Source: Acidobacteriota bacterium
GTDB lineage: Bacteria > Acidobacteriota > Terriglobia > Terriglobales > Acidobacteriaceae
NCBI GenBank assembly: GCA_019351975.1
Contig: JABBOG010000018.1
Span: forward strand, 19,462 to 63,948
DNA length: 44,487 nucleotides
Direction: 5' to 3'
This document shows, piece by piece, positions 1-44,487 of this stretch. Numbering within the stretch: position 1 is the stretch's first letter; each line of letters starts with the position of its first letter. The notes under the pieces were generated by a model. That model saw nothing but the letters and a program-made list of their open reading frames with translations, was not told where the DNA came from and searched no databases. Both the position numbers and the translations under genes were made by a program.

Positions 1-30
1 TGGTGTATAGGTTGGGGAGGATAGAGTTGT

Positions 31-837
31 ATGAGATGTGTGTTAATGCTGGGGATGGCAGCGTGGAAGCTGTTGCCGCGGTGGCGCGGCGTGCATCTGG
101 ATACAGGCGCGCTGGGAGCGATGACCGTGTTTCAGCCGGTGGCGGCGTTCCACACGATGGATGTGGCGACGAAGGCGACTGGCGTGGTGATGCGGCCGGT
201 GGCGTTGTGGCTTGTGCCGCTAGCTATGGTGCTGTGGTGGCTGATGGGAGCGGTGGGAAGAAGCCTGGTGCTGCGGCGGTGGGATAGGGCGTTGCGTGCA
301 AGGCCGATGGCGCTGCTGGCGCTGGGCGGGCTGCGGATAGGGTTGCTGGCGGCGGTGTGGGCGGCGTGGGTTTGGATGATGTTGTGGGCCGGAAGGACGG
401 CAATCACGGGGCGCAGCGGTGATCCGAATGTGGTGCTGTACTGCACGATTGTGATCTGCGGAAGCCTGGCCTTGTATGTTTTGTGGGCGATCTTCAGCTG
501 GCCGTTTCAGTTGGCTCCGCTGCTGGCGATGGAGCGAAATCTGGGAGCAGGAGCGGCGCTGGGAGAGGCGCTGCGGAGCAGGTCTGCGCGCGGCAAGCTG
601 CTGGAGATCAACCTTGTGATGAACATCGTGAAGATCGCGGTGCTGGTGCTGGCGATGGTGTTCTCCGCGTCACCGCTTCCGTTTACGGAGGTAGCGACAC
701 AGACGTTTTTGAATACGTGGTGGTGCGGAGTGATTCTGCTGTACCTGGCGGCGCTGGATTATTTTCATGTGGTGCGGGCGGTGGCGTATCTGCGGATGTG
801 GAGGGCGTTGAGGCCAGAGGCAGTTTTGCTTCCTTGA
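31..837 (+). CDS. Multi-pass membrane protein of unknown function
   Basis: I do not recognise the family. The 268-residue product is dominated by hydrophobic stretches (around residues 57-75, 93-118, 134-155, 195-215 and 228-248), so it is probably an integral inner-membrane protein with about five to six helices. The stretch around residues 170-192 is charged and Arg-rich and is probably a cytoplasmic loop. The ATG at 31 is preceded by a strong Shine-Dalgarno sequence (GGGAGGA, 15-21) nine bases upstream, and an in-frame TAG at 22-24 rules out a longer protein, so the gene is complete. It runs in the same direction as guaA, whose GTG start lies 18 bases past its stop, so the two may share a transcript. 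The layout resembles poorly characterised YihY/DUF-type membrane proteins, but I could not assign it to any of them. Confidence 0.7.
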   Translation: MRCVLMLGMAAWKLLPRWRGVHLDTGALGAMTVFQPVAAFHTMDVATKATGVVMRPVALWLVPLAMVLWWLMGAVGRSLVLRRWDRALRARPMALLALGGLRIGLLAAVWAAWVWMMLWAGRTAITGRSGDPNVVLYCTIVICGSLALYVLWAIFSWPFQLAPLLAMERNLGAGAALGEALRSRSARGKLLEINLVMNIVKIAVLVLAMVFSASPLPFTEVATQTFLNTWWCGVILLYLAALDYFHVVRAVAYLRMWRALRPEAVLLP

Positions 838-855
838 GCGATTTACACTTGTAAC

Positions 856-2439
856 GTGGATACGATTGAAATGCCCGCCCTTGCCTCTTCGACGATTGTC
901 ATTCTGGATTTTGGATCGCAGTATACGCAGCTGATTGCTCGGCGGATTCGCGAGTTCAATGTGTTCTCGGTGGTGCTACCGTGCACGGTACCGCTGGAGC
1001 GGGTGCTGGCGCTGCAACCGGCGGGGATTGTGCTGTCTGGCGGCCCTTCGAGCGTGTACGACGATGCGGCACCGAAGGCCGATCCGAAGTTGCTGGAGCT
1101 GGGTCTGCCGATGCTTGGGATCTGCTACGGGCTGCAGTTTATGACGCACCATCTGGGCGGCAAGGTGGTGTCCGCGAATGCGCGCGAGTATGGGCACGCG
1201 GAGGTGCATGTGGAGGAGACCACAAAGCTCTTTCATGGCTTGCCGCAGACGCTTGAGGTGTGGATGTCGCACGGGGACCACGCGGAGAAGCTGGCGCCGG
1301 GGTTCAAGGTGACGGCTCGGACGGCGAATGCGATTGCGGCGATTGCGGACGAGTCGCGGAAGATGTGGGCGGTGCAGTTTCATCCGGAGGTGGCGCATAC
1401 GAAGCAGGGGATGGAGATGCTGCGGAACTTCGCGGTAGACATCTGCGGGGCGAAGCAGGACTGGACGCCGGAGCACTTTATTGCGACGACGGTGGCGAAG
1501 ATTCGGGAGCAGGTGGGGCCGACGGGACACGCGATCTGCGGGCTATCGGGCGGTGTGGATTCGAGCGTTGCGGCGGTACTGGTGGCGAAGGCGATCGGGG
1601 ACCGGCTGACGTGCATTTTTGTGAACAATGGCGTGCTGCGCAAGGATGAGTTCGCGAAGGTGCAGCAGACGATGCGCGATGAACTTCATCTGAATGTAGT
1701 CGCGGTGGATGCGTCGGAGAGATTTTTGAGTAAGCTTGCGGGGGTGACGGATCCGGAGAAGAAGCGGAAGGTGATCGGTAACGAGTTTATTGCGGTGTTC
1801 GATGATGAGGCTGCGAAGTTGCTTGCAGCCGAGGCTGCGGGCGAGTCTGTGGCGTGGCTGGTGCAGGGAACGCTGTATCCGGATGTGATTGAATCGTCCA
1901 GTGTTCATGGGCCCTCGCATGTGATCAAGAGCCACCATAATGTGGGTGGGTTGCCGGAGGACATGAAGCTGAAGCTGATTGAGCCGCTGCGTGATTTGTT
2001 CAAGGATGAGGTGCGGAGGATCGGGCGCGACCTGGAGATGCCGGAGGAGATTCTGGAGCGGCAGCCGTTTCCGGGGCCGGGGCTGGCGGTGCGGATTCTG
2101 GGTGAGGTGACGCCGGAGCGCGTGGCGATTTTGCAGGAGGCGGATGCGATTTGTACGGCGGAGATCAAGCGCGCCGGGTTGTACCGGAAGGTGTGGCAGA
2201 GCTTTGCGGTGCTGCTACCGGTGAAGAGTGTGGGCGTGATGGGCGATCAGCGGACCTATGCGTATACATGCGCGATTCGCGCGGTGGAGAGCGAGGACGG
2301 CATGACGGCGGACTGGGCGGCGCTGCCGTACGAGGTGCTGCGTGCGATTTCGAGCCGAATTGTGAGCGAGGTGCGGGGGATCAATCGCGTGGTGTATGAC
2401 ATTACGTCCAAGCCACCGGGAACGATTGAGTGGGAGTAA
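856..2439 (+). CDS. guaA: GMP synthase (glutamine-hydrolysing)
   Basis: It converts XMP, ATP and glutamine to GMP in cytosolic purine synthesis. The N-terminal class I glutamine amidotransferase domain has the nucleophile Cys90 in GICYGL and the His176/Glu178 pair in FHPEV. The ATP-pyrophosphatase domain opens with the P-loop SGGVDSS at 231-237. The C-terminal dimerisation domain ends in the family signature [10 protein letters not shown]. At 527 residues the length is normal (E. coli 525). The start used is the GTG at 856. An in-frame ATG at 871 would remove five residues; neither has a strong Shine-Dalgarno sequence, so the start is uncertain by 15 bases. guaB is not in the window. A small membrane-protein gene begins two bases after the stop. 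Confidence 0.97.
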
Positions 2440-2441
2440 GA

Positions 2442-2651
2442 ATGCGAGTTGCGCTGCGCGTGATGCTACTGCTGCTGGTGGCTGCGGTCGTTGGGTGGAT
2501 GGCGGCTCGTGGTGTGATGCACCATGCGGCGAACGCGGGAGCGATGGAGCCGGAAGTGCGGCTTTCGGGAGAGATGGCAGGGCTGTTTGCAGGGGGTGCT
2601 GCGGCGCTGTTGGCGGGCATTGCGATGGTGTGGCTGCGCAAGAAATCCTAA
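2442..2651 (+). CDS. Small two-helix membrane protein
   Basis: This 69-residue protein has two hydrophobic segments (about residues 6-22 and 46-63), separated by a short loop containing His-His and several acidic residues, and ends in RKKS. That suggests a hairpin in the membrane with a basic cytoplasmic tail. The ATG lies two bases after the guaA stop, and the end of guaA supplies a GGGAG ribosome-binding sequence, so the gene is probably translated from the guaA message. A GTG at 2430 in the same frame would overlap guaA and is less likely. I do not recognise a family. The gene may be real because the frame is open, the spacing is tight and the hydrophobic pattern is coherent, but a chance ORF in GC-rich DNA cannot be excluded. 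Confidence 0.55.
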   Translation: MRVALRVMLLLLVAAVVGWMAARGVMHHAANAGAMEPEVRLSGEMAGLFAGGAAALLAGIAMVWLRKKS

Positions 2652-2710
2652 GCGGCTGGACGACGTAGACGACGAGGATAGACCTGCGGACATCTTGCGG
2701 AGGGTTAGCC

Positions 2711-3415
2711 TCAGGTGTAGATGCGTTTGCCGAAGATGGCGGTGCCGATGCGAACGGTGGTTGAGCCTTCTTCGATGGCGACGGTAAAGTCGTTGGACAT
2801 GCCCATGGAGAGCTCGGTGAGAGAGGGGCAGAGGTGTTGATTTTCGTCGCGCAGACGACGCAGGGTTTGGAAAAAGGGGCGAGCGGATTCAGGGCTTTCG
2901 GAAAAAGGTGGGACGGTCATAAGACCGCGGATGTTGAGGTTCTGGAGGGGTTGGATTGCGGCGAGGAGCGAGGAAAGTTCGGTGGGGTCGATGCCGTGTT
3001 TGCTGTCCTCATGGGAAAGCTTGACTTCGATGAGGATGTTGAGGGTTTTGCTGAGGGACTGGGCGGCGGTGTTGAGGCGCTCGGCAGTCTTGAGAGAGTC
3101 GAGTGTATCGATGGTGTCGAAGATCTCGGCGGCCTTGGACGTCTTATTATTTTGCAGCGGGCCGATGAGATGGACGCACGGAGGTGTCTCGGACGGGGTG
3201 AAGATCTGGGCGAGTTGGAGACGCTTCGATTGCCACTCCTGGACGCGGTTTTCGCCAAACAGGCGGTGGCCGGCGGAATAGGCTTCGAGGAGCGCATCGG
3301 CGGGCTGGACTTTGCTAACGGCCATGAGAGCAACAGCTTGAGGATTGCGATGGACACGCGCGCAGGCGTCGGCGATTTCGTTTTGCAAGCGATGCAGGTT
3401 TTCGGAGATAGACAT
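2711..3415 (-). CDS. YggS/PROSC-family pyridoxal-phosphate homeostasis protein
   Basis: It belongs to the PLP-binding alanine-racemase-like fold-type III family (YggS, YlmE, human PLPBP), which buffers intracellular pyridoxal phosphate and has no proven catalytic reaction. The 234-residue length is standard. Lys35 in the AVSKVQPA motif is the expected Schiff-base lysine. FGENRVQEW, HLIGPLQNNK, GLMTVPP and LSMGMSNDF are the usual family blocks, and the C-terminal VRIGTAIFG binds the cofactor phosphate. The start ATG at 3413-3415 opens the family's normal N-terminus, but its upstream ribosome-binding site is weak. In many bacteria this gene sits with division or pilus genes; here it stands alone, divergent from the outer-membrane protein at 3658. 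The intervening 240 bases must hold both promoters. Confidence 0.92.
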   Translation of the reverse strand: MSISENLHRLQNEIADACARVHRNPQAVALMAVSKVQPADALLEAYSAGHRLFGENRVQEWQSKRLQLAQIFTPSETPPCVHLIGPLQNNKTSKAAEIFDTIDTLDSLKTAERLNTAAQSLSKTLNILIEVKLSHEDSKHGIDPTELSSLLAAIQPLQNLNIRGLMTVPPFSESPESARPFFQTLRRLRDENQHLCPSLTELSMGMSNDFTVAIEEGSTTVRIGTAIFGKRIYT

Positions 3416-3657
3416 ATTGATTCAAGTGTAGGCGCGATTGTTGCGGTGGCATACGGTCGGACTTTCATGGAATCGAATGGAGCGGTAACGTCGGCACGCA
3501 ATCTTGCATCCAGTTTGTACAAATCCTCGTCATATAAGTGCTAAGGAAGAAGAAATTCAACCTGCTGCAAAAGAGGTCATGGTTTAGGTAGTCCGAGGAT
3601 AGTTCAACGGAAGTGCCGATATTCAGGAAGAGCGAATCATTTATCAGGAGTCAAACG

Positions 3658-4758
3658 ATGCATAGAATTGTCAATCTATCCGATCATGGACGCCGCAGTC
3701 CGAGCGGCTTTTACAGTTTCGCGCAGCGCGCGGCGACGCTTGTTGCGATGTTGGGCGCTGGAGTCGCGGTCATGGGAGCTCAGACGCCGGTCGCTGCAAC
3801 GACGCAGACGGGCCTGCAGCAGAATAGCGCTCAGGTGCGCCCGCTGGTGGATTTCAAGGTTCCGGCCGGGGGTGCTTTGTTTTCAACGAGTGCGAGTGAG
3901 GATGATGCTTCATCAGAGGCGTCCGTGGTTTCTCCTCTGCCAGATTTTGCAGGTATGGTGCCCTATGCGGGAGGGCGTCAACAGGCAAACCGTGCGCGGT
4001 ACCGGTCCGGGTTTACCAATGATGATGGGTCGAACAAGCTTATGGGTTATGTCGGCGCGGGTGCTGGAGTACCTGTGGGTTGGACAGATAAATACTGGAC
4101 GCCGGGATACGCGATACAGGCTGGTGGCGGGTGGCAGTTCAGCAAGAAGTTTGCGGTGCCGATCGAGTTTGATTTCGATCACTTTGGGTTGACCTCAGGG
4201 AATTTACAGAACCAGACGACGGTGTATGACAAGTTGTTTGGGAAGGGCGCTGTGCGGGGCATTCTGGATGGCGGCAGCCATGTGATGTCGTTATCGATTG
4301 ATCCGACATACAGCTTCCGTACGAATGATGCGCTGGGGGCGTATGTGGTTGGCGGTGTGGGTTTCTACCACAAGATTACTGACTTCAACGTGCCGTCGCT
4401 GGCTTCGTTCTGCGGTGGTGGTTATGGCGTTGGCGGCTACGGTTACGGCTACGGAGGGTTTGGCTACGGCGGCTACGGCTATGGAGGTTGCGGCACGTAC
4501 GTAGCGAATCAGTCGATTGATAAGTACACGTCCAATGCTCCAGGATTCAATGGCGGCGTAGGTGTGACGTATCGCTTCTCACGCTTCTCTCATGAGCAGC
4601 TTTATGCTGAGATGCGCTACGTGTTTGTCGATGATTCGTATCGGCCTGGAATCACGATCTACAACGACAATACGATTACTGCGACGACCACCAACTTCTA
4701 TCCGGCGAATAGCGAGCACACGGGCTATTTCCCGTTCAAGGTTGGTATTCGGTTTTAG
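3658..4758 (+). CDS. Outer-membrane beta-barrel protein with Gly/Tyr-rich loop
   Basis: The 366-residue exported protein has a long N-terminus, with a hydrophobic signal core near residues 25-42 and a likely cleavage after MGAQ or VAA. From about residue 125 on, the sequence alternates short amphipathic strands with Gly/Asn/Asp turns (YVGAGAGVPVGW, GGGWQFSKKFAVPIEFDFDHFG, YVVGGVGFYHK), and it ends in an aromatic residue (KVGIRF), as expected for an outer-membrane barrel inserted by BamA. A Gly/Tyr repeat bounded by Cys252 and Cys278 interrupts the barrel. The start ATG at 3658 has AGGAG seven bases upstream; an in-frame GTG at 3613 lacks this. A strong terminator follows. It resembles OmpA-like/porin-like barrels, but the function is unknown. 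Confidence 0.75.
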   Translation: MHRIVNLSDHGRRSPSGFYSFAQRAATLVAMLGAGVAVMGAQTPVAATTQTGLQQNSAQVRPLVDFKVPAGGALFSTSASEDDASSEASVVSPLPDFAGMVPYAGGRQQANRARYRSGFTNDDGSNKLMGYVGAGAGVPVGWTDKYWTPGYAIQAGGGWQFSKKFAVPIEFDFDHFGLTSGNLQNQTTVYDKLFGKGAVRGILDGGSHVMSLSIDPTYSFRTNDALGAYVVGGVGFYHKITDFNVPSLASFCGGGYGVGGYGYGYGGFGYGGYGYGGCGTYVANQSIDKYTSNAPGFNGGVGVTYRFSRFSHEQLYAEMRYVFVDDSYRPGITIYNDNTITATTTNFYPANSEHTGYFPFKVGIRF

Positions 4759-4781
4759 CGAGATGCAAAGCTGGTAGAAAG

Positions 4782-4808
4782 GGAGTCCGCGCTATGCGGG
4801 CTCCTTTT
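4782..4808 (+). terminator. Rho-independent terminator of the outer-membrane protein gene
   Basis: A nine-base-pair stem (4782-4790 with 4796-4804, one G-T wobble) closes a five-base loop and is followed directly by TTTT. It lies 23 bases after the stop at 4758. Convergent transcription from the glycosyltransferase on the other strand ends nearby, but the T-run serves the + strand. Confidence 0.85.
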
Positions 4809-4888
4809 GCTTGCGCAAGATACCTGTGGAGGATATCTGAAGAGTGAAACAGAACACACCGCAAGATTCATGCCGGTTGGCTGTTTGA

Positions 4889-6511
4889 TTAGATGCCCAT
4901 GGGATAGGGCTTTTCGTGGAGGCCTTCGCCTTGGGAGCTTCGGCGCTCGAAGAGGCCTTGAAAGATGCTGAGCAGGCCGGTGTACCAGTAGCCGAGGACG
5001 AAGAGAAGAAGGAACGGCACCGTGAAGTAGTTTTCGGTGGTGATGGCGTACCAGACGGTGGCGGCAAAATAGCAGCCGATGGCGAGTTCGATCCAGGGAA
5101 TGATGCCGAGTCGCTTGCGGTATTTTTTTGCGTGGGACTTTTCACCTTTCTTCTGGACGGCATATTTTGGCGTGCGGGCGAAGGCGGTCTTGATGCCGAG
5201 GAGGGCTTCCATGACGGCCTTGGTGTTGGTGATGGTGAGGCCAACGCCGAGTGCCATGAGGAACGGCAGATAGAGGAAGGTCTTGTACCAGCTGCGGGGG
5301 AAGAGCTCCTTCTGGCTGACGAGATAAAAGCTGGAGACGGACATGGTGGAGGCCATGAAGAGAGGCAGGTCGATGAGCAGCATCTGCAGCGGCCCCTGCC
5401 AGGAGCGGATGATCATGGCGGGCATGAGGAGCACGGAGAGCACGATCATGAGCGGGTAGCTAATGTTGGCGGTAAGGTGATACCAGGCTTCGAGCTTCTG
5501 ATGCTTGGAGATGTTGGAGCGCAGGATGCCGGGGAGGCTCTTTTTGCCGACCTGAATGAGGCCCTTGGCCCAGCGCGCCTGCTGAGTTTTGAAGGCTGTC
5601 ATCTCTATGGGCAGCTCGGCGGGGCACTCGACATCCTGAAGGTATTTGAACTTCCAGCCTTTGAGCTGGGCTCGGTAGCTGAGGTCGGTGTCTTCAGTGA
5701 GGGTATCGTGCTCCCATCCCCCGGCTTCGTCGATGGCCTGACGACGCCACATGCCGGCGGTGCCGTTGAAGTTGAAGAAGACGCCGGCGCGAGAGCGGCC
5801 ACCGTGCTCGAGGACGAAGTGGCCGTCGAGGAGGATGGCTTCGACCTGGGTGAGGAAGCTGTAGTTGCGGTTGAGGTGCGTCCAGCGGGTTTGGACCATG
5901 CCGACGCCGGGTTCGGCGAAGTGATGGACGACTTTGCGGAGCCAGTCGGGGGGAGGGACGAAGTCGGCGTCGAAGATGGCGATGAGCTCGCCGCGGGAGG
6001 AGCGGAGACCCTCTTCGAGGGCTCCGGCTTTGAATCCGTGGCGGTTCGTGCGATGAAGGTAAAAGACGGGTTGTGGAGCGAGGCCCTGAGTTCCGGCAGC
6101 GAAGCGGGCGACCATGGCGGAGGCGACGCTGACGGTTTCGTCGGTGGAGTCGTCGAGGAGCTGGATTTCGAAGCGGTCGCGTGGGTAGTCGAGGCGGCAG
6201 CAGGCATCCATGAGACGCTGTATGACGAACTGTTCGTTGTAGATGGGAAGCTGGATGGTGACGAAGGGGAGTTCGTCTTCCGCGAAGGTGGCTGCGGGCT
6301 GATCGGAGTGGGCTTCGTTGCGCTTGTTGCGGTAGTAGAGCCAGACGAGCTGATAGCGGTGGAGGCCGTAAAAGGCGAGGATGAGCATCACCAGAAAGTA
6401 GGGGACGAGAAGGCTGACGTCGAAGGCGTTCCAGCGATAGGCGTTGCGGAAGGTGTGATCCGCGTAGTGGGTCTTCCAATAATGGCCCAGGCCGCGCGAG
6501 GTGATGAGCAT
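4889..6511 (-). CDS. Processive family-2 glycosyltransferase (cellulose/mannan synthase-like)
   Basis: This is a membrane-bound inverting glycosyltransferase that should polymerise a beta-linked polysaccharide from a nucleotide sugar; the sugar cannot be told from sequence. The 540-residue protein has an N-terminal transmembrane segment (about 31-50) and a cytosolic GT-A domain with DDS at 120-122, the metal-binding DAD at 181-183, the catalytic-base TED at 272-274 and the acceptor-site QQARW at 310-314. At least four C-terminal membrane segments follow between about 345 and 525. The QxxRW motif marks the processive cellulose/mannan/hyaluronan synthase group. There is no PilZ domain and there are no bcs neighbours. 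The start ATG at 6509-6511 fits the family N-terminus. It lies 126 bases downstream of the MqnC-like gene, in the same direction, so co-transcription is possible. Confidence 0.85.
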   Translation of the reverse strand: MLITSRGLGHYWKTHYADHTFRNAYRWNAFDVSLLVPYFLVMLILAFYGLHRYQLVWLYYRNKRNEAHSDQPAATFAEDELPFVTIQLPIYNEQFVIQRLMDACCRLDYPRDRFEIQLLDDSTDETVSVASAMVARFAAGTQGLAPQPVFYLHRTNRHGFKAGALEEGLRSSRGELIAIFDADFVPPPDWLRKVVHHFAEPGVGMVQTRWTHLNRNYSFLTQVEAILLDGHFVLEHGGRSRAGVFFNFNGTAGMWRRQAIDEAGGWEHDTLTEDTDLSYRAQLKGWKFKYLQDVECPAELPIEMTAFKTQQARWAKGLIQVGKKSLPGILRSNISKHQKLEAWYHLTANISYPLMIVLSVLLMPAMIIRSWQGPLQMLLIDLPLFMASTMSVSSFYLVSQKELFPRSWYKTFLYLPFLMALGVGLTITNTKAVMEALLGIKTAFARTPKYAVQKKGEKSHAKKYRKRLGIIPWIELAIGCYFAATVWYAITTENYFTVPFLLLFVLGYWYTGLLSIFQGLFERRSSQGEGLHEKPYPMGI

Positions 6512-6637
6512 GGCGAGCGCATTGAGTTGGCTTAGCAGGGAACTCTCCGGACGTGACGTTGCTGTCGATTTTACGCGATGTTAACTGATTCTTCAGATCG
6601 AGATCGGGCTGTGCGGGTTGCCGCTGGCGCTGCGAGG

Positions 6638-7585
6638 CTAGTTCAGAAACATGGTGCGGTAGAGCGCGTCTCGCTGAACGGGCTTGAAGCCGGCTTCGCG
6701 GATGATGCGGCGAAGCTCTTCTTCGGTGGCACCGCCGGGCTTGTTGAGATGATCTTCGAGGAGCGCGGTGCCGACGTCGTTGGCGCCGAAACGGAGGCTC
6801 ATCTGGAGGACCTTGAGACCTTGCGTCGGCCAGGAGGCTTGCAGGCTGGGGATGTTGTCGAGGTAGAGGCGACTGACGGCGAGGGTCGTGAGGTACTCGA
6901 CGGCGGTGGGCTCGGAGGTATTGGGCGGGAGGATGGCAACGCCTGAGTGTGCTGTCAGCGGCGTGAAGGCGGTAAAGCCGCCGGTTTCCTGCTGCAGGGA
7001 GCGGAGGATTTCGAGATGGTCGATGCGATCGGTGATGGTCTCGCCGACGCCGAAGATCATGGTCGCCTTGGTGGGCAGACCTAGCTGATGGGCGGTGCGG
7101 TGGACGTCGACCCACTCTGCGGTGGTACATCTTTCGGGGACGGCGCGCTTGCGGATCTCGTCATTGAAGATGACGGCGGAACCGGCGATCGAATCGAGGC
7201 CGGCATCGCGAAGGCGGGCGATGATGTCGCGCAGCGAGAGGTGCGATGCAGCTACGAGCTTGAGAATCTGCGTGGCCGATACGCCGTGCAGCTGAGTTTC
7301 TGGAAAGCGCTGCTTCAAACCTTTGAAGATCGACTCGTAGTGGTCGAGGGTGACCTGCTGCGGAAGGGTGTCTGAGAGGAGCAGGCCAGTCGCGCCCATG
7401 TCTATAGACTTGCGGGCGCTGGCGCAGGCTTTTTCGAGATCTGAGCAGTCGACGAGGCGGGCGATAGTGTAGGTGACGACGTTTTCGGGGTGGAGAGAGC
7501 GGCGGAGGGCGTCGGCCTCCATGCCGATGCCGATGAGGTCGTCGGAGGCGAAGCAGTCAAGGGCTTGCTGGCGTGTGATACCCAT
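6638..7585 (-). CDS. MqnC-like protein lacking the radical-SAM cluster segment
   Basis: The 315-residue protein aligns along almost its full length with dehypoxanthine futalosine cyclase MqnC of the menaquinone futalosine pathway: HPENVVTYTIAR at 32-43, then LKQRFP, LHGVSATQI, LRDAGLDSI, QETGGFTAF, LDNIPSLQASW, FGANDVGT and AGFKPVQRDALYR. In genuine MqnC, TFxVxR is followed at once by INYTNVC and the CxxxCxxC cluster motif. Here R43 runs straight into LVDCSDLEKAC, so roughly 25-30 residues, including all three cluster cysteines, are absent. The later QGG SAM-contact motif is also replaced, by SDTLPQ (71-76). The nucleotide reading is clean, with no frameshift. It should not perform radical-SAM chemistry. 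It starts nine bases after the hemY stop, so it is part of the heme operon. Its role is unknown. Confidence 0.85.
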   Translation of the reverse strand: MGITRQQALDCFASDDLIGIGMEADALRRSLHPENVVTYTIARLVDCSDLEKACASARKSIDMGATGLLLSDTLPQQVTLDHYESIFKGLKQRFPETQLHGVSATQILKLVAASHLSLRDIIARLRDAGLDSIAGSAVIFNDEIRKRAVPERCTTAEWVDVHRTAHQLGLPTKATMIFGVGETITDRIDHLEILRSLQQETGGFTAFTPLTAHSGVAILPPNTSEPTAVEYLTTLAVSRLYLDNIPSLQASWPTQGLKVLQMSLRFGANDVGTALLEDHLNKPGGATEEELRRIIREAGFKPVQRDALYRTMFLN

Positions 7586-7594
7586 GGAGCGATT

Positions 7595-9055
7595 TTATCC
7601 TTTGGCCGGAACGAGGGAGCGGACGGCGGAGCGGGCGTCGCGGATGAGGTCGGGAAGGCCGACGCCGCGGTAGCCGTTGCCGAGGAGGGTGAGGCCGCCG
7701 AGGGCGCGGATGTGGTCGTCGAGCTGGGCGATGCGATCGGCGTGGCCGACCTCGTATTGGGGGAGACTGCGGGGCCAGCGCTCGACGGCGGTGAGGCAAG
7801 GGTCGGGTTGGGGGAGAGGGCCGAGGATGTTGTCGAGCTGAGCGAAGGCGGCGGCGGCAATGGCGGCGTCGGTTTGCGGGGCAAGGAAGTCGGCGCTGGG
7901 ACCTCCGAAGAAGACGCGGAGGATGCGTGCACCCGGGGGCGCGCGGTGGGGGAATTTTTGATCGACGAAGGTGGTTGCGAGGAGCTGGTGGTGGGGGTTT
8001 GAAGCGCCGGACTGAGGGACGAGAAAGCCGAAGCCGGGAGGCACGGTGAAGGCGGATGCAGTGCTCGCCGGCCAGCAGAGGGCGGCGAGCACTGCGGAGC
8101 TGGCGGTCTGCGGGATAAGGCCGGGGATGGAGGCGTCGCGCGGCGCTAGGAGGGTACGCGTGGCGTCGATGGGCGTGGCAAGGAAGATGTGGTGGAAGTG
8201 GCGCTTGCTCTTGCCGGGCCTACCTTTGACGGCGGGCGTGGAGGTGCGGAGGCACCAGGTATTGCCTTCGCGCTTGATGGAGAGAGCGGGGTGGTTGCGG
8301 TGGATGCGTTCTGGAGGAAGTTGGGCTGTGATGGCTTCGATGAGCGAGCCGAGGCCGTGGCGCAGGGTGGTGAAGATGGGCTGCTGAGGTTTGTTTCCGC
8401 GCGCAAGTGCCTTGGCTTGAAGGGCTGCGATGAGCGAGCCATGCTCGCGCTCCATGGCGACGAAGGCGGGCATAACGGAGTTGACGCTAAGGAGGTTGAC
8501 GTCGCCGCCGAAGACGCCGGAGAGAAGTGGGGCACCGATCTTCTGGAGGACTTCGTCGCCGAAGTGGCGGCGGACGAAGGTGGCGACGGACTCGTCGGAG
8601 GTGTGGGCGGAGGATCTAAGTTGTTCAGCGCGCGTGAGTTCGGCGGCGTAGGCGGAGCGGGCTTCGGTGCTGAAGAGAGGCGAGTGTTCGAGGGAGGCGA
8701 GATCTTCGGGGACCATCATACGCATGCCGTCGGGCATGGGGAGGAGATGGTTGTCGATGAGGATATAGGTCTTGCGGGTGGCGTCGTTGCTGTAGATGAG
8801 CTGCTGTTCCAGGCCGAGTTCGATCGCGAGGTCGCGCGCCCAGGGTTTTTCGGAGACCCAGCCGTCGGGACCGCCTTCGAGGACGAATTCGCCGTCGTTC
8901 GTGGTTTTGCGGGCGGTCTTAACGGTACCGCCGACGCGATTACTGGCTTCGTAGAGCTGCCAGTCGAGGTCGGCACCGCGCTTGCGTGCGAGCTCCAGCT
9001 CATAGGCCGCGGAAAGGCCGGCGATGCCTGCTCCGACGATGGCGAAGCGCTTCAT
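7595..9055 (-). CDS. hemY: Protoporphyrinogen/coproporphyrinogen oxidase
   Basis: This oxygen-dependent FAD flavoprotein oxidises a porphyrinogen to the aromatic porphyrin in late heme synthesis. The 486-residue product starts with the FAD-binding Rossmann motif GAGIAGLSAAYEL and continues with NRVGGTVKT and EGGPDGWVSEKP. The middle has GVFGGDVNLLSV, and the C-terminus has the second FAD motif GGLTLLGNGYRGVGLPD, all typical of HemY/CgoX. The true start is the ATG at 9053-9055. The frame stays open far upstream, but that part is only the shadow of hemH. The start overlaps the hemH stop as ATGA, so translation is probably coupled. Whether it works on protoporphyrinogen or coproporphyrinogen depends on whether the genome has hemQ/chdC, which is not in the window. 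Confidence 0.93.
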   Translation of the reverse strand: MKRFAIVGAGIAGLSAAYELELARKRGADLDWQLYEASNRVGGTVKTARKTTNDGEFVLEGGPDGWVSEKPWARDLAIELGLEQQLIYSNDATRKTYILIDNHLLPMPDGMRMMVPEDLASLEHSPLFSTEARSAYAAELTRAEQLRSSAHTSDESVATFVRRHFGDEVLQKIGAPLLSGVFGGDVNLLSVNSVMPAFVAMEREHGSLIAALQAKALARGNKPQQPIFTTLRHGLGSLIEAITAQLPPERIHRNHPALSIKREGNTWCLRTSTPAVKGRPGKSKRHFHHIFLATPIDATRTLLAPRDASIPGLIPQTASSAVLAALCWPASTASAFTVPPGFGFLVPQSGASNPHHQLLATTFVDQKFPHRAPPGARILRVFFGGPSADFLAPQTDAAIAAAAFAQLDNILGPLPQPDPCLTAVERWPRSLPQYEVGHADRIAQLDDHIRALGGLTLLGNGYRGVGLPDLIRDARSAVRSLVPAKG

Positions 9056-10146
9056 GATGCGGCGGCGACCGGTGTGGGACGGGGGCGCACGGGAGTGTCG
9101 GGAGGAGCGTTGGGATCGAGGCGTGTGGAGGGGCGGCTGAGTGCGTGGCGGATGGCGCGGATGAGGGTGGGTGAGTCGTTGAGGCTTGCGGCGCGCGAGA
9201 GCTGCATGCCGAGCGCGGCGGCCTGAGCCTTGAAGTCGATGTCGATGTCGTAGAGGATCTCGACGTGATCGCAGAGGAAGCCGACGGGCTGGAGGACGAC
9301 GGCTTTGTGGCCGGCTTCTGCGAGGGCCTTGAGGGTGTCGGGAACGGTGGGGCCGATCCAAGGAGCGCCGGCGATGCCCTGGCTCTGGAAGGCGAAGAAC
9401 CAGCCGTCGTCGGTGAGGCCGAGGGGGCGGAGGGCTTTGGCGATGGCGATGGCGGTCTGTTTGCACTCGACCGGATAGGGGTCGGGCTCCTGGGCTTGTC
9501 CGTAGTTCTGGATGCCGTCGGCGGGTACGGGCGCGCCGGGTCGGGCGGAGGGGCTGGCGGGGTTGCTGACGGTGCCGGACATGATGGTGCGGCAGGGGAC
9601 GGCGTGGGCGGTGAAGAGGATAGGGACGCGGGTCTGGGTGGCGGCGCAGGCTTCTGCCCAGGCGGGCCACATGCGCTCAGCGAAGGCCTGGGCGAGGAGC
9701 GGCTCGTCGGCCCAGCCGGCGATGAAGTCGACGGTGAAGCTGTCGCCGACGGCTTCCATGAGAGCGCGGCGGTAGAGGCCGGTGGAGGTGCGGGAGTTCT
9801 GGGGAGCGAGGCAGAGGACGCGTGCGTGCTGGATGCCGTCGGACTTCATCTGCGCGACGACGTCGGCGATGTAGGGGTGCCAGTTGCGCATGCCGACGTA
9901 GACGTTCTGGCCGAGGAGGTCGCTGAGCAGGCGGCCCTGGAGGAGGGTCCAGCGAGTGAGCGGTGGGCCGTCGGGGAGGGGCTCGTCGCGGAGGCCGATC
10001 TCGGCGTAGCGGTGCTGGAGTTCCTGCACGACTTCGGCGGGCATGGGGCGGCCGCCGGTGACCTTGTGCAGGTAGTCGGCCATCTGGCTGAGGGTGTCGG
10101 GCGTGCCGTGGGCGAGAAGAAGCGTTGCGGAGGTGTTATCGGACAT
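9052..10146 (-). CDS. hemH: Ferrochelatase
   Basis: It inserts ferrous iron into the porphyrin to give heme (or coproheme). The 364-residue protein carries the N-terminal LLAHGTPDTLSQM block and the YVGMRNWHPYIAD block. The catalytic histidine is His181 in FTAHAVP. A FQSQGIAGAPWIGPTV block follows, and the second catalytic acid is Glu296 in PVGFLCDHVEILYD. There is no C-terminal 2Fe-2S cysteine extension. Residues about 190-222 form a longer Pro/Gly-rich insert than in the compact Bacillus enzyme. The ATG at 10144-10146 lies inside the end of hemE, an 11-base overlap, and the gene ends with an ATGA overlap onto hemY. The order hemE-hemH-hemY matches the classic Bacillus subtilis operon. Confidence 0.94.
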   Translation of the reverse strand: MSDNTSATLLLAHGTPDTLSQMADYLHKVTGGRPMPAEVVQELQHRYAEIGLRDEPLPDGPPLTRWTLLQGRLLSDLLGQNVYVGMRNWHPYIADVVAQMKSDGIQHARVLCLAPQNSRTSTGLYRRALMEAVGDSFTVDFIAGWADEPLLAQAFAERMWPAWAEACAATQTRVPILFTAHAVPCRTIMSGTVSNPASPSARPGAPVPADGIQNYGQAQEPDPYPVECKQTAIAIAKALRPLGLTDDGWFFAFQSQGIAGAPWIGPTVPDTLKALAEAGHKAVVLQPVGFLCDHVEILYDIDIDFKAQAAALGMQLSRAASLNDSPTLIRAIRHALSRPSTRLDPNAPPDTPVRPRPTPVAAAS

Positions 10147-11302
10147 GGGTAGACTCCCCGGGGCGGGCTTGTGCTGAGGCTGCAGCGCCGAATTGCTTGA
10201 CCCATTCGACGACGCGGATGACGTTCTCGACGGGAGTTTCGGGGACGATGCCGTGGCCGAGGTTGAAGATGTGTCCGGGGCGACCGGCGGCGAGGTTGAG
10301 GACCTCACGAACGCGGGCTTCGAGGACGGCTTCGGGTGCGAAGAGGGTGATGGGGTCGAGGTTGCCCTGGACGGCACAGCCGGGGCCGACGGCGCGCCAG
10401 CCTTCGTCGAGGGGGATGCGCCAGTCGAGGCCGATGACGTCGGCGGTGGTCTCGCGCATGGAGGGGAGGAGCGAGGCGGTATCGACGCCGAAGTAGATGA
10501 CGGGGACGCCGAGGGCTTTGACGCGCTGGATGAGCTCGGTGGTGGGAGCGAGGCAGTATTGGCGGTAGTCCGCGACGGAGAGAGCGCCGGCCCAGGAGTC
10601 GAAGATCTGGATAACGTCGGCGCCGGCTTCGACCTGCTGCGCGGCGTAGGCGACGAGCACGGTGACGAGCTTCTCCATGAGGAGCGGCCATGCGGCGTCA
10701 CCGGCGTACATGAGCTTTTTGGTGTGGATGTAGTTGCGCGAGCTGCCGCCTTCGATCATGTAGCTGGCGAGGGTGAAGGGAGCGCCGCAGAAGCCGATGA
10801 TGCCGAGGTGGTCGCCGTCGTGGCGGGGAGCGGCGAAGTGGGCGGCAACTTTTTCGATGGCGTTGGCGACGTACTGGAGCTCGTCGACGCGGTCGGTGCG
10901 GAGGGACTGGATGTGTTCGAGGGAGCGGATGGGCGTGTGGACGACGGGGCCTTCGCCGGCGACGAACTCGAAGTCGAGACCCATGGGTGTGAAGGGAAGC
11001 AGAAGGTCGGCGAAGATAATGGCGGCGTCGACACCGAGGCGCTCGGCGGCGGTGATGGTGACTTCGGCGGCGATGTTGGGGGAGCGGCAGATTTCGAGCA
11101 GGGAGTGGTGCTTGCGGACGGCCATGTACTCGGGCATGTAGCGACCGGCCTGACGCAGAAACCAGACGGGTGTGCGGTCGACGGGCTGGCGGAGACAGGC
11201 GCGGATGAAGCGGCTGCTGCCTTCGGGATGCGAATCGAGGACGGCAGGGTGTTGTTCAGGCTGGATCAAAGTGGATGAAACTCCTGAAGTTAAGGGTAGC
11301 AT
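10136..11302 (-). CDS. hemE: Uroporphyrinogen decarboxylase
   Basis: It removes the four acetate carboxyls of uroporphyrinogen III to give coproporphyrinogen III. The 388-residue product shows the family signature RTPVWFLRQAGRYMPEY, then IFADLLLPFTPMGLDFEF, GFCGAPFTLASYMIEGG, QIFDSWAGALS, VIYFGVD, VQGNLDP and FNLGHGIVPETPVENV. The ATG at 11300-11302 gives an N-terminus about 30 residues longer than E. coli HemE and lacks a good ribosome-binding site. An in-frame TTG at codon 12 (11269) is preceded by AGGAG about ten bases upstream and could be the true start. This is the first gene of the operon hemE-hemH-hemY-mqnC-like. Its promoter should lie in the 213-base gap shared with the divergent pyrophosphatase gene. 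Confidence 0.95.
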   Translation of the reverse strand: MLPLTSGVSSTLIQPEQHPAVLDSHPEGSSRFIRACLRQPVDRTPVWFLRQAGRYMPEYMAVRKHHSLLEICRSPNIAAEVTITAAERLGVDAAIIFADLLLPFTPMGLDFEFVAGEGPVVHTPIRSLEHIQSLRTDRVDELQYVANAIEKVAAHFAAPRHDGDHLGIIGFCGAPFTLASYMIEGGSSRNYIHTKKLMYAGDAAWPLLMEKLVTVLVAYAAQQVEAGADVIQIFDSWAGALSVADYRQYCLAPTTELIQRVKALGVPVIYFGVDTASLLPSMRETTADVIGLDWRIPLDEGWRAVGPGCAVQGNLDPITLFAPEAVLEARVREVLNLAAGRPGHIFNLGHGIVPETPVENVIRVVEWVKQFGAAASAQARPGESTHVR

Positions 11303-11515
11303 CCGCGGTGGGGTTTTCAGGGTGTGCGTGAGATGCGGGAACGGGATGCTTTTGTGGGATGCATAGGCTGAAGCCGATTTGCGTGGGACATGGTAGCGGC
11401 GGGACGGTAGACTAGAAGGGGATGTCCATGCCGGCGAGATGCACGTTGGAGTTTGTAGCCGGAGCAGCGTCAGCCTGCACTTGAATCTTTGAGAGAAGAA
11501 GAGACACGAAACCTT

Positions 11516-12058
11516 ATGCCGAATTACCTTGAGCTTCCGGTGGGTCAAAACTCGCCCGAGCTGGTGAACGCAGTCATCGAGATCCCCCTAGAGGGCATCA
11601 ATAAGTACGAGTATGACAAGAAGCTGCATGTATTCCGTTTGGACCGTAACTTGTTTTCGCCGGTCCATTATCCGGGCGATTATGGATTTATTCCGAGCAC
11701 GCTTGCGGAAGACGGCGATCCTCTGGACGTTCTGGTGCTGGTCGATGCGCCGAGCTTTACTGGATGTGTGCTTGAGGTCCGGCCGATCGGTGTGCTGGAC
11801 ATGATCGATCAGGGACAGCCGGATGAGAAGATTCTTGCGGTAGGTCACGGGAATCCGCGGTATGAGGATGTCAGCGAATACTCGCAGGTGTATCCGCATA
11901 TTTTGAAGGAGATCAAGCACTTCTTCTCGATCTACAAGGACCTCGAAGGGAAGCGGGTTGAGGTGCGTGGATGGAAGGATGCGACGGCGGCGCGCGAGAT
12001 TATTTCGAAGTCGCAGAAGGCGTTTGAAGCGAAGAAGAGCCAGGCCGTAGCGAAGTAA
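11516..12058 (+). CDS. ppa: Inorganic pyrophosphatase, family I
   Basis: This soluble enzyme hydrolyses pyrophosphate released by biosynthetic reactions. The 180-residue length is normal for bacterial family I. The signature DGDPLDVLV holds the metal-binding aspartates, and upstream blocks include VIEIPLEG, KYEYDK and FSPVHYPGDYGFIPST, while HFFSIYKDLEGK lies near the C-terminus. The start ATG at 11516 gives the standard MPNYLELPVG N-terminus; an in-frame TTG at 11489 would add nine residues not found in the family. A purine-rich stretch (about 11490-11505) precedes the ATG but is not a textbook Shine-Dalgarno sequence. It is divergent from hemE and convergent with the permease, with a hairpin terminator between. 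Confidence 0.96.
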   Translation: MPNYLELPVGQNSPELVNAVIEIPLEGINKYEYDKKLHVFRLDRNLFSPVHYPGDYGFIPSTLAEDGDPLDVLVLVDAPSFTGCVLEVRPIGVLDMIDQGQPDEKILAVGHGNPRYEDVSEYSQVYPHILKEIKHFFSIYKDLEGKRVEVRGWKDATAAREIISKSQKAFEAKKSQAVAK

Positions 12059-12084
12059 GTACAAGCGGTATGTGCGTGATGAGG

Positions 12085-12117
12085 GAAGCCTGCGAGTGGT
12101 TGAGCGCAGGCTTCTTT
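12085..12117. terminator. Shared hairpin between ppa and the APC permease
   Basis: A perfect ten-base-pair stem (12085-12094 with 12105-12114) with a ten-base loop is followed on the + strand by TTTCGT. It starts 27 bases after the ppa stop and 3 bases before the permease's last codon on the opposite strand. It most likely terminates ppa and may block read-through in both directions. Confidence 0.75.
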
Positions 12118-12119
12118 CG

Positions 12120-13412
12120 TTATGCGAGAGGTGGCTTTCGCAGGTACTCCGTGAGCGCGTAGATGAGTGCGCCGACGATGGCGATGGAGACGGAGAAGAC
12201 GAGGGCGTTGAGGCCGAGGATGCGCTCATTGCGCGCTGCCCACAGGGCGAACGCGATGAGGAGCGCGGGACCGATGCCGGTTGCGATGGCGCCGATCGTG
12301 CCACCGGGGATTCGGAACGGCCGCGCGAGGTTTGGTTCACGGAGGCGCATCACAACGAGTGCAACGAACTCAAGAAGAAGCGACGCGCCGTAGAGTACAA
12401 GGTCGATGGAGATGAGGCGCTCGAAGGTGAAACGCAGGGCGAGGGCCCATACGACGGCGCACAGGAGAACGCTGACCCAAGGCACGCCGCGATCTGTGCG
12501 GCGCAGTAGAAGCCTGGGTAGAAGACCGTCTTCGGCAAGCGCGAAGGGGACGCGGGAGTAGCTCATCATGAGGGGATTGAACATGCCGACGCCGTTGATC
12601 ATGCCGCCTGCGACGACGGCGAGTGCGAGGATCGGGCCGCTGAGGGTTCGTGCAGCGTCGGTCCATGCGCCGGTGGAGAAGCGGTCGGCTGCGAGACCGG
12701 CGAGACCGACGGCGGCGAGGGGAAGAATGTATGTGACGGCGACGAGGAGGGCGGCACCGATCATCGCGCGCGGATAGTTGCGCTGCGGGTTTTCGACCTC
12801 CTGTGCGATGGTGCTGGCGTTGTCCCAACCCATGTAGTTCCACATCGTGATGACGACGGCCCCGGCGAGATCTGGAGCGCTGACCGGCGCGAGCAGGGCG
12901 CCGGTGCCGTGGCCGTGCCACGACCACAAAGCGGCGGCGATGAGAACGACGAAGGGGGCAAGTAAGGCGCAGAAGAGCAGGATGGAGCCGCGTCCGATGC
13001 TGCGCGCACCGAAGAGATTCCACAGGACGCAGCCGAGGATGACGGCGAGAGCCCATGCGGTGCCGCGATATCCGGCGGTCCACGAGGGGGCGAACCGGCT
13101 GAGATAGAGAACGAAGATGGTGGGGTAGATGGCCATGTCAAAGACGCTGGCGGCGAGGGAGAGCCAGGCCTCCTGAAAGCCCCAGAAGCGACCCATGGCG
13201 CGGTGGACCCAGACGTAGTAGCCGCCTTCGGCGGGGATGGAGCTGGCGAGTTCGCCGACCATGAGGGAGGTAGGCAGGCTCCAGAGGATGGGAACAAGGG
13301 CGAGAATGACGAGCGCGCGCCAGTAGCCAGCCTTGCCGATGACGTCTTCGAGGCCGTAGGGGCCGCCGGCGACCATAAAGTAGGTTGCGGCGATGAGCGG
13401 CAAGAGTCGCAT
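12120..13412 (-). CDS. APC-superfamily amino-acid/polyamine permease
   Basis: The 430-residue integral membrane transporter has about 12 hydrophobic segments in the LeuT fold. The first helix carries the unwound motif AGGPYGLED, typical of the basic amino-acid/polyamine and plant PUT/LAT-like branch (it replaces GxG of other APC members). SSIPAEGGYYVWVHRAMG and WNYMGWDNASTIAQEVENPQRNYPRA are conserved blocks of the family. The substrate cannot be fixed. The ATG at 13410-13412 has no Shine-Dalgarno sequence. The frame stays open upstream, where an AAGGAG (13486-13491) sits seven bases before an in-frame ATA codon at 13478, so translation may start there and add 22 residues. The gene is alone on its strand, converging with ppa and divergent from tRNA-Ser. 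Confidence 0.88.
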   Translation of the reverse strand: MRLLPLIAATYFMVAGGPYGLEDVIGKAGYWRALVILALVPILWSLPTSLMVGELASSIPAEGGYYVWVHRAMGRFWGFQEAWLSLAASVFDMAIYPTIFVLYLSRFAPSWTAGYRGTAWALAVILGCVLWNLFGARSIGRGSILLFCALLAPFVVLIAAALWSWHGHGTGALLAPVSAPDLAGAVVITMWNYMGWDNASTIAQEVENPQRNYPRAMIGAALLVAVTYILPLAAVGLAGLAADRFSTGAWTDAARTLSGPILALAVVAGGMINGVGMFNPLMMSYSRVPFALAEDGLLPRLLLRRTDRGVPWVSVLLCAVVWALALRFTFERLISIDLVLYGASLLLEFVALVVMRLREPNLARPFRIPGGTIGAIATGIGPALLIAFALWAARNERILGLNALVFSVSIAIVGALIYALTEYLRKPPLA

Positions 13413-13550
13413 CCGGGTGGAGCGGCGTGAGGCGTTCCGAGAGTGGGGTGGTTCGGGCGTGTCTGCGGAGAGATGTATGGGGTTTCTCCTTGGGGGAATG
13501 CGCTCTTGCGAGAGGCTGTGGGTAAATCTTCGCAGATGCGACAGCAGATG

Positions 13551-13581
13551 TTTCCATCGGGGCGGTGTGGCAGGCTATAAT
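13551..13581 (+). promoter_or_regulatory. Sigma70-type promoter of tRNA-Ser(GCT)
   Basis: A perfect -10 hexamer TATAAT lies at 13576-13581, with a 4-of-6 -35 match (TTTCCA, 13551-13556) at 19-base spacing. The expected start, near 13588, is about nine bases before the tRNA 5' end. The call is by pattern and position only. Confidence 0.6.
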
Positions 13582-13596
13582 CGTGTCTGACTTGCA

Positions 13597-13689
13597 GGAG
13601 AGTTGGCCGAGTGGCTGAAGGCGGCGGTTTGCTAAACCGTTATAGGATCAAAAGTTCTATCGGGGGTTCGAATCCCCCACTCTCCGCCA
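13597..13689 (+). tRNA. tRNA-Ser(GCT)
   Basis: It folds as a class II tRNA. The seven-pair acceptor stem joins GGAGAGT (13597-13603) to ACTCTCC (13679-13685). The anticodon GCT is at 13631-13633 in a seven-base loop, and the long variable arm closes with ATAG/CTAT. The TPsiC arm has GGTTCGAATCC. The discriminator is G, and CCA (13687-13689) is encoded. It reads AGC/AGU serine codons. A second serine tRNA lies inverted at 28.2 kb. Confidence 0.96.
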
Positions 13690-13934
13690 TCCCTTTTGAG
13701 TCGAGGCATGCGTTTGCCTCACGTTCCCGGCGGAGCCATGCAGACCGCCTCAGACCGCATCTTTGGCGTCGCGACGTCTGCGCAGACATCTGAGAGTCGC
13801 ATTGCGCTGCCTGATTTCCAGCGTTCCTATCATAAAAACTGCTCTGTAAGGGTATCCGCGCACGAAGCCTTGCTCGCGAACAAGGACCGATCGAACGTCC
13901 GTTTCCCAGCTTGCAGCGCTGCGGATGGTATGTG

Positions 13935-15095
13935 TCAAAATTCCGTCATGACTCTCGAGCCATCGGCGGTCACTGCTACAAGGTCGCAATGCCGAACTCC
14001 GCCGTAGCCGTCGAAGTACGCCGCAGGCTCGAGATTGAAGGTCATCCCTACCTCGAGCACGTCGTCCGACATCGGGTGAATTCGCGGTCTGCCGTTGGAG
14101 TTTGCCGCAGCAAAACCCACACCGTGGCCCGCCGCATGCTTGAACGCCGAACCCAACCCGTGCTGTTCCATGACTGATCGCACAGCAGTATCCACGTCGC
14201 GACCCAATACCTTTGGTCGGATGGCTTTCAACCCTGCTGCGCGAGCCTCCATGATCGCCTTAAACATCTCCTTCTGCCGCTCGGACGGCTCGCCCGTTGT
14301 GAAGGTTCGGGTGAGGTCCGTCCAGTAGCCGTCGGCGCAGGTATTGGCATGGATCATCACAAGGTCGCCCTGCTCGATCACGCGTTGACGTGTCCTTGCA
14401 TAGGCCGCCGCCGCTTTGGCTGCGTTCGGCCCTGACATGCAGAAGAAGTACCCGTAGCTTCGTTGCAGCGGCAGCGCCTCGGACGTCTCTTCGAACGCAG
14501 CCTGCACCGTGGCGGCCACCTGCGTCTCGCGCAACCCGGCGGCAATGCACGCATTCGCTTTGGCAAATCCTACCGCAGCAACGTGACAGGCGGTCTGCAT
14601 CACGTCAAGCTCTTTTGGCGTCTTTGCAGCTTTGAGTGTTTCGATCATCTCGTCGCAACTCTCAAACACCGCTTGCGGCAGCATCTGCCGCAGCAGGGTC
14701 AGAAGGGATGAGCGAAATTGACTTGATACCGCATAAGTCGCCGGCTGCATCCCTTCCTTCGTCAGTACGCCGATGCGCGCTCGCCCGAGCTCCTTGGTAG
14801 CAGATCGCAGCTTCTCCGCTAATTGGGCAAGTGGGCTCTCCAGCGTATGCAGCCCTGCTGGCTTGTAGGCAATCAACTTCGCATCCGAGGTTTTTTGCGC
14901 GATTTCCAACTCATCTTCTGGCAGAACAACCTTTACTTCTCCGTCTGAGTGAAATACCGCCACGCTAGCCCCCATTACCGGCCAATAACCCGTCAGAAGC
15001 AGCACTTCCGAAGCCGAGCTGCATATCAGCGCATCGTGGGAAGACGCCTTGAGCGCTTCCACCAAACGTGTCCGTCTCTCCGCATCAACTGCCAT
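13935..15095 (-). CDS. M24-fold (Xaa-Pro peptidase-like) protein with altered metal ligands
   Basis: The 386-residue protein has a creatinase/prolidase-type N-terminal domain (about 1-150) and a C-terminal pita-bread domain (about 160-386). Conserved blocks are KTPKELDVMQTA, GDLVMIH, DGYWTDLTRTFTTGEP, AAGHGVGF, NLEPAAYFDGYGGVRHCDLVAVT. Dinuclear M24 peptidases use Asp, Asp, His, Glu, Glu. By alignment this protein keeps Asp260, His324 and Glu356 but has His249 for the first Asp and Cys370 for the last Glu. It may bind one metal, bind differently, or be a metal-independent creatinase-like hydrolase. The ATG at 15093-15095 starts the normal family N-terminus; the ribosome-binding site is weak. 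Its coding strand is G-rich while its tRNA-side neighbours show the opposite bias, hinting at a different history. Confidence 0.85.
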   Translation of the reverse strand: MAVDAERRTRLVEALKASSHDALICSSASEVLLLTGYWPVMGASVAVFHSDGEVKVVLPEDELEIAQKTSDAKLIAYKPAGLHTLESPLAQLAEKLRSATKELGRARIGVLTKEGMQPATYAVSSQFRSSLLTLLRQMLPQAVFESCDEMIETLKAAKTPKELDVMQTACHVAAVGFAKANACIAAGLRETQVAATVQAAFEETSEALPLQRSYGYFFCMSGPNAAKAAAAYARTRQRVIEQGDLVMIHANTCADGYWTDLTRTFTTGEPSERQKEMFKAIMEARAAGLKAIRPKVLGRDVDTAVRSVMEQHGLGSAFKHAAGHGVGFAAANSNGRPRIHPMSDDVLEVGMTFNLEPAAYFDGYGGVRHCDLVAVTADGSRVMTEF

Positions 15096-15473
15096 CTTGA
15101 GGCCCGCTTTCTGTAGATAGGTTCACCGCTGCGCGTGTGCGCGCCCTTGTTACATGGATGGCTTTTTATCGTAGGAAGATGTTTCTGTCGGCGTTTCGGC
15201 CATACGATCGCGCAAGAGAGATGATGCGCCGATCGGGTCTCTCATCCCGAGATCGTCCAGGACACAGAGATGGATCTCGGGAGGCCGGCGAGTCGTTATT
15301 GAGCGACAGCGATGGTTTGATTGCCTGTCCGTTTTCCCGCAGCGAGTGAAGATGCTCATCTGATAAGCAGCTGGCAAGCAGGTGGGCAAGCAAGCTCGGA
15401 GAGAGATTGATTCTCGCTATACGGATCGCTATAGTTTTGTTTGCTATAGAAACGATCGTCAGACGGAGCGCGA
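15096..15473. other. Gene-free divergent intergenic region
   Basis: This 378-base region lies between the M24-fold gene and the CE15 esterase, which diverge. Several frames are open, but none has a convincing start, codon pattern or known family. It contains a perfect ten-base inverted repeat (15245-15254/15273-15282) and three copies of a GCTATA core (15415-15449) about 25-60 bases before the esterase start. These are the best candidates for regulatory elements. Confidence 0.6.
15245..15282. repeat. Perfect 10-bp inverted repeat
   Basis: TCCCGAGATC (15245-15254) and its exact complement GATCTCGGGA (15273-15282) are separated by 18 bases. No T-run follows on either strand, so it is not a standard terminator. 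It lies 190 bases before the esterase gene and 150 bases before the M24-fold gene, and could be an operator or an mRNA hairpin. Confidence 0.6.
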
Positions 15474-17054
15474 ATGCAGCGGAAGAAACTACAGGAAAGA
15501 TGGCTACTTCTGGTTCGTTCAGGAATGATCGGGATCGCGAGTTTTTGGGGGGCGGGAGGATTGCTGGCGCAGACGGCACGGTATCCGCCACCGGTGAAGT
15601 TTACGGCAGAGCAGGACCATCAGAACATGATGGATCAGCTGGGAATCAAGACGCTGCGCGAGGGTCCGAGCGGGGATGAGAAGGCCGCGAACCACGCGAA
15701 CTACGATGAGTCGAAGGCGAATCCTTATCCTGATCTGCCGGACGCGTTGACGCTGGAGGATGGGAAGAAGGTTACGAACGCGGCGATGTGGTGGGACCAG
15801 CGGCGGCCGCAGTTGGTCGATTTATTCAGCAAGGATGTGTATGGCGAGGTGCCGAAGCATACGCCGAAGGTGACGTGGAAGGTGGTGGTGACCGATAAGG
15901 AACGCGTTGGGTTTCTGCCGGTGATTGCAACGAAGTTGGTGGGGCACGTGGACGACTCCGACTACCCGCTGATCCATGTGGACATACAGATGACGGTGGT
16001 GGTGCCGGCGAATGGGACGCATCCTGTGCCGCTGCTGATGATGTTCAGGAAGAGCGAATTGCCTGCTCCAGCACAGCCTCCGGAGCAGGATCTTGAGCGA
16101 ATCAATGCCGCGGTAAAGGCGATGCTGGTGGAGCGCGATCCTTCGTTGCAGCAGGTGTTTGAGACGTATCCGGCGTATAACCCGATTGCGTCTCAGGAGA
16201 AGGATCCCTTCGCTGGATTCGCGGCGATCATGGCGGGTGCGGATCCACCGACGGACCAGCAGTTGATTGCAGCTGGTTGGGGGTACGCGGCGATCGATCC
16301 GGTGAGTATCCAGGCGGACAATGGGGCTGGTTTGACGCGCGGAATCATAGGGTTGGTAAATCATGGGCAGCCGAGGAAACCTGACCAGTGGGGGGCACTG
16401 CGGGCGTGGGCGTGGGGTGCGGGGCGAGGGATGGATTACCTGGAGACCGATCCGGCGATCGATGCGAAACATGTTGGGATTGAAGGGGTTTCGCGATACG
16501 GGAAGGCAGCGCTGGTGACGATGGCGTTTGATCAGCGGTTTTATATGTCGCTGATTGGGTCTTCGGGGGAGGGCGGAGCGAAGCTGAACCGCCGGAACTG
16601 GGGCGAATCGGTGGAGAGTTTGACGGGCGGCGAGTATTACTGGATGGCAGGGAACTTCATGAAGTACGGAGCTTCGGAGGCGAGTTTTGGAGCGATGAAC
16701 GCCAGCAATCTGCCGGTGGATTCGCATGAGCTGATTGATCTCTGCGCGCCGCGTCTGGTGTTTGTGAGCTATGGGATTCCGGCGAAGGGAGACGCGAAGT
16801 GGTTGGATCAAAAGGGAAGTTATATGGCGGTGGTGGCTGCGCAGCCGGTGTATCGGCTGCTGGGAGCGCCGGCTCTGGGAGTGAGCGACGATTACAAGAC
16901 GGCGGAGATGCCGCCGGTGAACCACGGGCTGCTGGACGGAAAGCTGGCGTGGCGACAGGATGACGGCGGGCATACGGATGCGCCGAATGTGAAATATTTC
17001 ATTCAGTGGGCGGACCGGTGGATGGATTATCCGCCGAAGTTGCAGGGGAAGTAG
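15474..17054 (+). CDS. CE15 glucuronoyl methylesterase, exported
   Basis: This family cleaves ester bonds between lignin alcohols and 4-O-methyl-glucuronic acid of xylan, so the enzyme probably helps degrade plant cell wall. The 526-residue protein begins with a signal peptide (basic MQRKKLQER, hydrophobic core about 17-31, likely cleavage after LLAQ). The alpha/beta-hydrolase nucleophile is Ser340 in GVSRYGKAAL. GSSGEGGAK follows, with Glu366 a candidate acid. NWGESVESLTGGEYYW and ELIDLCAPRLVFVSYG are CE15 blocks, and His500 in GGHTDAPN is the likely base. It is longer than fungal enzymes because of inserts seen in bacterial CE15 members. The start is the ATG at 15474; the upstream purine-rich GACGGAGCG is only a weak ribosome-binding site. 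Its neighbour is a TonB-type receptor. The substrate assignment is by family only. Confidence 0.88.
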   Translation: MQRKKLQERWLLLVRSGMIGIASFWGAGGLLAQTARYPPPVKFTAEQDHQNMMDQLGIKTLREGPSGDEKAANHANYDESKANPYPDLPDALTLEDGKKVTNAAMWWDQRRPQLVDLFSKDVYGEVPKHTPKVTWKVVVTDKERVGFLPVIATKLVGHVDDSDYPLIHVDIQMTVVVPANGTHPVPLLMMFRKSELPAPAQPPEQDLERINAAVKAMLVERDPSLQQVFETYPAYNPIASQEKDPFAGFAAIMAGADPPTDQQLIAAGWGYAAIDPVSIQADNGAGLTRGIIGLVNHGQPRKPDQWGALRAWAWGAGRGMDYLETDPAIDAKHVGIEGVSRYGKAALVTMAFDQRFYMSLIGSSGEGGAKLNRRNWGESVESLTGGEYYWMAGNFMKYGASEASFGAMNASNLPVDSHELIDLCAPRLVFVSYGIPAKGDAKWLDQKGSYMAVVAAQPVYRLLGAPALGVSDDYKTAEMPPVNHGLLDGKLAWRQDDGGHTDAPNVKYFIQWADRWMDYPPKLQGK

Positions 17055-17785
17055 AGGGCGTTTTGTCTTTTATGGGCTTTGAGGAAAGCTGTGGTGCCTC
17101 GCACGCAGCTTGTACGCGGATTTAGCAGTGCGCCCAGGGAATGGATCATGATTAAAGCACGGTGCCGGTGATGCAGCGGTGATCGCGGCGGGATGTGATC
17201 TTGGTCAGATTTGACTTACTTCGGCTTTAATTCTCTTCTCGATCTATTTAGGTACAAGTGTGCGATCTCGAACGTGAATGCGCTTTCTGGAACTTGTGGA
17301 GGCAAGGTCGCGCCGCCGGGATTTGTGAAGATCGGGTCAGCGGACGAGTGCGCTTGCCCGTCGGCTCGGAGCGTTGCAGGTCAGGTGTGGAAGACGGGCG
17401 TACTCAGCGCGGGGTTATGCGTAGCAGATAACATCACTCGAGGCCGAAACCAACGACTATGCCCGGGATTCGAACAGTTTGCCTGATTTGCGCGAATGGG
17501 AGACGCTTGAGCGCGACCCAAGGGTAAATACTGAATTACGCAGAAACCAAAATATTTCTCCATAAATTCATATAAATAAATAAATCAAGTCCGCGTTTTC
17601 TTTTTGAAATGTTTACATAGCTGGTTTTGATTGATTGGCCATTCGGTTGCTTATAACCGTCGCAGTCTACCTGAATTGTATCGGCCATCTTGACCTCTAA
17701 GAAAGATCTAGCTTGATTTGACTAGAGGGTTTCAAGTTTCGTCATCACCGCAAAGCTCAGGTGGAACTTATTTCGAGGAGTGCTC
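17055..17785. other. Long intergenic region upstream of the TonB receptor
   Basis: This 731-base region has no convincing gene. One open frame at 17211-17486 (91 residues, Cys-rich, no recognisable family) is probably chance. A hairpin (AAGCTG 17086-17091 with CAGCTT 17106-17111, plus an inner GTGC/GCAC stem) follows the esterase but has no T-run. The stretch 17540-17600 is strikingly AT-rich with repeated TAAA runs, like an UP-type element. Just downstream lies a possible promoter. Confidence 0.55.
17627..17657 (+). promoter_or_regulatory. Possible promoter of the TonB-type receptor gene
   Basis: TTGATT (17627-17632) and TATAAC (17652-17657) are 4/6 and 5/6 matches to sigma70 elements with 19-base spacing, and the region just upstream is AT-rich. 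This would give a leader of about 120 bases before the ATG at 17786. It is a visual match only. Confidence 0.35.
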
Positions 17786-20700
17786 ATGAAGGGTTTTAGC
17801 TTATTTGGTGCTACTGCAGTGATGCTGGCTGTGGCAGGGACCTCCGCTGTACCTGCATTTGCGCAGGTGGACACGGCCCGCATCGTCGGTATCGTAGAGG
17901 ATGCAACTGGTGCCGTTATACCCAACGCAAAGATCGAACTCCACAACCCCGCTACAGGCCTTGACCGTACGACTACTTCCAATACCAAGGGTGAGTACCA
18001 GTTTCTCGCGATTCCGGCAGCCACATATGTAGAGACTGTATCCGCGCCGAGCTTCGCAGAGCACAAGCAAAACGTAGAAATCTCCGTTGGCGGCAGTCCC
18101 ACCATCGTCGTCAAGCTCACGGCCGGGTCTGACACCAATGTTGAGGTGCAGGGTGGCAATGACGCCATCCAAGTCAACGAGAGCAACCCCGAAGTATCGC
18201 AGGTCATTACACCGAAAGAGATCATCGATCTGCCCAGCTTGAATCGCAATCCGTATGCCTTCGTCGCGCTGGCTGGGAATGTAACCTCCGATCCGGATGG
18301 CTCCACCACTCGCGGCGTGGGCTATTCCTTTTCGGGTCAGCGTTCGGCTGGCACAGAGATCCTTCTGGACGGCGTTGAAAATGAGGACAACTACGACGCA
18401 GCAGTGGGGCAAAACATTCCTTTGGACTCGGTCGAGGAGTATCGCGTCATCACCAACGGCTTCGACGCTCAGTACGGTCGCGCGGGCGGCGGTGTGGTGA
18501 ACCTGCTCACCAAGTCGGGAACGAACCAGTTCCATGGCTCGCTGTATGAGTACAACCGTATCTCGGCTCTTGCCTCCAATACGTACTATGAGGACGCTGA
18601 GAACTACGCGAACCGGCAGTCTGGGTTGCCGAATAACCCTGCGGATCACTTTACCCGCAACCAGTTTGGCTACTCTATCGGTGGGCCGATCTTCCGGAAC
18701 AGACTCTTCTTCTTCTCCAATACGGAGTGGAACAGAATTCGTTCATCCGGCCAGCAGCAATTTGAAGTGCCCACCGCAAGCTACATTGCTACGTTGCCTG
18801 CGAGCGTACAGGCATATCTCAATGCCAACCCGCTCTCCTCGTCGGCTCGACTCGGAGCGACTGTACCTGTAGCCGGCTTCACGAATAATCCCCTTCAACT
18901 CGTCACAGAGACCGCACCCATTAACGCTGGCGCAGGCGACCCAGTCAATGTATGGGAGACTCTCAACCGCTTCGACTACGCTGTCAATCAGAAGATCTCT
19001 ATGTTCTTCCGGGCAGCAGATTATAACGCGGTCAACTTTCCTGGCTTCGTTTCACTTAGCCCCTACAAGGGATTCAACACCTCGCAGACCCAATTCAATC
19101 AGGCGTACCTCTATAACCTGACGTATGCGATCACGCCCAGCCTGCTCTCCAACAGCAAGGTCAGCTATAGCCGCCAGAACCTCAACCAGCCTTTGAGCGG
19201 AGCTCCGTTGCCCACGCTTTACCTCAATCAAGCCAACGTCGAGAGCACCGATGCGACCACCAACATTCCGATCGTCTTCCCGGGCTATCTTCCTCTCTCG
19301 CCTGGTGGTGCGATCCCCTTTGGTGGACCCTCGAATATCTATCAATTTATCGAGACGATGACCTACGTCAAGGGTGGCCACACCATTACCTTCGGCGGCG
19401 AGTTCTTCCAATTGCGCGACAATCGTACCTTCGGCGCGTATGAGAATGCGGTCGAGCAGGTATCGAGAAGCGGTACCAACTATGGAACAGCGCTACAGCA
19501 GCTGCAAAGCGGCGACGTGTACTCGTTTGAAGTTGGCATCGATCCTCAAGGCCAGTTGCCCTGCTCGGTAACTGCCGGATCCACCAGCTCCACCAATGGA
19601 TTGGTTGGAAACTGCAACATCAACTTCCCTGCGAACTCACCGAACTTTGAGCGTGAAAATACCTTCAACGACGGGAGCTGGTTTGCAGAGGACACCTACA
19701 AAGTTACTGACCGCCTCACCCTCGACTACGGCATTCGTTGGGAGTATTACGGCGTTCAGCACAACCACAATCCAAACCTGGAATCCAACTTCTACCCGGG
19801 CTCGGGTGGGAATGAGGCACAGAATATCGCGGACGGCGTCGTTCTAACCACGCCGAACTCGCCCACACATGGTTTGACGAAGAAGAACCTCAACAACTAC
19901 GCTCCGCGGCTTGGTTTTGCCTGGGATGTAATGGGAGACGGCAAGTGGTCCGTTCGCGGCGGCTTCGGTATCTCCTACGAGCGCAACTTCGGCAATGTCA
20001 CATACAACGTCATCCAGAACCCGCCAAACTATGCTGTTGTTCAGTTGGTCAGCCCCGGAAAAACGCCGCAAGTACAGTTTTACGGCAGCAACCTGGGACC
20101 CTTCGCTTCGGCTACCGGAAGTGCGCAGTTGCCCCCAACCAGCCTTCGCGCCCTCGATCCTTACATGCCTACCGCGTACACGGAGGAGTGGCAGGGTTCC
20201 GTCGAGCATCAGTTGACGCCACACGATCTGATCGGCATCGAGTACTCGGGAGCGCATGGCGTTCACCAGTATGCCATTGCTGGTCTTAACGGCATTGGAT
20301 ATGGCACATTCCTCGGTAGCACGAGTGGTTATTACACCAATCGCTTGAACCATCAGTACAGCGGCGTCAACCAGCGGCTCGCCAATGGTTCCAGCGAGTA
20401 TGAGGCTGTAAATATCCGCTACGAGAGCCAGAACCTCAGCCGCTATGGCCTGCAGATGTCGGTAAATTACACCTACAGCCATGCGATGGATAACCTGAGT
20501 TCCACGTTCTCTGAGAGTGGAAATAACTTCAACCTCGGCTACCTGAACCCCTTCAACCCGCGTCTTGACTGGGGCAACGCGGACTACGATGTGCGTCATC
20601 GCGTCGCGGTCGGCGGTGTCTATCAGCCGAAGTTCCTCGAGTTCCAGTCCAGCCGGATCGCTCATATGATCCTCGGTGGATTTGAATTTGCACCGATTGC

Positions 20701-21208
20701 TACAGCGCACACAGGGTCACCCTTCACCATCTATGACTGCACGAGCGGCGAAAACGCCTGCCCGCGCATCGCAGATGCACCGGACGTTCGCTTTCACGGA
20801 TCGGTCGGAGCCTATCAGGGTGGTAACTCCTTCAACTACTTGCCTATCCCCGCCGATTCCCATAATACTTTCGTCAACTCGCAAGGCTACTCTGACTTTC
20901 CGGATACGCTTGGCGGCTACCAGAACTCGGGCCTGAGCCGCAACCAGTGGTTTGGACCGGGCGTCGTCACCTTCGACATGGGCGTATACAAGAACTTTGC
21001 CTTCGGTAGCAACGACCGCTACACGGTCCAGCTTCGCGGTGAGTTCTACAACGTTCTCAACCACAGCAACTACTACCCAGTTGTCTCCACTGCGGACTAT
21101 GCAGAGGTTACCAACGTCAACGTCGAAAAGGGAACGCCAGGTGGTGGATCCCCCTCGTCGAGTGACGAACGTCGCAACACGCAGCTTGCTGTTCGCTTCC
21201 AGTTCTAA
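17786..21208 (+). CDS. Oar-like TonB-dependent outer-membrane receptor
   Basis: At 1140 residues this is a giant receptor of the type expanded in Acidobacteria. A signal peptide (about 1-27, ending PAFAQ) is followed by a carboxypeptidase regulatory-like beta-sandwich (about 30-115: GIVEDATGAVIPNAKIEL, GEYQFLAIPAATY) and a TonB plug domain (about 125-235: RGVGYSFSGQRSAGTEILLDGVENED, VEEYRVITNGFDAQYGRAGGGVVNL). A long beta-barrel then runs to the C-terminal VRFQF, whose terminal aromatic suits BamA insertion. The ATG at 17786 has GAGGAG five bases upstream; an in-frame GTG at 17780 falls inside that ribosome-binding site. A very strong terminator follows, so it is monocistronic. The ligand is unknown. 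The neighbouring CE15 esterase suggests plant-polymer fragments, but this is weak inference. Confidence 0.9.
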   Translation: MKGFSLFGATAVMLAVAGTSAVPAFAQVDTARIVGIVEDATGAVIPNAKIELHNPATGLDRTTTSNTKGEYQFLAIPAATYVETVSAPSFAEHKQNVEISVGGSPTIVVKLTAGSDTNVEVQGGNDAIQVNESNPEVSQVITPKEIIDLPSLNRNPYAFVALAGNVTSDPDGSTTRGVGYSFSGQRSAGTEILLDGVENEDNYDAAVGQNIPLDSVEEYRVITNGFDAQYGRAGGGVVNLLTKSGTNQFHGSLYEYNRISALASNTYYEDAENYANRQSGLPNNPADHFTRNQFGYSIGGPIFRNRLFFFSNTEWNRIRSSGQQQFEVPTASYIATLPASVQAYLNANPLSSSARLGATVPVAGFTNNPLQLVTETAPINAGAGDPVNVWETLNRFDYAVNQKISMFFRAADYNAVNFPGFVSLSPYKGFNTSQTQFNQAYLYNLTYAITPSLLSNSKVSYSRQNLNQPLSGAPLPTLYLNQANVESTDATTNIPIVFPGYLPLSPGGAIPFGGPSNIYQFIETMTYVKGGHTITFGGEFFQLRDNRTFGAYENAVEQVSRSGTNYGTALQQLQSGDVYSFEVGIDPQGQLPCSVTAGSTSSTNGLVGNCNINFPANSPNFERENTFNDGSWFAEDTYKVTDRLTLDYGIRWEYYGVQHNHNPNLESNFYPGSGGNEAQNIADGVVLTTPNSPTHGLTKKNLNNYAPRLGFAWDVMGDGKWSVRGGFGISYERNFGNVTYNVIQNPPNYAVVQLVSPGKTPQVQFYGSNLGPFASATGSAQLPPTSLRALDPYMPTAYTEEWQGSVEHQLTPHDLIGIEYSGAHGVHQYAIAGLNGIGYGTFLGSTSGYYTNRLNHQYSGVNQRLANGSSEYEAVNIRYESQNLSRYGLQMSVNYTYSHAMDNLSSTFSESGNNFNLGYLNPFNPRLDWGNADYDVRHRVAVGGVYQPKFLEFQSSRIAHMILGGFEFAPIATAHTGSPFTIYDCTSGENACPRIADAPDVRFHGSVGAYQGGNSFNYLPIPADSHNTFVNSQGYSDFPDTLGGYQNSGLSRNQWFGPGVVTFDMGVYKNFAFGSNDRYTVQLRGEFYNVLNHSNYYPVVSTADYAEVTNVNVEKGTPGGGSPSSSDERRNTQLAVRFQF

Positions 21209-21225
21209 CCTAACTGCACCAATCG

Positions 21226-21257
21226 AAAGGGGACGGGCATTGAGCCTGTCCCCTTTT
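21226..21257 (+). terminator. Strong Rho-independent terminator after the TonB receptor
   Basis: A 13-base-pair stem (21226-21238 with 21244-21256, one G-T wobble) with a five-base loop ends in a run of Ts (21254-21257). It starts 18 bases after the receptor stop. Confidence 0.92.
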
Positions 21258-21426
21258 GACCTTCTCGCATAGACTGGATGATCTTTTGTTGCGTTGGGAT
21301 AGATTCACGCGAGAACGCCGCAGCTGGTCGCAGATGCTGGAATCTGGAGTTTGATGAAAAGCGTATGCATTGGATCACCCGTCGGTTGCCATCAGACGTC
21401 TCCGGATACGAATCGAACTTGCGATT

Positions 21427-21825
21427 TTAGCGGGCGTTTTTGTAGATCATCTGCAATAGTTCGTCATACATCGCCTGTCTTTGGTCGGCCGTTCCGCTGC
21501 GAATAGCCTGGGTGGCGCAGTGTGTGAGGTGGTTTCCCATCAGCGCGCGTGCGACGGCGCGAAGAGCCTCCTGTACAGATGAGACCTGGGTGAGAATATC
21601 AGCGCAGTAGCGATCATCCTCAACCATTCGCTGGATGCCGCGAAGTTGACCTTCGATTCGGATGAGCCGACGCAGGTTGGAGGCTTTAATCTCAGGGGCG
21701 ACGCTGATCGCTTTGCGTCCGGTGTGGGCTGGAGCTACAGCGCAGGAGGCAGGGATACGCGACTTTGCTTTGGGCGCCATGTTCTTTGGAGTGGTCTTCT
21801 TTGTAGTCATCTGGTTCCTGTTCAT
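21427..21825 (-). CDS. csoR: CsoR-family copper-sensing repressor
   Basis: This all-helical tetrameric repressor leaves its operator when Cu(I) binds. Cys74, His99 and Cys103 have exactly the spacing (25 and 4) of the Cu(I) ligands Cys36/His61/Cys65 of Mycobacterium CsoR, and the block [24 protein letters not shown] is diagnostic. Unlike most relatives, it has a basic, Lys/Pro-rich N-terminal tail of about 45 residues, with an extra Cys28. The ATG at 21823-21825 overlaps the copA stop as ATGA. A second in-frame ATG at 21810 has AGGA just upstream and would drop five residues. It is the last gene of copZ-copA-csoR, so repressor synthesis rises with the operon. A matching operator lies upstream of copZ. 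Confidence 0.92.
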
Positions 21826-24242
21826 AGCTTTAAACCGCGGAGACGAAGGCTGTTGGCGACGACGCTGAACGAACTGAGGGCCATTGCTGCGCTAGCGATC
21901 ACCGGGCTCAATAGCAAGCCAAAAGCGGGGTACAGCACGCCGGCGGCGAGCGGGATACCAATGACGTTGTAGACAAAGGCCCAAAACAGATTTTGTCGAA
22001 TGATCCTCATTGTCGCGCGCGAGAGGCCAATGGCAACTGCAACGCTGGTCAACTCGCTTCGCATGAGGGTCACATCGCCCGCCTCCATGGCAACATCGGA
22101 GCCGCTCGCCATCGTGATACCGACCTCCGCCTGCGCCAGCGCGGGTGCGTCGTTGACACCGTCACCCACCATTGCGACAATTCGATGCTGCGCCTGTAGT
22201 CGCTTGATCGCCTCGACTTTGCCTGCGGGAAGGAGGCTCGCAATGACATCGTCGATGCCCACTTGTCGCGCGATGGCGCGGGCCGTCCGCTCGTTATCGC
22301 CCGTGAGCATGATGACGCGGAGCCCCTCACGATGAAAGGCGCGAATGGCCTCGATGGAGGTTGGCTTCACGGTGTCTGCAACGGCTATCAATCCGGCAAG
22401 AGAACCGTCGATTGCAATCCATAGCGGTGTTTTGCCCTGCTCCGCAAGGTCTTCCGCGGCAGCAGATAGGTCATCGAGGAGAATCCTGTTTTCAAGCATC
22501 ATCGCAGCGTTGCCAATGACTGTACGTTTGCCATCGACGATGCCCACCACACCGTGGCCGGTTTGCGATTCGAAACTCTCTGGCTGTGGAGGGTCCAGGC
22601 CGAGCTCTTGAGCATGACGAAGAACGGCTGCGGCCAGAGGATGTTCGCTGGCGCGCTCCAGTGAAGCTGCAATGCGGAGCATCCGGTTTTCCTGGCTGCG
22701 ACCGTCGTACTCTGTGGTGCCCACCCGATCTCCCGGCGCGAGTAGAATATTCGTGACATCAGGTCTGCCTGCTGTGATGGTGCCGGTCTTGTCGACGACG
22801 ATGGTATCGATAGTCTCAAGCTTCTGTAGGGCTTCGCCGCCTTTGATGAGCAGGCCGAAGGTGGCGGCTCGCCCCGTGGCTACCATGACCGCGGTTGGGA
22901 CGGCCAGCCCCATTGCGCACGGGCATGCAATCACGAGGACGGTTACGGCGGCGGCAAATCCTTGCATGATACCCAGGTTCGGCGCGAAGATATGCCATGC
23001 AAAGAATGTCAGGATAGCGATGCCGAGGACTGTGGGAACAAAGACAGCGCTAATGTGATCAGCGAGCTTCTGTATCGGGGCTCGCGATCCTTGTGCTTCG
23101 CGGAGAAGCCGGACGATCTGCGCAAGCGTGCTCTCGGCGCCAAGCGTGGTGGCGTGATACTGGAACGATCCTGTCTGGTTGAGTGTGCCTCCTATGACGC
23201 GGTCGCTCGACGTCTTTTGAACCGGCAGAGATTCTCCGGTGAGCATCGACTCGTCGACGCTACTTCTCCCCGCGAGAACAATGCCGTCGGTCGGTACGCG
23301 TTCGCCGGGACGGACCAGAATGAGGTCATTGCGTTGGATTGCTTCAAGCGGCAGATCATATTCCGCGCCTCCGCGCAAGACGCGCGCTGTCTTCGGCTGC
23401 ATCTGCACCAGCTTTCGTAAGGCAGCGGCAGTTTGGCTCTTCGCGCGGCTCTCGAGCGTGTTGCCCGTGAGCACGAGGCCGATGATCAGAATGCCCGCTT
23501 CGAAATACGTGTCGGGTGCGATTCCGTGAGACACAAAAAAGCCGGGCGCGATAGTCGCTGTAGCGGAGTAGAGGAATGCCGCTCCGGTTCCGAGCGCGAC
23601 CAGTGAATTCATATCTGCGGTCTTATGCATCAGCGCGGACCACGCTTTTACGTAAAATCTACGTCCTGCCCAAAGGATGATGAAGAGAGAGAGGGCGAAG
23701 AGAGCCCAGCGTATGGCTCCGGGATCGACTGTGTACATCCACGGAAGTGCGCTACGCAGAGCTGGATCGAGTACGCGCATGGACCAGTCCACGAGCGGAT
23801 CCTTTATGCCCTCGATGCCACCCGCACTCTTCATGCTCATGAGCGGCATGGATAGCACCATCGCGAGCGCGCCGGATGCAAGGCTCACTCCCGCCTTCAA
23901 ACGAAGCTGCTCATAGTCAAGCCGCTGATCTTCGTCGTGCTTTTCCTGTTCTGCGAGGACCGATTGATCCAGTGCGGGCATCTCCGCGTCATACCCGACG
24001 CCCCGGATCGTATCGACAAGGGTGGTGGCGGATATCAACTCAGGATTGTAATCAACCGTGGCGTTGTGCAGCATAAGGTTGACTGTGGCGTCATGCACAC
24101 CCGGTGCTCCCACCAATGTGCGCTGGATAAACGACTGGCATGCGGCGCAGGTCATGCCGCCCACAGGAATCGTAATCCGCTCCATCGTTGGCACAGAAGG
24201 CACGTCACTTAATGTCGCTTTCTCTTGCAGTGTCTTCGACAT
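21822..24242 (-). CDS. copA: Copper-exporting P1B-type ATPase
   Basis: It pumps Cu(I) out of the cytosol using ATP. The 806-residue protein has one N-terminal heavy-metal-associated domain with CAAC at 32-35, two leader helices plus six core helices, and the TGES actuator motif at 335-338. The membrane metal site CPC is at 440-442, the phosphorylated Asp484 is in DKTGT, the P1B-specific SEHPLA (HP) motif follows, and the hinge is [10 protein letters not shown]. The CPC motif plus the late Asn/Tyr and Met-Ser pattern ([27 protein letters not shown]) indicates Cu(I)/Ag(I) rather than Zn/Cd. The ATG at 24240-24242 lies 13 bases after the copZ stop, and the stop overlaps csoR as ATGA, so the three genes form one operon. 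Confidence 0.95.
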
Positions 24243-24255
24243 CGTGGCTCCTGTT

Positions 24256-24468
24256 TTACGATGCGAACTTCGCCGCGAAGCCGATGCGGTCTACTGCGGC
24301 GACAACCTGCTGTGCATCGGTCTTGCTTGTGTCGAATGTAACCTTCGCCGATCCAACTTCCACCAAGTTAACCGTTACTCCGTCAACGCCTTGAAGCGCA
24401 TTTGTGACTCTGCGGACGCAAGCGGCGCAGTGCATGCCGTCAATCGATAGGTTGAGTGTCTCTGTCAT
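24256..24468 (-). CDS. copZ: CopZ-like copper chaperone
   Basis: The 70-residue heavy-metal-associated domain binds Cu(I) through the cysteines of GMHCAAC and should hand it to CopA. The fold markers are the N-terminal strand [32 protein letters not shown] and the C-terminal [11 protein letters not shown] chose the ATG at 24466-24468 because GGAGG (24473-24477) is four bases upstream. ATGs at 24471 and 24492 are in frame, but the latter falls where the -10 element of the promoter would be. It is the first gene of copZ-copA-csoR, just downstream of the CsoR operator. In many operons copZ follows copA; here it leads. Confidence 0.9.
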
Positions 24469-24502
24469 CATTCCTCCATCTACATCAACCATAAGATGCC
24501 CC

Positions 24503-24517
24503 TACCCCCCTGGGGTA
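24503..24517. promoter_or_regulatory. CsoR-type operator upstream of copZ
   Basis: A perfect inverted repeat TACCCC-CCT-GGGGTA has the G/C-run dyad typical of CsoR operators. It lies 35 bases before the copZ start and directly next to a -35-like TTGCAT (24517-24522, minus strand), so bound CsoR would block the promoter. The call rests on the pattern plus csoR being in the same operon. Confidence 0.78.
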
Positions 24518-24547
24518 TGCAAGAAAAAAGATAATTTAGGGTTTTAG

Positions 24548-25109
24548 ATGCAGTCAATCAGCGTCGTACGATCTGTTGGGGAAGTCATTGGACTGAGGAC
24601 GGAGCATTTAATGAGGGAACGCTTTTGGATCCAACGCGCCCTTCGCCGTGAACGAGTTGTGATGGCTCTTACGGCTGAGGAGTTCCGGCAAAGGTTTGCA
24701 GTTATTTTTTTGCACCGCTGACAAGATGAGCGACGCATTCAAGGCAGAGGTGCATTATCTCCAGGTGAACGGGATCCTGCACCGTGGCAATGAGCAGGAT
24801 CCGCTGATTCCCGGAATCGCGAATGCTATCGTCGACGTGGTGTCGCGCAACTACTTCCGTCCAAACCCTGCGAATACTGGAGTCACATCCGCAGTCATCG
24901 ATCCTGCTTTTCGGACGATTGTGGAGCGCAACACAGCGAACGGCGTGAATCCGCAATTGACCCGCGAGTGCATCGTATTTACTTGTCGTTCCTACAGCTT
25001 CGCCGGTTTACAAAAAGGTGATACGGGCAAGCGTCAGAGTGTCGTCGTCATCGAAAAACGGATGTTTCCTCCGCGAATGGCTGGAATAGCTTCCGCCGGA
25101 TCTCCGTAG
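24548..25109 (+). pseudogene. Possible decayed gene between the copper operon and the dehydrogenase
   Basis: Two overlapping + frames have gene-like codon use but no recognisable product. A 57-codon frame runs 24548-24721 (Arg/Glu-rich, helical: LRTEHLMRERFWIQRALRRE). A second runs from about 24726 to 25109 (127 residues: IANAIVDVVSRNYFRPNP, IDPAFRTIVERNTANGVNP). The second has GC-rich third positions up to about residue 78 and then becomes Cys/Ser-rich and disordered, as after a frameshift. The stretch could be one old gene broken by indels, or chance. It is otherwise a 600-base region without a clear gene. I do not assign a function. Confidence 0.25.
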
Positions 25110-25122
25110 CATGATCCAGATG

Positions 25123-28074
25123 CTATCTTGCAGCACTGCAATCTCCGGCCATGATCTGCGCGAGATGCACGGCTCTACGTGAGCTGTTCTGCTTGATCTG
25201 CTCACGGCAGCTGAATCCGTTAGACACCAGCACGTCACCGAGAGCAGCGCTCCGCACGGCTGGAAGTAGTACGCGCTCTGCAAGCGTCTGCGAGACATCG
25301 AACTTGTCAGCTTCAAAGCCGAAGGGGCCGGCCATACCGCAGCAACCGGAATCGAGCAGGTCCACCTTCGCTCCGGTACCACGCAGCAGTCGAAGCTCGT
25401 CGTTCATGCTGAGCACGGAGTTCTGGTGACAGTGGCCGTGCACCACGATGCGGCTTCCGGACATGTCAGGTGGACGCCAACCGTTCGTGCTGCGCGTGAG
25501 CATTTCACTTAGCATGACGGTCTGCTGGCTTAGCCGGATCGCGCGCTGGTCGTTGGGGAAAAAATTGAGGAGCTCATCTTTAAAGACTGAAGCGCAGCTC
25601 GGCTCAAGCATCACAATCGGGATGCCCGCATGTATCTCCGCTGCAAACGTATTGAGGATCTCCAGGAGATACTCCCGCGCTTGATTGAGAAAGCCGAAGT
25701 CATACAAAGGTCTGCCGCAGCAGATATGTCGCGTAGGAACTTGGACGTGGTTCCCAGCAGCGTGAAGCACCTTCGCTGCCGCATGCAGCGATTCAGGCTG
25801 GAAGTAGTTGTTCCAGGTATCGGGCCACAGGAGAACCGTTGTCGCATCTCGCCTGGACGCGTGAGAGCCCAGGAAGGCAGATCGGAAGTTGCGCGGCGCA
25901 AGGACAGGAATTTCCCTCTGCGGCGCAACGTGCAACAGGCGCTTCAACGCATTGCTCACACGAGGCGCGCGCATCGGAAGATTTGCAAGAGCAGGCGCGA
26001 TCGACCCCACATTGGCCCACTTGTCCATGAAGCCAAAGGCATAATGCTGCAGCGGATGGGCGCGCCCCTCATAATAGTGCGCCAGAAACTCAGCCTTCCA
26101 TGTAGCCATGTCCACATTCACGGGACACTCCGTCTTGCAAGCCTTGCAGGACAGGCACAGATCGAGCGCCTCTTTAACCTCTGCATTGCGCCATCCATGC
26201 TTGAGAACGTCTCCTTGCATCAACTCCCACAAAAGGTGTGCACGCCCGCGCGTAGAATGTTTCTCTTCGCGGGTCGCGATGTAGCTAGGGCACATGGTTC
26301 CATGGTCGTGCTTGCGGCATGCACCGACGCCAACGCACCGCGATGCAGCCTCGGAGAACGAGCCTTGATCCGCGGGATATTGAAACCACGTATCCGGTCT
26401 CGCTGCCCTGTAGCCTGGACCCATTCGAAGATTGTCAGCAGGGTCGTAGACCGCAACCGGGTCGATCAGCTTGCCCGGATTCATGCGGTTGAGCGGATCC
26501 CACAAAGCTTTGAACGCTGCAAACGCCTGCATCAGCTCCGGCCCGAACATCTTTGGCAGCAGGGCTGCGCGCGCCTGCCCGTCGCCGTGCTCACCAGAGA
26601 AGGATCCGCCATACTTCAGTACGATGTCAGCGGCTTGTTCAATGAACCTGCGATACGCTGTAGCCCCTGCGGCAGTCTTGAAATCAAAGTTGATGCGGAG
26701 ATGCACGCAGCCTTGGCCAAAGTGGCCGTACATCGGAGAGCGGTAGCCATACTGCCCCATTAATGCGAAGAGTTCGCGTAGATAGGCTCCGAGCGCAGCA
26801 GGTGGCACCGCAGAGTCTTCCCAACCCTCCCATCCATGCTCTTCACCCGGAATGAAGACCGATGCTCCCAGGGCAGACTCACGAACTCGCCACACACGTG
26901 CAGCATCTTCCTCGGCGTACACGACGACAGATGGGGCGTGATCGAAGTTCGCTGCGGCGCGGATCAGCGCGTCGGCTTGCTCATCGGCTTCCGCAATGGA
27001 GCCCGCACCTAACTCGCAGAGAAGAAATCCGTTTCCGGACGGCAGCAACTTCAAATCGTCGATCGCGAGGTTCTTCTTACGCATGAATTCGACGAGAAGG
27101 CCATCAAAGCCTTCGAGCCCAATCGGCTTGAAGCGCAATACCGCTGGAACGTGATCGGCTGCGATGAATGCATCTGGAAAGCCCAGCGCGATAAGTCGCC
27201 GGTGCTGCGGGCTCGGCTTCAGCTCGCATGTGGCTTCCAGGATCGTGACACACGTCCCTTCCGTACCGACAAGGGCGCGTGCAACGTTGAAACCATTTTC
27301 TTGGAGTAATTGATCAAGGTTGTAACCGGAGACCCGGCGAGGAATATCTGGGAATCGTTCACGGATGAGGTCAGCATAGGAATCGCGCAGCTTCTTGAGG
27401 CCCGCATAGATCTCGCCCTTGCGGCCACCAGCAGCAATAATCGCGGTAAGTTCATCGTCGGTCGTCGGGCCAACCCTCATGCGGGTGCCGTCATACAGCA
27501 GAACCTCGAGAGAATGGATGTTGTCCACGGTCTTTCCACCCATCAGCGCGTGGACGCCGCAGGAGTTATTACCGATCATGCCGCCCAGCGTGCATCGGCT
27601 GTGTGTGGCTGGATCAGGGGCAAAGGTGAGCTCGTACTCCTCCGCAGCATTACGTAGATCATCGAGCACAATCCCAGGCTGCACGCGTGCGACGCGTTGG
27701 ATAGCATCCAACGCGATGATGCCGTGCATATACTTTGAGAAATCGAGGATAACCGCCACATTGCAACACTGGCCGGCGAGCGAAGTGCCTCCCCCGCGCG
27801 ATAACACCGGTGCGCCGAATTCACGGCAGGCTGCGATCGTCGCCACGACATCCGCGATGTCCAGCGGAAGTACAAGACCGATAGGAACCTGCCTGTAGTT
27901 GGAGGCGTCGGTTGCATATAACGCCCGTGTTCCGTCATCGAAACGCACCTCGCCCCTTACCGTCTGTCGGAGCCGCGCAGCAAGCGGCACGGCGGAATCG
28001 AACCGCTCATGTGGATGAACAGCCGGCGCAACTTTCGTCGCGTTCAGCACGTTGAATGGCGAGGCAGTTTTCAC
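25123..28074 (-). CDS. FAD-linked oxidase/Fe-S protein, D-lactate dehydrogenase type
   Basis: The 983-residue two-part enzyme oxidises a 2-hydroxy acid, probably D-lactate or D-2-hydroxyglutarate, and passes electrons to the respiratory chain. The N-terminal half is a VAO-type FAD domain (SRGGGTSLAGQCCN, PDPATHSRCTLGGMIGNNSCG) with the FAD-oxidase C domain (YGHFGQGCVHLRINFDF, SGEHGDGQARA). The C-terminal half is GlpC-like, with two ferredoxin clusters (CVGVGACR...MCPSY and CLSCKACKTECP) and two CCG domains (CCGRPLYD, CCGMAGPFGFE). I chose the GTG at 28072-28074, which has GGAAGC seven bases upstream and opens just before the family N-terminus. A frame to an ATG at 28215 adds 47 residues that look non-homologous. 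It stands alone; no lactate permease is adjacent. Confidence 0.88.
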   Translation of the reverse strand: MKTASPFNVLNATKVAPAVHPHERFDSAVPLAARLRQTVRGEVRFDDGTRALYATDASNYRQVPIGLVLPLDIADVVATIAACREFGAPVLSRGGGTSLAGQCCNVAVILDFSKYMHGIIALDAIQRVARVQPGIVLDDLRNAAEEYELTFAPDPATHSRCTLGGMIGNNSCGVHALMGGKTVDNIHSLEVLLYDGTRMRVGPTTDDELTAIIAAGGRKGEIYAGLKKLRDSYADLIRERFPDIPRRVSGYNLDQLLQENGFNVARALVGTEGTCVTILEATCELKPSPQHRRLIALGFPDAFIAADHVPAVLRFKPIGLEGFDGLLVEFMRKKNLAIDDLKLLPSGNGFLLCELGAGSIAEADEQADALIRAAANFDHAPSVVVYAEEDAARVWRVRESALGASVFIPGEEHGWEGWEDSAVPPAALGAYLRELFALMGQYGYRSPMYGHFGQGCVHLRINFDFKTAAGATAYRRFIEQAADIVLKYGGSFSGEHGDGQARAALLPKMFGPELMQAFAAFKALWDPLNRMNPGKLIDPVAVYDPADNLRMGPGYRAARPDTWFQYPADQGSFSEAASRCVGVGACRKHDHGTMCPSYIATREEKHSTRGRAHLLWELMQGDVLKHGWRNAEVKEALDLCLSCKACKTECPVNVDMATWKAEFLAHYYEGRAHPLQHYAFGFMDKWANVGSIAPALANLPMRAPRVSNALKRLLHVAPQREIPVLAPRNFRSAFLGSHASRRDATTVLLWPDTWNNYFQPESLHAAAKVLHAAGNHVQVPTRHICCGRPLYDFGFLNQAREYLLEILNTFAAEIHAGIPIVMLEPSCASVFKDELLNFFPNDQRAIRLSQQTVMLSEMLTRSTNGWRPPDMSGSRIVVHGHCHQNSVLSMNDELRLLRGTGAKVDLLDSGCCGMAGPFGFEADKFDVSQTLAERVLLPAVRSAALGDVLVSNGFSCREQIKQNSSRRAVHLAQIMAGDCSAAR

Positions 28075-28240
28075 GGAGATAGCTTCCTGATGCGCCTCCA
28101 GTGTCGAAAGGGGGCATGCATGTTGAGCATAAATCAGTCCGCGAGGGACCGCGCCGTCGCAGCATGATCGGCGTGCTACCGCCCACCCGCGTAACAAGCG
28201 CGGCATATCTGTCACGTAGAAGCTAGAACTGTAGAGTTTA

Positions 28241-28332
28241 TGGCGGAGAGTGAGGGATTCGAACCCCCGATAGCCTTGCGACTATGTCTGATTTCGAGTC
28301 AGGTGCATTCAACCGGGCTCTGCCAACTCTCC
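28241..28332 (-). tRNA. tRNA-Ser(CGA)
   Basis: A class II tRNA read on the minus strand. The acceptor GGAGAGT (28326-28332) pairs with ACTCTCC, the anticodon CGA is at 28294-28296, and the long variable arm has ATAG/CTAT. The TPsiC arm reads GGTTCGAATCC, and CCA (28241-28243) is encoded. The top pair of the anticodon stem is a C-A mismatch. It reads UCG serine codons. Its 3' third is almost identical to tRNA-Ser(GCT) at 13.6 kb, in inverted orientation. Confidence 0.95.
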
Positions 28333-28367
28333 TGCACATTTAGTTTATCTGAAATGAGGTTCTCAGT

Positions 28368-28381
28368 GAAGCTCGAGCTTC
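28368..28381. repeat. Perfect 14-bp palindrome
   Basis: GAAGCTCGAGCTTC is self-complementary over all 14 bases. It lies 36 bases upstream of tRNA-Ser(CGA) and 27 bases after the small gene on the same strand. As RNA it could form a five-pair hairpin with a TCGA loop, but no T-run follows. It may be a weak terminator or a protein-binding site. Confidence 0.5.
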
Positions 28382-28407
28382 TTCAGTCCCGCGAGAGTCT
28401 TCATCCT

Positions 28408-28650
28408 TTAGCGTTCAAAACTCGGTGGAATCTCTTCGCTGATCTGCGCACCGGTCACATGAATATCAAATCCAACGAGCAGCGAAGCAATGCGGTCGTC
28501 TGTAAAACCTCGTTCCCGCAACAATTGGATCTCGCGCGCAAGCGTCGAGATGACCTGTCCCGCTTCGAGCAACTCGTCATCTGCACCGGCTGCTGCGCGA
28601 AGCTCACGCGATGCGGTTGCAACTTGATCCAGGGTGTATCTCTCTTGCAT
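28408..28650 (-). CDS. Small conserved-looking protein of unknown function
   Basis: The 80-residue cytosolic protein is predicted to be mostly helical (LDQVATASRELRAAAG, LLEAGQVISTLAREIQLLRERG), with a heptad-like pattern that could form a short coiled coil, then a compact C-terminal segment (FTDDRIASLLVGFDIHVTG). The C-terminal half, 'RERGFTDDRIASLLVGFDI', reads like a helix-turn-helix-like repeat, but I cannot name a family. The ATG at 28648-28650 is preceded by AGAGGA eight bases upstream, a good ribosome-binding site; an in-frame GTG at 28656 is too close to it. It is divergent from the dienelactone hydrolase and lies upstream of tRNA-Ser(CGA) on the same strand. Confidence 0.65.
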   Translation of the reverse strand: MQERYTLDQVATASRELRAAAGADDELLEAGQVISTLAREIQLLRERGFTDDRIASLLVGFDIHVTGAQISEEIPPSFER

Positions 28651-28758
28651 GGTCACGTTCCTCTTTTCTCAAGCCAAAGTACGTCGTCAAGTGTCGCAAT
28701 GCACCGCATACCTAGAAGAGTACACTGAGGTTGCGAACGACGCCTGTCAGGAGAGACC

Positions 28759-29508
28759 ATGATCGTCATCGATAACGAATTTGTTGACCTTGAGACGCCG
28801 ACCGGCCCCATGCGCACCCATATCGTGCGTCCAGCAGCGCCGGGCCGCTATCCGGGCATCCAGCTCTTCTCCGAGATCTTCCAGGTGACCGCGCCCATCC
28901 ACCGCACAGCCGTGCAGCTCGCTGGCCATGGGTACATCGTCGCAGTGCCAGAGGTCTATCACGAGTACGAAGCTGCTGGTACGGTGCTCAAGTACGATCA
29001 GCAGGGCTCAGATCGAGGCAACGCCCTGAAGACTACCAAACCTGTGCAAGCCTACGACGACGACGCGCGCGCTGTCCTCGGACACCTTGCAGCGCGTGAA
29101 GATTGCACCGGCAGGCTGGGCGTTATGGGCATCTGCATGGGGGGGCACCTCGCCTTCCGCGCCGCTATGAACCCCGACGTACTCGGCGCCGTATGCTTCT
29201 ATGCTACCGACATTCACAAAGGCGGCCTCGGACAGGGAATGCACGACGATTCCATGGCCCGTGCTGCCGAGATCAGAGGCGAGCTGCTCATGGTCTGGGG
29301 CCGTCAGGATCCTCACATACCGACCGAGGGCCGTATGAATGTCTTGGAGCATCTCAACCGCATCGGAGCAAGACTCAACTGGCACGAAGTGAATGGGGCC
29401 CACGCCTTCTTGCGTGACGAAGGTGTTCGCTACGATCCAGAGTTGGCGCGCTCTATGTTCGGTCTGGCGCTGGATCTCTTTCACCGCACCATTGCGGTGG
29501 GCGGTTGA
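28759..29508 (+). CDS. Dienelactone hydrolase-family protein
   Basis: The 249-residue cytosolic alpha/beta-hydrolase has the Cys-Asp-His triad of the dienelactone hydrolase family: Cys126 in GICMGGH, Asp184 in WGRQDPHIP and His215 in NGAHAFLRD. The N-terminal block GRYPGIQLFSEIFQV carries the conserved Glu39, which in Pseudomonas ClcD holds the thiol until substrate binds. True chlorocatechol enzymes act in the beta-ketoadipate route, but no catechol dioxygenase or cycloisomerase is nearby, so the substrate is open. The ATG at 28759 has CAGGAGAG just upstream. It ends three bases before the convergent mlaF-like stop, so no room remains for a separate terminator. Confidence 0.88.
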   Translation: MIVIDNEFVDLETPTGPMRTHIVRPAAPGRYPGIQLFSEIFQVTAPIHRTAVQLAGHGYIVAVPEVYHEYEAAGTVLKYDQQGSDRGNALKTTKPVQAYDDDARAVLGHLAAREDCTGRLGVMGICMGGHLAFRAAMNPDVLGAVCFYATDIHKGGLGQGMHDDSMARAAEIRGELLMVWGRQDPHIPTEGRMNVLEHLNRIGARLNWHEVNGAHAFLRDEGVRYDPELARSMFGLALDLFHRTIAVGG

Positions 29509-29511
29509 CCT

Positions 29512-30348
29512 CTACTCGATAAACCGCCTCAGCCATGGATTTTCTGTGTGCGTTAGCTCCAGCGTCGTTCCGTCGAAGACGATCTTCCCTTCGTTGAGCA
29601 CGAGAAACTTCGTGCCTGGATCGATACCGCCATCCGGAATACTTACCATCTTTTGCTGCACCGCATCGTAGCGGTGCGTCGCCAGCGTGAAGGCGTCCTG
29701 TAGCCGGTGCGTAATGAGCAGGCAGGTCGTGTGCGATACATCGCGCTGTTTCACGATCAGCTCGATGATAGTGTTCGACGTGATGGGATCGAGGCCACCG
29801 GTAGGCGAGTCGTACAGGATCAGGTCCGGCTGGCTAATAATTGCGCGCGCAATCGAAACGCGCCGCCGCATTCCGCCGCTTAGCTCCGAAGGAAACTTGT
29901 CGATCGCCTTCTCCAGCTCCACAAATTGCAATGCCTCAATGACACGCGCATGGATGGTCTCCGGTGCTACATGCTCCTCGCAGAGCCGATATGCAACGTT
30001 GTTCTCCACGCTGAGCGAATCAAAGAGCGCGCTCTCCTGAAACACCATGCCAACGTGAGCGCGCATCTCGAAGATTTCGGTCTCTGTCATCTCTCCGAGT
30101 GACCGTCCGAAGACAAAGATCTCACCGCTGTCCGGCTCCAGCAGGCCATTGGCAAGCTTCATCAAAACACTTTTGCCACAACCCGCAGGCCCAAGCAGAA
30201 TACGCGTCTCCCCATGCATCACAGCGAAGTTGATTGAGTCCAGCACCGCCGGTCCGTCAAATCGAATGGACACATCTTTGAACTCGACCATAGGTTTTCC
30301 TGAGCTCAAAAACTCCTGCATAAGCGGATTCAGGACACTCTCAGCCAT
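29512..30348 (-). CDS. MlaF-type lipid ABC transporter ATPase
   Basis: This ATP-binding subunit belongs to the Mla/Mkl family, which moves phospholipid between the inner and outer membrane. The 278-residue protein has Walker A GPAGCGKS (53-60), the Q-loop FQESALFDSL, signature LSGGM (156-160), Walker B LILYD (176-180) and the H-loop ITH. The residue after Walker B Asp180, normally the catalytic Glu, is Ser181 (YDSPTGGLDP); the TCG codon is clear. An N-terminal extension of about 20 residues precedes the core. It starts one base after the stop of the permease gene, so the two are coupled. No mlaD (MCE) or mlaC gene follows; they would have to be elsewhere. The strong match to MlaF outside this site argues for a working but slowed or partner-dependent ATPase. 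Confidence 0.87.
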   Translation of the reverse strand: MAESVLNPLMQEFLSSGKPMVEFKDVSIRFDGPAVLDSINFAVMHGETRILLGPAGCGKSVLMKLANGLLEPDSGEIFVFGRSLGEMTETEIFEMRAHVGMVFQESALFDSLSVENNVAYRLCEEHVAPETIHARVIEALQFVELEKAIDKFPSELSGGMRRRVSIARAIISQPDLILYDSPTGGLDPITSNTIIELIVKQRDVSHTTCLLITHRLQDAFTLATHRYDAVQQKMVSIPDGGIDPGTKFLVLNEGKIVFDGTTLELTHTENPWLRRFIE

Positions 30349-30349
30349 G

Positions 30350-31129
30350 CTACCTTCCGAAGAATCCGATCATCAGTTGTGTTACGAGAAAATCCGTAAG
30401 AATGATGAACACAGAAGACGCCACAACAGCCTGCGTGGTTGATTTGCCTACGCCACTGGTGCCGCCAGTCGTCCGCAAACCGTAATAACATCCAACGGTC
30501 GCGATAATAAACCCCGAGAACAGCGGCTTGACAAGCCCTTCAACCACATCCCCATGGGCAAGCGACATGTACCCGGTGTGGAAGAAGGTCGCAGCATTCA
30601 GCTTGAGCATCGCCACCGATACGAACGCTCCGCCGGCGATGCCGCATGCGTCAGAGATGATCGTCAGGAAAAAGAGCATTACTACAGTTGCAACGAGCCG
30701 CGGCGTCACGAGCTTGCGAATTGGGTCCGTACCCAGCGCGCGCATAGCATCAATCTGCTCTGAAACCTTCATAGAGCCAAGTTCGCTCGCCATGCCGGAG
30801 GCATTACGACCCGAGACCATGAGGCCGGTCAATACCGGACCAAGCTCTTTTACCATAGAGAGTGTCACCAACTCCCCCGTCATATTGACGGCCCCAAACT
30901 CCTTCAACGAAACCGCTGCCTGTAGCGCCAGAACGCATCCGGTGAAGAATCCGGTTAGCACCACAATGGGAAGTGAACCCGCTCCAATCGAGTCCATTTG
31001 CGTAAACATGTCCGCCACATAACGCGGTCGCGAGAAGAGGTCGCCGACGGCGCGGGCGCACAGCAGGGAATAATCCTGCACCGATGCGACAATCGACTTG
31101 ACGTAAGCTTCTGGTGATACAAATCTCAT
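30350..31129 (-). CDS. MlaE-type lipid ABC transporter permease
   Basis: The 259-residue inner-membrane permease has the MlaE domain, with about five to six helices. The diagnostic blocks are IVVLTGFFTGCVLALQAAVSLKEFGA, ELGPVLTGLMVSGRNASGMASELGSMKVSEQIDAMRALGTDPIRKLVTPR (the coupling helix that contacts the ATPase) and the C-terminal SGFIIATVGCYYGLRTTGGTSGVGKSTTQAVV. It is the first gene of the two-gene mlaE-mlaF unit. The ATG at 31127-31129 fits the family start. The 93-base gap to the divergent dehydrogenase must contain promoters for both. With no mlaD, mlaC or mlaA nearby, the system is incomplete here. Confidence 0.92.
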   Translation of the reverse strand: MRFVSPEAYVKSIVASVQDYSLLCARAVGDLFSRPRYVADMFTQMDSIGAGSLPIVVLTGFFTGCVLALQAAVSLKEFGAVNMTGELVTLSMVKELGPVLTGLMVSGRNASGMASELGSMKVSEQIDAMRALGTDPIRKLVTPRLVATVVMLFFLTIISDACGIAGGAFVSVAMLKLNAATFFHTGYMSLAHGDVVEGLVKPLFSGFIIATVGCYYGLRTTGGTSGVGKSTTQAVVASSVFIILTDFLVTQLMIGFFGR

Positions 31130-31222
31130 GCGTTCGCTTGGCTCAGGGTATCAGATGCTCCTGCCCCGCCTTCGGGTCGCATTCTCTATGCCTAACTTAC
31201 GCTGAGATGAGAAAATATATTC

Positions 31223-32365
31223 ATGACCCCTGTCGGAGCTGAATTCGCTGCGCGAAGTATGAACGCGGCCGTTTTGCGCGGAAAGGAAGATCTGCGCATC
31301 GAACGTGTGCCCGTTCCGGAGGCGGGCCCAGGGGAGCTCATTATCCGTGTTGGTGCAGCTCTCACCTGCGGCACGGACCTCAAAGTCTATCGCCGCGGAT
31401 ACCACGCAAAAATGCTCACGCTGGACAGGCTCTTTGGCCACGAACTCGCCGGAACCGTCCACGAGATCGGCAGCGGCGTCACGTACTTTTCCGTCGGTGA
31501 TCGCGTTGTTCCGCTCAATTCCGCTCCCTGTGACACCTGCTTCTTCTGTCGCAACGGACAACAGAATCTCTGCGAAGATCTGCTCTTCAATAATGGTGCC
31601 TACGCGGAGTTTATCCGCGTCCCGCGCCGCATCGTTGGGAAAAATACACTTCACATCCCGGATGCAATGCCCTTTGAGCATGCTGCTCTCACTGAGCCAC
31701 TTGCCTGCGTCATGCGCGGACTGGAAGAGTCCAATGCCCACGCCGGTCAAACCGCCATTGTGCTCGGAGCAGGTCCCATCGGCCTGCTTTTTATCCACGC
31801 TGCCTCCCTGCAAGGCCTGCACGTCATCGCTGTCGTCAAGCGCAAAGATCAAATCGCCACCGCAAAGCATTTCGGTGCGAAGCAGGTCATCCGCATCTCA
31901 GACGTCTCCGATCCGGTAGCCGCGGCGCGCTCACTTACGCCCGAAGGGAGAGGCGCAGACGTTGTATTTGAAGCCGTCGCCACACCGGAGTCCTGGCAAT
32001 GGTCCGTTAAAATGGCGCGTAAAGGCGGCGTGGTCAACCTGTTCGGCGGACCGCCGGCCGGCACCTCCGTAGCATTCGACACGAACCTTATCCACTACTC
32101 CGATCTCACTCTTAAAGCGAGCTTCCATCACACCCCGGGAACAGCACGCCGTGCCTTTGACATGCTCGCCTCCGGCCAGTTTCTTTGCCAGGACTTCCTC
32201 ACTGGCGTGGCCACAATCGAAGACATCCCGAACGTATTTCGCAGCATGCTCGCGCGTCCCGCCGAAGGTATCTCGCCACAGATCAAAACCGTTATCTTTC
32301 CGCATCCCACAGAGGCTGCAACAGTGCCGCACACGGCTGAAATCCGCGTCCAGGAGCTCGCATGA
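31223..32365 (+). CDS. Zinc-dependent medium-chain dehydrogenase in the hpn operon
   Basis: The 380-residue MDR-superfamily oxidoreductase carries the catalytic zinc site (Cys in LTCGTDLK, GHE) and all four structural-zinc cysteines in PCDTCFFCRNGQQNLC. The Rossmann motif is VLGAGPIGLL. The end of the second strand reads VVKRKDQ, with Lys/Arg where NAD enzymes have Asp, so NADP(H) is more likely (inference). It is most like sorbitol/threonine dehydrogenases, but the substrate is unknown. Its stop overlaps hpnC as ATGA, and hpnC-hpnD-hpnE continue with the same overlaps, so it is translated with squalene synthesis. The first ATG (31223) has only a weak GAGA upstream. The ATG at 31259 matches the family N-terminus better, and a TATATT at 31216-31221 could be its -10. 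Confidence 0.87.
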   Translation: MTPVGAEFAARSMNAAVLRGKEDLRIERVPVPEAGPGELIIRVGAALTCGTDLKVYRRGYHAKMLTLDRLFGHELAGTVHEIGSGVTYFSVGDRVVPLNSAPCDTCFFCRNGQQNLCEDLLFNNGAYAEFIRVPRRIVGKNTLHIPDAMPFEHAALTEPLACVMRGLEESNAHAGQTAIVLGAGPIGLLFIHAASLQGLHVIAVVKRKDQIATAKHFGAKQVIRISDVSDPVAAARSLTPEGRGADVVFEAVATPESWQWSVKMARKGGVVNLFGGPPAGTSVAFDTNLIHYSDLTLKASFHHTPGTARRAFDMLASGQFLCQDFLTGVATIEDIPNVFRSMLARPAEGISPQIKTVIFPHPTEAATVPHTAEIRVQELA

Positions 32366-33342
32366 CATCGCTGGTTCATGCGGAGATCGCCAGCAATGAC
32401 GCCCTGATTGGCGCGCCTGAGGTCTACCGCACGCCATCGACACGTCCCACGCTCGCCGAGGCCCAGGCATGGTGCAGCCATCTTGCGACGACGCACTACG
32501 AGAACTTTCACGTCGCCAGCTTCTTTCTTCCCGCAGCCCTTCGGCCCCACTTCCACAGCATCTACGCCTTCTGCCGTACCTCCGACGACCTCGGCGATGA
32601 AGTCCCCGACACCGTCATCGCCACACGACTTCTCGCCGAATGGCGCGCGATGCTTCATCAGTGCTTCGCGCACCCTGGTCAATCACGTCATCCAGTGTTC
32701 GTTGCGCTCCAGCCCACCATCGCATCCTGCGATCTTCCCATGCAGCCCTTCGACGACCTCATTTCCGCTTTCGAGCAGGATCAGAGCTACACCCACCACG
32801 CGTCGTTCGAAACCCTTGAAGCGTACTCACGCTACTCCGCCAATCCCGTCGGGCGGCTCGTACTTCTCGTCAGCGGTTACGGTTCCGAAGAACTCATGCG
32901 CCTCTCTGACGACATCTGCACCGGCCTTCAACTCGCCAACTTTTATCAGGACATCGTCGAAGACCGCGCTCGTGGCCGCCGCTACATTCCCGCCGATGCC
33001 ATGCAACGCTTCGGCGTCACCGACGAGCAACTTATCGCACGCCGCTTCGACACCAACGTTCGTGCGATGATGCAGTTTCTCGTCGCCGACGCACGCGCCC
33101 GCCTCACCCGAGGCCAGCGCATCACGACCCTCGTCTCGCGCGATCTCGCCGCAACGCTCCAGCTTTTCGCCAGTGGTGGCCATGCAATCCTCGATGCTAT
33201 CGCCGCACAAGACTACGACACGCTTCGCTCCCGCCCTGTCGTCACAAAACTCGCCAAGCTTCGCCTCCTCGCTGGTGCGCTACTCGGCAAGATCTCCTCC
33301 GTGCTGCCGACGCAATCATCGCCCAGAGAAAGCTCGCGATGA
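32362..33342 (+). CDS. hpnC: Hydroxysqualene synthase HpnC
   Basis: It converts presqualene diphosphate to hydroxysqualene in the bacterial HpnCDE route to squalene. The 326-residue protein of the squalene/phytoene synthase fold shows both Asp-rich metal motifs: DDLGDE around 75-80 and DIVED at 197-201 (LQLANFYQDIVEDRARGRRYIP). THYENFHVASFFLP near the N-terminus is typical of HpnC rather than HpnD. The ATG at 32362 overlaps the dehydrogenase stop (ATGA), and the stop overlaps hpnD the same way. Assignment between the two paralogues rests on these blocks and on the usual C-D-E order. Confidence 0.93.
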   Translation: MTSLVHAEIASNDALIGAPEVYRTPSTRPTLAEAQAWCSHLATTHYENFHVASFFLPAALRPHFHSIYAFCRTSDDLGDEVPDTVIATRLLAEWRAMLHQCFAHPGQSRHPVFVALQPTIASCDLPMQPFDDLISAFEQDQSYTHHASFETLEAYSRYSANPVGRLVLLVSGYGSEELMRLSDDICTGLQLANFYQDIVEDRARGRRYIPADAMQRFGVTDEQLIARRFDTNVRAMMQFLVADARARLTRGQRITTLVSRDLAATLQLFASGGHAILDAIAAQDYDTLRSRPVVTKLAKLRLLAGALLGKISSVLPTQSSPRESSR

Positions 33343-34295
33343 GGCCGCCGTACCCTCCAGCACTCTCCGCCGCCTATGCAGCGTGTCGCGCAATCGCCAA
33401 ACGCGAGGCGAAGAACTTCTACTACTCCTTCCGCGTCCTTCCCCAACACAAATCAGACGCAATGTGTGCCGTTTACGCTTTCATGCGTAAGGCAGACGAC
33501 CTTGCCGACGACGAAGCACTTTCACTCGAAGGTCGCCGCGCGGCGATGGCCGCTTGGACGGCGTCATGGCGCGCCTCACGCACAACTTTGTCAACAGATC
33601 CCATCTTTCTCGCGCTCAACGATACCCAGCGGCGGTTCAGTATCTCCGATGACCTTCTCGAACAGCTCGTGGCTGGAACGACTCTCGATCTCCAACTCGA
33701 CCCCGAGGGCGTACACACACGAACCATGCAACTACCCGACGGCACACTGCGCGTCGTCCAAATCTACGACACCTTCGCCGCGCTCCATCACTACTGCTAT
33801 CTTGTCGCCTCCGTTGTTGGCCTCGTCTGTATCCGCATCTTCGGCTACTCCGATCGCCGCGCCGACCAGCTAGCCATCGATACCGGCATAGCCTTCCAAC
33901 TCACAAACATCCTCCGCGACATCAAGGAAGATGCCGAGCGTGGCCGCATCTATCTGCCCGCCGATCTGCTTCGCGATCACAACGTCGATCCTTCGCGCGT
34001 CTTCACCCTCTCACTCGGCGAGGCGCCCCGCGCCAATGAACTCGCACTCCTTCGCGGCCTCGAGCTCCACGCGCAAACGCTCTATCGCAGTGCTCAGCAA
34101 CTGATCCCACTGCTCGATTCCGACGCTCGTCCCTCCATGCGTGTCCTTGTTCGCATCTATCACAACCTCCTCGACCGCATCGCGGCGGATCCCGCCGCTG
34201 TCTTCCGCGAACGCGTCGCCGTGCCGACATCGAAGAAGCTGAGCATCCTCGTTACAGGCATCCTTCAATCCGCCACAGCACGGCTCTTCGGATGA
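33339..34295 (+). CDS. hpnD: Presqualene diphosphate synthase HpnD
   Basis: It condenses two farnesyl diphosphates to presqualene diphosphate. The 318-residue protein has the opening block AKREAKNFYYSFRVLP, first metal motif DDLADDE (53-59) and second motif NILRDIKEDAERGRIYLPADLL. The last is the classic HpnD/phytoene-synthase signature. It is flanked by ATGA overlaps on both sides (hpnC and hpnE), so all three enzymes of the route are probably made in fixed proportion. No signal peptide or membrane segment is seen; members are usually cytosolic or peripheral at the membrane. Confidence 0.94.
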   Translation: MRPPYPPALSAAYAACRAIAKREAKNFYYSFRVLPQHKSDAMCAVYAFMRKADDLADDEALSLEGRRAAMAAWTASWRASRTTLSTDPIFLALNDTQRRFSISDDLLEQLVAGTTLDLQLDPEGVHTRTMQLPDGTLRVVQIYDTFAALHHYCYLVASVVGLVCIRIFGYSDRRADQLAIDTGIAFQLTNILRDIKEDAERGRIYLPADLLRDHNVDPSRVFTLSLGEAPRANELALLRGLELHAQTLYRSAQQLIPLLDSDARPSMRVLVRIYHNLLDRIAADPAAVFRERVAVPTSKKLSILVTGILQSATARLFG

Positions 34296-35731
34296 GCAAT
34301 CCCTCAACCACCGCAAGCTACGACGTCCTGATCATCGGCGCGGGCCTCGCTGGTCTCTCCGCAGCCGTGGCGCTCTCCGCCTCGGGCGCGCGCGTCGCTC
34401 TTCTGGAGCGCAAGCCCTACGTTGGCGGACGTGCTTACTCCTACGCCCATCCCGCGCTCGACGAAGTCATCGACTCCCAGCATGTCCTGCTCGGCTGCTG
34501 CACCAATCTCATCGACCTTTGTAAGCTCTCCGGTGCCGATCGCCACATCCGTTGGTATGACAACATAACCTTCCTCGAACCCGCCACCGACACCGCACCC
34601 ACGCGCCGTAGCGACATCGGCCCCAGCATTCTCCCATCGCCAGGCCACGCGTCACTCAGTTTTTTGCGCGCCTCCATGCTCTCGCTCGCAGACAAGTCCC
34701 GCATCGCCATTGGCCTTCTCGAATTCCTGCGCGGCTACCCCGACACCGACGAAGAACCCTTCTCCGCATGGCTCCAACGCACCTGCCAGACCGATCGCGC
34801 CATCCGCCACTTCTGGGAGCCCGTCATCGTTGGTGCCCTCAACGACGCATTCGACCGCTGCTCGACGCGCTACGCCGGCCAGGTCTTCCATGAGTCCTTC
34901 ATGAAGTCAGCGCAGGGCGGCCGCCTCGGCATTCCCACGCAGCCGCTCTCGCAGTTTTACAGCTCCGTCGCCCACTTCGCCGAGCAGCAGGGAACTGCGC
35001 TTCACCTCCGCACCAGCATCGATACCATTGAACGCTGGAACAACAATCAATGGCATGTCATCGCGTCCGACGGCTCCGCCTATCTCGCACCCTACCTGCT
35101 CCTCGCTCTGCCCTTCGAGCAGACCGCGCGCCTGCTCTCCACGCTGCCCCGCAGTTCGCCGCAATGCGCCAGCATCCTTGCTGACATGGCCCACTTCAGA
35201 CACGCGCCTATCACCACCATTCACCTCTGGTTCGACCGCCACATCACCGATCTCGATCACGCAGCATTGCTCGACACGCGCATCCAGTGGATGTTCAACA
35301 AGTCTCGCATCCGCCGCTACGAACCAGGTTCCCCGGCACAAGAAGGCCAGTACCTCGAACTCGTCATCAGCGCATCCTTCACCGAGCTACATCAGGGACG
35401 TGAACAAATCCTTCACGCTGCCATCGCTGAACTCACCCGCTTCTTTCCACGGATCCGCGACGCCGGCATCCTCAAATCCGGCATCCTCAAAGAGGCGCGC
35501 GCAACCTTTTCTGTGGTGCCGAACCTAGACCGTTATCGCCCTCCCGCGGACGCGCCTGGAAACGGCCTCTACCTTGCCGGAGACTGGACGCGCACCGGTT
35601 GGCCTTCGACAATGGAGGGCGCCGTTCGCAGCGGACGTCTCGCTGCCCAAGCCATCGCAGCCGCAGCAGGGAATCCCACAACCTACCTATCCGCCGACCT
35701 CCCGGCCGCTGGCCTCATGCGCCTGCTTTAG
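34292..35731 (+). CDS. hpnE: Squalene-associated FAD-dependent desaturase/reductase HpnE
   Basis: In the HpnCDE pathway this flavoprotein reduces hydroxysqualene to squalene. The 479-residue protein starts with the dinucleotide-binding motif GAGLAGLSAAVALSASGARVALLE and continues with KPYVGGRAYSY, IDSQHVLLGCC, FWEPVIVGALND and the C-terminal FAD block GLYLAGDWTRTGWPSTMEGAVRSG, all diagnostic of the amine-oxidase-like HpnE group. The ATG at 34292 overlaps the hpnD stop. Its TAG (35729-35731) interlocks with the TAA of the convergent EamA gene (35728-35730), so there is no intergenic terminator. Squalene-hopene cyclase, the next enzyme, is not in the window. Confidence 0.94.
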   Translation: MSNPSTTASYDVLIIGAGLAGLSAAVALSASGARVALLERKPYVGGRAYSYAHPALDEVIDSQHVLLGCCTNLIDLCKLSGADRHIRWYDNITFLEPATDTAPTRRSDIGPSILPSPGHASLSFLRASMLSLADKSRIAIGLLEFLRGYPDTDEEPFSAWLQRTCQTDRAIRHFWEPVIVGALNDAFDRCSTRYAGQVFHESFMKSAQGGRLGIPTQPLSQFYSSVAHFAEQQGTALHLRTSIDTIERWNNNQWHVIASDGSAYLAPYLLLALPFEQTARLLSTLPRSSPQCASILADMAHFRHAPITTIHLWFDRHITDLDHAALLDTRIQWMFNKSRIRRYEPGSPAQEGQYLELVISASFTELHQGREQILHAAIAELTRFFPRIRDAGILKSGILKEARATFSVVPNLDRYRPPADAPGNGLYLAGDWTRTGWPSTMEGAVRSGRLAAQAIAAAAGNPTTYLSADLPAAGLMRLL

Positions 35732-36117
35732 CGCGTCAGCAAAACCACGCCGACAGCCATGAATCCCGTCGCCAGCCAGCGGCGATGATCCACACGCTCG
35801 CCTAAAAACAGCTTCGCCGCAATCGCATTCCCGATGTATGTGAACGACGCGATCGCGGGTGCTGCCAATGACAGCTCTGCAATGCTCAGCGCAAATAGCA
35901 TCGCGAAAAAATTCAGCGCCATAAAGAATGCCCCCATCACGAACTTTCCACTCGTCAGCACCGCGCGCACCGCGCCGAGGATCCCACTGCGTTCCCGGAT
36001 CGTATCCAGATCGCCAAGCTCGCGCACCCCAGCCGCGATCAGCACCTCACCCGCCACCGCCACTGCTGCCACAAAGGTAATCGAACTCCAAACGTGGAAC
36101 GTCCGTGGATCGATCAT
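35728..36117 (-). CDS. Half-size EamA/DMT transporter subunit, second of pair
   Basis: The 129-residue protein has four hydrophobic helices (about 7-26, 44-66, 71-95 and 106-127), one EamA repeat instead of the usual two. The C-terminal part (ALSIAELSLAAPAIAS, KLFLGERVDHRRWLATGFMAVGVVLL) matches the Glu-Arg-x-x-x-x-x-x-W end seen in drug/metabolite transporters. The ATG at 36115-36117 overlaps the stop of its partner gene as ATGA; a longer frame reaches into that gene and is a shadow. Together the two proteins could form a heterodimer like ArnE/ArnF, which flip undecaprenyl-linked sugars. Lying between hpnE and hpnJ, a role with hopanoid or lipid carriers is possible but unproven. Confidence 0.78.
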   Translation of the reverse strand: MIDPRTFHVWSSITFVAAVAVAGEVLIAAGVRELGDLDTIRERSGILGAVRAVLTSGKFVMGAFFMALNFFAMLFALSIAELSLAAPAIASFTYIGNAIAAKLFLGERVDHRRWLATGFMAVGVVLLTR

Positions 36118-36542
36118 CGCCCCGCTCCAGCGTCCATTTGATCTAACTCTGGATGCTCCGTCTTCGACGGCCCTCCGGCCACAAAACCCACAGCGCATAC
36201 GATCAGGAAAATCCCCGCCCACCGCGACAGCGACATCTGTTCATGCAGCCAGAATCGCCCCAGCAGCGCAATCACAACATACCCAAATGCGGTCGCAGGC
36301 ATCACGAACGTCAAATCAGCCCAGCTCAATGCAGTCGTGTAGCACGCAAAAAAGCCGATCAGCAGCACAATCCCCGCATCGACAAAGGGGTTGAACAACG
36401 CATGCCACAGCAGCCCAAGGTGGTGAAGATCCACATGGCCCACCTGTCCCATACCGCGCGAAAGCAATGAATCGCCCACTGATGCCGTCAGCATGATGGC
36501 GATAAGCACAGCGTACTGCGACGGTCTCAGAGCATGTTTCAA
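36114..36542 (-). CDS. Half-size EamA/DMT transporter subunit, first of pair
   Basis: The 142-residue protein has four hydrophobic helices (about 10-25, 52-70, 76-96 and 105-125). The block ALSWADLTFVMPATAFGYVVIALLG, with HEQMSLSRWAGIFLIVCAVGF, is homologous to the partner encoded downstream (same position of Asp/Glu-Leu-x-x-x-x-P-A). The C-terminal 17 residues are polar and probably cytoplasmic. The ATG at 36540-36542 lies 47 bases past a hairpin terminator that ends hpnJ on the same strand, so the pair has its own promoter. Full-length EamA proteins arose by duplication of such a unit; here the halves remain separate genes. Confidence 0.75.
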   Translation of the reverse strand: MKHALRPSQYAVLIAIMLTASVGDSLLSRGMGQVGHVDLHHLGLLWHALFNPFVDAGIVLLIGFFACYTTALSWADLTFVMPATAFGYVVIALLGRFWLHEQMSLSRWAGIFLIVCAVGFVAGGPSKTEHPELDQMDAGAGR

Positions 36543-36581
36543 CGGTGCGCCTTCAGTCTTCCGGTTGCTTATCTCGCTGCA

Positions 36582-36612
36582 AAAAGAAAGGTGGAGCAGA
36601 TTCGCTCCACCT
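36582..36612 (-). terminator. Rho-independent terminator of hpnJ
   Basis: A perfect nine-base-pair stem (36589-36597 with 36604-36612) with a six-base loop is followed on the minus strand by TTCTTTTT. It begins 19 bases after the hpnJ stop and separates hpnJ from the EamA pair. Confidence 0.85.
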
Positions 36613-36631
36613 CCGCATTCGTCGAAGGCTC

Positions 36632-38110
36632 CTAAGCGTTCATGCTCACGCTCTCCTGCTGCTTGAGCGCGTTCTCTTCCTTCTTTGCGCGGGACGCCTT
36701 ATTCCGCTGTGAACGCAGCTTCATGAACGCCTTCGCCTCCACATAAAGCCGAGGCACATCGCGGTTTACCACAGCTTTCCAGACTACGCGGAACGCAGCC
36801 TTCGGACGGAAGTAGTATTCGTCGTAAAATTTGTGCACCATCTCCATTACATATTCGGTGGGCAGCCCCGGATACTCGATGTGCGCCATCTGATGGCCGC
36901 CGCCGTCTTCCATCTTTTCGTTCGTGATGAAGTCGTTGCGCTTGGCATAGTCATAAAACTCTGTGCCAGGATACGCATGTGCGACGGATACCTGGATGGT
37001 CTCGCAATCCAGCGTCTTCGCAAAATTAATCGTGTTGCGGATCGACTCTTTTGTCTCTCCGGGCAGACCCAGAATAAAGTCAGCATGGATGATCAGCCCA
37101 AGGTCATGGCAGTCCTTGACGAAGTCGCGCGCACGCTCGACCGTCGCACCTTTTTTGATGTTCTTCAGAATTTGAGGGTCGCCCGACTCAAAACCGACGA
37201 TGAGCAGGCGGCAACCCGCCTCCTTCATCGCCTTGAGCGTGTCGCGGTCGGTCGTAACACGCGATGTGCAGCTCCACGTAATTCCAAGCGGCTTCAGCTT
37301 CTCGCACAGCTCGATCGTGCGTGCCTTCTGAATATTGAACGTATCGTCGTCGAAAAAGAACTCCTTCACGTGCGGGAAGTTCTGCTTCGCCCATGCCATC
37401 TCCGCTGCGACGTCGTCGGTCGAACGCTTGCGCCACGCATGGCCGCTGAGCGTCTGAGGCCAAAGGCAGAACGTGCACTGCGCAGGGCATCCGCGCGTCG
37501 AGTACAACGAAATATACGGGTGCAGCAGAAACGGGACGTTGTAGCGCGTCACATCCATATCGCGCGCATAGATCTTCGTCGCCCATGGCATCGCGTCCAG
37601 GTCTTCCACCTGTGGACGGTCGGGGTTGTGCTGAATCACACCGCTGGCGTCCTTGTAGCTGATGCCGAGAATCTCATTCAAAGGCTTTCCGTTCGCAAAC
37701 TCCACCACCGAGAAATCGAACTCTCGGCGACACACAAAGTCGAGCACCTCGCACTCATTCAGCGCGCGATCCGGGTCCGTCGTTACCGGAGGTCCAACGA
37801 AGCAGATCTTGATCGTCGGGTTCGCCTTCTTGATCGCGCGCGCCAATCCATGATCGCCAGACCATCCTACCGTTGACGTGAACAGCACGAGGAACTCAAA
37901 GCCCTTCGCGATCTCAATGGTCTCCTCCGCGCTCACATGGTGCGGCGGTGCATCGAGCAGCTTGGATCCCTCCAGCATGCCCGCCGGATAAGCCAGCCAA
38001 ACCGGGTACCAGTAGGACTCGATCTCACGTGTCGCGGGCCAGCGGGAACTGGCACCACCATCGAAGTTTTCAAAAGAAGGCGGATTGAGAAGAAGCGTTT
38101 TAAGAGGCAT
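36632..38110 (-). CDS. hpnJ: Hopanoid radical SAM protein HpnJ
   Basis: HpnJ acts late in hopanoid biosynthesis; genetic work in Burkholderia links it to converting the glucosamine head group of bacteriohopanetetrol into the cyclitol ether. The 492-residue protein has an N-terminal B12-binding-like domain (about 1-150), then the radical-SAM core with its cluster cysteines Cys208, Cys212 and Cys215 in TRGCPAQCTFC. The FFDDDTFN, FESGDPQIL and HADFILGLPGE blocks follow, and then a Lys-rich tail. The block CLWPQTLSGHAWRKRS is characteristic. The ATG at 38108-38110 has GGAG eight bases upstream. hpnI (glycosyltransferase) and hpnK (deacetylase), which normally act before it, are not in the window. 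Confidence 0.9.
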   Translation of the reverse strand: MPLKTLLLNPPSFENFDGGASSRWPATREIESYWYPVWLAYPAGMLEGSKLLDAPPHHVSAEETIEIAKGFEFLVLFTSTVGWSGDHGLARAIKKANPTIKICFVGPPVTTDPDRALNECEVLDFVCRREFDFSVVEFANGKPLNEILGISYKDASGVIQHNPDRPQVEDLDAMPWATKIYARDMDVTRYNVPFLLHPYISLYSTRGCPAQCTFCLWPQTLSGHAWRKRSTDDVAAEMAWAKQNFPHVKEFFFDDDTFNIQKARTIELCEKLKPLGITWSCTSRVTTDRDTLKAMKEAGCRLLIVGFESGDPQILKNIKKGATVERARDFVKDCHDLGLIIHADFILGLPGETKESIRNTINFAKTLDCETIQVSVAHAYPGTEFYDYAKRNDFITNEKMEDGGGHQMAHIEYPGLPTEYVMEMVHKFYDEYYFRPKAAFRVVWKAVVNRDVPRLYVEAKAFMKLRSQRNKASRAKKEENALKQQESVSMNA

Positions 38111-38236
38111 AATAATAACTCCAGTTTACCACTTTGTAACGAACGGTAGTGCGTAGATCCGTACCCGATTGAGTTCGCTCGATGCAATCAGGCCACTTCC
38201 TTCAGCGCATTCTCTTACTTGGAGCGTTCAGCGTTC

Positions 38237-39580
38237 TCAGCGGCTTACAGTCGGCGTCGCCAGTCGGCTCTCATTGGACAATGCCATCTTCAACCACTCA
38301 TCTAGACGGCCATTCTGGCGCAGAAGGTTTACCTTCGCTTGATTTACCTGGAACTGCGCATTCAGCAGATCAATCGTGCGCGCACTCTCCGCAATCCGCG
38401 CCTTCTCTTCATCTTTTGGCGTCACCTGCTGCGGCCCCACGTTCGCGTTGTTTGCAGTCTCCTGCGCAAGCACCACATTCAGTTGCTCCTGCGCAAGATC
38501 CCGATCAATCTCCGCCAGATCACTGTGGGCCGCCAGCTCCATCGCACTATGTCGAAGCTTCACGCGTCCTTCCAAAAATTGGTTGCGCTGATCTTCGGCC
38601 TCAAAGTGCGCCCGCGTTGCTTCTGCAATCGCCTCATTTGCTTGGTCTTGATGGTGCCGGTCATAAATTGGCAGGGTTAACGCGATGCCGACGCTTACAG
38701 CGTTCTCGCTCTTCCCGATAAAGCCGGGGTAGTAGGTCGTATAGGAGTTCTGCGCCGTGTCGATTCTGCTGTAGTTCAGCTCAAGGCTCAACTGCGGCCG
38801 CAGCCTGTAGCGTCCCACGCCAAACGCAAACTCCTGCTTTGCGCGTGCACTTGCCATCGCTGCCTCAACCGCATAACCATCCGGCCGATCACTATCTCCG
38901 GCCACCGCCTGCACGGTCGGCAGATCCGGAATCGACTCCGGAACCGCATTGATCTGCCCGCTGGGAAGTCCAATTGCGCGCGAAAGCCTATCCGACAGCA
39001 CCGCAATGTCATCCTCGATCTGCAACTTCTGTAGCTCGATCTCCTTCGCCGTACGCTCTGCCCGCAGCAGTTCCAGTCGAGTATCCTGCCCCGCATCCAG
39101 CCGGTCCTGCACAATAGCCACCAACCGCTGCGCAAATCCATACTCATCCAACATCGCAGCTTCACTGCGCTCATCCGTATCCAAATTCAGGTACGTCGTT
39201 ACGACATCTTCTTCCACTTCATTCGACGCATTCTTCAGTGCCAGCTTCGCCGATGCAACCCCTGAAGCCGCCGAGCGGATATTGTCGCGCTGCGAAAAGT
39301 TGAAAAGCAACGAGTCGCTTGAAAGACTGAAAACTGTGGGCAGTCCAGTCGGCACGCCGAACCCTTGCCCATACCCCACGTTCGCCATGATGTTCGGAAC
39401 ATACACATCCCTTGTCCCGTCCAGCGCAGCCTGTGCCTTCTGCACCGCCGCCTCCGACATCTTCACGCGCGGATCATTCCGCAGTGCTAGATCCACCGCC
39501 GAACTGAGCGAAATTTGCCCCTCTGCGCCAGCGGCACATCCGGCCAGCAGAACTACGCAGATCGCTATTTTCGCCGTCAA
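38237..39580 (-). CDS. TolC-like outer-membrane efflux lipoprotein
   Basis: The 447-residue outer-membrane factor forms the exit duct of tripartite exporters. The signal peptide ends in a lipobox (LLAGC, Cys15), so the mature protein is lipid-anchored, as in OprM. Two OEP repeats follow (about 25-215 and 245-440), each with long amphipathic helices (AVQKAQAALDGTRDVYVPNI, ASARAKQEFAFGVGRYRLRPQLSLEL). The C-terminal NAQFQVNQAKVNLLRQNGRLDEWL is the usual end of such proteins. The ATG at 39578-39580 gives a normal signal peptide. It is the third gene of a unit with a TPR lipoprotein and an HlyD-type adaptor; the spacing of 53 bases suggests one operon. Confidence 0.88.
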   Translation of the reverse strand: MTAKIAICVVLLAGCAAGAEGQISLSSAVDLALRNDPRVKMSEAAVQKAQAALDGTRDVYVPNIMANVGYGQGFGVPTGLPTVFSLSSDSLLFNFSQRDNIRSAASGVASAKLALKNASNEVEEDVVTTYLNLDTDERSEAAMLDEYGFAQRLVAIVQDRLDAGQDTRLELLRAERTAKEIELQKLQIEDDIAVLSDRLSRAIGLPSGQINAVPESIPDLPTVQAVAGDSDRPDGYAVEAAMASARAKQEFAFGVGRYRLRPQLSLELNYSRIDTAQNSYTTYYPGFIGKSENAVSVGIALTLPIYDRHHQDQANEAIAEATRAHFEAEDQRNQFLEGRVKLRHSAMELAAHSDLAEIDRDLAQEQLNVVLAQETANNANVGPQQVTPKDEEKARIAESARTIDLLNAQFQVNQAKVNLLRQNGRLDEWLKMALSNESRLATPTVSR

Positions 39581-39633
39581 TCGAATCCTCTTTCTCTATC
39601 GTTCAACTTACCCCCAGACAACCTTCCACAATG

Positions 39634-40656
39634 TCACAACTGCTGTAGTGCCTGTCTCGCCGGAGCATATCCCGACGCGAGCTTTAGCGCATCTCCAAAC
39701 TCGATCTTAGCTCCACTCACATCGCCGTCTGAGGCCAGCAGCTTTCCAAGCATCACATCCGCCCGCACCACAGGTGCCGCATCGCTCTTCGCATCTCCGG
39801 CCAGATACTCGCGGAATGCCTTCAGTGCGATCTTTGGCTCGCGCTGCATCTGATCCAATAGCGAAGCGGCATCGACGATCGATGGCCCTTTGTTCTTGTC
39901 CAACGCCAGCGCCTTATTCAGCGCCTCAACAGCCGCGTCGGCCTCCCCGCGCTTTATGTAGTACGCTCCAAGATCATCCCATGCATCCGGCCGGTTCGCC
40001 ACCGCTACAGCCGCTTTGAACTCGCGATCGGCCGTGCCGTAATCCTTGCGCTTCTCCGCCGCCAAACCATCGATTCTATGCGCCTCCTGCGGTAATGTCG
40101 CACGCACACTTGCAGCAAGTGCCACGGCTTTCTCATTGCCGCCACCCACAATGGCCGGTGCCTTAATGTAGAACTCACCCAGGTCATTTACCGCCGCGCC
40201 ATTATGCGGATCTAGCGCCACAGCTGTCTCAAACGCATCCTTCACCTTCCTTGCCAGCGTGAAGCCCGTTACAGGGCCAGTCAGATTCGCTTTGAAACCA
40301 TAAGCCCGCCCCATCCAATCCCACGCCTCGCTGCTGCGAGGCATTGCTTGCACGGCAGCCTCGCACGCGGAAACAGCTTCATCCTCGTGCTCCTCCGCGT
40401 AATAGCTACGGCACAAGAGAAGGCAAGCCTCACCATTCTTAGGATCGCTGGCAAGCGTAGTTTGTAGCGATCGAATCGCGTCGTCGAGATGACCATCCAT
40501 CAGGGCTCCATGTGCGTTCTCCAGCGCCGCTGGAACTCGCTCCTCACGCGTCTCAGCGCCACACGCTGCCAGCGTCAAACTTGTGCATAGAGCGATCAGC
40601 AGAATCAAGCGCAATGCTGTTAAACCTTCGGCGCTGCACCACGGTCTGCCGCTCAT
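39634..40656 (-). CDS. Tetratricopeptide-repeat lipoprotein
   Basis: The 340-residue protein has a hydrophobic signal (about 13-30) ending in LAAC, so Cys32 is the likely lipidation site. The mature part is built of TPR-like helix pairs (ALMDGHLDDAIRSLQTTLASDPKNGEA, AWDWMGRAYGFKA, AWDDLGAYYIKRGEADAAVEALNKALALDKNK, YAPARQALQQL). It should act as a periplasmic protein-protein scaffold. The ATG at 40656 is used; an in-frame ATG four codons upstream (40668) is possible and equally close to the adaptor stop (40684). Lying between adaptor and outer-membrane factor genes, it may be an accessory part of that exporter, an association I infer from position only. Confidence 0.8.
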   Translation of the reverse strand: MSGRPWCSAEGLTALRLILLIALCTSLTLAACGAETREERVPAALENAHGALMDGHLDDAIRSLQTTLASDPKNGEACLLLCRSYYAEEHEDEAVSACEAAVQAMPRSSEAWDWMGRAYGFKANLTGPVTGFTLARKVKDAFETAVALDPHNGAAVNDLGEFYIKAPAIVGGGNEKAVALAASVRATLPQEAHRIDGLAAEKRKDYGTADREFKAAVAVANRPDAWDDLGAYYIKRGEADAAVEALNKALALDKNKGPSIVDAASLLDQMQREPKIALKAFREYLAGDAKSDAAPVVRADVMLGKLLASDGDVSGAKIEFGDALKLASGYAPARQALQQL

Positions 40657-40683
40657 CTTCAAACACATCCCGGAACATCTCTC

Positions 40684-41925
40684 CTACGGTTTGACCTTTA
40701 CGTGTAGACCATTGCTCAAATCTGTTTCGCTGGTTGCCTGCAGCGCCACCACATCGCCTTGTCCCAGGCCGCTAAGTACCTCAAAGCGCGTCAGGTTTGT
40801 AACGCCAGCCACCACCGGCGTCTTCACAAGCCGGTCATCCACAACTCTGTACACAAAGTCCGTAGCGCCCTCCGTGTGCAGCGCTTCGCGCGGCAAACTG
40901 AGCACGTCCTCATGCCGAAGCTCCGTTACCGTCACCGTCACGTTCGTATTCGGCAGCAGATCGTCGTTGGCATCGTCCACACTAATCAGGCACTCGCCAA
41001 CATTGCGCGTCCCACCGTACGCAACGATCGTCGTCGGTGCTTGCACGATACGTCCATGCCACTCCTTGTCCGGCTTCGCACCCCACTTGATGGTCACGGT
41101 TTGGCCATCCTTCAGCAGACCAATCTCCGGCTCATCGAAGTAGGCCTCAATCTGTAACTTTTTCAGGTCCGCAACCTGGATCAGCGTTTCGCCTGCCTGT
41201 ACGAACTCATACTGTTTCACCGGAAGGGCGTACACGGTCCCCGCAAACGGTGCGCGGATATCGACGCCCGCAAGCACGGCACGAGCAGCATCAACCGACG
41301 CCTCCGCCTCCGCAACCTGTGCCTTCTGCGCACTCAAGTCCGACGCCGAATAGCGGCTCGTCTTGCGCTGCTGTATCTGCGCCACGCGTGATTGCGAAGC
41401 GCTTAGACGCTGCTGGGCCTGCGCCACTTCATTCGCCGATGCAGCACCCTCGGTCTGCAGCTTTTGCAGCGCCGCAAGCGCACCGCTCTCCTGCTGTACT
41501 TGTGTCATCGCAGCGTTCAAATCAGCTGTCTGCGAAAGCCGCTCATCCTGCGTCCCGCCCTGTTCCATGGCCTTGAGCGCAGCTTCGCTTGAAGCTAATC
41601 CAGCCGTCGCCGTCGCCAGGTCTTTGCGCGCCATGGCGTCGTCCATAAGCACCAGTTGCTGGCCCTGCTTCACCTTCTCGTTTAAACGTGCGAAGACCTG
41701 GTTCACCTCACCAGGCATCGGTGCATGTGCCTCAAAATCTTCGAGCGGAATTACGCGTCCGTTTGTTGACTTCGTTCTCGTCAGGTTCTGACGCTCCATC
41801 TTCGCCACTTCGATGGTCACAACTCCATGCTGACTTCGAACATACAAAAACAGCCAAAAACCTGCTGCCAGAACGACAACAAGCCATACCCACCCGTACG
41901 ATCTATTCGAACTTTGTTGAGCCAT
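40684..41925 (-). CDS. Periplasmic adaptor subunit (HlyD/MacA type)
   Basis: The 413-residue membrane-fusion protein has one N-terminal membrane anchor (about 11-28), a lipoyl/barrel-sandwich half (RVIPLEDFEAHAPMPGEVNQVFARLNEKVKQGQQLVLMDD), a long coiled-coil hairpin (about 100-205), the second lipoyl half (VLAGVDIRAPFAGTVYALPVKQYEFVQAGETLIQV) and a beta-barrel plus membrane-proximal domain. This is the RND/MacA-type order. It links an inner-membrane pump to the TolC-like duct. The start is the ATG at 41923-41925; a TTG two codons upstream is unlikely. It leads the adaptor-TPR-TolC unit. The pump gene (MacB-like ABC or RND) is not adjacent; recJ lies directly upstream on the same strand. Confidence 0.9.
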   Translation of the reverse strand: MAQQSSNRSYGWVWLVVVLAAGFWLFLYVRSQHGVVTIEVAKMERQNLTRTKSTNGRVIPLEDFEAHAPMPGEVNQVFARLNEKVKQGQQLVLMDDAMARKDLATATAGLASSEAALKAMEQGGTQDERLSQTADLNAAMTQVQQESGALAALQKLQTEGAASANEVAQAQQRLSASQSRVAQIQQRKTSRYSASDLSAQKAQVAEAEASVDAARAVLAGVDIRAPFAGTVYALPVKQYEFVQAGETLIQVADLKKLQIEAYFDEPEIGLLKDGQTVTIKWGAKPDKEWHGRIVQAPTTIVAYGGTRNVGECLISVDDANDDLLPNTNVTVTVTELRHEDVLSLPREALHTEGATDFVYRVVDDRLVKTPVVAGVTNLTRFEVLSGLGQGDVVALQATSETDLSNGLHVKVKP

Positions 41926-41963
41926 ATGCAAAGAATCAGTATATAAGACGCAGCAAGAGTTCT

Positions 41964-43880
41964 TTACGAGTCAATACTTTTGCAGGTGTCCCAACGGACA
42001 TACTCTTCCATCTCCATTTGCTCCGCCGAACGCATCGCCACAACCTCAAGCTCCCAACCGCCCGTTCCCTGAAACCAGTTTCGCTTAAGCCTGTAAGCGA
42101 TATCTAGGCGGTCCCCCTGTGTCCACGCCTCATTCCTCGCAACCTCGACCCAGTCCGTCCTTCGGCTCCACGCCATCCCGCCAAAACGCGCACCATCGTC
42201 ATCTTCAACCGCCAGCCTCAGATGCTTCTCCTTCACCACCTTCAGTGCTGCCGTCAGCCGTACACTCCTGCTCAAAAATAATGGCTCTGCATTTGATCTG
42301 CCGAAAGGTCCGAGCTGCTCCATTGCGCTCAAAAACTCCGGCGTCAGCTCGCTCAGCCGCAACGCCGCGTCACAGCGCAAATCATCCAGTACCACCCGAC
42401 CCGCCTGCGCCGCACGCGCCAGCCGTGCCAGCCTCTCGCGCAGCTCGGGCACCTTCTCCGACCGCATCGTGAATCCCACCGCAAACGCATGCCCGCCAAA
42501 GCGCAGCAACAGCGGCTCCGCGTTTTCCTTGTGTGCCGCCGTCAGCGCATCCAGCAGATGGAATCCGCCCACCGATCGGCCCGAACCGTACGCCTGGCCG
42601 TCCTCGTGCGTCACCACTACCGCGGGCATCCCTGTCCTGTCCACCACCCGAGAGGCCAGAATCCCAATCACCCCGCGATGCCACGCCGTCCCACCCTCAG
42701 CGTCATCCAGCACAAAGCACGCGGGCAAATCGCCCCTCATTGCCGCGATCTGTGCCTCGATCAATCGCAGCGCCTCCGCCTCCGTCGCCCTCCGCTCGTC
42801 GTTCAGGCGATGCAGCTTTGCCGCCAGCTGCTTCGCCTCCGCGTTGTCCTTCGCCAAAAACATCGCCACCACATCCGACGCAATGTCCATCCGTCCCGCT
42901 GCATTGATCCGTGGCGCAATCCGGAACCCCACATCCGTCGCCGAGATCGGCCGTGTCACATCGATCTGAGCCAGTTCCATCAGGGTCTTCAGCCCCATCT
43001 GTGAAGGCTTCCGCAACTCCGCCAGCCCAATCGACGCGATCGTCCGGTTCTCCCCCGTCAGCGGCACCGCATCTGCAATCGTCGCGATAGCCAGCAGCTT
43101 CAGAAACGAGGGCAGCGTCTTCTCGCGCAACCGCGCAAGCTCCCCATCGTCATTCGCTGTGCTCTCCAGCAGTGCCTGCGCCAGCTTGAACACCACCCCC
43201 GCGCCACACAACTCCTTATATGGATACCCGCATCCCGGCTGATTCGGATTAAGCACCGCAACCGCATATGGAACTCCCTCAGCGCCCTCCGGTAGATGAT
43301 GGTCAGTCACGATCAAATCCAGTCCTAGCCGCTTTGCCTCCGCCGCCGCCGCAAACTCACGAATCCCCGTATCTACGCTCACCACCAGCCGAACGCCTTC
43401 CGCCGCTGCTGCTTCAATCCGCGCGTCCTGCATCCCATAGCCCTCGCGAATGCGGTGCGGTATGTGGTACCGCACATCAGCGACGACACCCATCGCCGCC
43501 GCCGCCCTCTCCAGCGCTGTCTTCAGCAGCACCGTCGCAACCGTTCCGTCCACGTCATAATCCCCATAGATCAGAACGGGTTCATGTCGCTCCAGTGCCA
43601 GCCGCAGCCGCCCCACCGCCGCACCCATCCCCAACATCAGATGTGGATCATGCAGATGCCCCAGCGCTGGCCGCAGATGCGACCGCGCCACATCCGCCGT
43701 TACTAGCCCACGGCTCACCAGTAGCCGCGCAATCGCCTCCGGCAGACCTAATTCATTTGCCAGCGAACGCGAGACCTCGCACGCCTCAGACGCAACCACC
43801 CACCTTCGTTCCATGTCTCCGCGATCTCTGCGCCAGGATTCTGCCTGGACCCCATCCTGCGCACTCGGCCTCTCACCCAC
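41964..43880 (-). CDS. recJ: Single-stranded-DNA-specific exonuclease RecJ
   Basis: This 5'-3' exonuclease acts on single-stranded DNA in recombination and repair. The DHH phosphoesterase core has motif I IYGDYDVDGTVATVLL, motif II VSVDTGIREF, motif III VTDHH and motif IV PNQPGCGYPYKELCGAGVVFKLAQALL. The DHHA1 domain has GGTAWHRGVIGILASRVVDRTGMPAVVV, SGRSVGGFHLLDAL and RFGGHAFAVGFTM, and an OB-fold-type C-terminal domain follows. The GTG at 43878-43880 has AGGTG six bases upstream and yields 638 residues. The ATG at 43814 (616 residues) starts closer to the family N-terminus but has GGAGA only one to two bases away. It follows the acidic protein gene by eight bases and is probably co-transcribed. 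Confidence 0.93.
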   Translation of the reverse strand: MGERPSAQDGVQAESWRRDRGDMERRWVVASEACEVSRSLANELGLPEAIARLLVSRGLVTADVARSHLRPALGHLHDPHLMLGMGAAVGRLRLALERHEPVLIYGDYDVDGTVATVLLKTALERAAAAMGVVADVRYHIPHRIREGYGMQDARIEAAAAEGVRLVVSVDTGIREFAAAAEAKRLGLDLIVTDHHLPEGAEGVPYAVAVLNPNQPGCGYPYKELCGAGVVFKLAQALLESTANDDGELARLREKTLPSFLKLLAIATIADAVPLTGENRTIASIGLAELRKPSQMGLKTLMELAQIDVTRPISATDVGFRIAPRINAAGRMDIASDVVAMFLAKDNAEAKQLAAKLHRLNDERRATEAEALRLIEAQIAAMRGDLPACFVLDDAEGGTAWHRGVIGILASRVVDRTGMPAVVVTHEDGQAYGSGRSVGGFHLLDALTAAHKENAEPLLLRFGGHAFAVGFTMRSEKVPELRERLARLARAAQAGRVVLDDLRCDAALRLSELTPEFLSAMEQLGPFGRSNAEPLFLSRSVRLTAALKVVKEKHLRLAVEDDDGARFGGMAWSRRTDWVEVARNEAWTQGDRLDIAYRLKRNWFQGTGGWELEVVAMRSAEQMEMEEYVRWDTCKSIDS

Positions 43881-43888
43881 CCCGGCAC

Positions 43889-44350
43889 CTACTCTTCGTC
43901 GCCGTCATCCATAATGATCTGGCCCAGATCCGACACTGACTCCATTAATTCCTGAAACATGTCGTACCACTCCGTCGCCGTCTCATACAGAAAAATTACG
44001 CCGCCCTGTGCAAAACCCAGCTGCAGGTAGCCTGTTTTGCCAACGTGCTGCATCAGCCCCTGCGCCTCGCTCAGATCTCCAGCGTCGGCATCGGGGTAGT
44101 TCTGCTCGCGCACTTCTCCAATCAGCGCAGCCACATCCTCCGGCTCTAGAATTACATCGCTCATTGTGATGAATGGCGCATTCGCTGCCTTTGCGTGCTC
44201 TACAAAATCCTTCCAGCCGTCTACATCATCTTCTTCAAACAACACCGTCGGCACATCTTCCGGCACAAAACTCTTCATCCGCCGCATGCCATGGCCGGCG
44301 ATAAACGCCACCATGTCGTCTTTCACCGCTGTCAAATCATCGAATCCCAT
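43889..44350 (-). CDS. Acidic protein of unknown function upstream of recJ
   Basis: I do not recognise this 153-residue protein. It is very acidic (VLFEEDDVDGWKDFVEHAK, ending IIMDDGDEE), has no signal peptide or membrane segment, and is probably a soluble single-domain protein. It contains a short hydrophobic strand block (GYLQLGFAQGGVIFLYETATEWYDMFQELM) that looks like part of an alpha/beta fold. The ATG at 44348-44350 is the only sensible start. It lies eight bases before the recJ GTG, so the two genes probably share a message, but this says little about function because such pairings can be incidental. Confidence 0.75.
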   Translation of the reverse strand: MGFDDLTAVKDDMVAFIAGHGMRRMKSFVPEDVPTVLFEEDDVDGWKDFVEHAKAANAPFITMSDVILEPEDVAALIGEVREQNYPDADAGDLSEAQGLMQHVGKTGYLQLGFAQGGVIFLYETATEWYDMFQELMESVSDLGQIIMDDGDEE

Positions 44351-44456
44351 AGACCCTTATTCTCGCAGAAGTTTGCCTCTTCTGACGTGGCAATCTGCGT
44401 CCGTCTCTTGCGAATTGCACGGCGTCCTGCCGCTGCGTGCTACCCTATCTCTGCCC

Positions 44457-44487
44457 ATGATTTTCTCGAAGGATTACGTCAGCTACC
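44457..44487 (+). CDS. Start of a gene cut by the window edge
   Basis: An ATG at 44457 opens a frame reading MIFSKDYVSY up to the window end. The frame is divergent from the acidic protein gene, so a gene start here is reasonable, but ten codons are too few to identify a family or to confirm that it is coding. Confidence 0.35.
   Translation, partial: MIFSKDYVSY

Follow-up and report, generated by a model that had tools for sequence, protein, structure and literature searches.

The cyclisation of dehypoxanthine futalosine by MqnC requires an iron-sulfur loop. The aminofutalosine synthase MqnE (6xi9, 6xig) is the closest solved structure to the protein described here. Pseudoenzymes are usually met as single cases. 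A radical-SAM-family protein in a non-radical role has a parallel in HemW and in CgdH2 of C. jejuni, which have been described as heme carriers; they belong to another branch of the superfamily and, unlike the protein described here, keep the CxxxCxxC motif (PMC10320005). For an MqnC without the cluster we found no description in the open-access literature, searched by titles and the beginnings of abstracts, a body of text to which subscription papers mostly do not belong. The available parts of two futalosine papers (PMC3914697, PMC4746308) do not mention it.

We analyzed a window of 44,487 nucleotides from an acidobacterial genome (G000; the other G numbers denote the compared genomes). On its minus strand, positions 6638–7585 hold a frame of 315 codons plus stop with no internal stop codon, whose 315-residue product, a clusterless MqnC homologue, was characterized by reading of the frame, profile matches, alignment, omega and a predicted model. 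In a profile search it scored 267.5 bits against TIGR03699, the MqnC equivalog, below the cut-off of 428.1 for membership; the normal MqnC of G002 scored 478.5 bits. The best-matching stretch comprises residues 50–311, against positions 74–341 of the profile. CofH_C (PF19288) is matched at residues 203–311 with 67.5 bits (cut-off 27) and the radical SAM family (PF04055) with 36.8 bits (Pfam cut-off 29.5). The latter match reflects homology; without the cluster motif the protein is, judging from its sequence, not a radical enzyme of this kind. The HemW family profile was absent among the matches listed up to E = 10. The gene is a descendant of mqnC at the same locus, and the N-terminal cap, the second half of the barrel and the CofH_C region of MqnC are still recognisable in its product, which differs by having neither CxxxCxxC nor QGG and by lost pocket residues. 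The mqnC gene of Granulicella mallensis X5P3 shares 55% identity with the clusterless gene.

Aligned with a normal MqnC of 348 residues from the same genus, the protein has NINYTNFCTEYCTFCAFYRPLKGKLAAEGYI missing or replaced in frame at codons 44–48 (7442–7456, minus strand), a net deletion of about 25 residues; the missing residues include CTEYCTFC. SDTLPQ (codons 71–76; 7358–7375, minus strand) stands in place of the normal QGG region, the surrounding MQGGIHP having been replaced. An MqnC homologue without CxxxCxxC and QGG is what the preliminary description of this locus had claimed, and the TIGR03699 match, the in-frame loss and SDTLPQ agree with it. CxxxCxxC is absent from the clusterless copies read in all 52 genomes, that of G000 among them. 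A sequencing error is improbable, given that 51 other genomes show the same loss and that there is clear purifying selection; the intact CxxxCxxC that had been named beforehand as the finding to speak against the claim is excluded.

The loss extends further than had been noted. G000 has neither QGG nor PGGGAE, which we take to be motifs of the SAM/substrate site, and most of 49 clusterless copies are also without parts of PGGGAEI, of the W-FQP-TALGG loop and of ENVVKAAG. The second G of QGG is retained in 16% and the E of PGGGAE in 8% of these copies. Of the 235 residues that are invariant in normal copies, 70 persist in at least 90% of the 49 clusterless copies; most of these lie in the N-terminal cap, in the barrel's second half or at the C-terminus. 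The cap (codons 2–44; 7454–7582, minus strand), with helices at 5–13 and 17–31 followed by a strand at 36–45, has many residues retained in nearly all clusterless copies; the C-terminal region (codons 229–315; 6641–6901, minus strand) is part of the CofH_C match.

Of the 28 genomes of the same genus (the first genus), 13 have a clusterless gene where mqnC would otherwise stand; so do 38 of the 62 genomes of a second genus and one genome of a third (G196). The 13 comprise ten complete frames, two frames interrupted by N (G013 and G005, with breaks that coincide with runs of 42 and 2 bases) and a form of 178 residues in G025. In every copy without assembly gaps the clusterless frame is open. The normal genes of the first genus comprise 11 read with the cluster motif and that of G015, which looks normal, is cut at a contig end with its motif region unread and was counted as normal; no mqnC was seen at the corresponding locus of G023, G011 and G012. 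The second genus has 38 clusterless frames, 20 normal genes with the motif and G472, where a normal gene is accompanied by the type II gene described below. Its two remaining normal genomes, G490 and G483, were counted from fragments about 93% identical to normal MqnC with the cluster region unseen, the former adjoining a run of N and the latter lying at the edge of the available sequence; G481 (63% complete) showed no mqnC at the locus. Among the best 80 of 261 named loci six were clusterless, and L323 was unreadable by the motif pattern. In G012 (C191, L251) hemY is followed directly by the gene of a family 2 glycosyltransferase (GT2), without mqnC in between; contig C224 of this genome (contamination 4%) carries a separate, possibly foreign set of MqnC/MqnE-like and MqnA/MqnD-like genes. 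In G360 (99% complete) neither query matched any gene of the MqnC/MqnE kind, though GT2 is there, a possible loss of the futalosine pathway.

For ten clusterless genes of the first genus we obtained an omega of 0.070, with omega = 1 rejected (2dlnL 1278), and for 13 normal copies (11 of the same genus, two of other genera) an omega of 0.017; the divergences are large and a single omega across all branches is a coarse model. In the second genus 18 of the 38 clusterless copies gave 0.092 overall, five clusterless subsets covering 29 of the 38 gave 0.059, 0.075, 0.084, 0.122 and 0.167, and ten normal copies gave 0.019. Omega = 1 was rejected in every subset and every region tested. The clusterless gene is under purifying selection and not in decay: with omega at 0.07 and 0.09 in the main sets and omega = 1 rejected, it is a selected pseudoenzyme. 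Selection rather than decay had already been proposed, and the rejection of omega = 1 together with the open frames bears this out. The marks of a pseudogene, omega near 1 and frameshifts or stops in relatives, were not found, G025 being doubtful.

Within the gene, omega in the first genus is lowest for codons 271–290, 288–315, 229–270 and 117–150 (0.015–0.038) and highest for codons 45–76 (0.126) and 201–228 (0.112). In the second genus (18 of 38 copies) codons 229–315 have an omega of 0.019–0.024, which exceeds the 0.002–0.010 of these codons in normal copies, and all earlier regions 0.083–0.147. Since normal copies have values of 0.002–0.018 in those same regions of the first genus, every region is relaxed; for codons 229–315 the comparison is 0.015–0.037 in first-genus clusterless genes versus 0.002–0.010 in normal copies. 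Much of the barrel has an omega as low as that of codons 2–44 (0.051 in the first genus, 0.085 in the second), or lower. The tree length of codons 2–44 in the first genus is 4, versus 12–13 for codons 45–150, without such a dip in normal copies, and synonymous change may be slowed there too. Antisense coding was considered as a cause of the C-terminal conservation and rejected: any given antisense frame is open in at most 24 of 48 clusterless copies. Among 23 normal copies, 10 have one such frame open.

When the window's genome was searched with TIGR03699, three matches were obtained: MqnE (376 bits, and 496 bits to TIGR03700), a divergent protein termed type II (308 bits) and the clusterless gene (250 bits). 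A second canonical mqnC, which the preliminary description had proposed to look for, was not found in this genome above the cut-off of 428.1. Type II, with 367 residues and CVAQCDYC, is the only other MqnC candidate there, and two MqnA/MqnD-type genes are present. From its 308 bits we infer that type II may be a working cyclase and serve as MqnC. It is present in 14 of 28 genomes of the first genus (partial in G011), in 40 of 62 of the second (partial in G481) and in G196. Type II accompanies the clusterless gene, at a separate genomic site, in 51 of 52 genomes; in the one exception, G003 (93% complete, 350 contigs), type II was not found. Among the 35 genomes with normal mqnC (12 and 23 in the two genera, including the two fragments and the gene cut at a contig end) type II occurs only in G472 and is absent from the other 34. 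All 64 type II proteins extracted carry CxxxCxxC. Inspection by eye of the ORF lists of G000, G001, G004 and G017 recognised no mqn genes near type II. Within one type II match (G108:C3:787694-788743) a single in-frame TAG was flagged.

G472 (Granulicella sp. dw_53; L175) combines a cluster-bearing MqnC with type II in one genome. Its MqnC has an insertion, GKMTGKLAAED, after the cluster and a branch of 0.084 versus 0.027 in its neighbour. It is likely that this genome represents an intermediate state.

Type II also occurs outside these genera. In family f2, 12 of 14 genomes have it as their sole match of the MqnC/MqnE kind and two have no such match; MqnA/MqnD-type genes (PF02621) are present in this family. 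A search of nine f2 genomes for MqnE with TIGR03700 returned nothing beyond type II. In these f2 genomes (G037–G044, G047) and in G017, where MqnE was sought by its own profile, none was found, and type II alone among the MqnC/MqnE-like genes seen bears a cluster; the same holds for G004 and for G254 and G427 of family f76, where MqnE was sought only by the P0001 and type II queries. MqnA/MqnD-type genes were seen in f2, G017 and G004. In genomes without MqnE, more than one step may fall to type II, or else another enzyme may stand in for MqnE.

The number of origins of the clusterless form was assessed by trees. In a tree of MqnE and GT2 proteins (76 taxa) clusterless and normal lineages are interleaved, and forcing all 51 clusterless taxa together was rejected (p-AU 5e-5). 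Counting pure clusterless clades by eye on this tree gives about ten losses. Two narrower constraints were rejected by the AU test (0.025 and 0.005) and not by the SH test (0.0675 and 0.0504). The MqnC protein tree groups all clusterless copies (UFBoot 93), and 48 of 49 share the change of F to L at residue 191 of G000; unless convergent, the grouping and this change would fit one origin. At the nucleotide level the AU test rejects the clusterless grouping (p-AU 0.028 for codons 2–43, 0.007 for 291 shared codons) and does not reject descent by genus (0.60 and 0.145). A single origin, for which the protein tree and F191L speak, is thus rejected by the MqnE and GT2 tree and by the nucleotide AU test; the resident mqnC was converted in place at least twice and probably more often. 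In the type II tree, several inner nodes of which are weak (support 41–70), the first genus is nested within the second and G017 stands beside G170 (support 97). In the MqnC tree the clusterless copy of G017 groups with its own genus. The two trees thus place G017 differently, so the pair was not transferred together, at least there, and a joint transfer of type II and clusterless gene is not supported. Taken together, the trees indicate that type II moved sideways while the clusterless genes follow their own genus.

Our leading explanation, to which we assign a probability of roughly 0.45, is that the resident mqnC has turned into a pseudoenzyme with a retained non-catalytic function. As indicated by the trees and the pattern of presence and absence, a divergent, cluster-bearing type II would have arrived by horizontal transfer elsewhere in the genome. 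It would then have taken over the radical cyclisation of dehypoxanthine futalosine, as no other MqnC candidate with a cluster is left in the window's genome, and the pseudoenzyme probably arose at this takeover. The resident mqnC has lost its cluster loop together with the QGG region and numerous residues of the pocket, in at least two independent events and perhaps in about ten, and what remains of it is under purifying selection. The part that was kept would serve a second, non-catalytic function already present in the family's normal MqnC. This function would reside mainly in the C-terminal CofH_C region, perhaps with a share of the N-terminal cap, and would most likely be a protein-protein contact (scaffold, activity or stability partner) in menaquinone metabolism. 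The tight C-terminus and the looser pocket side argue moderately for a surface function over a pocket function. The case for the two ends is only moderate because all regions are relaxed in comparison with normal copies and the N-terminal omega is not specially low. The lack of mqnC at the locus of G012 implies that the second function is not indispensable everywhere.

The near-perfect association of the two genes could also mean that the clusterless protein is an obligate partner, type II working as a heteromer with a resident MqnC whose own active site has become dispensable. Co-occurrence in 51 of 52 genomes from different genome places fits such a dependence, as does G012, which is without type II and has also lost mqnC from the locus. 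Moreover, all type II genomes of the three genera that are at least 90% complete keep a clusterless or, in G472, a normal mqnC; the type II genomes without mqnC, G023, G011 and G481, are 84, 67 and 63% complete. However, type II occurs without such a partner in f2 (12 of 14 genomes) and f76 (both genomes in which it was found), and the MqnC and type II trees disagree on G017. We regard an obligate partnership as unlikely, though not remote.

A retained fold with an emptied barrel could have acquired a new function, binding a menaquinone precursor, heme or porphyrin or catalysing a non-radical reaction. An AlphaFold2 model of the clusterless protein reached a pLDDT of 87.6 and a pTM of 0.87, and its best PDB matches were the MqnE structures 6xig and 6xi9 (TM 0.88 by query length). 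The model thus predicts an MqnE/CofH-type fold. MqnE shares 26% identity with the clusterless protein in the structural alignment and has a separate gene in G000. The earlier proposal that a radical-SAM fold is kept without the cluster is supported by the pLDDT of this prediction, by the MqnE match and by selection. A confident model of this kind, and radical-SAM-family heme carriers such as HemW and C. jejuni CgdH2 (PMC10320005), would be in keeping with a new function. Several points speak against it: the regions flanking the lost loop vary among lineages in sequence and length and show the highest omega values; conservation does not extend to the heme neighbours; the cluster motif is present in HemW and CgdH2 (PMC10320005); and the matches listed up to E = 10 include no HemW family. 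Nothing in the analysis points to the putative binding of a tetrapyrrole or menaquinone precursor that had been suggested, and we consider a new function improbable.

It is very unlikely that the gene is redundant and slowly decaying, its frame being kept open by chance or because a misfolded product has to be avoided. In favour of decay, omega amounts to about four- to fivefold the value of normal MqnC in the main sets and to as much as ninefold in one subset. The strongly reduced form of G025, with a pLDDT of 54 in its predicted model, is probably decaying or else poorly modelled from 13 rows. Decay in close relatives had been named in advance as evidence against the proposed reading; it is possible in this one species, and in G012 mqnC is absent from the locus. 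Against decay stand the rejection of omega = 1 in all subsets and regions and frames that are open outside runs of N.

The position of the gene had led to the suggestion of a heme-linked role. In the window, the genes upstream on the minus strand are hemY (7595–9055), hemH (9052–10146) and hemE (10136–11458, start codon approximate), and the spacer between the hemY stop and the clusterless ATG is nine bases in G000, as had been noted. Downstream lies the GT2 gene (4889–6511, minus strand). A predicted outer-membrane-like protein with a glycine- and tyrosine-rich stretch, GYGYGGFGYGGYGYGG, is encoded at 3613–4758 on the plus strand. The order hemE-hemH-hemY-clusterless gene is found in G000, G020 and G013. 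A search for homologues with the same deletion in this context had been proposed; the loss recurs in 51 other genomes, but the context is not constant. HemY is missing beside the clusterless gene in G001, G008, G003, G026, G004 and G005, where only relatives of 36–38% identity occur elsewhere (in G004, pieces of 40% and 32%). In these six genomes hemY, missing between hemH and the clusterless gene, was possibly displaced too. In G021 and G014 no hem gene was detected over the 8.6 and 6.3 kb that precede the clusterless gene. In the same genus, hemE, hemH and hemY also precede the normal mqnC of G016, G018, G007 and G024, at distances of 0.06 to 2.5 kb from hemY and with GT2 inverted in G024; the neighbourhood is therefore inherited. 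GT2 lies near the clusterless gene at 12 of 13 loci of the first genus (the locus of G013 ends before it), at 36 of 38 of the second and in G196. It lies near normal mqnC as well, in the second genus at 8 of 10 normal loci.

The second genus has different neighbours. In the ten genomes examined for it, hemY lies on a different contig or no closer than 70 kb, and a VKOR gene (PF07884; e.g. L170:2147-3089) lies upstream of mqnC at 36 of the 38 clusterless loci and at all 10 normal loci examined, with a 133-residue protein without Pfam match between VKOR and mqnC at 27 of 38 and 10 of 10 loci, respectively. VKOR enzymes are quinone-linked, so that one may guess at a menaquinone context just as well as at heme. 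An inherited position in both genera proves neither a heme nor a menaquinone role. A heme-linked role read from the hemEHY operon, to which the gene order in three genomes and the nine-base spacer had pointed, thus keeps hardly any probability, as hem genes also precede normal mqnC and many clusterless copies are without heme neighbours.

In contrast to pseudoenzymes met as single cases, the same conversion is found here in three genera, nearly always together with one acquired gene, and 52 genomes show which parts were kept and which were lost; G472 adds a genome that holds the two genes and whose MqnC retains the cluster. Annotation is affected as well: despite its missing cluster, the clusterless gene scores above the Pfam radical-SAM cut-off, and type II, which is likely the real enzyme, falls below the curated MqnC cut-off. 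For the enzymes of the futalosine pathway a testable claim follows, namely that MqnC may do something besides its chemistry. More tentatively than the retained function itself, we propose that takeover by type II could have repeatedly and independently made the resident enzyme a conserved subunit without catalytic activity, belonging either to the new enzyme or to a complex that makes menaquinone. If this is true, it would be a natural repeated experiment exposing a structural second function hidden in every normal MqnC of the family.
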